Shown: positions 1 through 64,000 of the stretch, in pieces
Position numbering within the stretch: position 1 is the stretch's first letter
Layout: each line of letters begins with the position of its first letter
Assembly (NCBI GenBank): GCA_015178975.1
Contig: WHVD01000162.1
Span: 1 to 64,000, forward strand
Direction of reading: 5' to 3'
DNA from: Hysterangium stoloniferum
Taxonomy: Eukaryota > Basidiomycota > Agaricomycetes > Hysterangiales > Hysterangiaceae
DNA: 64,000 nt
Translations under genes and position numbers: made by a program
The notes under the pieces: model-generated
The model's database searches: none
What the model saw: the letters and a program-made list of their open reading frames with translations, nothing else
Told to the model about the DNA's origin: nothing

Positions 1-450
1 GAGGCTCGTCCCTGTAGTACTGCTGACAATGCTCGGCCCAAAGGACCGGCGTCCAGAAGACCCGCAGTGAGTCTTAGACCACCTACTCTCTCATCAGAAA
101 GCAAATAGATCGCTGAATCTCTTTTTCCTTATCAATAGAATTATTTGAATGGTCCGCATCTCCAATTAGCAATACTCTTCCTGCACGCAGCTGTGCAGCG
201 CATCGTTGGTGTATTTTGGACGGGCTAATATGTACGACCTTGCATCCAATACTTCTATCCGGCAACAAGTGGAGAATGCGTTGTTGGGCTTCTGCCTTGT
301 GCTCTTCGAGAGACATGCCAGGCTTCGACCCATACGCAACTCGCCAGAGATGTTTGTCGTCATCTTTGATCCAACTCCTTGTCCTTGCATCCTTAAATCA
401 ATTCTCAACCAGCAGACAATTGGGATGGACTTTGCGTCTCCTTGAATGGA
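1..450 (-). pseudogene. FAD-dependent monooxygenase fragment, decayed, running off the left edge
   Basis: Read on the minus strand, about 375 to 150 encodes a stretch with DDDKHLWRVAYG followed by RAGRVLLIGDADHSNN. This matches the second FAD-contact region (R-x-G-R-V-x-L-x-G-D-A-x-H) of PF01494-type aromatic hydroxylases. After about 50 intervening bases, positions 1-80 encode LTAGLLDAGPLGRAL, the helix that normally follows the GD motif in this family, so an intron probably separated the two parts. Where a GT donor is expected after the HSNN residues the sequence reads ATAAGG, and an in-frame stop lies upstream near 415. The gene therefore looks inactive. The N-terminal Rossmann GxGxxG motif was not found in 450-1200. 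The family would oxidise small aromatic substrates using FAD and NADPH; the substrate is unknown. The C-terminus lies outside the window. Confidence 0.6.
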
Positions 451-1310
451 CCGGTGTCTTCTATGCTTGCAATTGATCCTTGACCTTCCATCGAGCTGCC
501 GTATAAGACGGCCTTGGATATAATTATAATGATATAAGTGAGTTGAAATTATTTCTATCACCCCAAATTCCTTACACCTACCTCTCCAACTGCTTCTGCA
601 AACTTCCAAAGAAGCATCTTCAACCGCCATCCGACTTGAACTGGTTATCATGGGAACCAACAAACCATCCTCGTAATCTGCTATTTTGCACATGGACCGA
701 GTATACAGACCACAATCTACTGGCGATGATCCGATTCGTTTGAAGGTCACCGTACGGACGGGGAGAATAGACCTCCAAGTTGTCTGTGGGAATATGTAGC
801 ATGGTTGGTGCTACCATGGCGATGACGTTCTCAAAGCGAAGCTGCGAATCTGACCTCGGCAGGGAACGAGGGACTTCTTGAGTTCCCGATGTACCATCTT
901 CCTCGGGCGTATTGGCATGACCATTCGACAGGACCTAGAATGTCGGCCATTTGCACATAAGCGCCGAGGGAACGCCAAAGTGTTTTGGTAACGGGTTGTT
1001 GTGGTTTGAGATTCCCGGATTGATGAGAAGTATAGAACCAGGGCATGTGTACCGTGGTTTCTGGTCCGGTACCCCCGACATCGGGAACATGGTCGGATAC
1101 ATTGTGACAGAGATGCTCAAGATGGGTCCGTTCATCGCGTGTTAAATTTGATGATGAAACACACCTTTTTATAGGGGGAGTCCACCAATTATTGCAACTT
1201 TTCATATGAAGATGCTAATTGTGGACCATGCTTTTGGAGGTTAATGTGTGTCAGAACCACTATACACCTCCCAGAGCATCCAACCTATATTGTCAGGAGG
1301 TGCTACACTG
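451..1310. other. No recognised feature
   Basis: Short open frames occur on both strands but none shows a family motif. The part nearest the monooxygenase may be its upstream coding region too eroded to identify. Confidence 0.4.
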
Positions 1311-1344
1311 TGTTAGTTTGAGTAATGCTAGCAGTGCTTCCCAG

Positions 1345-1416
1345 GGTCAGGTGGTGTAATGGTTAACACCCCTGCTGTATATGCAGAAGCCCTGGGTTCA
1401 ATTCCCAGTCTGGCCA
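1345..1416 (+). other. tRNA-like Pol III module inside TRIM LTR (left)
   Basis: A 72-nt unit has a fully paired 7-bp acceptor stem (GGTCAGG with TCTGGCC), a 3-bp D stem and a perfect 5-bp T stem (CTGGG/CCCAG). It has an exact A box (TGGTGTAATGG) and B box (GGTTCAATTCC). The anticodon arm (loop TGTATAT) lacks U33 and has a mismatch, so it is unlikely to be a working tRNA. The D arm resembles tRNA-Glu/Gln types. Confidence 0.75.
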
Positions 1417-1627
1417 TTCATTTTCTACACTTTTAACAGGTTATGGGCCCCGCTGTGTGCTATAGGGCATGGTTCCTGTGTGTAGAGTGAACAGCTATAT
1501 TTGTGTGTGGTATAGTGGACAAGTCTGGACAAAAGAGCCAGAGAGGACCTATATCTGCTTATAGTATAGTTGAGTGCTAGCATTAAGGGAGTGTGTTAGT
1601 TTGAGTAATGCTAGCAGTGCTTCCCAG

Positions 1628-1698
1628 GGTCAGGTGGTGTAATGGTTAACACCCCTGCTGTATATGCAGAAGCCTGGGTTCAATTCCCAGTCTGGCCA
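1628..1698 (+). other. tRNA-like Pol III module inside TRIM LTR (right)
   Basis: Nearly identical to the unit at 1345-1416, with one base missing before the T stem. A and B boxes are intact. Confidence 0.75.
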
Positions 1699-1720
1699 TT
1701 CATTTTCTACACTTTTAACA

Positions 1721-3139
1721 CCGCGGTCTCTGGACCACAAGAAACCTCTCGAGTTTTATTATCACTGCGTTAGAGAGCAGGGCATGTTCGAAGTTGTAAG
1801 CCCCGCTGTAGGCTATGGTCCTCGGGGATCATTACCTTCAAATGGCCTTGATTACATAAGTATAAAGTGACTTTACACCATGCATTGTCGGTTGTACTTA
1901 CATTCGTTGTTAGCGGCAGCCCTCCACCCAGACTATCAGTCTATCGATGCAGAATTACAAGGATGTTTCGTTCGGAATCCCGATATCTTGAGAGACCTGA
2001 AGGATCGTGACCTTCAATAGTAGGTCGATAAAACACGAAAAGACGACATCCATCTTTGTAAGACGTTTGACACGATATATGCGCGTGTTATCCATGGTGC
2101 GTTCCTCAAAATATTGTCTGTCTTCCTTAATTAAACAACGCCAATCCCCACTGAACGCTAGGCATTCGGGCATTCTCTAGTGGAGCCATGGTGACCAATA
2201 ATCTCATGAGGCAGCAACGATAACATCCGTGAGTTAATGACTTTGAGCTTGCCATCACCTGTACATAGGTACCTTTGTTCTCAACACACATTTATCCACC
2301 GGTCCATGTATTGTCGTCGGTGCGCCGAACGAACAACGTCTAGAGATACGGGAAGATGATCTCTCGCGGTAGCGGCCGGTCTTTTATATGTGATGACGAA
2401 TGGAACGAGTAGCATCGCGAGCACCCAGGATGTCCTGAACGTGATCGCATGGTCAACATAATGATGGTTGGGGATGACTTTGGGGCATATACCATGCGCT
2501 CTATCCCCACCCGAGCACCCTATCCACCTCCGCGCCACCACCATGGGCTTTGGTCGTCCGGATGGACCGATTAGCGTTACTCCCCGTCCTGACGAGACTG
2601 CAGGAGCCCTCCGACCAGCATGGATCATCCCGCTGGTTTGGAAGGTAGAGGCAGAAGCCCTGGGAGCCGACGGGTTGTTCGTTGAGGCGTTTCTGACATC
2701 TTGTGACGATAAGGACAGTGTGGAACCGCCGGTAGAACCTTGCTGGGAGCCGGCAGACAGATTGACGAGATGTTGCGGGTGGAGGAGTAAAAGTAGCTGA
2801 GTTAGCGAGTGCTACGAAGCAAACCCTCCCTCTTATGTACAATCATGCAATCATGCAATCCTATTTGTGTCAATGGCTCACGTACATGGGCATTATATAC
2901 CCATTCTAATAGTTGTGCAACTTTCGCTTTATCATTATGTCGGGGCTGGTCATTCTTTGGTTAGGATTCTCGGTATTCACTGTTCGGAGGCGACTCATTC
3001 TTGGCACCGGTGGGGCCTTTAATTTTGGGAACGAAATAACATATCAGTCGATGAATATAGATGGGGGATTGATAGAACAATTATTTCTGTCTGACCTTTG
3101 TCAGGGCACTCCAACACTGATATATGGGGGTGTAATTAG
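1721..3139. other. No recognised feature
   Basis: Relatively CpG-rich sequence with short frames on both strands (for example minus strand 2281-2842) that show no domain I recognise. It may be host sequence. A copy of a miniature element begins at or just after its right end. Confidence 0.4.
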
Positions 3140-3693
3140 ACCTACCCATATTACATCCTAAACAATTCAGAGTCAATTAATAGAACCTATTGTATATAAT
3201 TTTTCAAGCTATGTAAATACTTGGTAATACTTTTGTTGGTACTTTGTCTTTAAAAGCTAAACTGTAGTTATTTCCTAGTAAAATATGTGAGATATCATTG
3301 GAAATTTTTCATCCCATGGCTTTCTTTATTAAGTGAAGCCACCTATATATTCCAGGTATGTTGAATCAAGTAGAAATCTGTTCAGATTGACAGACCCATT
3401 CCAATGTAATACATATGTATTTAGAGATGTCAATAACATATACAATATATGCATGAAATGGACCATTTAAAAGGATATACTTTTTGAAAGTCTTAATGTT
3501 TTGATCTACTAAACTCTTTCATAATCTATTCAGGTCCTGAAAGATGCTTTGTTTCACAATATACAAATAAGTTTTAAACATTTTCAAAGTTTTAAAAACC
3601 AAATTACATATGTTTGAAACACATCCCAGATGTTTAAATGATCTTTAGAGTATATTAGAATTTGGTATACTTAATAGTTTTCAGATATGCTCC
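3140..3693 (-). mobile_element. Miniature non-autonomous DNA element, copy 1 (left end eroded)
   Basis: AT-rich, noncoding, and homologous in reverse orientation to the better-preserved copy at 40729-41403. The right end reads ...CAGATATGCTCC, which corresponds to the GGAGGATATCTG terminus of the other copy. The left end cannot be placed. It lies against the upstream edge of gypsy element E0. Confidence 0.6.
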
Positions 3694-4000
3694 ATAGTGA
3701 TTGACACTATCAAGCAAACAGCATGTGACAAGTGGATAAATTATGACATTGTCAGCCCCAAGAGCCTCAAACAGAGGAAACAACTGGCAACCCCTACAAA
3801 CCCACATCACAAAGCACCACAGGCCACTCAGAGCAGGGAGACTTCAGAACCACCACTAGCTGGGTATCTGCTACCTGTTCCCATTATGGCTGCGGTGTGT
3901 GAAACCATCAAGAGGCTCACCTTACAAGAAGTGTTAGCAGAAAAGGATGCCGAGTTGAAGGCTACCTTCACTGACTAATTTCCCTTGAGGTTACCAGATA

Positions 4001-4220
4001 CAGTGGGTCAAAAAACTGCTCCAATGTTTGTGCATTTTAGAAAGATTGATATTGTGTGAAGGAATGACATCAGCAAAAATTCTGAAAAATTCACATGATA
4101 TACTAGCACATGTTGGCTATCTACCAACTTAAGAAATCATGTGATTCCAATCAAAACTCATTGCTCAATAAATCAAACAAAATAATCACTCATTGGGGCA
4201 GTTTTTTGACCCTCTATTAT
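4001..4220 (+). repeat. Tc1-A left terminal inverted repeat
   Basis: Pairs with 5388-5607 with few mismatches. Its inner edge (4191-4218) carries an inverted copy of its outer 25 bp. Confidence 0.9.
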
Positions 4221-4228
4221 TTTACAAT

Positions 4229-5248
4229 CTAATACTTTGTATGACCCCCTTTTGCCTTTAAAACTGCCTGTATCCTCCTAGGCATGCTTTCTATTAGCTT
4301 CTGACATGTCTCTGGTGGTATTTCAGTCCACTCCTTTGCCACCCTGTCCCATAATTTATGTACTCCTTTGGGTGATATGTCATATTGTTGGAGTTTGGCC
4401 TTGAGGTGTTGCCAGAGGTGTTCAATGGGATTTAGATCAGGGGATTGGGCAGGCCAATTCATGGGAATGATGTTATTGTCAGATAACCACTGGTCTGTCT
4501 TTTTTGAGGTATGTTTTGGATCATTGTCCTGTTGGAAGTACCACTTATCCTCAGCCATCTCCAAACTTTCAATGCTCTCCTCTACTCCCTCCTCCAAACT
4601 CTCATAATACTGCACTGTATCCATGTTCTTCTGCACCTCTATCAGCTTCCCTACCCCATTCCAGCCCATACACCCCCAAACCATCAAGTTATTCCCCCCT
4701 CCATGTTTGATAGTTGGTGTGGTGGTCCTGTCTGATACTGGTTCCCCTTGTTGCTTCCAAACATATACCTTCCCATCTGACCCAATCCTATTAATTTTTG
4801 TCTCATCAGTCCACAACACCCTCTTCCAGTCCTCCATAGTCCAATTTTCATGGTATTGGGCAAACTTTAGATGTTGCTGATGATGAGACCCCTTGAACAT
4901 AGGGACTTTCTTCTTTGTTGCTGACCTAAAGCCAGCTTCCTTCAACACATTCCTAACAGTCTGAGGAGTGACAGAGGTAGATATGATGGAATTTATAAAT
5001 TGGGTGGCTTGGACAGGATTGTCAAGCTTCCCAGAGCTGATTTAATGGATAATTGACTGTTTATCATAAGGGGAAAGCTTGGAAGAATGGCCACCAGGAT
5101 GATTTTCCTTATCCCCCTCTACCTTCCTACTGATTCTGCCAATAGTACCCTTTCCTAGACCAGTTTTAGCTTGAATTTGACACTGGGAATACCCCTCATT
5201 GAGAAGAAAAATAACAGAAGAATGCTTTTCTGCAGAGATGGATTTCAT
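4229..5248 (-). pseudogene. Tc1-type DDE transposase with a single internal stop
   Basis: One reading frame of about 340 codons from the ATG at 5248 to the stop at 4229. The N-terminus has paired helix-turn-helix regions (for example TGLGKGTIGRISRKV). The catalytic domain has VLWTDET, QQDNDPKHTS and SPDLNPIEHLW, giving the acid triad with 34 residues between the second D and the E (DD34E). Length and spacing are normal for Tc1 transposases. The only break in the frame is a TAA at 5042-5044 (codon 69), where the related Tc1-B has glutamine, consistent with a single C-to-T change. It would cut and paste the element at TA sites. Confidence 0.9.
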
Positions 5249-5387
5249 AGTGGTGGTAAGGAGTCAAGGAGATGAATGAACAAAGTTCAGCATGCCAAAT
5301 TGATACAAATAAGGTCACATGACATGTTGATGATTCATATGATCCACTCCTACCTTATACTGGTGTGTAATATTGAAAATCAGAGAA

Positions 5388-5607
5388 AATAATAGAGGGT
5401 CAAAAAACTGCCCCAATGAGTGATTATTTTGTTTGATTTATTAAGCAATGAGTTTTGATTGGAATCACATGACTTCTTAAGTTGGTAGATAGCCAACATG
5501 TTCTAGTATATCATGTGAATCTTTCAGAATTTTCGCTGATGTCATTCCTTCACACAGTATCAATCTTTCTAAAATGCACAAACATTGGGGCAGTTTTTGA
5601 CCCACTG
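5388..5607 (-). repeat. Tc1-A right terminal inverted repeat
   Basis: Inverted partner of 4001-4220, ending GACCCACTG before the TA duplication. The inner subterminal motif copy is at about 5391-5420. Confidence 0.9.
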
Positions 5608-5890
5608 TATGTCTGATTTGCTGACCCACATACACCACCACATACATCTGAAAGACCCTTCTAAGATAATGACTCGATGAGGGTATTCCACAGCAAAGAA
5701 AAATTTCATGATTCTTGGAAAATACTCCTTGAGGAACACCTAGCAGCAGGGTGAATATGACCATCATCCTCTGCATATGCATCCCCAGCATTCTGTGTGC
5801 CTAAATACTGCAATGGCATACCTGCTCTCGACATACCACCATGATGGGTTAATGATTAGTGGGAGCTCAACAAGAACACCATCTGGGACA

Positions 5891-6579
5891 ACTACCCACT
5901 GCCCCAGGTTGATGATATTCTGTCAGACTGTGGGTGGGGTGTGATATTTGGTAAATTAGACATGACAAACTCCTTTTTCCAGACCAGGGTGCACCCCAAA
6001 GACATCCACCTGATAGCTATACACACCCTTTGGGCACTGTATGAGTGGACCATCAGGCCAATGGGAGGGTGCAATGCACCATCCACACACCAATGGCATA
6101 TGACAGATGCACTGTGTCACTTACTCGGGAAGATCTGCCATGTATATCTGGATGACATCATTATATGGTCAAAGACACTGGAAGAACATAAATTCAATGT
6201 ACAAGAAGTACTACAGGCACTGCATGCTGCCAAGTTGTATTGCAATCCCAACAAGTCTGTCCTTTTTGCTAGGGAGCTCTCCTTCCTTGGACACCACATC
6301 TCCTCAGAAGGCATCTGCCCAAATGCCCAGAAGACAGAACACATCACCAACTGGCCCCAGCCAACCACACCCATGAATGTCCAGGGTTTTCTGGGACTCC
6401 ATCTTGGCATTCCTCTCTGCCTTAGCAGAACACACCAGTGTCCTTACCCACCTAACTATGAAAGAATGTGACTGCCAATTCCCCATCTGGACTCCAGAAC
6501 ACCACCAGGCCTTTGATGCTATCAAACAATTGGTCACCAGTACAGAGTGTCTCACAGTAATTGATTATGATGACCCAAT
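5891..6579 (+). pseudogene. E0 reverse transcriptase
   Basis: Contains IFGKLDMTNSFFQTRVHP, the MGGCNAPSTHQWHMT region and the catalytic box HVYLDDIIIWS, then a connection region with FLGHHISSEG. This is the gypsy RT of chromoviruses found widely in Agaricomycetes. In-frame stops and a frame change near 6375 make it non-functional. Its 3' part is interrupted at 6579 by a solo LTR and resumes at 6988. Confidence 0.85.
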
Positions 6580-6987
6580 TGTTGAGTAGAAGACAAGAAT
6601 TCGGGAGGATAGAGTCTAAACACAAATCTCAGTGAGTGAGTGAATGACTTTCACTTTATATTATAATACCTAAACACGAATCTATAAGACATTTTGTAAG
6701 TAATAGAATAAGAATAAATGATTGTGCATATACCTCAGTGAGTGAGTGAATAACTTTCACTGAGGTATATGGCAAATTTTGTGTCCTTTTATTTACTTTG
6801 TAATTATTTAGGGGAGTAAAAGGAGAGATTTAGATACTCGAAGTTTCTAGCCCACTGCATCATTAAGGAGAAATAAGGAGTTAGTTCCCCTTATGGCATT
6901 ATGGTATATGTGCATATATGTGCATACATTCATCATTGCAGATTCAATCGTGATCTTGGTTTATGTGAAGACTTGCTATTATTAACA
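6580..6987. mobile_element. Solo LTR, family B, inside E0
   Basis: 408 bp, TGTTGAG...ATTAACA, flanked by a perfect 5-bp TSD ccaat (6575-6579 and 6988-6992). Joining the flanks restores the E0 frame across the RT/RNase H boundary. It is homologous to the solo LTR at 28002-28432. It contains an inverted pair around 'accTCAGTGAGTGAG...CACTGAGGTATATGG'. Confidence 0.93.
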
Positions 6988-6992
6988 CCAAT

Positions 6993-7380
6993 AGCCAAGA
7001 TTTTCCTAACTACTGATGCCAGTGATTGACACACAGGTGCTGTGCATAGTTTTGGCAAGGATTGGGCCACAGTCCAACCTGTCACTTACCACTCATGCCA
7101 GTTGAACAATGATGAATGCAACTACCCAGTCCATGAGAAGGAACTATTAGCCATTATCAAGGCCTTTAAGAAGTGGTGTACCTGTCTCTTAGGGTGCCAT
7201 TTTGAGGTCTACACAGACCACCAAACACTAGAGTACTTCCAGTCACAGAAGGAGATGTCTCACTGACAGATGTGCTGGTCTATGTACCTTGCAGATTTCG
7301 TTTTCAACATTGTCTATATCTGAGGGGAAGACAACACCATTGCTGATGCTCTATCTCGCATGCCTGACTATGACCCCAAT
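6993..7380 (+). pseudogene. E0 RNase H
   Basis: FLTTDASD followed by a stop, then SFGKDW, YPVHEKELLAIIKAFKKW, VYTDHQTLEYFQSQKEMS and a terminal ADALSRM-like stretch. These are the conserved blocks of gypsy RNase H. Several stops break the frame. Confidence 0.85.
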
Positions 7381-7439
7381 GCCATGCAAGCTGCCTGTGC
7401 ATTAGCACACACCTGATCCCTGAAGAAGAGCATCATTGG

Positions 7440-8240
7440 AGGAATGCTCAACATCACTACTGACCCCATCCTACTGGACACTATCTGGCAAGGTTACCTC
7501 CAGGATGACTTTTGTAAACAGCTCAACAGCAATGTCACTGCAGGAAGCATCAAAGGTGCAAGGAAAGAAGCCGGTCTCCTTTATGTTGGACACCAACTCA
7601 TTATCCCTTGTGACATCCTGATCTGAGAAACATTGTACCATCTCGCACATACACCCTGGATCATTTTAGATTTGAAAAAAGCTACAAATCTCTTCAGCAC
7701 TCCTACTACTGGCCCAACATGAGGTGAGATTTAGAGACAGCATATATACTCTCATGCACTAAATGTCAGAGGAATAAAGACTGAACCAGCTGGCCTAGTG
7801 GTCCCTTACACCCCCTTCTGGTCCCAGATGGCTGTTTTGATACTGTTGCCATCAATTTCATTGGTCCACTCCCTGAAGAACAGGGGAAAGATACAGTCAT
7901 GACCATGACTGATACTGACATTTGTCTAGCACCCATACATTCTTCTTATTCTGCAGCACAGATTGCAGTTGTACTCTTTGACAAATGGTATTGTGAAAAT
8001 GGGTTAATGCTAAATATTGTGTCAGATTGTGACCCACTCTTTACATCTGAACTCTGGAAGGTGTTACACAAACTTTCCAGAGTTAAATTGAAGATGTCCA
8101 CTGCCTACCACCCACAAAGTGATGGCTCCAGCAAGCAAACCAACAAGACCCTCAACCAGCTGATTCAAGACATGTTGATATCAACCAGAAGGGATGGGTG
8201 GCACAACTTACTCCAGTACATTTTGCTATCATGAACACTA
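7440..8240 (+). pseudogene. E0 integrase, catalytic residues lost
   Basis: A degenerate zinc-binding region near 7630-7760 precedes the core (AINFIGPLPEEQGKD, VSDCDPLFTSELWK, AYHPQSDGSSKQTN). In this family the three acids are D in DFIGP, D in SDRDP and E in GxxERxN. Here the first is N and the third is K, so the DDE triad is gone besides the stops. Confidence 0.8.
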
Positions 8241-8759
8241 TCAAAACCTCCACAGGCTTCCCTCCATTCTAGCTAAAAACAGGACACTCTCCATGCCTTA
8301 TTCCTCCACTAGCACCCTTACCCCCAAGTGTCACCCCTGCTGAGGTGTCAGCACATGAGATCCTGTGCCACCTGGAGTTAGATGTCCAGGAAGCACAGGA
8401 CAACCTGCTGCAAACATTCATCAGGCCTATCATGTGGACGAACACTGAGGTGCAGAAGTCCAATACAAAGTGGACAAATTGGTCATGCTATCTACTACAC
8501 ACTGTTGCCATAACTACAAATGAAAAGGAAAGAAGCAGGTCACAAAGTTCATGCCCTGTTTTGATGGCCTGTATGAGATAATGCATGCCTTCCCCGACAA
8601 CTCGGTCAATACCTTACAACTTCCAAACAACCCCACTTCATACCTGGGTTCCACTCCAGCCTCCTCAAACCATTCATTCCAAATGACACCACCACCTTTT
8701 CCCACATTGTGACCTCACCCACCCTGGCATAGTAGTCACAGAAAATGGCACTGAAGAGA

Positions 8760-8930
8760 CACTCATGAATAGGATTGTTGATACATACTGGCACGGCCAT
8801 GGTGTCCAATACTTGGTACACTGGGTGGGTTTTGGAAAGGACCATGATGAATGGCTGCCTCGCAGGGCCCTCGAAGACATGGAAGTGTTAGACATTTGGG
8901 AAAATGAAAATGGACTTGATGTTTGACTGT
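8760..8930 (+). pseudogene. E0 chromodomain
   Basis: Frame with RIVDTYWHGHGVQYLVHWVG, then DEWLPRRALEDMEVLDIWE, a chromodomain fold at the C-terminus of integrase. In chromoviruses it directs insertion to methylated-histone chromatin. It stops at 8925, shortly before the purine tract and LTR. Confidence 0.75.
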
Positions 8931-8955
8931 GTTGAAGTTTTTAGAAGGGGAGGGG

Positions 8956-9535
8956 TGTAATCCTGGCCATCTTACCACAGGCACACATTACAGATCAACT
9001 CCACATGGTCTCAGACAACCCTCCTTTTTGCTCCATCTGATCATCTCTGATGTCAGCTGAGCTACCCCTCTGTTCTCCTACCTCACAGCACAGCCTCAAT
9101 TACCCTTGTTTCCTTGTGTCGGCATCAGATGTCTGTCAAAGGTATATCAACTCTCAAAAGACATATCAACTCTCAAAAGACATATCAACTCTCAAAAGAC
9201 ATATCAACTCTCAAAAGACATATCAACTCTCAAAAGACATATCAACTCTCAAAAGACATGTTACAAGTAGGATCCTTAATTTCTGTATCAAAGAACTATC
9301 TACTAGTCAACAGACAAAACTTAGTCCTGTCTGCATTGACTCAGTGAGGTCAATCAATGACCTTACAGAGGGGCAGGTACTTTTATCCATTTGCCTGGGG
9401 TTACTCAAAGTGAAATGGTAGGGAGTATGTTGCATGGGCTTCCATTTGAAACTATGTTCTAATTGAATTTAATTATATATATAAAAGATAAGATGATGTA
9501 AGATTATTATAGCTATATGGATATCTGAGTTACCT
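8956..9535 (+). repeat. E0 3' LTR (3' boundary uncertain)
   Basis: Begins TGTAATCC directly after a purine tract. It includes a 19-bp tandem array at 9142-9255 and an AT-rich tail. No partner LTR was found, so the end is a guess. Confidence 0.5.
9142..9255 (+). repeat. 19-bp tandem repeat, six copies
   Basis: Unit ACATATCAACTCTCAAAAG, six head-to-tail copies, the first differing at two bases. No spacers. Because 19 is not a multiple of three, open frames through it are artefacts. Confidence 0.95.
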
Positions 9536-9729
9536 CACCATGCCACCAAGGAGTGAGTTGTGCGGTTATCTGTAGGACTGGCTTGCTTCAAGGTGGGCCT
9601 CCCAACACTCCATCATGCATCTTGATGTTAAATCACACCATCTAATTTGTTGAAAGTTCCAGTGTTGAAAGCAACTATTTCCCAATTTGTATAACTGGCA
9701 GTTGCTCAGTTTGGTACCATCCCTATTGC
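9536..9729. other. Unassigned sequence split by the gag-only copia element
   Basis: Continuous with 11767 onward before insertion of the element at 9730-11761 (shared TSD attgc). I recognise no gene in it. Confidence 0.4.
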
Positions 9730-10269
9730 TGTTAGAATTAAAGAGAGCACGAAGTACATCGAGACACAGTGGAAGCAAGCAAAGAACGTTAATATTAGTA
9801 AGCAACTGTACAGTACAACAAAATGTGTAAAATATTACTGCAATCAATGCTTTTTGAAAGTTAAATTATAAACAAAATTCAACAAATTCAACACACTCTC
9901 TTAATTGAACCTTTCAACTCCATAGAGTTCAAACCCAGATGATAATATGATTGGCAGTTACGCCAGATTCGACGATATCACTTGAGTCTGCAACATTGGC
10001 TTTGGTGGAGTCCTTAGGAGTGGGTCAATCAATTTTGTAGTGGCCACATCCACCACAATTAAAACACAAAATGTTTGGTGGGCACTTAAATGTATGGCCA
10101 CAAGCAGCAACAATGGCCTGGGTGTTGAAATCCTTATCTGGGAGGGATAAAAAATGAGGACCAAACTGATGTGACTCTTCATTAAGTAAACAACTAATGA
10201 GATAGTCGAGTGTGAGCTGTTACAGTGGGACAGCATCCAAGCTGATGACAAATTTGTTGTATGACTCAT

Positions 10270-10827
10270 TGTCACAAATATACAAACTTAGATTTCGATA
10301 ATATTCAATTTAATATTTCTTTGACATTTCTTCGACATTTCTTTGACATTTCTTCGACATTTCTTTGACATTTCTTTGACATTTCTTTGACATTTCTTTG
10401 ACATTTCTTTGACATTTCTTCGACTTTCCGACTCAACTTCTGACTCAACTATTCTTCGACAATATCTTCGACAATCTCGAATATCTTTGACTTGTCTCAG
10501 GTTGATGTCATTGATGATTTCACTTTGATATCATATTATCATCATAGGTAAATGATATATAGTATATACATAAGGGCAATGATAGGAACGAAGGAAGTCA
10601 GTCAGAAAACCTGTACTATATTATATTTACTGTATTATATAATTGTCGAACTTTTTCCGAGCCTTTCTTTGACTTGTTTATTTGTGAGCCTCTGTGTCCT
10701 ATCTTTGCCTCATGCTTTATCAACAGGACGAATTAATACTTCATCAAATGAGGCATCTTTATTCGATATTGTTGAATATTCTTCAATTGTTTATTCGACT
10801 TTATTGAGTAAAATTTGATTTGTGACA
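10270..10827. mobile_element. Solo LTR inside copia gag
   Basis: 558 bp with perfect 10-bp inverted ends (TGTCACAAAT / ATTTGTGACA) and TSD ctcat (10265-10269, 10828-10832). Removing it and one TSD restores the gag frame. It contains an 11-bp tandem repeat. Confidence 0.92.
10321..10425 (+). repeat. 11-bp tandem repeat, about nine copies
   Basis: Unit TTTGACATTTC, alternating with TTCGACATTTC, inside the solo LTR. The TCGA variants look like CpG-containing ancestral forms. Confidence 0.9.
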
Positions 10828-11761
10828 CTCATCAAGGCTGTTTGGTACCAAAATGGTCTCTTCATCTTTGCAAGTTTTTAACCATTGATAGAGGGTGTCA
10901 TTTATGTCAGTGGTTGGAGGGGTGGTTGCATGGCTGAGATGCTGTGCAACATGTTTCACTGCAGCAATCCAAAGTTGCATACTTTGTGATTCCTCCTTTT
11001 TCATAGTAATGAAACAGCAACAAAGACTGGGATGAGATGCAAATCCACAGGTGACATGGACCTGATGCAAATTATTCCAAGATATGACTGGGTCACTTTC
11101 ATGAAGGTGAGGGATCTGCTCCAGTTCAACAGCCAGTGTGATTTCTGATTGTGCGAGTTGTTGCTTCTTGATAAATGAATGAACCAATTTTGAAGAAGGT
11201 GAGCCAGCCAGTTGAGTTTCTGAACCATCAATAATGTCCCAAACTTCTTTGTGAACAAGAAGTGCTTTCATGTAAACACACCATGTACTGTAATTCTCCT
11301 CCCCTAGTTTCTGAAAGCAATTCTCATTTCCCATTTTGGATAAGTTGATGACACTGATTTGGAGTAGTGGAAAAATGGAATGGAAAATGTAGTACAAGTG
11401 CTGTAGCTTCTAAGCCCTTTAATATCACCACCTACTTCTGCAAGTTCACTGTATCCCCCCAGAGCCCTTCCCATGTGAATACTGCAGCTTCTATGCCCTT
11501 CTATATGGCTGTCTAAAAGGATACAATGAGTAACTACTCAAAGGAATGAAAATGCAGAGCAACAAATCTAAATGATAAGTCTCCAGGGCCAATAACCTGT
11601 TAGAATTAAAGAGAGTGCAAAGTACGTCAAGACACAGTGAAAGCAAGCAAAGGACGTTAATATTAGTAAGGAACTGTACAGTACAACAAAATGTGTAAAA
11701 TATTACTGCAATCAATGCTTTTTGAAAGTTAAATTATAAACAAAAATCAACAAATTCAACA

Positions 11762-12889
11762 ATTGCCACATGCCAACTATACATTGGCTATTCTCTGATA
11801 CCATGAAATCGAGTCACCCACATATGGCAGGCACTTTGTTCATTTCATGTTTCTTGCTCCACCTTTGTGTGAAGGTTGCTATAAGGTTAAAGAGGCTTAA
11901 GGAGGGAATTGGTTTTGTGTCTGTCACTCCAAACACTAGCCTGTGGCATCCTATACCATATCTCCCCTTCAACATAATAATCTGCCAGTTCACAATGTGG
12001 TTGCTGTTCTACCCCATTTACAGTACCTTGAAATGTGGATATGATAATACATAAATCATTGATGTTGATGGAAAAATGATTGCTCACAGCTGAGTCTGCA
12101 TGGGTCACATGACCTGACCATTGTCAGTTTAATCAAGTCATGAAAGCAGAAAAAATTATCTCTAGAAGTACCAGTGCCTGGCTCTGTAGGCACAAGAGCA
12201 ATATTTCCAGTTTATGTTTGTGAGTTGGGGGCTGTTTGTAGCATTCCCCTCCTTTTTCCTCCATTTGGGGTACTGGCTCTCTATGCCACCACCAGGTTTG
12301 AAAAACTTGTTGATGGTGTGCCTGACCCTGCAGCAGACTGGGTTCAGGCAGACAAGTAAGCTGCATGTCACTTTTATCTGTGTAAGTAGCAAGGGCCTCC
12401 ATATTAGAATGATAGAATAGAGGGGGATCAGGGCACAAACTAGTGACTCTAGTGGACAAATAGACCACCACTCAGACACAGACACAGACTGGTCACCAGA
12501 AGTGACCAAACTCAGATGACTACATGGTGGACAAAGCCAAATCCATGGATCAGGACTACTATGGGTACATGTAGGTGCTTAGGGTTCCAACACTGCATTG
12601 TTTGGGGGATTGGTTTCCTATGGCGCACAAGTGTGGTGTAGCGTACAGTGAGTCTTGCAATTGTTGGATTTTGGGAATCTGATATGCGAGCAACAAGGAG
12701 CACGGACCATACACCTATATTAGTAAGCCTAGGCGTATACATATAAGGATGATACATGTATTGTAGCCCTTATCCATTTGTAACGAGACTCATTTCGTAT
12801 CCCAACAGCGATGACCTCCACTGAAATTCTCTGCTCATAGAGCATACTGACGTAAACCGACCATAGAGCCCAGGCTTATAGTGCGGAAA
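11762..12889. other. Unassigned sequence
   Basis: Short minus-strand frames (12162-12509, 11887-12108) contain cysteine-rich pieces such as NCSCAYRARHWYF-like residues that might be an eroded transposase, but no family could be assigned. No repeats with clear ends seen. Confidence 0.3.
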
Positions 12890-13320
12890 TCTGAGTCGTT
12901 GGTTTTTCTGCCTTTGGCGCAGCAGCCTTTTCCCAAGCTTCCCGGAGTCCTGAAAAGCGTGTGGTTAACTCCGTGCCGTCTATGTGTTGAATTGAACAAA
13001 GAGACTTTTCAGCATTGAGTAGTCCAATATCGGAAACGGCATCGTACGTCGTGGCGAGTGCTTTCCAGGCTTCCGCCACAGATTGTGTCGATCTCATTCT
13101 GAATCCGAGAGGGTTCTTCACATCAAGCGTAATTGCTCTTTGCGGAAGCATCACATTGTGCCCACTCATCCCGGGTCGGTGCCATAGAGCCCAAACAGCC
13201 CGTCGCTGTTGGTGTCGTTGCAATCAGGGAAGCATTCATAGGTTCAATGATGGTTCCATCAAGGTGACCACTCCGCGGGTATTGGCAACAGACAAAATGG
13301 TCTCCTTTTGGGAGTATCAT
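12890..13320 (-). pseudogene. Copia gag fragment (basidiomycete type)
   Basis: Minus-strand frames give DEWAQCDASAKS, then after a frame shift AITLDVKNPLGFRM, AEAWKALATTYDAVSDIGLL and TTRFSGLREAWEKA. This block order is that of the UBN2-like gag of copia elements. Neither LTRs nor pol are present next to it. Confidence 0.7.
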
Positions 13321-16119
13321 CAGTTCTCGTGAAAATTTTCACCAGCGTGAAAGTGAAAAAGTGCAGGTTGGGTAGACATGTGCAGTTGCCGGTGCGGATT
13401 TGGTCGGGGGTCAGAATAATTTACGTTTTGTATCTTATTCGCGTCGGTCTACTTTTGGCAGCTAAAGGCGGGGCCCGTTGACCTGTTACAAGTAGGAACT
13501 ACTCAGTCTACACGAGGTGGAAAACCGACTGAGGCATATCGTATCAAACGTTAAATAAAGGAAGTCAGTGATATAGAAGTAAGACAGGTGATGGTGACGC
13601 TGATAGGGCCAATCAACAGTAAGCTCGTGATGGTGTGTCGTTGAGATATACCGATCGTGCTTGGAAGTATGCCGAAACGCCTTGAGTATATCGCTATATG
13701 GAGCACGCGCAAACCCTTGGTTATAACAGTAATGCGCTCTTGTTAGGGTGGAACAAGTGCATTGAGGGTTCTATTCATTTGCTATTTACAACATTAACGA
13801 CCATCTGTTCTCATGGCGGTCTTCCCGAAGCATGTTAATCATGAAAATGATGGAACCAATAGCCCGTTTTCCATTGATGCGATCTCATGTAAGCGCAGAT
13901 GCGAACAAAACTACATGACAACACTATTACCAATACCGTGACCGTGAATATAAAGTACACGACACGAAGTAGTAATCAGCGATTGGCGGTCATTAAAATA
14001 TTATTATAAGGGGTTCCCCCCTTCATTCTAGGAAGCTCCGGACGTTGTGGAGGGTCTGGAGCTTCCCAGATTAGGGGTACTCACTTCCTCCCAGCGTTTA
14101 AAACCATTTTTACTTATGAAGTGCCGAGATCCCGAGAACCACTGAGCCAGCCAATGGCTTAGTGGCTTCCAACAGTTAAAACATGTTGTACCATAAAGTA
14201 AACACTTATTTGTATAGGGGTGCCTCATCTCTTGCGTCGTCTCAATTGAGAGATTGCGAAATTTTTTCAGCAAGTTTCGGATGAGTGAGTTCTATCAGAC
14301 TGTATATACTATCTGTCCGGGATGACAGGTTGACAACATCCACTTAAACAGCCAGGCTTTTACCTGTGTTTTTACCGCCCCTTTCATGGTTTTGGTATAT
14401 TCTTACTATAATGCCTACAGCGGTTCTCACATATGGAAGCCTCGACCGTTCTTCAGGTTAGGAACTATTATTTACCAAGCGACACGATATTCACTACTTC
14501 CCTTCACGATCCTGTGTTTCTATTTGAGCCTGGTGGAGATGTCTATCACGGTATGTGGCTTTGTGGTTCTCTACAGCCCTGCAAACATGTCCAGTAACTT
14601 TGGATGCCTAAGAGCGCATGTCATTATATGTTTAGCCGGTTTCGATACAGTTCCATTCATTAATGTTTGCATGAACATAAAATGAATTTTGAAAAGGTAC
14701 CAACTTGTATCCTCCACTAGTCATCAACTGAATCTATTGACAGGATATACCGTTCGAACTAAGATTGTGGTGGGCTACGACACAATCATATTTCTGATAA
14801 CCCGGTATATGTTATCAACAGTCAGAAAATAAAGATCTCTTTCGGATCAATTTGCAAAGAATTATATTCTATTTCTCTTCGTTTACCAAGGTACGATCAA
14901 ATAGTTTGTCCGAGTAGAGTATGATTAGGAAGCTAACATTCAGGGGTTTTGAGATATGGGTAAATTTATTTTTTTCTTTGAAAAGGTTTCAACCTTGAAC
15001 CCCCCCGGCATCCTCACATTTTCCGTCATCACTACTGCCGCTATATTGAAGGTTTGTCAGCTACTCTTAATTTCAAATCCCTTTTTGATTAAGCTTCCAA
15101 AATAGCCACTGAGGGTGAGTCAATTAGTACGCCCAATGCAGCGTACCTAAGGGAGAGATGGTAAACGTGACGATTGCACCTGAATCAAATTACGCTTGGT
15201 AGGTTCAGGGGCGCCACCAGGGCAGTGCACGAGACGAGTTTGGCGACCCGGAGCGGAGCTTGTTGACAACGACAGCCATAATATTTTGGATCAAGATGCA
15301 CACTATTTTTGAAGATTGTTGCTTCACCCGTCCGTGCTAGGTGCAACCTTTGCCTCACTTTTTGAAACATGTAATTATAGCCCAGCGTATCATATTGCTG
15401 TTTGTTGTAGGTAACGACAAGGAGGATTGAGAGATGGAGAGTAAAATTGGTAGTGCGCTTCGCAACGAAAACAGGAAGGTGCAGAAGATGGCGACGAGGT
15501 TGATAACGGGAGGTTTTAAAACAGCGGCAACAAACATCCTCGTCCATCTCATTTTCCGACTATCTTCGGTTGCTTATATATATTCTAGCGAGATGTGATC
15601 CAATTTGAAATGCAACTTGAACTGTGGTCTGAGCCGGTGTACAAAGATTTCAGAAGGATTTCAAAGTTTGCTGTCTGAAAAGATGCTTCATTATTACTGG
15701 ACGTTTTGTCGTGCCAAGGGCCTTTCGGTTCCTTCTTATGTTGCAGCATACGCAACAGGGCTTCCAGTACCTACATTGACTATCTCTCTCTCGGTTCCTG
15801 TTGACGCAGGGGTACACGGTGGACGCGAACAAAAAGCCTTAGTACCGAAATATAACCTTAGCACAAAATATACTGGGACCCACAAGTGTCATCATCTAAA
15901 ATTATCATACACCTCAGCATTGTGACATGTGACGGGACCCCCATGTGCCATACGATTTAAAAAAAGGAGCCAGGATAAGGGGGTTGTTGATCTAAGTCGA
16001 GTCTCTGGCGGCCTAATACAAATTGCATGGCAATTTTATCATGATTCGATCACATCTTGTCGGCGTCATAAGATGTATGACTTGCTTCTGTTCGGAACTC
16101 CTACTCCCCTATCCTGACT
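13321..16119. other. No recognised gene; CpG-containing intergenic DNA
   Basis: Open frames at 14386-14685(+), 15185-15547(-) and 15605-15925(+) have no recognisable domain. A hairpin-forming pair of AAGCTCC sequences lies at 14032-14070. Base composition resembles that around G1 and G2 rather than the repeats. Confidence 0.4.
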
Positions 16120-19093
16120 ATGGACTTTGCACCCATACTCCTCCAGCTATCTAATCTTCCTCCACAAACTCCTGAAGTTAGCGTAGCAGTTAACTTGATG
16201 ATCCAGGTGATAAGCACAGTAGTGGTAAGTGGCAACTGGCAACAACATGTTGTACAATACATTTCAGCGGTAATGCAATTGTTAACATCACGAGAAGACG
16301 ACGAAAAACAATGCTGCGAAGCTTAGCTTTCTCGTTCATGCAGCTGCAACTCATCTAGTGGTCATATCAGAATATACACATGACCAAAAAAATCATCCTC
16401 CTGATGCGTTAAAGGCAGACCGGGTGGCGTTCGTGGGGTGAGCATTCTCAATGCATGCCACTATCCCTTGAGAAGTTGCAACCAACGTATTGGCATTTTA
16501 TATAGCTTTTTGCATAGACTGTTAAAAGTGGCGAAACAGTCCGATACCCCTTCCTCGGTTGCCACGATAATGTTGTATCCCAGTCGTGAGCGACAGATCG
16601 ACAATCTCAGTGACCAGTTGAGAAATATCGAATCTTCAACTTCAGTAATATTTTGTCATTATGCTCCATACGAATGCTGACTAAAATTTTTTGAAGGTGG
16701 CAATTGGACTCAATGCATCATTGGTTATGAACGACCTCCTCGCCACAGTGACGTCGAGAAACTCGGAGGCCACCAATTTGCTTGCAGATATGCGTTTCTT
16801 GATGAAATCCAACTCATCACTTGCCTGGCCGGGAAGAGATGTTATGACAGATGACTTGGCTGGAACTGACGTACGTGACCGAATATATGATATAGTACGC
16901 CTTCCAAGACCAAATATACATAAATTCAACATTTAGCTTTCGCTTTTTACACGATCAGACATACGGCTTACCCGGATGATTTGCCCTGATCATTCCCCTG
17001 TTCCTGACAGAGCACCTGATTATCTAGGTGTATTCGTCAGGGTCTTTGAAGCACAATGCACAAATGGCCAAGCTGTGATAGCCAAAGTCTACGAGGGACA
17101 CGGTAAGAACCAAAGTTGTGAGAGAGCGCAAAAGGCTGTGAGTCAACCGTATCTAACCCTAACCAGTGCCTGATGGGAGCATTGGCAGTTTCGCAAGATG
17201 CTCGCTTATAGTAGGGCCTCATGGTAGCCAAAATTGTTTCTATATCCGTCTATTGCTAATCTTTGTCTCTCAGGAATCATACTAATCTTCAATTGATCGG
17301 TTACAGCTCTCCCACGGAAACCATCCCTTTTCATGTTTATAAATGCCCACAGGAAAATATGGAACGTTTTCAGGATTGGCTCACTAGAACTCTGAAATAT
17401 TGCCCGAAGGAAACGATAGAAGGCATATATCGCATGGTAAGACCATAGAAGCCATGATGTTCGTGACTGATGGCGGCGTCTTTCATTAGAAGGATTCTTT
17501 CAAGGTTGATTAAACTCGTGTTCTATAACTTCCATATATGAACTGAGTTTACGGGTAGGAACTGATCGATTTCCAAGTCCAGCGAGGAATTCGATGTACC
17601 CTTCCTCCGGTAGTCTCATTACCTAAAATTCCGTATTACCCCTAACTTCGATTAGTTCTCGTCAGGTATAGTCGACGTGCGTATGCGAGGTGGCAAATTA
17701 CAGTGGTCACTTATATACAGCGGGGAATTAACCGAAGGAGTTCCAGATGCGGTGTCTACTATTTTGATTATATATGGGCATTGGATACTGATTACCTCAT
17801 TGTAGCTGGATCCTGAGATTGGATACAGTCAGATTGATATAGTATCTGACTTGTAGGTCTAGAGCACGAACAAAACATCCAAAGCTGACCAGAAACCCAG
17901 TGAACCTCAGCCGGGCATCGACATTGTATGCGGATTTTTCGCTGGATCCCTTTTTTGGATGTCAGATACTACTACCAGCATAGAAGAGATCGTTGATAAT
18001 GATCGCCATATGTCGATTGAACAAGTTGGCATTTCATTATTTGCCCATCAGTGGTTGGGACCTTGTAGGGCACTTGTCCAAAGCGGTGTTCCCATTGCTC
18101 TGGGTGACATAGGATACATGCCAAAGTCATCTTTTGGGGAAGTAGGTACATTCCAAGTTCTGGGAAATATCCATAATCTTCTGCAAGAGCTTCCTCGAGC
18201 TCCTCATTCGGTGTTTCCCTATAAGTCTCGACCCGCAGACGCGCCCTTTTGTGAATACAAGGCGTGGAATAATCTGCCTCCTGCTGAACCAGAGGTAATC
18301 ACTTTTGAAGGTCAACCGGTGTGCAAGAAGTACGTTGCAGTATCTTAGTTATACATTTCACGGCTGACCACGATGGCATATTAGGTACACCTACATAGAT
18401 CCTCCTGTGACGTCAGCCATGAACTGGATGAATTGTTATGTTTGGATTAGCCCAAGGGAAATATGGAAGTTCTACTCACGATATGTCATGCAATTTATCA
18501 AAGATCACAATCTATCGATATCTCCCTATGACTTACAACTAGGTACACCCTCCTTGATGTCTATAGGTCGTCGTATTGATATAACTTGTCTGTCATGAAG
18601 TAACGCTTGCAAATGTGGAATGTTCATTTGCATTGTATCTTGACGACGAGTGCGTACCATTTTTGTCATTTTGTACTTGTTATTTCTCAAGGCGATGCCA
18701 AACAGCCTCGTTGAGCCCTTCCGGGACGAGCCTTGTATGTCGGCGGCATCCTCTGTTGCCAGCCCAAAACGCTTTCCACCTACAGTATATTTGTTTGAGA
18801 CCATTGAAGAGTACAAAATAAAAGGTTCAGGAGAACCTGTGGTTACCAAAATATGCCGAGCATCTTTCTCTTCCGAACTAGACTGGATCCAGGAGTCACC
18901 TTGGCCCTGTTACACGGAGAAGTGTGAAGGATTCTCTTTGGTGAACTACTGTCAAGAGTGAGTATTTGTCTATAGTCTTTCCATTCAAAACTGACGCTGA
19001 GATCTTACTAGCTATTTGATTGAGTATTATCAGCTTCCCGTAGGTTCATTGGAATATTCACAAAATGACACAACACCGCTCCAATCGCCCTAA
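16120..19093 (+). CDS. G1, multi-exon host-like gene, paralogue of G2 (function unknown)
   Basis: Start MDFAPILLQLSNLPP at 16120, exon 1 to 16224 with a GTAAGT donor; final exon 19012-19093 ends YYQLPVGSLEYSQ...SP before TAA. About a dozen short exons are split by introns of roughly 50-75 bp. The N-terminal part is predicted helical and resembles the four-helix region found before kinase-like domains in Agaricomycete proteins. A middle part (VIAKVYEGHGK, then NLQLIGYSSPT) resembles the beta2-beta5 strands of a protein kinase, but no HRD or DFG motif is visible. The C-terminal half has FAHQWLGPCRALVQ, IALGDIGYMP and SRPADAPFCEY, closely matched in G2. Most likely a conserved fungal protein with a pseudokinase-like part. 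A stop near 16678 requires an intron or marks damage, so integrity is not certain. Confidence 0.65.
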
Positions 19094-20844
19094 CCCGGCC
19101 CGGGAATTATAACACGAAAGAACAAGCGCATCGAAGGACCAAGAACATCTTATGTTCCAGCAGATATATTCCGGCAGATATCTTTCATATGTTTTCATAG
19201 CGGCATAAGGCATCTTGGACCATCGATGACGATTAGCTTTCTGCAATTGTTAGGATGTCTCCCGAGTTTTTTTAGTAATAGTTCTTTAAACGCTTAGCTT
19301 AACTATAAATTCCCTTCCTGTAGAACCTTAGGTTGACTCGGGAATTGTACGTTATGCAGGCGTTGATCACCATACACCGTGGTTCTTATGTCTATATGCA
19401 GCCCATTTTGAAAGCTGCATCCACTCCACATCAATAAAACGGGTACGGTATTACCGATTCAGTCACCACTAATCCAGCTTTCTCAGTCTTCGAGAACAAG
19501 CTTAAGGTGACTCTCATATGGTTTTCTCCTGCTAATAGTGTCTTCAACACTTGTCATCGTCAGGCCCTAGTAAGGTCAGGAGGCATTTCTCAGCACTTCA
19601 AACTATTTACGTACTACTGGGTCGGACTAGCCAATGCAAACTAACATAATGAGTAGGAGGGTATTCCATTTGCCTTGTGCACTCATTAGGGTTAATGATG
19701 CACAAGTGCTCCACGACATATGGCGGAGATAGGATCATAGCAAGCCGATTGGTAGGCGACATATCATCACATTACTTATAGGTGCATCAGTATCAGTTCC
19801 AACTGTCATATGATATTGTAGCCTGGACGACTGGATTTAAAAACATTCTAGGGTGCTTTAACCACTAGGTGTCTTGACCACACCGACATTAGGCGGCCGC
19901 TGTGGAGCCAAGAGCATTCATGGCTCACATGATCCATAAGTAAGTGGTCGTCTGCGGCACACGACCAGTTGAGTCTCTTGGCTGGAGCTGTTCTGCCCCC
20001 CATGGCGTACAGGTCCGGATTCTAGAAGCACTTTTGAGTCTCAGCGACTCCCCCTGTGCAATTGGCTACCACTCAGTAGTCATCAGTGAGGTTCTCGAGG
20101 CGAATGTACTTTGAACTGGCTCGCCGGGGTGAAAAAAATTCTACCTATCCTTGGACAACACCAAAGAATGCCTCATATTCGTGCGCTATAATAATTCAAG
20201 GAGGCGTCTTCTGCATGGGCATAGGAGGCTCTACATATTGATCAACTCAGTGGCAAGGCAAACAAACATTTAAACTGAATCTCTTTAAACATTTCCAGGT
20301 GCCGCTGTAATTCCTTAGAAAAATTCTTGACTCTCGTATCATCAAATATGGATATAAGACTTGGAAGTATCTATTGTGTAGCATGCCTTCTTTCTAATGT
20401 TTACTCTGCCATGATCGTTTATTTGGCAGATTGACAGCATTGTATCCACACGCCAGCATCTGTCGCCCATCAGAGGCAATAAATATTATTTTTTCGTGCA
20501 CGTTGTTGACCACCTATTGAGGAAAAGCCTAAGATCGGTGACTACGCTGCGAGCTTCGGCTTGTCAGGGGGAGAGCCCCCCCACAATTTTACTCTGCATC
20601 GACAACTCTGACCATGTTTCACTCTAAGTATTTATCAAGCCCATGGTCAGAAAGAAGCAAGAAATGCATTATGAATTTGAATGCTTTTGAAAGGTTTTAC
20701 AACTGTAAGTATATATCAGGCACGTGGCGTTAATCCTCACAAGAACCACAATGGAGCTGACAAGACCGAAAATATCCATCGATGTTCGAGTTGAAAGGTT
20801 GTGCATTTGCTTGAAAATGGGGAAAATTTTAGCAGTGGAGAGTA
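19094..20844. other. No recognised feature
   Basis: Intergenic DNA with stops in all frames and no repeats shared with the rest of the window. It ends in the TSD gagta (20840-20844) of the gag-only element. Confidence 0.5.
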
Positions 20845-20931
20845 TGTTGAGATGAGATGGACTTCGACCTCACCCGAGTATAGCAGGGACCCTCGCAAAT
20901 GCGCGGGGAGCTCAATTCACACATAGCTACA

Positions 20932-20954
20932 TATATATATATATATATATATAA
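20932..20954. repeat. AT dinucleotide microsatellite in LTR
   Basis: About eleven TA units in the left LTR; the right LTR has a shorter version where Tc1-B inserted. Confidence 0.9.
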
Positions 20955-21118
20955 TAAGAACAATGGAATCCTGATGAGGAAAACAATAAGGATGTGAGAC
21001 AAGAGGACAATGGGGGAAAGGAACAAAGGAATATGAGCTTGTATCATGCTTGAAATCCAACATACCCCCTTGAGCTCATACAGGCACATAGGTCCATGTA
21101 CCCCTGGAAGCTGAATAA

Positions 21119-22037
21119 TCAGAAACATCCTTCTTCTTCCTCACTTTCCACAGATTCAGCAACACCTGTGACTCCGGTCTTCTCTTGTTTATTTTTTTCC
21201 CAGTCAATTTGCTCCTTGCACTCCATCTTGATATGGCCTTTCTTACTGCAGAAGAAGCAAACTGGATCTTGGTGCTGACTACCCAAACTGGCAACCAAAG
21301 TTTGATCATCCTGAAACTCCTCTTTCTTGATCCTGGCTGTCCTGGTTGTTGATTGCCGGTGGGTTTATTCATTTAACAAGTGACCAATAACATGATCTAA
21401 TGTCAATAGGTCTGTAGGTGTTGTATTAAAATTGATGATAACCACATCATAGGTGACTGGGAGACCCATTGTGAGTGCTGAAATCTTGTCTTGATTGCTG
21501 ACATCAATCCCCACTTCCTCCATTCGAAAAGCCACTGCCATTATGGTACTAATCCATACTTGCATTGACTGAGATGCCTGCTTCTTCATCATCAAAAATT
21601 GTTGTCTTAATGCCAGGCTTGTGGCAGATCCTGCTGCTCTATGGAGATTCTGCAAGGTGAGCCAAATCTCCCTAGGGTCCTGTAGATGCATATGTGATAA
21701 CTGGCTATCCTCAATTTGCAAGATCATCTTGGCTTACTTCCACCATCTTCAAGGCATTCCACACTTCCAACATTTTTTGTAGCTCTGTATTGACTTCTTC
21801 TACTTCCTTCGAATCTGCATTTGGTATGATGACATGAACAATGCCCCAAAACCCTCTCCAGGTTAGGACCACCTCCATACAAAGAGCCCACACAGTGCAT
21901 AATTGGAATCATTTAGATGTCCAAACTTTGGGGCCTCAATTTCTGATATCAAAAAGCTTCTTGGCTTCTGTGGTTTCTTCAAACATTCTTGAAGGTTCTT
22001 CAATAAGAGTAGTCACACTCAATGAATAGAATGACAT
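21119..22037 (-). pseudogene. Copia gag of element 2
   Basis: Starts near 22037 (MSFYSLSVTTLIEEP). The core has MHLQDPREIWLTLQNLH, FLMMKKQASQSMQVWI and MGLPVTYDVVIINFN, and ends with a complete zinc knuckle CFFCSKKGHIKMEC (C-x2-C-x4-H-x4-C). Two or three stops lie in the first 70 codons and one after NE in LLNE, so it no longer encodes a whole protein. Confidence 0.85.
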
Positions 22038-22159
22038 GAAGCAAAGAGAACAAAAGAGGGTACTGTATGCTGCATGTTTGTGTTGAGATGAGATGGACTT
22101 TGACCTCACCCAAGTATAGCAGGGAACTCTATTTGCACATAGCTACATACATATATATA

Positions 22160-23757
22160 CAGTGGCTCAAAAAACTGTTCCAATGTTTTGTTATTTTGGA
22201 AAGATTGATTCACAATACAAACACCAGGGATCAGATAATTCCTAAAATATTACCCAATATAGTATAGTATTCTAGCTTGAAGCTGACGCTTGGTGTATGT
22301 AATTTGAATCCAAATTGGTAGAATGATAAATAAAACAAAATAATCATTCATTGGAATGATTTTTTGACCCTCTATTATTTTAACAGAAAAGTTACTATTT
22401 CAGTAAAAATACAAGTCTAAACCATTTCTGAGACCAATAAACATGTCATGTGACTTTGTTTACATTTGTTTGACATGTTGACAATTGGTTCAACCACTTC
22501 TTAGCCTTTACCACCACTATGAAAGCTATTTCTACTACTCAGCATTTTACTATTATCTCTCTTCTTCAAAAGGGGTATTCCTACACTCAAATCCAGACTA
22601 AAGCTGGTTTAGGGAGGGCTACAATCAGTAGGATCAAGGCTGAAGTACTTGCAGATAAAGAAAACAACCCAGCTGGCTGTCCTTCCAAGCTTACCACTCA
22701 TGACAAACAGTCAATTGTCCATCAAATTAGCTCTGGAAAACTTGACAATGCCATTCAAGCTGCCCAATTCATTAATTCTGCAACTCTGTCACTCCTCAAA
22801 CAGTCAGGAATGTACTCAAGAAAAATGGTTTTTACTCTGCAACAAAGAGGAAAGTACCTATGTTGAAGAAGACTCATTGTCAGAAGCAACTTGAGTTTGC
22901 TCAGTACCATGAAAACTGGACTGTGGAGGACTTCAAAAGGGTGTTGTGGACAGATGAGAGAAAGATTAACCAAATTGGATCTGATGGAAAGGTGTATGTT
23001 TGGAAAGAATGGGGGGAACCAATATCTAACTGAACCACAATACCAACTGTCAAGCATGGAGGAGGAAATAATCTCATGGTATGGGGCTGTATGGGATGGA
23101 ATGGCATGGGAAAGTTAGTGGAGGTTCAGGGAACAATGGATGCTGGTCACTATGTGGAGATTTTGGAGGATGGAGTGGTAGAAAGCTTTGAAATGCTGGA
23201 AATGGAGGAGGACAAATGTTACTTTCAACAGGATAATGATCCAAAACACACATCTAGGAAGGCCAAGAAGTGGTTTGAAGACAATGGTATTCAAGTACTA
23301 TCCTGGCCTGCCCAGTCTTCTGATCTAAATCCCATTGAACAACTTTGGGAATACCTCAAGCACCACTGCAACAATACCCAACACTACCTAAAGGAGTACA
23401 TGAATTATGGGACTGAGTTGTGGAGGAGTGGAATGCAATTCAACCAGAAGTGTGTCAGAATCTAATGGAAAGCATGCTTAGAAGGATACAAGCAGTTATT
23501 AAAGCAAAAGGTGGTCATACCAAGTATTAATTAGTTGGAAAATAGAGGGTCAAAAAATTGTTCCAATGAGGGATTATCTAGTTTTATTCATTATTCCACC
23601 AATTTAGGTTCAAATTACATAGGCCAAGCGCCGGCTTCAAGCTAGGATGCTATACTATATTGGGTAATAGTTTGGGAATTATCTGATCTCTGGTGTTTGT
23701 ATTGTGAATCAATCTTTCCAAAATAACAAAACATTGGAACAATTTTTTGAGCCACTG
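22160..23757 (+). mobile_element. Tc1/mariner transposon Tc1-B
   Basis: 1598 bp between TA duplications (22158-22159, 23758-23759), with about 220-bp terminal inverted repeats starting CAGTGGCTCAAAAAA. It lies in the (TA)n stretch of the copia LTR. As in Tc1-A, an inverted copy of the outer motif sits at the inner edge of each terminal repeat. Confidence 0.94.
22519..23530 (+). pseudogene. Tc1-type transposase, frameshifted
   Basis: Begins MKAISTTQHFTIISLLQKG with helix-turn-helix sequence AGLGRATISRIKAEV. Catalytic blocks are VLWTDERKIN, FQQDNDPKHTSRKAK and SSDLNPIEQLWEYL. At least three frame changes (near 22790, 23040 and 23350) and a stop in the ISN region break the gene. It ends ...KGGHTKY-like at about 23528 in another frame. 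Confidence 0.88.
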
Positions 23758-23882
23758 TATACAATAAGAACAATGCAATGGAGTCCTAATAAGGAAAACA
23801 ATAAAAATGTGAGACAAGAGGACAATGGGGGAAAGGAACAAAGGAATATGAGCTTGTATGATGCTTGAAATCCAATGGAGTA

Positions 23883-25596
23883 AGCCCAAGTTTCTGGTTG
23901 ACAAGGCTACATCCATGCTTGCAATCCCCCAGATCACTGTTAATGACCCACCAATAGAAACTATCCATCTATTCTTGTGCAGATTAGAAAAAATTGTTGG
24001 CATTTATGCCATTTGTTTCCAGTACAGAAAAAATCATATTCTGGAGATAATAAGGCACACAAATTTTGTACATGTTTGCAAGTCGATCTTTAGCCTATTT
24101 AGGAATGTACATACATGAGTCCATTTGTCATAAGTTCACTACAAACCAGTCCAAAAAATTTGTTACTTGTATCATCAATCTAAACATATTTTCTGAATTG
24201 AAGTGCATTGGGATTACATCTTGATGGGAGGAAGCAGAGAAAGTAATTGCTACAACAGTAATTTATCTCATATTGATAAAGAAAGAAACTTTGCCAGTGT
24301 GGCAAGTGCTTGAATCACATGGGGTATATTATATATTGTCTTGGTCAAAACAGGATTCACATGCAAATCATAGTTGGTAACAATGGCAATAGAGGTAACC
24401 AGATAAAGCCCACATATGCACAGTCAAAGTTACCTACAGTTGAGCATCCCAGAGCATCAAATGCCATGATAGAAGGAACAGACATGGGGTGCTTGAATTG
24501 AAATTTGCTTTGAGCACCTTGAACCCCATTAATGTAGGATATGTGAAAGTATACTGTTTTAAAGACTCCTCACCCTTCATCAGGAAAGACAATCAAGCTC
24601 CAAAGATTGCCTGTTCCCTGCTGATGGTGGATGTTAGGGTTATCTTGTATTAGTTTTCAGTTCAGTGGTGGATTTCCCTTTGGGTCGGCTTCTTCCTCCA
24701 GATAACACTGAGTACATAATCATATAACATCTCACTAGTCAGCTTTTTTAAGTCACCACCAAGCATTGGATCCAACCATGACATTATCATTACCAGCAGA
24801 ACCTTTCAACTGATGTGTTTGACTTTGGACTGATTTGTTTGACATTTGACTGATGTGTTCAACTTTCAACTAGTCACAAGCTGCCCCCTAGCAGGGAAAA
24901 TCCTGGATTTCTGAACCATGCCCTCAACCTTTCAATGGGTACAAAAGCAGGTCAGCTGGTTTGGTGGGTGACCCAGAGAAAATTACCATCTCCATGTGTG
25001 AAGTTTCCCAAAGACATGCTAGGGGGATTCACATAAAAATGACTGATTAGGGTGCAGTGGTCCAATCCATTGCATCTGAGAAAGGGGGGGTTCCAATGTT
25101 GCATGGCCTCACCCAGGATGATGGAATTCTTTTCATTTGGATGCAATCCCACAACTTGCTTTGAGACATTCCCAATGCCTAATCTAATTGATCAACAACA
25201 GACTAGAGCTGTGTGTCCAATAGTCAGTTTTCCCCTTTTGTTCCAGCAACTTCACTTCTTGTCATACTACATCAGTCAGGTATATTTGGGGTCTTATTAA
25301 ACTCATATTTAAGACCGGGTCATCATGATCACCACTTACATTGAATCTGGCAGATTCAAAGCATCCATACATCAGGAAAGTGGGAAGATCAGTAAGTATG
25401 CCATCTATATTGTCTAGGAGAGCTAGCTAGCTAGGCTAGGCTTGGCTAGACACACTACTTTCATGAGATCCCTATTTACTAGTCAGTATAAAAGCTTACT
25501 ATATATAGATCTAGGGAGTTTAGGGAGTCTACATAATGGGTGTAGACATTCCCAAATCCCTGATGTAGAGAAGCTAGTCAAGCAATGCTAGATAGT
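23883..25596. other. No recognised gene
   Basis: Low-complexity patches (CTAGCTAG near 25420-25445) and scattered short frames. A plus-strand stretch with NRGNQIKPTYAQSKLP at 24390-24440 could be an old retroelement gag tail but is too short to assign. Confidence 0.35.
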
Positions 25597-25816
25597 TATA
25601 AGCCTGGTGAGGCTTACCACAATGGACCTTTAATATTTACTGTAGTATCCGCTTCCTTAGATAATTAGGGTAAACACATGTAGTAGTTTTTCAATAATTG
25701 GTTTTACTTACCATCATCATTGTATATCATACTCACCATTCTCATGGAATATAGTTTGGTCCTATCAATGTCTGGACTGATGCCGATGTAAGGCTGTATT
25801 AGACAGCAGCCTTTCA
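25597..25816 (+). repeat. Element X 5' LTR, copy 1
   Basis: TATAAGCCTGG...CCTTTCA, the decayed form of TGTAAGCC...CCTTACA seen in copy 2, followed by the same poly-T and GATACTGAC leader. Confidence 0.85.
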
Positions 25817-26146
25817 CTTTTTTTTTGATACTGACTTTCCTTATTTGCTACCAGCTCATCACCTTCCTGCTTCACACTGGATCCATCAACTGTTTACTTC
25901 ACAAGGACCACCACCGCTCAATTTGAGTTTCCAATTCTTGGCCCTTACACAGAACCACATCACCAACATTGTGATCAACAGACATCATCCACTGTCCTGG
26001 ATTCAGATTCAGACTCATCAGGCCCAGAGCCCTTCGACTCATCCACATTCCCACAGCCCTCCTATCACTGAACCCCTCATCTTCCACTCATCTCACAACT
26101 CCTACCTCAGCACATTCATCATCTGACTTCTCCATCAGCATCAAAA

Positions 26147-27103
26147 ATGTCAAACAAAATTGTTTCACCTTTTGCCAGCCCCCTGACAGCCAACACCTTG
26201 GAAGTCTGGCTTGGATCCTGTGAAGACAGGTTTGAAAATTATGAAGACACATATGACAAGAAGCTTGTGCCCAAGACTTGCATCTGCCTTACTGGTGCTG
26301 CTCTCACTGAACCTCAGATGGTGGAATGGTGGGCATCAGGAAAGGTGGAGTTTTTAGCATTGCCTTCCTGGGAGGCATTTGTCAAGAAGGTAAAAGATCA
26401 TTTCATGCCAGTCAATTGGAAGATGGATGCATTGGAACAGTTTTATTCCTGTTCTCAAGGCAAGCACAATTTTCACACATTTGCAATGGACCTTGCCCAG
26501 TGTCTTGGCACCCTTCCTTCTGCAACAATATCTACAGCCATTTACAAACATCATATTCTTTTTTACTCTCACCCCCTCCTATACCTTTGTATGCATGTAC
26601 TCCAGGCCTTTGACATTGACAATTCATCTCAGACACCTGATGAACTGATTGCCCTTATGGGATCACAGTGGGACAGCCTTGTTGCTGACAATGCGGCTCA
26701 TTTGGGCCATTCTTTGGCTCACATCAATTATACTAGCTCCACTGGCATTCCATTTCTCACATCATCAACTGGAAATGCCACCAGCCCTGCCAGTCTCGTC
26801 ACTCCACCAAAATTCCTTCCAATAATAGAGGAGGAGAAGGCTGCACTTACAGCCATTTGAGGGTGTTGGAATTGTCATGGAAAACCAATGGACCTGGGTT
26901 GGGTCCCTCATCAACATCACACCTGCCCAGGCAACCCTGCCATTGGTGCTTGTCCTGGCAAGGATTTTAGCCCATTAACTGTTATGAGCACCACCTCTAC
27001 ACCTGTTCCAACCACTACCACAACCACAGCTGCAGGAGTGATTTTGCAAGAGTCACCTTATGGTGCATGTGATTATCCCACTCACTCTGGTTCAATGGCC
27101 ATT
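26147..27103 (+). pseudogene. Element X gag-like gene, copy 1
   Basis: Opens MSNKIVSPFASPLTANTLEV. The gag core has VEWWASGKVEFLALPSWEAF and FMPVNWKMDALEQFYSCSQG, and a late cysteine region (GCWNCHGKP...HTCPGNPAIGACPG) suggests a metal-binding knuckle of unusual spacing. One TGA separates the core (ends 26860) from the cysteine part. The last residues lie beyond the solo LTR at 27104. The gag type differs from the copia gags in this window; retroelement gags of this kind are common in Agaricomycetes. Confidence 0.8.
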
Positions 27104-27823
27104 TGTTACGACCGTGTCGCAACCCTATCAGCCCCGAGGTTATCGCCACTTGTCAACGTTTCAAGTCATCCTCTCGGAAACCATCGGCCCCGAAGCTGAC
27201 GAATGTTTCGCGAAGATCAAACTCCATTTACGCCCACATCAAATAACTCGTATTGTCTGGTCAAACTTTGATACGTCCCCTTTATTATGTTGATCCGTTC
27301 AATCTTATGTTTCGCATATGTCTATCTATATTTGTAGTCCTCGAACCATTTCCTTTTACCGTAATCCCGCTCTCGGTTATCATCGGCCTCCGAACTAATC
27401 ATAAACTTCCCGTTCCTAGTCAAGCTTATTGTTAATACCGTGTTCCGCCCTTCTCCCCATTAGTATTTTCCAGACGTCTGTTACTTGTATATGAACCCAC
27501 TGTAATTGTAGTTACTAGGCAATCAGAATATCGACTCAGAATACCCTCATACACCTGTATCAGTCTCATACTAAGAATCCCCCCATCCGCCTTCGCGTGC
27601 GCTCGCCCACTCCCGGCCCCGACCCCTTGGCCCGACGCTCGACTTGTCCTTCGATTCCAATCGGTATCACGCCGAAAGGTACTCACTAGGATTAGTCTTC
27701 GCCCGCCCGAAATTTAAGGACAACCTACGGATATTTGCGAGGGCGCAGCATATAAGCTGAAGCCAAGTCCTTCCGATCGGTCCCCGTCGGCCACCGACAT
27801 TAGTCAGTTTCTAGTTCTTAACA
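27104..27823 (+). mobile_element. Solo LTR, family A, copy 1
   Basis: 720 bp, TGTTACGACC...TTCTTAACA, TSD ccatt (27099-27103, 27824-27828). The empty site is preserved in element X copy 2 near 36320. It contains the conserved LTR module AGCTTATGGGCTG-like near 27745-27775. Confidence 0.96.
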
Positions 27824-28001
27824 CCATTAGGTGTTCCAGTCCCAGTGTTAGGGATGAGGATACAGATTTAGAATTGGGATTGGACAATTAACAGCAAGCA
27901 GCATGGAGTTCACTTCATTTTAAGTGATTTTGCAAGAGTCACCTTATAGTGCATGTGATTATCCCACTCACTCTGGTTCAATGGCCATTAGGTGTTCCAG
28001 T

Positions 28002-28432
28002 TGTTAAGTAGTAGACAAGATTTCGAAAGGGTAGAGTCTGTTTACGAAGCTCAGTGAGTGAATGAGTAAACTCCACTATGTATTATAGTACCTGTTTACG
28101 AAGCTACAAGACATTTTAATGAGTAATAGAATAATAATGAATGATTGTGCATATACCTCAGTGAGTGAATGAGTAAACTCCACTGAGGTATATGGCGAAA
28201 TATCGCCACTTTTTATCTAATTTCTAATTATTTTAGGAGAGATATTAGGAGAGTAAATAGGGGAAATTTAGATACTCGAAGTTTCTAGTCGATTGCATCA
28301 TTAAGGAGAAATTCGCAATTAGGAGTTCCTCCCCTCCTAACAGCACCTCAATATATGTGCATATATGCACATATACTCGTCATTGTAGGTTTGATTCCGA
28401 TTTCGGTTTATGCGAAGAGTTGATTACTAACA
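28002..28432. mobile_element. Solo LTR, family B, copy 2
   Basis: 431 bp, TGTTAAG...CTAACA, TSD ccagt (27997-28001, 28433-28437). Homologous to 6580-6987. Confidence 0.95.
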
Positions 28433-28769
28433 CCAGTCCCAGTGTTAGGGATGAGGATACAGATTCAGAATTGGGATTGGACAATTAACAGCAAGCAGCA
28501 TGGAGTTCACTTCATTTTATTTTTCAGTTCACTTTGAGAGAATGGAAAATTCCAAGAAACATCATGTGACATATGTATATTCAATGTTCTAATTGATATG
28601 TGACTGTGACAGTCATGTTTTAACTATTAATCTCATCATGAAAGCTATTTCTCCTCTCAAAAGAGAACAAGCCATTATTGGGAACTTGTGCAGACCACAG
28701 TAGATATTAGAATATAACTTGGCTTGTATCTATGAATGAACTACTGGGGATTATATATATCTACAAGGG

Positions 28770-28844
28770 AGAAGGTTCTGGAAGGGATGACAGAGATATT
28801 ACTAAAGCTATGTAAAGTATATTCCAGAATATTCTATAATATTC
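28770..28844. promoter_or_regulatory. Two heat-shock element arrays
   Basis: 28770-28784 reads aGAAggTTCtgGAAg, a perfect three-unit site. 28822-28844 reads TTC-GAA-TTC-tAA-TTC in 5-bp register, four of five units perfect. This is the nGAAn binding pattern of heat-shock factor. Confidence 0.65.
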
Positions 28845-29017
28845 TAGGGATGTCAGGTTGATTACCAACAGCCATCTTTCCCCTCCAAAATGGACTCTCC
28901 AATAGGAATGTGGCTTCTATCTGTTGAAATGAGTAATGGTTGACCTGGATATATTAATATCTTACTGATGACTAATCATCTCAGTAGTAACTAGTTCTTA
29001 ATAGAACTACTCTTAAT

Positions 29018-29096
29018 GGCCTGATAGCTCAGGGGTTAAGAGCACTAGACATGTAATCCAAACTTAGTGGTCGCTGGTTCAAATCCAGCTCAGGTC
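29018..29096 (+). tRNA. tRNA-like gene, probably tRNA-Thr(UGU) or a pseudogene
   Basis: Perfect 7-bp acceptor stem (GGCCTGA with TCAGGTC), D stem GCTC/GAGC, T stem GCTGG/CCAGC, A box TAGCTCAGGGG and B box GGTTCAAATCC. The anticodon region CATGTAA resembles CTTGTAA of tRNA-Thr but with A at position 33. Pairing works best if a roughly 6-nt intron is assumed after position 37; otherwise the stem has two mismatches. Given its place inside a mobile insertion it may be a pseudogene or SINE head. Confidence 0.45.
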
Positions 29097-29778
29097 AATA
29101 TTTTCACCCTGCTTATGTAATTCTTACACTATCACAGGTGTTAGCAAGTCTACTATCAGTAGAATTACTCAGGAGATGGACATAGACAAAGAAAACCTGA
29201 AAGGAGGATGTCCTTCCAAGCTTTCTCCTATGACCAGAAGAGGATCATACATTAAATCATCTCTGGCAAGCTAGATAATGCTGTCCAGGCCACACACTTC
29301 ATCAATTCCATCAATGGATCCCATGTCTCATCCAAAACAGTCAGGAGGACCTTGAAACAGCATGGTTTACAAGCTGTAGTCAAAGCAAAAGGCCTTTGCT
29401 CAAGGCTCAACATAGAAAGGCCAGGTTGAGCTTTGCCCTCAAGTACCAAACCCAGACTGTGGATGATTGGAAAAGGTTCTTGTGGTCTGATGAAATAAAG
29501 CAATAAGATTGGGTCAGATGGACATCAATATATCTGGAAGAAAGCTGGGGAACTACTTTCTGATAGGACAACCCAATCTACAGTCAAGTATGGAGGTGGA
29601 AATATCATGGTGTGGGGCTGTATGGGTTGGAATGGAGTGAAAATGCTTGCAGAGATTGAAGGAAGGATGGATTCTGCACAATATGTGGAGATTCTGGCTC
29701 AGCATTTGTCCCAGAGTATTGAAGATTTGGAGATTCCAGAAGGTGAGGCTATTTTCCAGCAGGATAATTACCCTAAAC

Positions 29779-30193
29779 TGTTATGACTGGAAAACCTGCT
29801 GGGACCTGGACTCCATCATACATACACCCAACTCTCTACATTGTATGAACGTCACACCAGACCCCACCCAGAACATTCCGGAACCCCTTGTTCCCAATCT
29901 GTCTTTGCCCATTTGTCATCTGGTTCAGTTTTACCTTTGTTCCTGATTAGTTTTGACACCTGGTTTATTGCATTATTGTACTCCTGTTATGTCTTTTTGT
30001 ATGTCTGAGTTAGTAGTACAATAACCTACTAGTCTATATAGCAAAGTAGTTATTTGTACATTTCCTGTCTGCTCCTGTTTGAAATTGGACAATGTGATCT
30101 GTGAAGGTGCAGCACATACACTGAAGCTGAGTCCATCCCCGGAACTTCCACAGGTTTTCCCCAGACACCCACCCATGAGCCCCACACTTAACA
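29779..30193 (+). mobile_element. Solo LTR related to family C, inside Tc1-C
   Basis: 415 bp, TGTTATGACTGG...CTTAACA, TSD taaac (29774-29778, 30194-30198). The start matches the family C LTR of E1, and a degenerate form of the shared LTR module lies at about 30104-30137. Confidence 0.93.
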
Positions 30194-30330
30194 TAAACAC
30201 ACATCGATGGCACAAATGGTTTTCTGAAAATCATATTCAGGTGTTAGACTGGCCAACACAGTCTCCTGACCTGAATCCCATAGAACATCTTTGGTTCCAC
30301 CTGAAGAAACAGCTCCAGAAATATCCTTCA

Positions 30331-30988
30331 TGTTAAGATCTAAGCAAATTGGGGGAGGAGGGCTCTAAGTTGGGGGGCTGATGATAGAGATCATACTAGT
30401 TGGGAGGTCTGACTCTATAAACATAGTGGAGATTGCTGGTATTTCAAGCAGAGCAGATAGTATGACTAAACAAAGATCAACACTTAGCTCAATTGACTGG
30501 TGGGCCAAAATACTAAGAGTTGTCAGGTAAGAGTTCATGGCTTGCCAAAGAACATCTTCAAGAGTATTGAGAAGGGAGGGAAGAGACTGAGAACTAGTAG
30601 AGGGTAATCTAAGTTGATTTTCAAACTAAAAAATTGTAGCATACATGAAGAAGATTTTATACTACAATGGGACAGATGAATGGAGGGCTGATCAAGGAAG
30701 TGCAGGGTGGAACAGATCATAGGAAATCAATGACAAGGTGGGGAGACTAAATGTAAAGTACTAAACAATACTAAAAGGGTCTGAGGTGGCTAGTGAGATG
30801 TATACAGGGAGATGGTGATGGGGGAGTGAATGGGATGGAGATGGAAATGGAGGGTAAAAGTGGTCAAAACTATAACAAAACAAGTGTTGGGGGTGCTGTG
30901 GGTGGTGATACTGTGGGTGGGGGTTCTGACAGTGAGACAATGAAGGGTAAACAGGTTGCAGGGGTCCAAAATGAGGGGGATACTAACA
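30331..30988. mobile_element. Solo LTR inside Tc1-C
   Basis: 658 bp, TGTTAAGATC...ATACTAACA, TSD cttca (30326-30330, 30989-30993). No close relative elsewhere in the window. A Gly/Met-rich open frame within it is not a gene. Confidence 0.92.
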
Positions 30989-31410
30989 CTTCACCACCAA
31001 AGACAGTTTGGGAGTTATCAGAGAGGGTGGAAGTGGAATGGCCAAAGATTGAGCCTCAGGAGTGTCAGAAACTTATATAAAGTATTCCAAGAAGACTAGC
31101 TGCTGTAATAAAGGCCAAGGGAGGCCATGCAAAGTACTAGAATAACAAGATATCCGATTCAAAAAGAGCAGGGGACAAAACTGTCCCAATGATTGGTTAT
31201 TTTAAATATCCACTATGACACCAATTTCCATCAATATTATGTAATATTTGGGAATATGAAAGTAGTATGCTAGGGCATCTGCTAGAATATTTTCACCATT
31301 TCAGGAAATTTATCTAATCAGTTATACAACATTTAATGGGAATTATCAAAACACTGGGACAGTTTTGTCCCCTACTGTATATATTGCAGCACATTGAGAA
31401 TGTGGTGTCT

Positions 31411-32130
31411 TGTTAAGAACTGGAAACTGACTAATGTCGGTGGCCGACAGGGACCGATCGGAAGGACTTGGCTTCAGCTTATGGGCTGCGCCCTCGCAAA
31501 TATCCGCAGGATGTCCTTAAATTTCGGGCGGGCGAAGACTAGTCCTAGTGAGTACCTTTCGGCGTGATACCGATCGGAATCGAAGGACAAGTCGAGCGTC
31601 GGGCCAAGGGGTCAGGGCCGGGAGTGGGCGAGCGCACGCGAAGGCGGATGGGGGAAGTCTTAGTATGAGACTGATACAGGTGTATGAGGGTATTCTGAGT
31701 CGATATTCTGATTGTCTAGTAACTACAATTACAGCGGGTTCATATACAAGTAACAGGCGTCTGGAAAATACTAATGGGGAGAAGGGCGGAACACGGTATT
31801 AACAATAAGCTTGACTAGGAACGGGAAGTTTATGATTAGTTCGGAGGCCGATGATAACCGAGAGCGGAATTACGATAAAAGGAAATGGTTCGAGGACTAC
31901 AAATATAGATAGACATATGCGAAACATAAGATTGAACGGATCAACATAATAAAGGGGACGTATCAAAGTTTGACCAGACAATACGAGTTATTTGACGTGG
32001 GCGTAAATGGAGTTTGATCTTCGCGAAACATTCGTCAGCTTCGGGGCCGATGGTTTCCGAGGGGACGACTTGAAACGTTGACAAGTGGCGATAACCTCGG
32101 GGCCGATAGGGTTGCGACACGGTCGTAACA
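31411..32130 (-). mobile_element. Solo LTR, family A, copy 2
   Basis: 720 bp in reverse orientation relative to copy 1, ends TGTTAAG and GTAACA. The flanks (tgtct, acagg) do not match, so it has probably been rearranged after insertion. It keeps many CpGs and is close to copy 1. Confidence 0.9.
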
Positions 32131-32634
32131 ACAGGTCATTAGACCATAACGGGAATGGGGCTCTGTTAGAGGGGTTCCAGGAGTCCGGTCGGACTCCGGT
32201 GACTGGTACATGAGACACAGAGAGTCGGGTATAAGCAGGTTGATGTCCGGGTCTGGTGGAGTCTGAGGACTGGTGTATATGACACAGTGTCGGGTATAGA
32301 CAGGTTGAGGTGCAAGTCTGGTGGAGTCCGACAACTGGTGCATACAGTATAGGGTGACGTGCAGGTTCCGGGACTCCAGTAGGAGTTCAGTTCGGGAGAT
32401 GACCAAGAACATGTAACAAAGTTAAATGTCAAAGGGTGGAGTCTGATGGATTCCAGGTCATAACAGAAGGTGTAGTCAGGGGCAGACAGGGTGGATGCAT
32501 ACAGAGTCAGGCATAAACAAGTTGACATGTGGGCTCTGGCAGGAACTCCAGTTGTAACTATACAATATAGAGGGTCAGGAGCATGTAGGACAGGGTCCGG
32601 GGGCCCAGAGGCCGGCAGGTTTTCCAGTTCCTGA
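32131..32634 (-). repeat. Family C-like LTR remnant
   Basis: Contains ACGGGAATGGGGCTC, GGTGACTGG and several GTCTGGTGGAGTC repeats, as in the U3 part of the E1 LTRs. The left end is lost against the family A LTR; the right end near 32634 is approximate. Confidence 0.6.
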
Positions 32635-32652
32635 CAGGGGGCGTGTCAGGGT

Positions 32653-32682
32653 ATTGATTTTATTTTATTTTATTTTATTCAC
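32653..32682. repeat. TTTTA pentanucleotide microsatellite
   Basis: Five to six TTTTA units after a GATT. Confidence 0.85.
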
Positions 32683-32752
32683 CTACAAACAGTACAGGCA
32701 AAGGTGCAAGTGTGGTTATGTAATTGTGCTGCCACCTGCATGAAAAGCAGCC

Positions 32753-32970
32753 ACACAGTGACACAGTGACAAGGTGCAGCAGGGGCATGGCCAAACAATG
32801 GCACTGACATAAGGCTGATGCCACTGCCTATGATGGACACATTGTAGCAGCTGTGCAGTGACACTGTGACATGATGCAGCATGGCATGGCCAAACAATGG
32901 TGCTGACATACATAAGGCTGATGTCACCACCTATGCCCTGATGGACACACAGTGTGAAGCACTGTGTGCT
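32753..32970 (+). repeat. Two tandem copies of an about 107-bp unit
   Basis: Each copy contains CATGGCCAAACAATGG, CTGACAT, AAGGCTGATG and ATGGACACA in the same order. The following 100 bp are dense in GCACTG/CAGTGC. Confidence 0.75.
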
Positions 32971-34228
32971 CATGGGGGCCTCCTTGTGCACTGGCACTGC
33001 AACTGCAGTCAGTGCCTATACAAGTGCCAGCGTGCCATGCAGACCTACACAGTGCCAGGCAGGCTTACATAAGTGCCGAAAGTGCAGCTATGCACTGTAG
33101 GGTGCATGCAAGTCATTTTTAGTATTTTTCTCAAATTTCTAATAAATAAAAAAATACTAAAAAAATATTAAAAAAATAGTATAAATAGTAGACCTGTACA
33201 TACTCATTTCTTTAGTTTCAATCTCTTAGGAATCCCACTAAAACAAGTGTGATTTCCCCTGTCTTTGAGCTGTCCCCTCTTCCCTTCAATATTTCTGTAT
33301 TCTATCTTGTGTTTAGTAGCCTTGTTAGTATTGCCCAAACAGGGGGTGTCAAATGGGCAAACCATGAATCATATCATAAACAAGTGTAGGGTAACCAGTG
33401 GACAAGCCTGCATCAAGCAAAGCTCTATGCCAAGCATCCAGCACATATGGTGTTTGGTAAGAGATATAAACAATCAGTTGCAGAAACAATTCCATGCCAG
33501 ATGGGTGGAATCACCACAGAGGGAGCAGGAATGGGATGGGTGTCCTAGCCCCCACTGTTCACAGAATCCCCAGGCATTGTACATAACACAGAGCTTGACA
33601 CCAGAGCCCTGTCAGAGGAAATGGCCACCCCACCACTCAGCAAGGATAGGCAAGTCTGGATGAGATAATCACATTGCATGACAGAACTGTGCAAAATGTG
33701 AGTTATGTGCACTACACTGGATGCAGGGACCTGTGGGAGCCTTCACTGTGGTTGATCAGGGCCGAAAGGAATCATTGCAATAAAGATGGTATGTCGACCC
33801 CAAGGAGTGATGGGAGGGCTCCCAATGGGTATTATCATTGATGAGGCTGAAGAAGTCAGTAAGGCAGTATGCATGCTGCAAGGTGCCACCTGCAATGGAT
33901 CCCCAGGCAGGTGGGAAGACCTTTGTGTGCATGCCACTCAAATGACAAAATATAGAACACATCTGAGGGGTCAAGTACAGTGGGTGAAGACAAATTCCAC
34001 TGAATGTGCAATGTTTTGTCCATTTTGAACCAAGCTAGAAACCACTGGGCAAAATCAGGGTCTGCCTGCATTGTGTCACAATGTCAATACCAACCTTGAG
34101 CCACCTGCCCCCTTTACTGCATGTGTCCTAAATAATGGACAACCAATTTGTGTAGGCTTGTAAGAAATTCACTGCAGTAAGTGAAGCCTCCAACAGAAAA
34201 CAAGTGATGTCATGGAAATATTCACTGG
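32971..34228. other. No recognised gene
   Basis: An AT-rich stretch at 33115-33195, then non-repetitive sequence with short frames (33265-33663, 33786-34028) lacking any motif. Confidence 0.4.
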
Positions 34229-34969
34229 TGTTAAGAACTGAAAACTGACTGATGTCGGTTGGCCGACAGGGACTGATCGGAAGGACTTGGCTTCAGCTTA
34301 TGTGCTGCGCCCTTGCAAATGTCCGTTGAGTGTCCTTAAATTTCAGGCAGGCGAAGACTAATCCTAACGAATTCCTTTCGGCGAGATACTGATCAGGACT
34401 GAAGGTTAAGTTGAGTGTCGGGCCAAGGGTCAGTGACTGAGAGTGGATGAGCGCACGTGAAGGCGGATGAGGGGATTCTTAGTACAAGACTGCTAGAGGC
34501 ATAAGAGGGTATTCTGAGTCAATATTCTGATTGCCTAATAACTACAACTACAGCAGGTTCATATACAAGTATCAGGCGTCTAGAAAATACTAACTAGGAG
34601 AAGAGTGGAACAAGGTATTGACAAACAAGCTTGACTAGGAACGGGAAGGTTTCGATTAGTTTGGAGGCCATGAATTAACTGAGAGCGGGATTACGAGAAA
34701 AGGAAATACTCCGAGAGTTACAAGTATATATAGACATGTGTGGAACATAGAGTAGAACAGATCATTATAATAAAAAGGGACGTATCAGAGTTTAACCAGA
34801 TAGTACGAGTATATTTTGACAGGGGCATAAACAGAGTTTGATCACCGTGAAGGCATCCGTCAGCATCAGGAAACCGACGGCTTCCAATGTGAGAACTTGA
34901 ATGATGACTTGAATCATCGATAAGTGGTGATAACCTTGGGGACCGTTGGGTTGTGACACAGTCGTAACA
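34229..34969 (-). mobile_element. Solo LTR, family A, copy 3 (CpG-depleted)
   Basis: 741 bp, reverse orientation. Compared with copy 2 it shows many changes of CG to TG or CA. Flanks do not match. It faces copy 4 across a 109-bp spacer. Confidence 0.9.
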
Positions 34970-35078
34970 GCATCCCATAACATGCGGAACAGGTTTTCGA
35001 CTGAATTGAAAGCACTAGCAACTGGTGCTTCCCTACAATCCAGTCCACTCCCTTTGGGTATCATAGGTGTTTCCCCCC

Positions 35079-35801
35079 TGTTACGACCGTGTCGCAACCC
35101 TATTGGTCCCGAGGTTATCGCCACTTATCAACGTTTCAAGTCACCATCTCGGAAACCATCGGCCCCGAAGCTGACGTATGTTTTCACAAAGATCAAACTC
35201 CTTTTACGCCCATGTCAAAATAACTCGTATTGTCTGGTCAAACTTTTGATACGTCCCTTTTATTATGTTGATCTGTTCAATCTTATGTTTCACATATGTC
35301 TATCTATAATTGTAGTCCTTGAACTATTTCCTTTTATCGTAATCCCGCTCTCGGTTATCATCGGCCTCCAAACTAATCATAAACTTCCCGTTCCTAGTCA
35401 AGCTTATTGTTAATGCTGTTTTCCGCCCTTTTCCTCATTAGTGTTTTCTAGATGCCTGTTACTTGTATATGAACCCGCTGTAGTTGTAGTTACTAGGCAA
35501 TCAGAATATCGACTCAGAATACCCTCATACATCTGTAACAGTCTCATACTAAGAATCCCCCCATCCGCCTTCGCATGCGCTTGCCCACTCCCGGCCCCGA
35601 CCCCTTGGCCTGATGCTCGACTTGTCCTTCAGTTCCGATCGGTATCTCGCCGAAAGGAGCTCTTTAGGATTAGTCTTTGCCCGCCCGAAATCTAAGGACA
35701 CCCTACAGATATTTGCGAGGGTGCAGCACATAAGCTGAAGCCAAGTCCTTCCGATCGGTCCCTGTCGGCCACCGACATTTAGTCAGTTTTCAGTTCTTAA
35801 C
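35079..35801 (+). mobile_element. Solo LTR, family A, copy 4
   Basis: 723 bp, forward, TGTTACGACC...TTCTTAAC followed by a run of C. The flanks are C-runs on both sides, consistent with TSD ccccc and a changed last base. Confidence 0.88.
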
Positions 35802-37414
35802 CCCCCCCCCCTCCCCCACTTGGGGATTTGGCCACCCTAGGTATAGCAGGAGGCAGACCTTGTCCCCTCACTGAGTGTAAGGCTGCCATCAATTGCAGCC
35901 TCACTGAGTCTCAGTCCAATGTTGATAGGATTCAAGTATATTTGTCTAAGAACAGAGATGGCAGTGCACAATAGTGATGGCAGGTAAAAACAATAATGAA
36001 AAAACTACTACACACATTTATCCTAATTATCTAAGGAAGTGGATATTAAATATTAAAGGTCCGTTGTGGTAAGCTTCACCAGGCTTACACCCCTCCCCAC
36101 TTTGAAAAACACAGCATCCCCAACAGCCAAGTTGGCAGATGTGTAGGAACATTATGGCAGATGAGTTGTGATTCCGAGAACCACAACAGGTGATGAAGAT
36201 GATACCGGAGTGAACTGAAAAATAAAAAGAAGTGAATTCCATGCTACTTGCTGTTAATTATCCAACCCCAATTCCAAATCTGTATCCTCATCCCTAACAC
36301 TGGGACTGGAACACCTAATGGCCATTGAACCAGAGTGAGTGGGATAATCATATGCACCATAAGGTGACTCTTGCAAAATCACTGCTGCAGCTGTGGTAGT
36401 GGTAGCAGCTGGAACAGGTGTAGGGGTGGTGCTCATAATGGTTAATGGGCTAAAATCCTTGCCAGGACAAGTGCCAATGGTGGGGTTGCCTGGACAGGTG
36501 TGACATTGATGAGGGACCCAACCTGGGTCTGTTAGTTTGCCACAACAATTACAACACCCTCGAATGGCTGTAAGTGCAGCCTTCTCCTTTTCTGTGATTG
36601 GAAGGAATTTTGGAGGAGTGACAAGACTGGTGGGGCTGGTGGCATTGCCAGTCAATGACGAGAAGTGGAATGCCAGTGAAGCTAGTATGATTGATGTGAG
36701 CCAAAGAATGGCCTGAACGAGCCACATTGTTAGCAACAAGGCTGTCCCATTGTGATCCCATAAGGGCAATCAGTTCATCAGGTATCTGAGATGAATTGTC
36801 AATGTCAAAGGCCTCAAGTGCACGCATATGAAGGTATGATGTATTAGCCTTACTTTAATACTATTTTCTGAAAAAGGAGTCCATCAAAATGTGCAAATAC
36901 TCAATTCACTGCAAGGTAAAATAATTTAAGTATTTGATATTAATCAGTGGCAGCTGAATAGACTTAGAACCTCTGAAGTCAAGAGTTTACTTGAATATAT
37001 GCACCCTACTTCGCAAAGAAGGTTTTGAGAGCTGCTTGTGCAAGCTTGTTCTTGTTCTGTGAAAATATGTACTTAAAATATGAATAACAATTCACTGATT
37101 CAACTTTGATTCTAGCTAGTTTATATATATTTTCTACTATTTATCAAACAGTAAAAATATTAATAAACAGGTCAAAAGATTAGATATAGAATAAAACACT
37201 ATTTGGCTAATATATGCTTTATTTACACTAACCTACAGGGTCTACTGTGATACTAACTTATCAGGATCTTAATGTAGTCTTAAGGATTCTGCAAGGATAT
37301 TCTCAGTATTTATTTATGCTCAAACACTTAAGATGTTTTGTGAATATGCTTTACCGATTCACAATAAATGAGCAATGGAACAGGGATTATTTGTAATGTA
37401 ATAAACAGTCAAAT

Positions 37415-37755
37415 TACTCAACTAGAGGTGACTGAAGTCTTAGACTACAAATAACAATGTAGAGAAAACTAATAATCAGTACTCAATTAAGAGGTGACTA
37501 TAGTATGAGATTATTTATATATTATTGGTTGATAGCCAACAACTCTAACCGAGGTGGCAACAAATATATAAAAGATAGCCAGCTATTCAATTAAGAAGTG
37601 GCAAGGGGGAACAAAAGTCAACAACTCAGATTGAGGTGACAAGGGGAACAGCAGATCAGCTAACAGCTCAGATTGAGGTGACAAGAAATCTGATTGGGCC
37701 AACAACTCTGATAGAGGTGGAATTAGATGTCCAACTGCCTGATTGGGGTGGAGTA
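37415..37755. repeat. Dispersed GAGGTGAC motif, about eight imperfect copies
   Basis: Variants of CAACTCNGATTGAGGTGAC at about 37415, 37478, 37535, 37583, 37620, 37660, 37698 and 37730, spaced 30-60 bp. Confidence 0.65.
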
Positions 37756-37870
37756 GCCTGCTTGCTGCAGTGACACACAGATGTGGTGGTTGATGTGATG
37801 ATATGATATGATTGATTGATATTCAAGGCTGGAGCTGAGCTCCTTATATTCATTTTAGTCTGAGACATTT

Positions 37871-38067
37871 AGAAGATTCTAGAAGATTGAATGATGTCAT
37901 TTAGAATTTTCCAGAGCATTGTGGAAGGTTCTAACTACTTCTAAGACACTATAGAATGTTCTTGGCACAATAGAACATTCTGGAATCTTATAGAATATTC
38001 TACAATATTCAATCTACTATTAGTACCTATTAACTACTGTTCCATTGGAAGCCACTGGAATATTCCA
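37871..38067. promoter_or_regulatory. Heat-shock element cluster
   Basis: 37871-37886 holds GAAgaTTCtaGAA. Two-unit sites are at 37904, 37924, 37954 and 38058. At 37973-38010 eight consecutive pentamer units lie in register (GAA, TTC, GAA, TTa, GAA, TTC, cAA, TTC), six perfect. Alternating nGAAn units are the recognition sequence of trimeric heat-shock factor. Confidence 0.7.
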
Positions 38068-38140
38068 GGGAGTTTCCAGTTTTTGCTGTAGTAGCATTGT
38101 GAAGAGTGGTAGAAGTTCTAACCGTTCTATATACGAAGAA

Positions 38141-38227
38141 TATTGACCGTTGAAGTACAATACCATGATGTATTGACTGTCTAAGTCTAATACGGACCAA
38201 ACGCGTATTGACTACTTAGTTCAATAC
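38141..38227. repeat. Three copies of a 22-23-bp imperfect dyad
   Basis: TATTGAC...CAATAC or TAATAC at 38141-38163, 38171-38193 and 38206-38227. Looks like a set of protein-binding sites. Confidence 0.7.
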
Positions 38228-38474
38228 GGTAGAGAGAAGTAGCTATCTAAAGTAAGGTAGATAGCTAGAACGAATAAGCAGAATCAACTGGTTAAGTGTG
38301 ATTCTGGACAACTGCTCAAGTGCAAGTAGAGTAGTTAGAGAGTCAAATAATAGAGTAGCATGGATGTAGTCCACACGAGTTGAGATAGGGATTGAGTTTC
38401 GACTGATACAGTTCGAAACTCAGTTTGAATGAGTAGCTAAAGCCTGTCTGTGACGGTCAAGACGATACACCAAT

Positions 38475-38515
38475 CACAACTTACAGGACACTAACGGGTG
38501 TCTGGGTAAGTTGTG
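38475..38515. other. Two-tier hairpin
   Basis: CACAACTTAC (38475-38484) pairs with GTAAGTTGTG (38506-38515); inside it GACAC pairs with GTGTC around a 6-nt loop. No T-run follows, so it is not an obvious terminator. Confidence 0.75.
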
Positions 38516-40238
38516 GTTGTGGTGTAAAAAGTGTCTGAGTTCTAAACTACGGGTGCTAGAATACATAAGTCTGCGTGTGTGCCCACAAGAGTCGATGTAC
38601 CGCATACATAGGTCGTCGAACTAATTATAGATATAATAAAAGAGAGAAAATAGAAATAATAAAGGAGATATAGTAAGAGCTCATCTGACTATATTTCCTG
38701 AGTGTATTTCGCCATACCTCTCACAAGCATATATAATGACATAATGCTCTCACGCCTGTGCATGTATGACACCCTTCGCATCTTGTGACTGTCACACATT
38801 GTGATGATTTTCCCGCGCACCATGTAAGAAGCACCAGGTGGCTGGTTTTATATTATTATATAATTATTATATTTACTTTTAGTTAGTTAATAAATATAAT
38901 ATTTTATTATAATAATATAAATATATATATTGCCTTGATTATGCATGATTATTTCACATTGCATTTTGTCCTTATCGGAGTTTGAAATGTCATGTGAATA
39001 TCATGTGATCTCTCACATGTTGTGAATAAGTGCTGAGTCACTGGCATATTAATCAAAAAAGAATAAAAGGTAGAAATTCGATAACTTGCTCAATTTATAA
39101 GATAAAAATACAAAATAAATTGCATAAATTCAAGATAAATCAAGACAATATTGTACAAATTTATTGTCGCAATATAATTACATTTAAATTTTCTTTTTCA
39201 CAATTTGTTGGGAGATTGGTTTAAAAAATGGAAAAGGCTTAGAAATACATAACAGAAGGTAGAGGAGGGGGTGAGAGTAAAAGAGAATATGGTGTTTGTA
39301 AATGGCTGTAGATATTGTTGCAGAAGGAAGGGTGCCAAGACACTGGGCAAAGCCCACTGCAAATGTGTGAAAATTGCACTTGCCTTGAGAACAGGAATAG
39401 AACTGTTCCAATGCATCCATTTTCCAATTGACTGGCATGAAACGATCTTTTACCTTCTTGACGAACAACTCCCAGGGAGGCTATGCTAAAAACTCCACCT
39501 TCCCTGATGCCCACCATTCCACCATCTGAGGTTCAGTGAGAGTGGCACCAGTAAGGCAGATGTGAGTCTTGGGCACAAGCTTCTTGTCATGTGTGTCTTC
39601 ATAATTTTCAAACCTGTCTTTGCAGGATCCAAGCCAGACTTTCAAGTTGTTGGCTGTCAGGGGGCTGGCAAAAGGTGAAACAATTTTGCTTGACTTTTTT
39701 GACACTGATGGAGAAGTCAGATGATGAATGTGCTGAGGTGAGAGTCATGAGATGAGTGGAAGATGAGGGATTCAGTGATGGGAGGGCCACAGGAATGTGG
39801 ATGAGTTGAAGGGCTCTGGGCCTGACAAGTCTGAATCTGAGTCCAAGACAGTGGATGTCCATTGATCACGATGTCGGCAATGTGGTTCTGTATAAGGGCC
39901 AAGAATTGGGAACTTGAATTGAGCGGCAGTGTTCCTTGTGAAGCGAACAGTTGATAGATCCACTGCAAAGCAGGAAGGTGACGAGCTGGTAGCGAATAAG
40001 GAAAGTCAGTATCAAAAAAAAAAGTGTAAGGCTGCCATCAATTGCAGCCTCACTGAGTCTCAGTCCAACATTGATAGGACTCAAATATATTCATCTAAGA
40101 ATGGAGATGGCAGTACATGATAGTGATGGTAGGTAAAAATGATAATGAAAAAACTACTATGCATGTTAATCATAATTATCTAAGGAAGCAGATACTAAAT
40201 ATTAAAGGTCCATTGTGGTAAGCTTCACCAGGCTTACA

Positions 40239-40431
40239 CTGAGGCTGGTCTAACATTCTTGGCACAACTGGAAGTGTGAAGGATAGGTCGCATAGGAGGT
40301 GCGACTAAAGACTCTAAGCCTTACCCTTTAGCTGCTTTATATTTCCATTATTTCTTTTATGTTTTATACTTTTATTTCCTTCTCTATCACTCATAAATAC
40401 AGGCCATATTCCCTTTTTATTAGTTTGAGAG
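40239..40431. other. Spacer between element X copy 2 and E1
   Basis: 193 bp with no recognised content, ending in the E1 TSD gagag. Confidence 0.5.
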
Positions 40432-41924
40432 TGTTAGGATACGTACAGGGTGGCTCTCTGGAGAAACCTGCAGAATATCCAGTAGGACTTGGCTTCAGCT
40501 TATAGGCTGCACCCTTGCTAGATCGTGTTGTCCAATTTCAGACAGGTGGATGGGAATCCCAGGGAGTCTGGGTGGGGGTCGTGGTCGAGAGGTCGTAGAT
40601 TGGAGGTCGTGGGTTGAGAGGTCGTGAGTGGTGAAAGAGATAGATGCGCCGGAGCCTGTGGGCTCCGACTAGTGTAAGCAGTGTAATTCAAGTAGTAGTT
40701 TAGAGCGGAAAATGTATTAGATTACTGGGGAGGATATCTGAAAACTATTAAGTATACCAAATTCTAATATACTCTAAAGGTCATTTAAACATCTGAGATG
40801 TGATTCAAACATAATTTGGTTTTTAAAACTTTTTGAAAGTTTTAAACTCTCTCATACATTACAAACTAAAGAATCTTTCCGGACATGAGTAGACAATAAA
40901 AAAAATTAGTAGTTTGAAACACTAATACTTTTAAAAAATAGATACCTTTAGATAGTCCATTCCATGCATATGTATATCATTGGCACCTCTAAATACATAT
41001 GTATTACTTCGGAATGGATCTGTTAATCTGAACAGATTTCTACTTGATTCAACATACCCAGAATATATAGGGGGTTTTACTTAATAAAGACAGCTGTGAT
41101 ATGAAAAATTTCCAATAATATTTTACATATTTTACATGGAAATAACTACATTTCAACTTTTAAAAAACAAAGTACTAATAAAAGTATTAGTAGGCATCTG
41201 TAAAAGGAAGGAAATTATATACAATGGAATTTGTTAAATAACTATGGGTTGTATAAGATGTAATATGGAGAACTATTTCTGATGGTTATTTTTTGATGAT
41301 ATAATTGTTTCAGAATAGATATCACTATTTAAAGATGGAGTTTTGTAAAAATAAGACTTTTATTAGTAAATATTTGAGATTATAGTAATTATAAATACCC
41401 TCCTGGGGGGAATCTAAGCCAATTTTCTGACTGGATTGTATGTACAACATCTGCCAGTTTAAATAGACCGTGGAGTGAATGTCATACCAAATCCAGTAAT
41501 AATGAAATGAAATGAGCAAAACATAAAACGGGAATAGTAAACACCAATTTGGTGTTAGGAACGGGACAGAATGGAGCAGAGTCCGAATAGTGACAAATCA
41601 TAAACCATAATGGGAAATGGAGTGGGAGTGGAGTCCGAATCGTGACAGGTCATTTGACTAAAACGGGAATGGGGCTTGGTTAGAGGGATGACAGGTTTTC
41701 TGAGCAGGGTCTGGTGACTGATGCACGGGACAAGGTCGGAAATAGACATAGACAGAGTCTGGTGGGTTTTCTGGTGACTGAAACACAATGTAACAAAGAC
41801 AAATGTAGACAAGTCTGACATACGGTGTCCGGTGGGAATTCTGGTGAACTGATAATGGGTGCGTATAGGGCACAGGTGCATATAGGTTAGTGCCCGGAGT
41901 CCAGCAGGATTTCCAGTCATAACA
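40432..41924 (-). repeat. E1 3' LTR, interrupted by a miniature DNA element
   Basis: About 815 bp when the 675-bp insertion at 40729-41403 and its 3-bp duplication are removed. It keeps a 52-bp segment between direct GAGTCCGAAT repeats that the 5' LTR has lost. Confidence 0.93.
40729..41403 (+). mobile_element. Miniature non-autonomous DNA element, copy 2
   Basis: 675 bp, noncoding, AT-rich. Ends GGAGGATATCT and (inverted) GGAGGGTATTT; duplicated tgg at 40726-40728 and 41404-41406. The 5' LTR of E1 gives the empty site (six G's in a row). It is the sister of 3140-3693. A 3-bp target duplication would fit a PIF/Harbinger-like source, but the target is not TWA, so the superfamily is open. Confidence 0.85.
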
Positions 41925-42074
41925 GTACCCTCCCTTTATGCTGAAGTCCCAAAGAGGCTCTAGACCTCGATAAGGTTCTTGTCGGCTACGCGCATGTGTC
42001 AAAAGTCATGTCGGTTACACGTATGTGTCAAGGAGTCATGTGATCTGGAAGGTAAGGTTCAAACGCGATGAGCC

Positions 42075-42083
42075 TATATATAA
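42075..42083 (+). promoter_or_regulatory. TATA box of the opposite-strand gene in E1
   Basis: TATATATAA 51-59 bp before the ATG at 42134, followed by a pyrimidine-rich stretch (TTCTTCTTC...) suitable for transcription start. Orientation is opposite to the E1 genome. Confidence 0.6.
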
Positions 42084-42133
42084 ATTTGAAAAAATAGAAA
42101 TTCTTCTTCTTTATTACCCCCATCTTCGACAAA

Positions 42134-43118
42134 ATGGGACCAAAGCCAACACCAAGACAGGCAATGCCAACTGCCAGGCCCTCCATGGGCACTCCATATC
42201 GGGCAACTTGGAGCATGGCCCAACTCTTGGCGTGGTGAGAAGAGCAGTGCCAACTTCACAAAGAAGCAGAGAAGGAGGCCAGAGAGGCCAAAGAGGCCTT
42301 AGACAGGGAGTACCAGGTGGCATTGGCCACGGAGGAAGAGGCTGAGAGGCAGAGGAAGAGAGATGAGGAGGAGGCTGTGCAGGTGGCCACGGAGAAAGTG
42401 CAGGTGGCTGCAGACAGAGCCGCGATTGTCGTGGGAAAGGTAAGTCCCAAACTCTGACTTATCATTTTTTTTTTTTTTTTTTTTTCACTGACTTGTCATT
42501 TTCAGTGCAAAGTGACAGAGGTCAAGTCGGAGTCTGAGGGGAGCCGGAGAGCCCCCAAAAGGTAAGCAATGGGTCCATGGGAAATACCGTGGAACTAACC
42601 ATATCAACAGAAGGCAAGGAAGGCGGCACCAGTCCGCCTACCCACACGGAATGACCCGCGGTGTTCCGGTTGTAATGACTGGAACACTGAATGCAATCGA
42701 AAGTCCGGCCGGGGTCTGGGCTGCTACCAATGTGCAATGTGCACACCTCAAGGCAAGGTGTTCACTTGTTCATGAACAGGCCGCGGGGTACGGGGCATGA
42801 GACATCAGCAGGTCAGACAGATTTTCTGGGTTGGACGAAGTCCTGGGAAGGATCGCCGAGGGCATCGAGGCCCAAAACGAATTGCTCTGGAAGAGCAACA
42901 AGGTCTACATAGTGGTGGTGAAGAAACTGTGCGGATTCTGTGAGGAGTTTTGGAGATTCCTGGCAGAGTATGGCGGCTATGTGTATGAAGAGCTGCAAGT
43001 TGGGAGTTCTGAGGATGCCAGGTCAGATGAGGATGGGGTTGCCATGGAGGTCGTGGAGCTCCCTGAGGAGATGGCTGCAGAAGTGGGGAAAAAACACAGT
43101 CCCATAAATGTAGACTGA
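42134..43118 (+). pseudogene. Opposite-strand spliced gene in E1: coiled coil, six-cysteine cluster, helical tail
   Basis: Exon 1 (42134-42439) begins MGPKPTPRQAMPTARPSMGT and continues with a long Glu/Ala/Arg-rich helix (EAEKEAREAKEALDREYQ). Introns 42440-42505 and 42562-42610 have GTAAGT/GTAAGC donors and TTTTCAG/CAACAG acceptors. Exon 3 encodes CSGCNDWNTEC then GLGCYQC, a C-x2-C-x6-C, C-x2-C-x6-C cluster, then LDEVLGRIAEGIEAQNELLW and an acidic tail ending SPINVD. Damage: TGA at codon 35 (42236), and a 7-bp duplication aatgtgc (42729-42742) that shifts the frame in the cluster. The cluster resembles zinc-cluster sequences common in Agaricomycete proteins. Introns can survive retrotransposition here because the genomic RNA is the other strand. 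Role unknown. Confidence 0.8.
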
Positions 43119-43339
43119 GAAAAGTAGTATAGAATAAAAGTTTAATAATTTTGAATATAAAAGTAAAGCGTGAAAAACATAAAAGTCAAAGTCCGCAGGA
43201 AAACCGCTTAGGGACTTAAAGAACATGTCAGAACCTGTAAAAGCAAAGAGAGACATAGGGCGACAGGGAAAAATGAAAATGTGTCCAAACATAACATGGG
43301 GTCCATGGAGTGCGGTCAGAGAGATGATAGTGGTCCGGG

Positions 43340-43515
43340 TTTGAGTGGGTAAGCTGTATGAAAGTCAGTAATGATTTCTGTGGCATTACCGAGTTCCATG
43401 GCCAAAATCCATGAGGTTTCTTCATCGGTGCCCTCGTAACCCGCCCACTTGACCAAGTAAAGCAGTTTACAAGTGCGTCAATGCTTGTCAATTTTTGAAT
43501 CTAAAATCTGTGAGA
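43340..43515 (-). pseudogene. E1 chromodomain
   Basis: EFEISQILDSKIDKH, a TGA, then CKLLYLVKWAGYEGTDEETS and WILAMELGNATEIITDFH. The pattern of aromatic residues and VKWxGY is that of chromodomains. The TGA lies at the same codon as in E3. Confidence 0.8.
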
Positions 43516-44650
43516 TTTCAAATTCGGGTTCTCCGTCAATAATGACCGGAGGAGGCGGAGATTGCACGTGATCTGGGATAGTGTTAGCAGTACAAGGTTC
43601 TAGCATAGAAACATGAAATACCAGGTGTACCATGTGCATGCCATCTGGAAGCCGTAGGGTCCAAGAAACTGAACCTACTTGTGCGATAATTTCAAATGGA
43701 CCTAAATATTTTTCAGCAAGTTTTTGATGGACGGGTAGTCTGGAAGAATTGAGCTTTGACAAAAACACGATCGCCAATTTTGAAGTTTGGTGGCGGAATC
43801 TGGTGTTTGTCCGCTGAATGTTGGTATTGCTCTTGGGTGGACATTATTGCAGTCCAGAGTTCCTCGTGGAGCTTGTGGAGGTCCGTGGTGAACTCTTGAG
43901 TGTGAGCAGAGGCAAGATTTCGTTCTGGATGTACTGTAATATTTGGATTATATTCTTTATTTGCAAAGAACGGGGAAACACCAGTAGTGGCCGAGGGTGC
44001 ATTGTTGTAAGCAAACTCTGCAAGTGGTAACAAGGATTTCCAATTGTCCTGTTGGTAGTTGCAATATACGCAGAGATATTGTTCCAATGTCTGGTTGATG
44101 CGTTCGGTTTGTCCGTCACCTTCTGGGTGATGTCTGGACGTGAAATGTAATGTCATGTCCAAGTATTTCCTGAGGGATCTAAAGAAGTGAGAGACGAACT
44201 CTGATCCTTGATCAGAAGTCATGTGGGACAGAACTTCGTGCTTGGAAAATACGTGGATAATGAAAAGTTCCGCTAACTGCACAGACGTAATTGTGTCATA
44301 AGTAGGGATGAATATACCTTGTTTTGAGAATCTGTCAACAACGACTAGAATGGCAGAAAAGCCTTCGGAATATGGTAAGTGTTCAATGAAATCCATAGAG
44401 ATAGAATTCCATGGATGTTCTGGTACCGGGAGTTGTTTCAAAAGGCTGTATGGCTTGTGTCACTGAGATTTCAAGTGGGGACAAGTAGTGCAAGATTTAC
44501 AATAGTGCTTAATGAATCCACGGAGTCCGGGCCAAGTGTATTCTCTTCTTATTAATGATAGAGTTTTGTTGTACCTGAAATGTCCTGAGAGTGGATGATC
44601 ATGTTTGTATTGAAGGATCCTGAGGTGGAGGCTGTCAGAGTCCGGTACAT
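43478..44650 (-). pseudogene. E1 integrase
   Basis: A zinc-binding region near 44470-44620 (H...H, CKSCTTC) precedes the core at 44441: SMDFIEHLPYSEGF, MTSDQGSEFVSHFF and HPEGDGQTERINQT, which supply D, D and E. The C-terminal GPFEIIAQVGSVSWTLRLPD motif (GPY/F module) is present at about 43700. A stop near 44465 and a frame change near 43713 break the frame. Confidence 0.88.
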
Positions 44651-45039
44651 AGATTCAATCGTCAAGTCTAATGAAACCATGCTGATCAAGAGACCACCGG
44701 GGTTGATCAGAGTCCACAGGATTGTCAAGGTGAGCTTTAGTAATCGGGTCTAGTAGAATTGCCAATAGAATATCTTGATGTAACTTCTCAATATCCATAA
44801 TGATAATTCCACGGACAATGGGATTGACAAGGAAAGTTTTGTGGACCGATGCGGTAAGTTTCTGATTCGTGAAAATAGGTTTCAGGTTGTGCAAATTTAC
44901 TGTGGCATAGTCGTTGCTCCCCTCTTTAGGATAAACATCCCATCATCTAGTTAAAGTGTCGGGTTTGCCACCGAGACAGCCGGGTCGAAAATGGATAATC
45001 ATGTTGAAGGCAGATAGATACTCAGACCAACGGGCCTGC

Positions 45040-46910
45040 GATGGGTCAAATGTTTTGTGGTAGAAAAGTATTCCAGGTTTTTGTGATCTGTTACAACATC
45101 AATAGGAGTTCCCAAGCCTTCCAAATAGTGTCACCACACTTTGAAAGCTGAAAGGATTTCCAGGAGTTCCTTATCATGAATGTCGTAGTTGAGCTCTGCT
45201 CCAGTGAAAGTCTGGGACAGAAAAGCCACGGGGTGGACTTCTCTGTCAGAGTCCTGGATAGACAGAATGGCTTCAAGTGCATAATCCGAGGCATCCGTTT
45301 CGACAATGAGTGAGAAGAAGTCCGGTTTCCAATGCAACAGAATAGGAGCTGAAGAAAAAGAATTCTTTAAAAGATTGAAAGCTTTTTGACGCTTATTGTT
45401 AAATTCCATGGAGTGTCCTTAGGTGTAAGATGGGTAAGGGGTACCGTGATGTCGGAATATCCACAGATAAACTGTCGGTAAAAATTGGCAAAGCCGAGGA
45501 AGGATTGTATATCTTTAACTTTTCAGGGTTCAGGCCAATCTTTGATGACTTGCACTTTAGTTTCGTCCATGTGGAGTCCATCGGGTCCCATAATGAAACC
45601 TAGGTATTCCATGGAGTCCATGTCAAAAATACATTTTTTACCATTTGTGAATAAACCATGTTGTCTGAGTCTCTGGAGAACTTCACGGACTTGTTTGTCA
45701 TGTTCCGCGGGATTCTCAGAGTAGATAAGAATGTCGTCCAAGTAAACAATGACACATACATCGAGCATGTTGGAGAAAATGTTGTTGATAAAATGCTGAA
45801 AAACAGATGGAGCATTGGTGAGTCCGAAGGGCATCACCAACCACTCGAAGGCCCCATAGCGGGTTCTAAAAGTGGTTTTCCATTCGTCACCCATGGCAAT
45901 CCAGACCAAATGATAGGTGTGTTTGAGATCTATTTTGGTGTAAATCCGGGCATTCTGCGGAGCATCGAGCAGATCAGATATGAGTGGGAGTGGATACTTA
46001 TCCTTTTTAGTGACAGCATTGAGTCCTCTAAAATCAACACATAGTCGAAGGGATCCATCCTTTTTTCTGACAAACAGAACAGGTGCTCCAAAAGGAGACT
46101 TTGAGGGTCTGATAAAACCTATGGACAAATGTTCATCCAGGAAATTGCGAATCGCGGAAAGTTCCGTGGACAAGAGCAGGTAAATATGTCCTAGGGGTGG
46201 CTGGGCTCCATCTTCAAGATCGATTTTTAAGTCGTATTCTCTGTGAGGCAGAAGCCGGTCAGCTTTTTGCTTGCTAAACACATCCGCAAAGTCATGATAT
46301 TTCTCTGGGACACCTTCTAGGTCAGCGGCTTGCTCAGATTCAGATACTGGTGTTGAAAAACGTCCAGTTGCTTCATCAATTTTTAAGTTGATAGTGAATG
46401 CCTGGGACCCGTCCATTTTTGAAGCCCTAATAAAAGCTGCAGCATTAATCAGAGAAATAAACAGAGGTGCTGTGGGTTCCAGGGAAGCCATGAGTGCCAT
46501 AGGGATCACAGGAGTCCTCGAGACTGCAGGTGCCAGGAAGGCCATGGGTGCCATGGAGGCCGAGACAGGTGCAGTTTCCTCGGCTGCCACAGGAGTCCGG
46601 AATGTTATACTGTTAGCTATCCAGTCAATCAACGGATTGTAGCAGGTAAGCCAGTTGTGTCCTAGGACCACCGAGCAACTTGAGTCTAACTGGGTCACAT
46701 AGAAAGTGACCAATTGAGATGGTCCACATGGGAAACAGATGGGTAAATCACAAGCTTGGGTAACAACCGAGTTACTTGTGCCATCAAAGAGGTGGAGGCT
46801 GATGGGATTTATTGAATAAGTTAACAAAGAATTTTTTGGCATGAATTTTGTATCTAAAAAACAATATGAGTCGAGCCTGAATCTATAAGAGCTGAAAAAA
46901 TGAATTTCGG
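45040..46910 (-). pseudogene. E1 protease, reverse transcriptase and RNase H
   Basis: ALIDSGST (aspartic protease active site, about 46890) precedes a one-base shift; the main frame then runs 46842-45523 with DLPICFPCGP and VLGHNWL. RT blocks: GFIRPSKSPFGAPVLFVRKK, DFRGLNAVTKKDKYPLP, AFEWLVMPFGLTNAPSVFQ and the catalytic VYLDDILIYS (about 45735). After a frame change near 45523, RNase H follows at 45409-45131 with VETDASDYALEAILS and ELNYDIHDKELLEI. Homologous throughout to E3. Confidence 0.9.
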
Positions 46911-47041
46911 AATCATATTAGACATAAGTTTAACGAAAAATGAATCAGAATGTGAAAGAGTGGATGCATTGAGATGGGTAAACTCTTGAATGTGCGGAGA
47001 GGCAACACAACCCCCAACCCACATGGAGTCCATGGGGTTGC

Positions 47042-48325
47042 TTAGTCTTTTTTCAAGTCGGAAGCCGGTTTGTCCTTCGATGGGGTTTCCGTGGAGGCCT
47101 TGGCTGTTCGACCCTTAGAAGAGTTTGCTTTTGCCAGCAGACATTCTGGGACTCGATGACCGGGTTTCCCACACAAGAGACAGAGGTTATTGTCCATACG
47201 ACGTTGTCTTTCCTGTGGGGTCAATTTGCCATCGGGTCCGAGTTTGCCTGAGAGGTCGGGTTTTCCGGCTTGCTTGCCAGACTGTTGACCCTTGTTATTG
47301 TCCTTGTTGTTATTGTTGTTGTTGTTGTTGTTAGAAGACTTTTTATCGTTCTTCTTGTCGGATTGTGTGGAGTTTTGGTTGCTGGTTGACGAATTGTTGT
47401 TGTTGTTTTTATTGGCCGTGGACTTGTTTATTTTGTCCACAGAGGTCTCACGGGCAACTTCTGTGCGACATTCCCAATAAGATGCATCCGCGTTTTGAGC
47501 TTTGAGGCACATACGGGACAGGGTTTTTGGCTTTCCATCTTCTCCTTTTGAGACTTCATCTTTAAGGTGGGATGGCAGACCGGCGTAGAATTGGTGGCAG
47601 AGAGCGGGATCGCCCCACTGACAATGAGCTGCAAGATTATTGAATTGGACAATATAGTCCGTGATGTGCTGGATCTCCTTCATATGAAGATTTGTGAGAC
47701 TATTCTCGGCTTCTCCTGTTGGGTCATATGGGCCGAAGTTGGTTTCAAGCTCCTCAACAAAAGCATCCCAATCTTCAAGCCAAAGCGGCTCTTCCTCGGA
47801 AATACCACTAAAAGCCGGTTTGAACCATTTCAACGTGGATCCCGACAAGTATGAAAGTGCATAGTTGACTTTATGGGAGTCTGTGGAGAATGCAGCAGAT
47901 TGATTGTGGAAATTGAAGTGACATTGCATGAGGAAAGTAGAGAGCTTGTTAGGGTTGGAACCCCTAAAGGGTTCTGGAGCATTGACTTTTGACTGTGGAG
48001 GTTCTTGTTCCTTTTTCTTTCATTCTTCGAGCAGGTGTGTCATAAATTTATCTATAGTGCCTGCTAAAAATTCAGACGTAGGATCCTCCAAGTGCAGTCG
48101 TTGACTAGATGGAGGATTTTTGACACCTTTGCCCTTCTCGGGGGCCACGGATTTGTCCTCGTGCTTGGATTCATCCTGGTTTTCCGGGACTTCTTCGATA
48201 CGGGCTTCTTCCATGGGTTCTGACTGGTTTGCAAGCATCTGGCTGGTATACAGAGTTAACGGGGAATGAAGAGTCGACAGTCCAGGTAATGATACCTGTG
48301 CATTCGCTTTCTTTCTTGGTGGCAT
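47042..48325 (-). pseudogene. E1 gag
   Basis: Begins MPPRKKANAQVSLPGLST at 48325. A TGA at about 48017 separates the N-terminal part from the capsid part, which has NKLSTFLMQCHFNFH, YALSYLSGSTLKWFKP and WDAFVEELETNFGPYD. A poly-asparagine tract and a zinc knuckle CLLCGKPGHRVPEC follow. E2 has Gly where the stop is. A gypsy gag of about 425 residues forming the particle shell. Confidence 0.9.
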
Positions 48326-48361
48326 ATTGAAAACAATCTGCGAGTTTCAGTCAGAAAATAC

Positions 48362-49097
48362 TGTTAGGATACATACAGGGTGGAAACCCGCGGAATATCC
48401 AGTAGGACTTGGCTTCAGCTTATAGGCTGCACCCTCGCTAGATCGTGTTGTCCAATTTCAGACAGGTGGATGGGAATCCCAGGGAGTCTGGGCGGGGGTC
48501 GTGGTCGAGAGGTAGTAGATCGGAGGTCATGGGTCGAGAGGTCGTGAGTGGTGAAAGAGATAGATGCACTGGAGCCTGTGGGCTCCGACTAGCGTAAGCA
48601 GTGTAATTCAAGTAGGAGTTTAGAGCGGAAAATGCATTAGATTACTGGGGGGAATCTAAGCCGATTTTCTGACTGGATTGTATGTACAACATCTGCCAGT
48701 TTAAATAGACCGTGGAGTGAATGTCATACCGAATCCAGTAATAATGAAACGAAATGAGCAAAACATAAAACAGGAATAGTAAACACCAATTTGGTGTTAG
48801 GAATGGGACGGAACAGAGCAGAGTCCGAATTGTGACAGGTCATTTGACTAAAACAGGAACGGGGCTCAGTTAGAGGGATGATGGGTTTTCTGAGCGGGGT
48901 CCGGTGACTGATGTGCGGGACGAGGTCGGAAATAGACATAGACGGAGTACAGTGGGTTTTCCGGTGACCAAAACACAACGTAACAAAGATGAATGTAGAT
49001 GAGTCTGACTTACGGAGTCCAGTGGGAATTCCAGTGAACTGATAATTTGTGCGTATAAGTTAGTGCCTGGAGTCCAGTGGGATTTCCAGTTGTAACA
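48362..49097 (-). repeat. E1 5' LTR
   Basis: 736 bp. On the minus strand a TATTTAAA box lies 25-30 bp before CCAGTCAGAAAAT, the likely RNA start and self-primer. The shared LTR module (GCAGCCTATAAGCTGAAGCC) is at about 48406-48440. Confidence 0.93.
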
Positions 49098-49674
49098 GAG
49101 AGTCCATGTATGCTCGTGGATGCTCTAGCCCACAAGAAGTATGCACATGTCACAGTAGTAGTCACACGAGAGAAACTTAGACACTTTTCAACCCCGACAA
49201 CCATCACCTACAAGATGCAAGTACTGGTTTGGGGTATTGTCTAACAAGACTCTTTCTCTTTCTCTCTCTCTCTCTCTCTCATCTCCAATTATCCATAACA
49301 ACTCTTCACACTGAAATAGTCGAAGTGCGTTATTACTAATTGGCTCAACTTCAAGTTATCACTTCGCACGGTAAGAACATCCAGCATTGCTCACTTCTCT
49401 AGATTATTCTTCCCTTCTCATGATAAACTCCTTCCCTTATCTACTCAGCTATCAGGCCAACTAGCTACACAGTCAGATCACACTGTAAGGTCAATCCACC
49501 CTTGTAATTATCTATCAATCACACCTTGAAGGTTGATTGTAATCTACAATTTTACTATCTAAAACTACTAGTCAATCATTCTTCACACTATTGTTAGTTG
49601 ATAACAATTGCATATTGAGTGGTAAACTACTCAACCCTTTACAGGAAGACATAGTTAATGAAAATCATGATAAA
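49098..49674. other. No recognised gene; TC microsatellite
   Basis: A TC/TCTT repeat at about 49249-49280. Otherwise unremarkable. Confidence 0.5.
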
Positions 49675-49802
49675 TGTTAAAAGTGTAGAAAATGAATGGC
49701 CAGACTAGGGATTGAACCCAGGGCTTCTGCATATATAGCAGGGGTATTAACCATTACACCACCTGACCCTGGGAAACACTGCTAGCATTACTCAATCTAA
49801 CA
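49675..49802 (-). mobile_element. Solo LTR of the tRNA-bearing TRIM
   Basis: 128 bp, TGTTAAAAG...TCTAACA, perfect TSD ataaa (49670-49674, 49803-49807). The tRNA-like unit is at 49697-49768 on the minus strand with A and B boxes intact. The TSD proves that the whole 128-bp unit, not just the tRNA part, was integrated as an LTR. Confidence 0.93.
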
Positions 49803-51364
49803 ATAAATGGAAATGTAGTGCAGTTCAGAAGAACTGCCGTCGATAGACCAACTCGAAAGGTTCTGCACAATCTAACGATGAGGTAGTACATTGCCTGAAG
49901 ACGGTGCCCTGTCTCACCTTAGTCAGCACCCTCTGATCCCGTAGCTCTCTTTGTTCGCAATGGCTCAGTAGTAAGGTATAATCAGGCAAACCGGCACCTA
50001 GTCGGGCCGACAGGCCTGATTAGGATATTCGGATTTTTCCGACATCCAATCAATGCTTCTTCTGCGGCTGTGGTAAGCCATATGCGATGAGGGATCTCAG
50101 CCAGATTCTCTAGATCCGTAAATAAATAAAAAGAATCTCATCCACACCTTGTTTTCGGGAGATAGCTATGAGCTTCTTTAGATTCAGCGTTTAAGTTTCA
50201 GCGAGAAGGAGGAATAGGGCACGGTGCTAATAGTTCAATTGGAATGTGTATTTCCCATCATCTGATCTTGTAAGTTGGCATAAGTTAACATAGTAACTCA
50301 AATTTCCATCATTCAGATTTTTGGCACGGTCTATTTAAGCGAAACTCACGTCTGTCCTATTTAAGTGAAAGTCACATCTGTCCTGTCAAGACACCGTCTG
50401 TTCTCAAGCTCTGGCTACACTGGTTACGTTAGACACCTGTTTTCCACTGCCAGCGGAAGCTTTTCTCTCTTGTCAAGAGCAGAGCCTATACGATTCCCTT
50501 CCCTGCGGGTCGTAGGAGCTGTTCATGGCTCTGGGGACTTCGATTTAAAATGATCTACGCCTTAAACACATTGTATCTGTCCCATCATATTTCTTCCCAT
50601 GCCTTAAACTGAGTGGAGGTATATTTATAAAAGATAGAACTGCTAAGATGGCCTAACCAGTGATGGAATGGCAATAATGGTTAACACTGATTTCCTGGTA
50701 AGAATAAATCCTTGCAGTGCCTTACTTCTAAGGTCTAGGAATCTCGACAAACACAAACACACAGGCCACTGGCATAGGATACATCACACCTTTGATTAAA
50801 TAAAAGCGCAAAGTTGGTTTTGGAGACAGCTGCCACGCGGAAATGGAATGACAGTTGAACAGAATGTCCTAGACCTATTTCGGAACAATTCGTGCCAGGT
50901 GTGAACTTGATCAGCCAATATCAAATGATATCTTGGCCGTTATAATTATAATTTTCAAGCACAGGATAGTTACAAGGCGGTTTCTATGTGTTATTTGGGA
51001 CTTAAATTGAAATTGTACTGGCTGTTCGTTGTCAGTCGCTGTCTTATCGAACCAAGTAGAACATCGATCGAATGGCTGGGCGTCTTTTTGCGTGCAATTG
51101 GTTAACACAGAAGTTTGCAACCGTAAAACTTCGCAAGTTTTATTCGTTTATGTTATTTATATGTCAGTGTAAAACAATTTACTGCTGTGCAATTGGCTGT
51201 CTGCATGTGATATAGTTCTGGTATAGAGTACTCACTGGGTTAAGTACCAGTACAGATTACATCGGCCAGTCAGATACCAACACCGCACTACTACGTGCAT
51301 ATGAATATATATAAGGATCTTTGGCAGACATTCTCAGAGATCTAACCTCTTTCTTTCCTTAAAG
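49803..51364. other. No recognised gene; upstream region of G2
   Basis: No domain found in the short frames. A TATATATAAGG sequence at about 51307-51317, some 50 bp before the G2 start, is a likely TATA box. Confidence 0.45.
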
Positions 51365-54250
51365 ATGGACTTCACACCCATTTTTCAGCAGCTAGTAGAG
51401 GCACCTCCCGAAGCAAATGCCGCGGTTGGCGTTCTGATCGGAGTGATTAAGGCGGTGGCAGTAAGTGGCGGCCATCGACGGCTACAAATATCTCAGACCG
51501 GAACAAAAGCTGATGCTACGATAAGGTGGAAAAATACAATAACGTGAACCTAAACCTCCTCATCCATGAAGCTGCGACTCGCCTTGTCATCATAGCAGAG
51601 TATACCCATGGTCAGTGGGATCATGCACCTGGCGAATTAAAGGCCTGTTTAGATGAATTTACCGAGTAAGCAAATATAATTTTTCACTTATAGCATTTTC
51701 GTTCAATATATCGACATTTCATGGAGGTTTTTACAAAAACTCCTGAAGGTGGCAAAAAAGAGCCTCACCTCCTCCTGGGGTTCTGTACTTCGGTATCGCA
51801 CTCGTGAGCAACAGATAATGTGTCTGGCCGACGAATTAAGGAATTTCGAATATCCGATCTTCGTAATTTTTCCCGTTTTAATGTCTGAAGAAGAAATACT
51901 GAAACTTCATTTGAAGCTGGCGATTAGACTCAATACATTACTCACCATGAACGAAGTGTTGTCCAGATTGGCGTCCCGTGCAGATGTGCGCCTCTTGGCG
52001 AATTCGAACTCGCCACTTGCTCTGATGGGTAGAAACACCATAATGGCTGAATTGGCTGGAACTGACGTACACATCCCGGGTTATAAATGTGCGTGTTGTC
52101 CCACACTGACTAAATAACCTTCAGCTGGTATACTACATCAAAGAAGAATTTACGGATATTCGGCTGATTTGCCCAGACCATTCTCCTCTTCCTGAAAAAG
52201 CACCTGACTACCTAGGTGTATCCGTTACATTGCATGAAGCACATCACAAAAGTGGCCGCGCCTTCATTGTCAAAAAGTATGAAGGACACGGCAAAAACGA
52301 AAGTCAGGAGAGAAAACAGAAAACCGTTAGTCCGAGCTAGATCGAATTCTTATAGCTACTTACCCTTATCGAGGTAGTTTCTAAATATGCTGAATTATTA
52401 CAAAACGTCTTGGTATTAAAATTCGCTAATTTGTTGTTTTCCGACATTCCAAACAAGATGATAATAAACAGGGATCCTAATAACCTTCAGCTGATTGGAT
52501 TCGGTTCTTGGAATGATGACATCCCCTTTCACGTCTATCAATGCCCACAGAATAATGTGGAGCGCTTCCAGGATTGGCTCACTAGAACCATTGGGTCGTG
52601 TCCGACGGAAACTATAGAAGGACTGTATCACATGGTATGACTGGCATGAAACACTATTAGTGGAACTGAAGCTATCATGACTCATTAGAAGGAGTCTTTC
52701 GAGGTCAATTCAGTGACAATCGGCTTCTATCCTGTATATGAACTTACCTGTGTGCTTTAGCAATTAATTGATTTTCAACTTCGGCGAAAAATTCGCTGCG
52801 CACTCCCTCTAGTAAGTCTATCTCTTGGATTATGAGCTGCTCCACAATTATTCTAGTTTTCTTCAGGTGTAGTGGGAAGGCATATGTGGGGTGGTAAGTC
52901 ACAATGGTCGCTCATATACAGCGGGGAATATACAGACGGCCTACCAGACGTGGTATCCAATTTGTCCTCTATTCCTCCTACATAATTAACTACTTATGGC
53001 CTTAATTTACAGACAGAAACTGCACTTGGGTATAGTGATATTGACATTGTATCCGACTTGTAGGTATAACCTCTCATTAAAGTATCCACCTGACTAGCAT
53101 CAATAGTCGGCCTCAGAAAGGCATCAGCATTATATGTGGATTTTTGGCGGGAGCCCTGTATTGGATGTCAGACACTGCCACCAACATTCACTCTGTTGTC
53201 ACTATTGATCGTCAGATGACTATTGAAGATGTCGGCAAGTCGTTATTTGCTCATCAGTGGCTGGGACCAGTAAGAGCGTTGGTCCAATGTGATGTTCCCA
53301 TTGCTCTGGGTGATATAGGGTATATTCCCAATGCATCTTCCAGAGAGATCTGGAAATTTCAGGTCCTCGGAAACATCCATAATCTCATGCTCGAGCTTCC
53401 TCTTGCGTCTAATTCAATATGTCCGTACAAACTTCGACCAGCAGACGCCCCACGTTGGGAATATGAGGAGTGTAATAAGCCAATACTTCCCGAGCCTGAT
53501 ATTATCACTTTTGAAGGCAGGCCAGTGTATAAAAGGTATGTTATGGACACCTTAGCTTTGTCTGTGACATCTTGATGTTACTTCAATAGATACACCTTGA
53601 CCTACGATGGTCGGCCTGCCACGTCGGTGATGAACTACCACTACAGTTGGATAAGCCCAAGTGAAGTATGGAAGTTCTTCTCACGTCATGTCCTACAATT
53701 TGTCAGTGATCACAATTTATCCATATCTCCCTACGAGCTGCGACTTGGTAAGGCCTGAGGGATATCTACATCTCATATTATTATTGAACTTCTCAAAGCA
53801 ACGCTTGTTAATGTGGAATCTGGATATTTATTGGAACTTGATAAAGGGTGTGTAAAACTCTTGTCCTACGAAATTACATTTTCTTAAACTATTCCACTAG
53901 GGACATTGCGCCCCCTTGGGATGAAAGCTGCACATCGGAGGTGGCGTCTGTTCCCATTCACCACTGCCAGCCACCAACGGTATATGTGTTTGAACCCCTT
54001 GAAGAATGCGTGTTTAAATGCTCAGGGGAGCCTGTCGTTTCCAAAATAATACGAGCATCGTTCTCTCCCGAACCGGACTGGATCCATGAGTCACCATGGC
54101 CAGTGAATACGGAGAATCGCGATGGATTTACTTTGACCAACAATGAAGAGTGAGTGCCAAACGAGGGTTTGTTGACGTAGACTGACGCTGCCACTATGTT
54201 GAAGTTACCTGATTGAGTATTACCAGCTCCCAATGGGTACAGCGGCGTGA
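51365..54250 (+). CDS. G2, multi-exon host-like gene, paralogue of G1 (function unknown)
   Basis: Starts MDFTPIFQQLVEAPPEANAA at 51365 after a TATA box; exon 1 ends 51460 (GTAAGT), exon 2 starts near 51526 (VEKYNNVNLNLLIHEAATRL). Later exons give LAIRLNTLLTMNEVL, APDYLGVSVTLHEAHHKSG, AFIVKKYEGHGK (kinase-like VAxK strand), NNLQLIGFGSWNDDIPFHVY, QWSLIYSGEYTDGLPD, then the long exon around 53144-53575 and the last exon ending YYQLPMGTAA with TGA at 54250. Clean GT-AG introns of 50-70 bp at positions matching G1. No HRD or DFG motif, so if a kinase fold is present it is probably a pseudokinase. Likely functional; length about 750 residues. Intron limits are estimates. Confidence 0.72.
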
Positions 54251-55799
54251 CCTCAAACAAGGCAATAATTGGCCCATAAAAAAAGATGAATACGAACTAA
54301 TCTCAAATTGGCTGCGGTTATGAAAAATCGTTTCAATTGCTAATTGTTTGCGTGGGTAGGAGGAAGGTATACGTGCGTAGTGTCGCGTAGGTGAGCCTTA
54401 GGAGTGGATAGGGATTATTGTACTTTGTATTATTGTGCGACCAACTCTTATCTATCATCAATATTAACCTTTTTAAGGTATTGGTATTGGTCGCCTGTGA
54501 ATAATATTCAGGAAAATAGGGCGTCATTTAGTAGTGTGCCTCGTGCTCCATCTGGCTGTCTTGGTGTACAGCAAGTCAAACACTATCTTCGATGCCCTTA
54601 TTCATTGACCTCTATAGATATTATCATAAATATATGCAGCTCACGGTAGTATAGGGAAGTTTAGAACCATGGCTGGGAGGATGACTAAATAAAAATATAT
54701 CACTTTCAGTCATGGGGGAAATAGCAAATATATTGCTGGCTACCTAAATAAGACATAACTAAAGAACGAATAAATGGCACTAGTATCTGAGGTAGATAAT
54801 TGGAGTTACACTTCAGTTATACGGGGGATGGCAAGCTGACATGTGACATCGTCTTAAGTTTATGGATCAGATAAAGTAGACCAAAGGCGGAAGAAAAACA
54901 GATGAGAGTGTGATATCGGAGTTAATGGTAAGCAATCGGCAACGATTGAGATAAGAGAATGACGAGGATTGTTTGGTTGTAATCTCTAACATGTAAGTAA
55001 ATACCTAGATTGTTGTAGTAAGGGGCTATCGCATGCTCACGATCACAAGAGCAACAATGACCGTTACAATTTTTTCGATTTCAAGGAGTGCAATGGTGAG
55101 GAGCGTTCAAAACAATGGCACGAACACTGTGGTTGTACTCTGTCATGGATGAAGTTGGTTTACCCGCGACTGCAATCAGCCTTTGCTATGGAATGGCAAT
55201 TGAGGTGCAGTATCTCCGATAAAGAACATGAAAAGCAATGCACGAGTAAAACATATCGACATATAACATCATTACAGCATGGGGATATCGATCCAATGTC
55301 TTGCCCCCTCTTCGTCTATGTGAATCCGAGGAGAACGCTTAGCCAGGAGGAGTGTTGAATTTAGGCTTACGCGTCGCTCACTCGGAGCCGACCGGTTGCT
55401 ATATAAGGTAGTCGACCATAGTAGAAACACCTCAGTCCATTACCTTACCTACAATGTGACTGAGGTGAGTTAAGATCCTAAGCTACTCGCCTTACTGTAA
55501 CTAATAGTTGTTTATTAGTTAAACTACTATTAGGTACATAATATATCAATCTGTTACCTTACCTACAACATGACTGAGTTAAACTACTATTAGGTTCTTG
55601 AGGTTCCTTTTTTCAAAATAGATGTGTATAGTTTTCACTTGAACATTTTCAAATTCCCAACGGTATGTAAGACATGATAGTGATCGGAAAGTCCCGGCCT
55701 CAGACCCTGCATTCAAGTCACAAGCTGGGCGTGAAAGCCCAGGCCAAGCCAAGCCAAGCTTGTTGAAGCCAAGATTCTCTGAGCTTACAAAATGAAGCA
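54251..55799. other. No recognised gene
   Basis: A TATATAAGG sequence occurs at 55401-55409 and two short direct repeats (TTACCTTACCTACAA; TTAAACTACTATTAGG) occur within 55438-55600. The small frame at 55149-55358 has no recognised domain. Confidence 0.4.
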
Positions 55800-56110
55800 T
55801 GATATGGAGAACAACCCATCAAAGTAAATGCATGGAAGTGCACCTGGTGGCTTTCCTCCAAACTTTCACCAGGCCTGAGCTCAATTATGATGTCTATGTT
55901 AAAAGTGTAGAAAAAAAATGAATGGCCAGACAGGGAATTGAACCCAGTGCTTCTGACTATATACATAGCAAGGGTGTTACCACTACACCACCTGACCCTG
56001 GAAACAATGCTAGCATTACACAATTTAACAGTCCACAACAAGGAACTTGTTGCAATATTTGAAGCCTTTAAAGCATGGCATTACTACTCAGTTGTAAAGT
56101 CTCAGTCGAC
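55800..56110 (+). pseudogene. Gypsy RNase H fragment, split by a TRIM solo LTR
   Basis: HLVAFLQTFTRPELNYDV before 55896 and HNKELVAIFEAFKAWHYYS after 56031: the HPVAFLS...ELNYxVHDKELLAI block of gypsy RNase H. No other pol part is adjacent. Confidence 0.8.
55897..56030 (-). mobile_element. Solo LTR of the tRNA-bearing TRIM
   Basis: 134 bp, TGTTAAAAG...ATTTAACA, flanks gtcta and gtcca (one base apart). Its removal restores the RNase H frame (YDVHNKEL), showing that the left duplicate mutated. The tRNA-like unit (55923-55997, minus) has an altered anticodon arm but intact T arm. Confidence 0.9.
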
Positions 56111-56257
56111 ATGAGTTAAGGAATTGACTGAGGTTTGCTGGTTGAGCAGCTCATAATTTATAATAGTCCAAGAGTCTGAGAAAAAATAGAAATCGTACAA
56201 TGTCTTGAATTGGTATCACAAGTGCACACAAGGCACTTATTAGACTTGAGACATGTA

Positions 56258-56998
56258 TTAAGCTTTGATCCATACTTTGATTAGGCACACATTAGGCTTT
56301 GATCCCGATCCATAACACTGCTCAATGGATTCGCAAATATGGAGTGCAATGCATTGTTGTTCATGCGCATGACATGGCAGCTGTTTAGTGAACATATCAG
56401 CGAGATTCTCTGAGGAAGCAAGGTGGCCTATTTCTACATCACCATCTGCAACTTGTTCATGAATATAGTGATAGCAAATGTCAATATGTTTGACCCTGGA
56501 ATTGTGTTTTGCATTCTTCATTAGCAAAACCCCCCCTGTGTTATCATTCCAAAGGATTGCTGGGTGTGGTTGGGGGTATCCAACTTCATCCATTGCTGAG
56601 TACATCCAAAGTATCTGTTTCATTGCCCTGGTTAGAGCCATATATTCTGCCTCAGTAGTTGAAAGTGCAATGGTAGGTTGGTACTGCATCCCCCACACAG
56701 TGGGTCCACCTGCTTGGATAAAAATGTGCTTGGACCATGAGTGGCAGTTGTTGTGGTCCCCACCATAATCAGTGTTGACATATCTTATTGGTTTGAGGTC
56801 CTTATATTTTCCCCTGTATGTGATTTTATAGTTGAGTGTTCCCTTGAGATACCAAAGGACATGTGTGAGGGCATTCCAGTGGGTGCAGCCTGGGTTAGAG
56901 GAAAATATGCTGAGTATAGATACTACATAGGATAGATCCAGTCATGTAGCAACTTGAGTGTACATTATTGACCCAAGCAGTTCACAGTAGGGTTTATC
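56258..56998 (-). pseudogene. Copia RT/RNase H C-terminal fragment
   Basis: ADKPYCELLGSIMYTQVAT near 56990, then WGMQYQPTIALSTTEAEYMA, LWNDNTGGVLL, KHNSRVKHIDICYHYIHEQV and ENLADMFTKQLP. This is the copia RNase H end of pol, where H-I-D-x-R-Y/C-H and T-K-x-L are diagnostic. It abuts a gypsy gag at 57000 without LTR or TSD. Confidence 0.88.
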
Positions 56999-56999
56999 A

Positions 57000-57772
57000 G
57001 CCATAAAGGCATGGCAGACTGGCATAGAATTGGTGGCAGAGAGTGGGATCACCCCACTGACAACAAGCTGCAAGATTATTGAATTGGATGATATAGTCCG
57101 TGATGCACTGCATGTCCTTCATATGAAGATTTGTGAGACTGTTCTCCACTTCTCCAGTCAGGTCATATGGGCCAAAGTTGGTTTCTAGCTCCTCAACAAA
57201 AGCATCCCAATCTTTGAGCCAAAGTGGCTCTTCCTCAGAAACTCCACTAAAAGTGGGTTTGAACCATTTCAATGCAGATCCTGACAAGTATGAAAGTGTG
57301 TAGTTGACTTTCAGGAGTCCATGGAGAATATGGCAGATCGATCGCAGAAATTGAAGTGACATTGCATGAGGAAAGTAGAGAGTTTGTTTGGGTTGGAACC
57401 CGTGAAGGGTTCCAGAGCATTGACTTTTGACTGCGGGGGTTCTGGATCTTTCTTTTTGCCTTCTCTGAGCATGTGATTCATCAACCTTTCTAAAGTGATT
57501 GCTAAATACTCAGAGGTGGGATCCAAAAGCAGCAGTCGATCGTTAGGTGGAGGATTTTCAACACCTTTGCCCTTGTTGGGGGCCACAGACTTGTCCTCAT
57601 GCTCAGATTCATCCTGGTTTTCCAGGACTTCCTTGATATGGGCTTCTTCCATGGCTTCCAGCTGGTTCGCAAGTGTCTGGCTGGTATACAAAGTTAATGG
57701 GGAATGATGAGTCGACAGTCCAGGTAATGATGCCTGTGCATGCACTTTTCTTCTTGGTGGCATATTGAACAA
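57000..57772 (-). pseudogene. E2 gag fragment (gypsy, same family as E1)
   Basis: MPPRRKVHAQASLPGLSTHH at 57766, NKLSTFLMQCHFNFC, then after a frame change LSYLSGSALKWFKPTFSG to CHQFYASLP. Compared with E1 gag most differences are CG to TG or CA. Truncated at 57000. Confidence 0.85.
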
Positions 57773-57797
57773 TCTGCGAGTCTTGGTCAGAAAATAC

Positions 57798-58599
57798 TGT
57801 TAAGGGTACATACATGGTGGGTTTCCAGAGAAACCCACGGGATATCCGGTAGGACTTGGCTTCAGCTTATAGGCTGTGCCATCGCGAGATCATGTTGTCC
57901 AATTTCAAAACAGGTGGATGGGAATTCCAGAGAGTCTGGGTGGAGTTTGTGGGTCAAGAGGTCGGGGAGTCGAGAGGTTGGGGAGTCGAGAGGTTGGGGA
58001 GTCGAGAGGTTGGGGAGTTGAGAGGTTGGGGAGTCGAGAGGTTGGGGAGCTGGGGATAAATAAGTCAGAGGTTGAGAGATAGATGCATTGGAGCCCATGG
58101 GCTCTGACTAGTGAGAGCAGTGTAATTCAAGGAGGAGTTTAGAGCAGAAAGTGTACTAGATTACTGGGGAAAATTTAAGCTGATTTTCTGACTGGATTGT
58201 ATGTACAACATCTGCCAGACTATATAGACTGTGGAATGAATAACATACCAAATCCAGTAATAATGAAATGAAACTAGCAAAACATAAAATGAGAATAGTA
58301 AACACCAAATTTGGTGTTAGGAACAGGATGGAACGGAGTGGAGTCCGAATTGTGACAAATCATAAACCATAATGGGAAATGGAGCGGGAGCAGAGTCCGA
58401 ATCATGACAGGTCATTTGACTAAAACGGGAACAGGGCTCAGTTAGAGGGATGATGGGTTTTCTGAGCAGGGTCCAGTGACTGACATGTGGGATGAGGTCA
58501 GACATAGACAGGGATGGAGTCCGGCAGGAATTCTGGTAAACTGACAATTGGCACGTATAAGTTAGTGCCCAGAGTCTGGTGGGAATTCCAGTTGTAACA
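57798..58599 (-). repeat. E2 5' LTR (family C)
   Basis: 802 bp, TGTTAAGGGTAC...GTTGTAACA. It precedes E2 gag on the minus strand and directly adjoins the E3 pol at 58600. It contains the expanded 16-bp repeat. Confidence 0.9.
57957..58050 (+). repeat. 16-bp tandem repeat, about six copies
   Basis: Unit GAGAGGTTGGGGAGTC. The matching region of the E1 LTRs has only two or three diverged GAGAGGTCGT units, so the array grew in E2. Confidence 0.9.
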
Positions 58600-58639
58600 C
58601 ACCTCTGGCTTCTACCGATACCTCCAAACCTCCAACAAT

Positions 58640-60100
58640 CTCTCTCCTCAATGCTTTGGCATTTGTTAGGGTGAGTAAACTGGATGGATCACAGTGTTTT
58701 TCGATCAGCTTGAAAGTTGATGAAGCATCTGGACATTTTGTGACTCCAGAATTATCTGAGCTAAAAGCTGATCTGGAAGGAGTTCCTGAAAAATACATAC
58801 CATGATTTCGCAGACATTTTCAGAAGCAAAAAGCTGACCAGCTTGCACCACATAGGCCTTACGACTTAAAAATTGATATTGAGCCCGGTTCAAACCTCCA
58901 TTAGGACCTATTTACCTGTTATCCCAATCAGAACTTTCATCTATTTGGGAGTTCTTGGATGAACATCTGTTGATAGGTTTTATCCATCCCTCAAAGTCTC
59001 TGTATGGAGCACCTGTCCTTTTTGTCAAGAAAAAGGATGGTTTCCTTCGACTCTATGTCAATTTCAGAGGTTTAAATTCCATAACATGGAAAGATAAGTA
59101 TCCACTTCCACTTGTTACCGACTTACTTGATGCCCCATGGAAAGCTCATATTCACACCAAAATAGACCTTAAACATGCCTATTATTTGGTCCGAATTGCT
59201 GAGGGCGACGAATGGAAAACTGCTTTTCGAACTCGCTATGGATCCTTTGAATGGTTGGTTATGGCGTTCAACCTTACCAACACCCCTTCCACCTTTCAAT
59301 GTTTTGTTAATGATATATTTTCCAACATGCTTGACATATGTGTTATAGTCTATTTGGATGACATTTTGGTATTTTCCGAGGATCCCACTCTTCATGATGA
59401 GCAGGTCTGCGAAGTTTCTGGAGACTCCGAAAAAATGGTCTTTTTGCCAATGGTAAAAAATGCTATTTTGACATGGATTCTTTTCATTATCGGACCTGAT
59501 GGTCTCCATATGCACAACACTAAAGTTGAGGTTGTCCATGATTGGCCTGAACCACGGAAAGTCAAAGACATCCAGTCATTTTTAGGTTTCACAAACTTCT
59601 ACCGTCATTTTATTTGGAACTACTCAGATATTACAATACTGCTCACTCACCTTACCCATAAATCTCAACCATGGGTTTTTGATGACAAATGCCACTCTGC
59701 TTTCCAGACTTTAAAAAATGCTCTCACTTCCACTCCAATTCTTTCTCATTGGAAACCTGATGTTCCAACTATTGTGGAAACCAATGCTTCTGATTATGCA
59801 ATTGCTGTGATTCTTTCCATTCAAGATTATGATGGTGAAATTCATCCAGTTGCATTTCTTTCTCAGACACTTTCAGCCTCTGAACTCAACTATGACATTC
59901 ATGATAAGGAACTTTTAGCAATCTTTGAAGCTTTCAAAGATTGGTGGCACTACCTCGAAGGTTCTGCAACTCCCATTGACATCATTACCAATCACAAAAA
60001 TCTCATATATTTTTCTACCACTAAACTTTTGACCTGCCAGCAGGCCCACTGGTCCGAATTTCTCTCCACTTTCAACATGATTATCCATTTCTGACCCAGA
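58640..60100 (+). pseudogene. E3 reverse transcriptase and RNase H
   Basis: Linker with ADLEGVPEKYH and a frame change, then LIGFIHPSKSLYGAPVLFVK, LYVNFRGLNSITWKDKYPLP, YGSFEWLVMAFNLTNTPSTF and catalytic VYLDDILVFS (about 59355). RNase H has VETNASDYAIAVILS, with N where the family has a catalytic D, then ELNYDIHDKELLAIFEAFK. A short internal deletion is seen after VCEV near 59410. Confidence 0.88.
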
Positions 60101-60539
60101 TGTCTTGGTGGAAAACCAGAAGCCATGACCCAACGATGGGATGTCTATCCTAAAGAGGGGGAAAGTAACTACATTGTTGTTAATCACATAACTTGAAACC
60201 GGTTTTTACAACACAGCAACTTTCTGCATCTATTCGAGCAACTTCCCTCTACTATCCAATTATGTGTAGCATTATTATTATGGACATTGAGTGATTACAT
60301 CAAGGTATTCTTTCCACACTCACCTCCGATCTGGCCCTCAAGCCACACCTAGAAGTCCCCAATAATCCCAACCAACCCTGATAATCACAAGACTCTCAAG
60401 GTTTCATCCATCTCAATGGATGTATCTATGTTCCAGATTCTGATAATCTCTGACTCCACATACTTCAGTACAAACACGATCATCCAATCTCCAGACATTA
60501 CAGCATTAACAATACTTTTGGTCTAATCCGAAGAGAATG

Positions 60540-61310
60540 TACTTGGCCCAACCTCCGAACCCAGTTCTGTAAGTCATGCACCACCTGCTTTATGCTCTAA
60601 ATCCCAGAGACATAAGCTGTATGGCCTTTTCAAGCAACTTCCAAACTGGAAAAACCCTGGAACTCAATTTCCATGGATTTTATTGAACAACTTCTGACTT
60701 CCGAAGGCTTTACATCCATCCTAGTTGTTGTGGATCAATTCTCGAAACAAGGAATTTTCATACCCACTCACAATACAATCACGTCCTTACAATTAGTGGA
60801 ACTTTTCATTATTCATGTATTTTCCAAACATGGTGTTCCATCTCACATAACTTCTGATTGAGGCTCCAAGTTCATTTCCCATTTCTTCCAGGCCCTCAGG
60901 AAAGCTCTTGACATGAAATTACACTTCACCTCGGGATATCATCCAGAAGGTGATGGACAAATGGAATGTGTAAACCAAACCCTGGAACAATATCTCTGCA
61001 TCTATTGCAACTACCAACAGGACAACTGGAAATCCCTTCTCCCACTCATAGAATCTGCCTACAATAACTCTCCAAACACAACTACCAGAATCTCTCCCTT
61101 TTTTGCCAATAAAGGCTATAATCCAAATCTCACAGTACATTCTGAACGAGATTTGGCATCTGCCTGTGCTCAAGAATTTATTACTGACCTCAACGAGTTA
61201 CATCAAGAACTTCAGAAAGCTATTTCTTCCACTCAGGAACATTATCAATGTTCTGCAGACAAAAACAGGATCCCACCTCCTAACTTTAAGATCAGGTTTT
61301 TGTAAAAGCT
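60540..61310 (+). pseudogene. E3 integrase
   Basis: Zinc region with CKSCTTC-like residues around 60560-60600, then MDFIEQLLTSEGFTSILVVV, HITSD followed by TGA at 60859-60861, HPEGDGQMECVNQTL (glutamate of GQTERxNQ retained) and YCNYQQDNWKSLLPLIESAY. Frame breaks at 61305. Confidence 0.85.
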
Positions 61311-61529
61311 CAATTCTTCCGAACTACCCGACCTTCTAAAAAACTTGCTGAGAAATTCTTAGGCCCTTTTGAAATTACAGCACAAGCCAGCTCACTTTCC
61401 TGGACTCTCTGACTTCCTGATAGTATGCAAGCAGTTCACCCCATTTTCCACATTTCCATGTTAGAACCTTGTGTTCCTAACAATATCCCAGAATGTACTC
61501 AACCTCTGCCCCCTCCAGTCATCATAGAT

Positions 61530-61748
61530 GGAGAACCTGAATTTGAAGTTTCCAAGATTTTGGATTCTAAAATCAACAATCACTGATGTACTTGTAAATT
61601 GCTCTATTTGGTCAAATGGGCAGACTACAAAGGTACCGATGAAGAAAATTCATGGATATTGGCCACAGAACTTGGACACGCTACAGAAATTGTAACCAAC
61701 TTCCACACCACGTATTCTAACAAACCTGGACCTTTATTGTCACTCTGA
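61530..61748 (+). pseudogene. E3 chromodomain
   Basis: EFEVSKILDSKINNH, TGA, then CKLLYLVKWADYKGTDEENS and WILATELGHATEIVTNFH. Same fold and same stop position as E1. Confidence 0.8.
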
Positions 61749-61999
61749 CTTTCTTTTCCATTCTCTTTCTGTTTATTTTCCAACACTTCTGATCTGACAC
61801 TCATTTTTGAAAAATCATGCAAGTCAAAAAAAATATTATTGCAACTGTCTTAAAGTTTCCGACACCCCAAATCCTCCTTCCACTTCAACTCCCATATCAT
61901 CCACAACCTCCACACTTTCCACCATATCCTGCACTTCATCATCTTCACTTTCTGGCCTTTTTCCCAACTCCCACCTTTTCCTCACACATTCCCCCAATG

Positions 62000-62541
62000 T
62001 GTTAAGTACTGTGTCAGGAACTTATTCCAGAACTATTGGAAAGTCACTGGAAAGTCGGGAACTATCAGATAGGGTCAGGATGTTGGCTTCAGCTATGTGC
62101 TGTGCCTCTACGCAAATGCTCGAAGTCCTTAATTTCAGAAGTGAGACTTACAATGGAAGATATGGATATTCAGAGTTCTGAAGAGTTCCGAATATCGAGC
62201 GTACAGAAAGACGGAAGAAGGAATAAGAAACTAAGTCGATATCAGATCTAAGGTAAAGTACAAATTCACGGAAACTAATATAAGTCTTCTCATTATTGTA
62301 CTACAAACTGAGACCATAATAAGATGGAAATGGAAGTATTCTTAAATGGGAATACAATAAGACATATTGGGAAGACAATATTCCAAAACGGGAATATAAT
62401 AAACAAATGAGTGAATACTTGTCAACGGACAAATTACCAAATGTGGAACAAGGGAAGAATGCGGCAGATATGGTAACTATGATGTTCCATAGTCGGAGAT
62501 CAGAAGTCGGATATTGAAACATCTGGGAATGGGTCGTAACA
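62000..62541 (-). mobile_element. Solo LTR, family D, inside E3
   Basis: 542 bp, TGTTAAGTACTG...GTCGTAACA, TSD caatg (61995-61999, 62542-62546). The left end resembles the family A end (TGTTAAGAACTG), and a degenerate shared module (TTGGCTTCAGCTATGTGCTG) lies at about 62083-62103. Confidence 0.94.
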
Positions 62542-62652
62542 CAATGGATCATTTGGCTGGTCCCTTGCTTTATCAGAAAACCTTTCGGAAACCGCAATAA
62601 CACCAATGCTGACCATTACCTTCTCCAGAAAATTGTTCTGCCTCTGGAAATT

Positions 62653-64000
62653 TCAGATCAATGACCAGAAACCTTTCTCCTGGATCTCATTATGGTGCTC
62701 CAAAGCATCCTGCATCTTCATCAGTTCCATCCCAATAAACACCAATGCATCCATGGTGTCTTTGAGAAGTCTGATGTTGTTACGACCGTGTCGCAACCCT
62801 ATCAGTCCCGAGGTTATCGCCACTTATCAACATTTCAAGTCACCATCTCGGAAACCATCAGCCCCGAAGCTGACGTATGTTTTCGTGAAGATCAAACTCC
62901 TTTTACACCCACGTCAAAATAACTCGTATTGTCTGGTCAAACTTTTGACACGTCCCTTTTATTATGTTGATCCGTTCAATCTTATGTTTCACATATGTCT
63001 ATCTATAATTGTAGTCCTTGAACTATTTCCTTTTATCGTAATCCCGCTCTCGGTTATCATCGGCCTCCGAACTAATCATAAACTTCCCGTTCCTAGTCAA
63101 GCTTATTGTTAATGCTGTTTTCCGCCCTTTTCCTCATTAGTGTTTTCTAGATGCCTGTTACTTGTATATGAACCCGCTGTAGTTGTAGTTACTAGGCAAT
63201 CAGAATATCAACTCAGAATACCCTCATACATCTGTAACAGTCTCATACTAAGAATCCCCCCATCCGCCTTTGCGTGCACTCACCCACTCCTGGCCCCGAC
63301 CCCTTGGCCCAACGCTCGACTTGTCCTTCGGTTCCGATCGGTATCTCGCCGAAAGGAGCTCTTTAGGATTAGTCTTCGCCTGCCCGAAATCTAAGGACAC
63401 CCTACAGATATTTGCGAGGGCGCAGCACATAAGCTGAAGCCAAGTCCTTCCGATCGGTCCCTGTCAGCCACCGACATTTAGTCAGTTTTCAGTTCTTAAC
63501 AGATGTTGGAATTACATGTATTCAGTACCTCAGTCTCCGTATTCTTGGCTATTCCCAGATTTTCCATGTCATCAGTTTTCTGAGCCTTCTCACCTTTTGG
63601 AGCCCTCTTCACGGCGAGGGTGCACAGAAGCTTGAGTACTGTGCAAGGATAGCAAGTTCTGCCCCATTTTACCTTCTGCTTCCAACAAGTCAAATTCCAA
63701 ATTGAGCACTGATAACACAGACTGTTGTGGATGATTTCCATCTGTTCTGGAGCTTTGACCTTTTGTTTCTGTTTCAGAAATTAGTCAACTTCCAACCTTT
63801 TACAGAATGAATCACTTACTTTAGGACTTGAAGGTTCAGCCTCTCCCTCCACTTCCACCTCCACAGCTTTTCACTGTGTTCAAATGTTATCAGAAGAAAC
63901 AGAACATTGTTGTTTTCACTTACTTTTCCCTCCCTTATCTCCTTTGCTTGCTTTTCCACCATCTCGGCCTCCCACTGCTTTTTCTCCACTTCATCCTTCA
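62653..64000 (-). pseudogene. Opposite-strand spliced gene in E3, partial
   Basis: Minus strand. Exon ending at 63924 (from beyond 64000) encodes KDEVEKKQWEAEMVEKQAKE; intron 63874-63923; exon 63820-63873 (AVEVEVEGEAEPSSPK); intron 63769-63819; exon from 63768 encodes QKVKAPEQME, then LCYQCSIWNLTC and TCYPCTVLKLLCTL, the same C-x2-C-x6-C / C-x2-C-x6-C arrangement as in E1. A solo LTR (62778-63501) splits this exon; it resumes at 62777 with LLKDTMDALVFIGMELMKMQ and stops at 62653. Both introns have GTAAGT donors and CAG acceptors, and occupy the same places as in E1 (after GK and PK). The first codon of the middle exon is TGA, so this copy too is probably dead. Confidence 0.8.
62778..63501 (+). 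mobile_element. Solo LTR, family A, copy 5
   Basis: 724 bp, TGTTACGACC...TTCTTAACA, perfect TSD gatgt (62773-62777, 63502-63506). Very similar to copy 4 (35079-35801). The shared LTR module is at about 63414-63452. Confidence 0.96.

Follow-up and report, generated by a model that had tools for sequence, protein, structure and literature searches.

An old chromovirus copy in the ectomycorrhizal fungus Hysterangium stoloniferum carries, antisense to gag-pol, a gene with its own TATA box, three exons, two introns and a cluster of six cysteine codons, and the same gene recurs in other copies of the element and in a second, more distant family. It is almost certainly a genuine, selected and spliced part of the element. 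The copy lies in a 64,000-nucleotide stretch of DNA (hereafter the window) and was compared with the 111-Mb assembly of the species.

The antisense gene of an old chromovirus copy

The copy, E1, is an old member of a family that we call A, and is a chromovirus (chromodomain Ty3/gypsy element) by its domains, its LTRs and its 5-bp target duplication. Its features, and those of a second copy in the window, are as follows.

40427-40431 and 49098-49102: 5-bp target duplication GAGAG, flanking the entire E1
40432..49097, minus: E1, whole chromovirus copy, with LTR pair, target duplication and gag, RT, RNase H, integrase and SH3 domains
40432..41924, minus: 3′ LTR of E1, by blastn against the 5′ LTR and against a young-copy LTR
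40731-41402: 672-bp AT-rich insert splitting the 3′ LTR
41928..41937, minus: polypurine tract, AAAGGGAGGG on the minus strand, adjoining the LTR end; same placement in a young copy
41980..42041, plus: 29-bp unit in 2.1 copies (Tandem Repeats Finder) upstream of the antisense gene; candidate regulatory site
42075..42084, plus: TATA box (TATATATAAA) of the antisense gene, some 50 nt before its ATG
42134..42439, plus: exon 1, ATG and charged Glu/Ala/Arg/Lys-rich stretch; premature stop in E1
42440..42505, plus: intron 1, GTAAGT...TTTCAG, 66 nt
42506..42561, plus: exon 2, of RKATEVES... type; 56 nt in E1, 57 nt in 53 of 57 copies
42562..42610, plus: intron 2, GTAAGC...CAACAG, 49 nt
42611..43118, plus: exon 3, with basic KARK-type start, six-cysteine cluster, long helix, acidic tail and stop
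42662..42761, plus: six cysteine codons of the cluster; E1 frame broken within
43319..43775, minus: pol end of E1, SH3_Tf2-1 and chromodomain region, by similarity to a young copy
45523..46842, minus: reverse transcriptase ORF (Pfam RVT_1, E 2.9e-35)
47042..47929, minus: gag ORF (Pfam Retrotrans_gag, E 2.2e-11)
48362..49097, minus: 5′ LTR of E1, at its high-coordinate end
61296..64000, pol end plus, antisense gene minus: broken family-B copy at the right edge of the window, by blastn matches to the B gene, an LTR part and the A pol end

According to Pfam, the gag, RT, RNase H, integrase and SH3 domains of E1 all sit in broken ORFs. No chromodomain was called by Pfam in E1's own broken pol ORFs; at the corresponding place, Chromo matches were obtained in a young family A copy (E 1.4e-07) and in a family B copy (E 6.7e-07), and over 459 bp the pol end of E1 matches a young copy bearing both Pfam domains at 94% identity.

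The antisense gene occupies positions 42134-43118 of the plus strand, with an ATG, three exons and two GT-AG introns. On one side of it is the SH3/chromodomain end of the minus-strand pol, on the other the complement of the polypurine tract, which adjoins the 3′ LTR. An earlier note on this DNA had described an opposite-strand gene with a TATA box, two such introns, a six-cysteine cluster and an acidic tail, in a damaged copy. All of these elements are present, the splice sites and cysteines being kept across family A copies, and the damage is real: a premature stop in exon 1 and a broken frame in exons 2 and 3. In intact copies the cluster has exactly the spacing of the Zn(II)2Cys6 type, C-x2-C-x6-C-x9-C-x2-C-x6-C, which is hidden in E1 by the frame break.

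The window holds other mobile-element sequence. The LTR halves around the 672-bp insert of E1 overlap by 6 bp, which resembles a target duplication, and the antisense gene of the family-B copy at 61296-64000 is interrupted by two inserts, one of which holds family-B LTR sequence (62263-62541). Additional family-A LTR sequence is found outside E1 at 57819-58537, beside a 16-bp tandem repeat (57953-58049), and remains at 4229-4948, 5941-6471, 10801-11397 and 58955-60094 include a Tc1-type DDE transposase, an RT fragment, a copia-type gag and an RT/RNase H ORF. ARAGORN made three tRNA-Ile(TAT) calls in the window (1345-1416, 1628-1698 and 49697-49768), which may be false or repeat-borne.

Occurrence, introns and selection in two families

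The earlier note had suggested looking for the gene in other copies of the chromovirus, and it is indeed present in two families, with at least 150 exon-3 matches each. For family A, 150 of 1264 candidates were scored in the protein search, exon 3 being stop-free in 104/150 among the matches listed, and a DNA search with the gene gave at least 42 matches (40 of 810 candidates scored). At 30 loci fetched by the gene, the leader from polypurine tract to ATG adjoins it in all 30 and the pol end in 29; conversely, at 30 loci fetched by the pol 3′ end (E1 included), exon 3 was found in 29 and exon 1 in 28. A TATA-like box is present in 51/55 family A copies. Distances between copies in the gene and in pol are correlated (r 0.43 over 1431 pairs, with 0/999 permutations as high). 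The claim that the gene belongs to the chromovirus is thus upheld by the duplication that flanks the whole element and by the presence of the gene in the same place at 29/30 pol-end loci and in the diverged family B.

Copies with an open 1304-aa pol frame have exon 3 correctly placed in 15 of 17 cases among the matches listed; one of the remaining two runs off its contig and the other, L087, has a deletion in the gene. In L087 (G000:C2:324900-327000) exon 1 is kept, exon 2 and the greater part of exon 3 are gone and the frame is open to the family stop; its deletion junction has a mismatch-free match at one place only in the genome. Aberrant splicing was considered as the origin of this deletion and rejected: no AG acceptor stands at the junction, and a matching GCGGGAAAACAGGAGG stretch occurs at three other loci, which makes a repeat-mediated deletion likelier. 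The loss of exon 2 and most of exon 3 from a copy whose pol is open counts against the explanation that we favour below.

Among 7 informative chromovirus 3′ ends fetched by the SH3 domain, the gene was found in 3 (two of family A, one of family B). No tblastn match to the gene was obtained in L061, L062, L066 and L067, four regions that belong to another chromovirus group; the L063 stretch is the wrong side of pol, and L079 is an exon-3 fragment. L064 and P0001, the latter an annotated H. stoloniferum protein, are variants of the antisense gene without the first three cysteines of the cluster.

The introns were followed in an alignment of 59 family A copies, from which L034 and L037, lacking the gene wholly or for the most part, were removed, leaving 57. 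Intron 1 begins with GT in 56 of these (GC in one) and intron 2 likewise in 56 (TT in one), and both end with AG in all 57. Intron 1 lengths are spread over all residues modulo 3 (22/20/15), while the length of exon 1 is frame-keeping in 48/57 copies. Retention of intron 2 would disrupt the frame in 55/55 copies, and retention of intron 1 in 38/55. The two introns are present in 57/57 A copies and in 12/12 B copies examined, which fits the earlier proposal that they survive through their orientation: being antisense to the genomic RNA, they would not be spliced out of it.

Family B (L068) is a more distant chromovirus that carries a diverged form of the gene in the same arrangement, with at least 150 exon-3 matches (150 of 953 scored), stop-free in 112/150 among those listed. 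In 12 whole-gene copies the order is exon 1, first intron (51-55 nt), exon 2 (54 nt, or 48 in one of the 12), second intron (47-51 nt) and exon 3; GT-AG borders are found at both introns in 12/12, and the leaders read TATAAAA in 11/11 examined. The families share the three exons, the intron positions (phase 0, after ..GK and ..PK/QK), the TATA box, the charged exon 1, the six cysteines and the acidic tail. The cysteines align in the pattern C-x2-C-x6-C-x9/10-C-x2-C-x6-C, single copies having lost one. Identity between A and B is 28% in exon 1, 61% in exon 2 and 31% in exon 3, against 82% (125/153 identical) for the pol end, whose synonymous sites are near saturation (dS 1.9). By these figures, the antisense protein diverges much faster than pol. 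The A and B LTRs align only over a short terminal stretch, the B LTR being incomplete. Because the same gene with the same introns is found in both diverged families, it predates the A-B split, and both introns have survived since.

Comparison of the copies shows that the gene is under purifying selection as a protein. We calculated dN/dS by the Nei-Gojobori method as the median over pairs, with a second value in which CpG-type changes were masked; the medians are given without P values since copy pairs are not independent. The gene gave 0.25 (masked 0.19) in 30 older A copies, 0.33 (masked 0.22) in 23 young A copies and 0.25 (masked 0.23) in 12 B copies. Shifted reading frames of exon 3 gave 0.99 and 1.13 in family A (masked 1.56 and 1.57) and 1.19 and 1.11 in family B (masked 1.13 and 1.61). 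The dN/dS comparison that the earlier note had called for therefore comes out in favour of selection, at about 0.25 (0.33 in young A copies) vs. 1.0-1.6 in shifted frames. Non-CpG differences per site in the 30 older A copies were 0.056, 0.047 and 0.152 at codon positions 1, 2 and 3, and these codon-position and shifted-frame tests rule out chance open frames. The pol-end control gave 0.36 (masked 0.27) in old copies, with L020 left out, and 0.17 (masked 0.04) in young ones, so that young copies constrain the gene less than pol (0.33 vs. 0.17), a second point against our favoured explanation. The young set comprises 23 of the 29 copies L032-L060; L032, L034, L036, L037, L048 and L058 were left out.

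The full spliced frame, from ATG through two GT-AG introns to the family stop, is open in 17/59 A copies and 3/12 B copies, and the concern that no copy might have such a frame did not materialize. In the 57 aligned A copies, 57/72 premature stops are TGA codons at sites that are CGA in other copies, a mark of CpG decay after insertion. CpG counts are 29 in the E1 gene, 20-56 in the coding exons of L001-L030 and up to 87 in young copies, and this strong loss in old vs. young copies suggests that H. stoloniferum has CpG methylation or a mutation process directed at CpG. Two of the three LTR pairs fetched show no difference, over 821 and 822 bp; the third pair (C551), partly covered, had 6 mismatches and one gap in 491 columns. 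The target duplications of the two copies with identical LTRs are CAGCT and GCTGA. Two identical LTR pairs mean that family A moved recently, and intact copies of the gene occur in recently inserted elements.

Given these data, there is next to no room for a later, independent insertion into E1, which the earlier note had allowed for, or for frames open by chance: the broken state of the E1 gene itself speaks for them, but the 5-bp duplication surrounds the entire E1, other copies carry the gene in the same place and the frame test is clear.

The predicted protein and its cysteine cluster

The predicted protein has about 290-350 residues, with a charged, helical N-terminal half, a basic stretch, the six-cysteine cluster, a long helix and an acidic tail. 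The six cysteines are kept in 57, 57, 56, 57, 56 and 57 of the 57 A copies, respectively. By eye, the basic stretch at the exon 2/3 join reads KKAR in A and KKPK in some B copies; stretches of this type can act as nuclear signals.

Zn(II)2Cys6 clusters follow the consensus C-x2-C-x6-C-x5..12-C-x2-C-x6..8-C. The cluster has the cysteine spacing of PF00172 and, aligned with PPR1, the spacing seen in PPR1 and GAL4. Pfam Zn_clus matches remained below the gathering cut-off, at 8.8-10.4 bits vs. 21 in four members, and weak matches were obtained in 16/27 members at E up to 10 (best E 0.051). The basic residues between cysteines 2 and 3 are not conserved, CNDRNTEC in A and CSIRNMTC in B comparing with CRLKKIKC, CRLKKLKC and CRKKKWKC in GAL4, PPR1 and LAC9. 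In a profile comparison with these three proteins, free column shuffles scored as high in 1/150 cases and shuffles with the cysteines held fixed in 16 and 18/150, from which we conclude that the resemblance rests on cysteine spacing only. With Zn_clus below threshold and profile support confined to the cysteines, we do not file the protein as a member of the Zn2Cys6 family, although it may work like one.

Structure prediction, which the earlier note had suggested for the cysteine cluster, gave models of low confidence. AlphaFold models of exon 3 have mean pLDDT values of 53.5 and 48.3 for the two families, with the cluster poorly modelled and the tail below 50; a helix is predicted behind the cluster in both, at residues 84-160 in B (pLDDT 86-90 in the first half) and 67-118 in A (about 64-75). 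With a cluster under the Pfam cut-off and a low-confidence fold, the earlier reading of the product as a DNA- or RNA-binding regulator stays a proposal.

Other searches gave little. Pfam scans of two full spliced proteins returned LprI at 0.0017 for one, below the cut-off and in the charged stretch only, and no match for the second; neither TRP28 (PF04195) nor bZIP was among the Pfam matches of the antisense proteins. A PDB sequence search yielded nothing significant (GATA E 0.39, PPR1 E 5.3). An nr-type protein search returned only H. stoloniferum proteins with 8000 candidates scored in one search, so that distant or unannotated relatives may exist, and the annotated members among the protein-search matches are three fragments, P0001-P0003. 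Pattern scans of viral_contigs confirmed 0 of 54 and 0 of 93 pattern matches.

Possible roles and known relatives

We propose, with a confidence that falls just short of even, that the antisense protein works in the nucleus as a dimer that binds DNA and regulates the element through the element's own LTR or antisense promoter. The gene, antisense to gag-pol, with a putative TATA promoter just inside the LTR and a pair of short spliceosomal introns, would be the chromovirus's third gene; its product would enter the nucleus, dimerise and bind DNA through the six-cysteine cluster, and binding at the element's own LTR or antisense promoter would tune the expression of the element. The action might extend to related copies, giving a self-recognising regulator functionally like retroviral HBZ. 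The PPR1/GAL4-like spacing, the weak Zn_clus matches, the basic stretches and the joint fast divergence of protein and LTR are consistent with this proposal.

CGG/CCG triplets are in excess in the A LTRs (56 vs. 40.5 and 55 vs. 39.1 expected; 0/1000 shuffles each) and in four B LTR parts (15-21 vs. 7-11 expected; 0/1000 shuffles each), with a weaker excess in pol and gene controls (30 vs. 21.8, 20/1000 shuffles; 65 vs. 52.5, 12/1000). CGG-N0-12-CCG pairs are as enriched in the pol and gene controls as in the A LTR. Both control results count against a regulator. A stretch CGGCT...TATGTGTC, related to the 29-bp unit of family A, has a single occurrence in family B leaders. We take the upstream repeat, this stretch and the triplet excess as hints only that the LTR or promoter may be regulated by the protein. 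More tentatively still, a family-specific, fast-evolving, Zn2Cys6-like protein matched to its own LTR might serve auto-regulation or immunity to further copies, the introns then marking expression from the DNA copy only, never packaged as mRNA-derived sequence.

The protein could instead be an accessory factor rather than a transcriptional regulator, helping Gag or the cDNA (nuclear import, chaperone, integration targeting) or countering host silencing, and we give this a substantial, if minority, share of the probability. The evidence for a selected protein fits equally well, cysteine clusters also serve in RNA binding and protein contacts, and the fast divergence (31% vs. 82% for pol) would suit an arms race; the contrast between CpG-rich young and CpG-depleted old copies implies a host CpG-directed silencing or mutation that would be worth countering. 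Against it, the spacing is like that of DNA-binding Zn2Cys6 clusters and unlike CCHC knuckles, and no positive pointer to any one role was found.

It is improbable that the antisense transcript is what matters, rather than the protein, by forming dsRNA with the genomic RNA and thereby limiting copy number. The gene is wholly antisense to the genomic RNA, and a review raises this possibility for plant elements (PMC7264820), but an RNA function needs neither codon-level constraint, seen here in two families against values of about 1.0-1.6 in shifted frames, nor the frame-keeping indels of exon 1, which are absent in intron 1, nor near-invariant cysteines. An RNA role alongside that of the protein may exist. 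Still less likely is a captured host gene, a passenger that brings the element no benefit. Its introns show that the gene must at one time have been taken up as DNA or by way of an antisense event, and no relative outside H. stoloniferum was found among the protein-search matches; a passenger is nevertheless hard to reconcile with purifying selection in two families whose pol-end synonymous sites are near saturation, and with the presence of the gene in nearly all copies examined.

Genes in this position have precedents. Boty-like elements bear a chromodomain along with "brtn-106" (PMC4227169), two further papers refer to brtn (PMC8365987, PMC5987419), and a review names Sclerotinia sclerotiorum besides Botrytis cinerea as hosts of the brtn of Boty-like chromoviruses. 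As described there, brtn belongs to a fungal chromodomain element and, like the H. stoloniferum gene, sits in antisense orientation after pol and before the 3′ LTR; its host is an ascomycete, one size is reported ("brtn-106"), and the likeness, drawn from description only, is one of position and orientation. BRTN was not named among the matches of the nr-type searches with the antisense protein. Zhao et al. (2011) reportedly deal with the brtn of Boty, and Gomez-Orte et al. (2013) are also cited in this literature.

As described in reviews, the plant aORF-3R genes (Grande gene23, RIRE2, Retand TRP28, PvRetro13) have the same place and orientation as here and are kept in most copies; the Retand lineage is non-chromovirus, and neither introns nor a Zn2Cys6-like cluster are mentioned in those descriptions. 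The H. stoloniferum protein does not match the TRP28 domain of Retand. Reviews report that the Grande product is nuclear and transcribed from its own promoter (PMC7264820, PMC11963269). The HBZ and APH genes of deltaretroviruses are antisense and spliced, as here; HBZ and some APH proteins are nuclear, and HBZ, APH-3 and APH-4 are reported to repress LTR transcription (PMC10186651). Their promoter lies inside the 3′ LTR, whereas the putative one of the H. stoloniferum gene is just inside the element, and HBZ is a bZIP protein, whereas the fungal one has a six-cysteine cluster, with no homology seen. GAL4 and PPR1 share with it the C-x2-C-x6-C...C-x2-C-x6-C pattern, an adjacent helix and an acidic region, but it differs from them in its score below the Pfam cut-off, its non-conserved basic loop, its mid-protein cluster and its retrotransposon origin.

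A survey of fungal gypsy elements mentions, in a figure legend that gives no strand, an additional ORF to which it assigns no function (PMC2864245). Literature searches, mostly outside subscription papers, found no spliced, two-intron, six-cysteine antisense gene in fungal chromoviruses. The novelty claimed by the earlier note is therefore partial: an antisense gene in this position was known from a fungal chromovirus (Boty brtn) and from plants, while no two-intron, six-cysteine version was found in print.

For decades, antisense accessory genes have been reported in LTR retrotransposons. Here, two diverged families, hundreds of copies, intact recent ones, a clear selection signal and a candidate domain make their function directly testable. 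That only three annotated fragments turned up among the matches means that such genes have likely been overlooked elsewhere. The case also shows a rule, that introns are able to persist inside a retrotransposon when they are antisense to its genomic RNA. Overall, many retrotransposon copies in H. stoloniferum carry a selected, spliced, antisense cysteine-cluster gene, whose product may be a regulator of the element itself.
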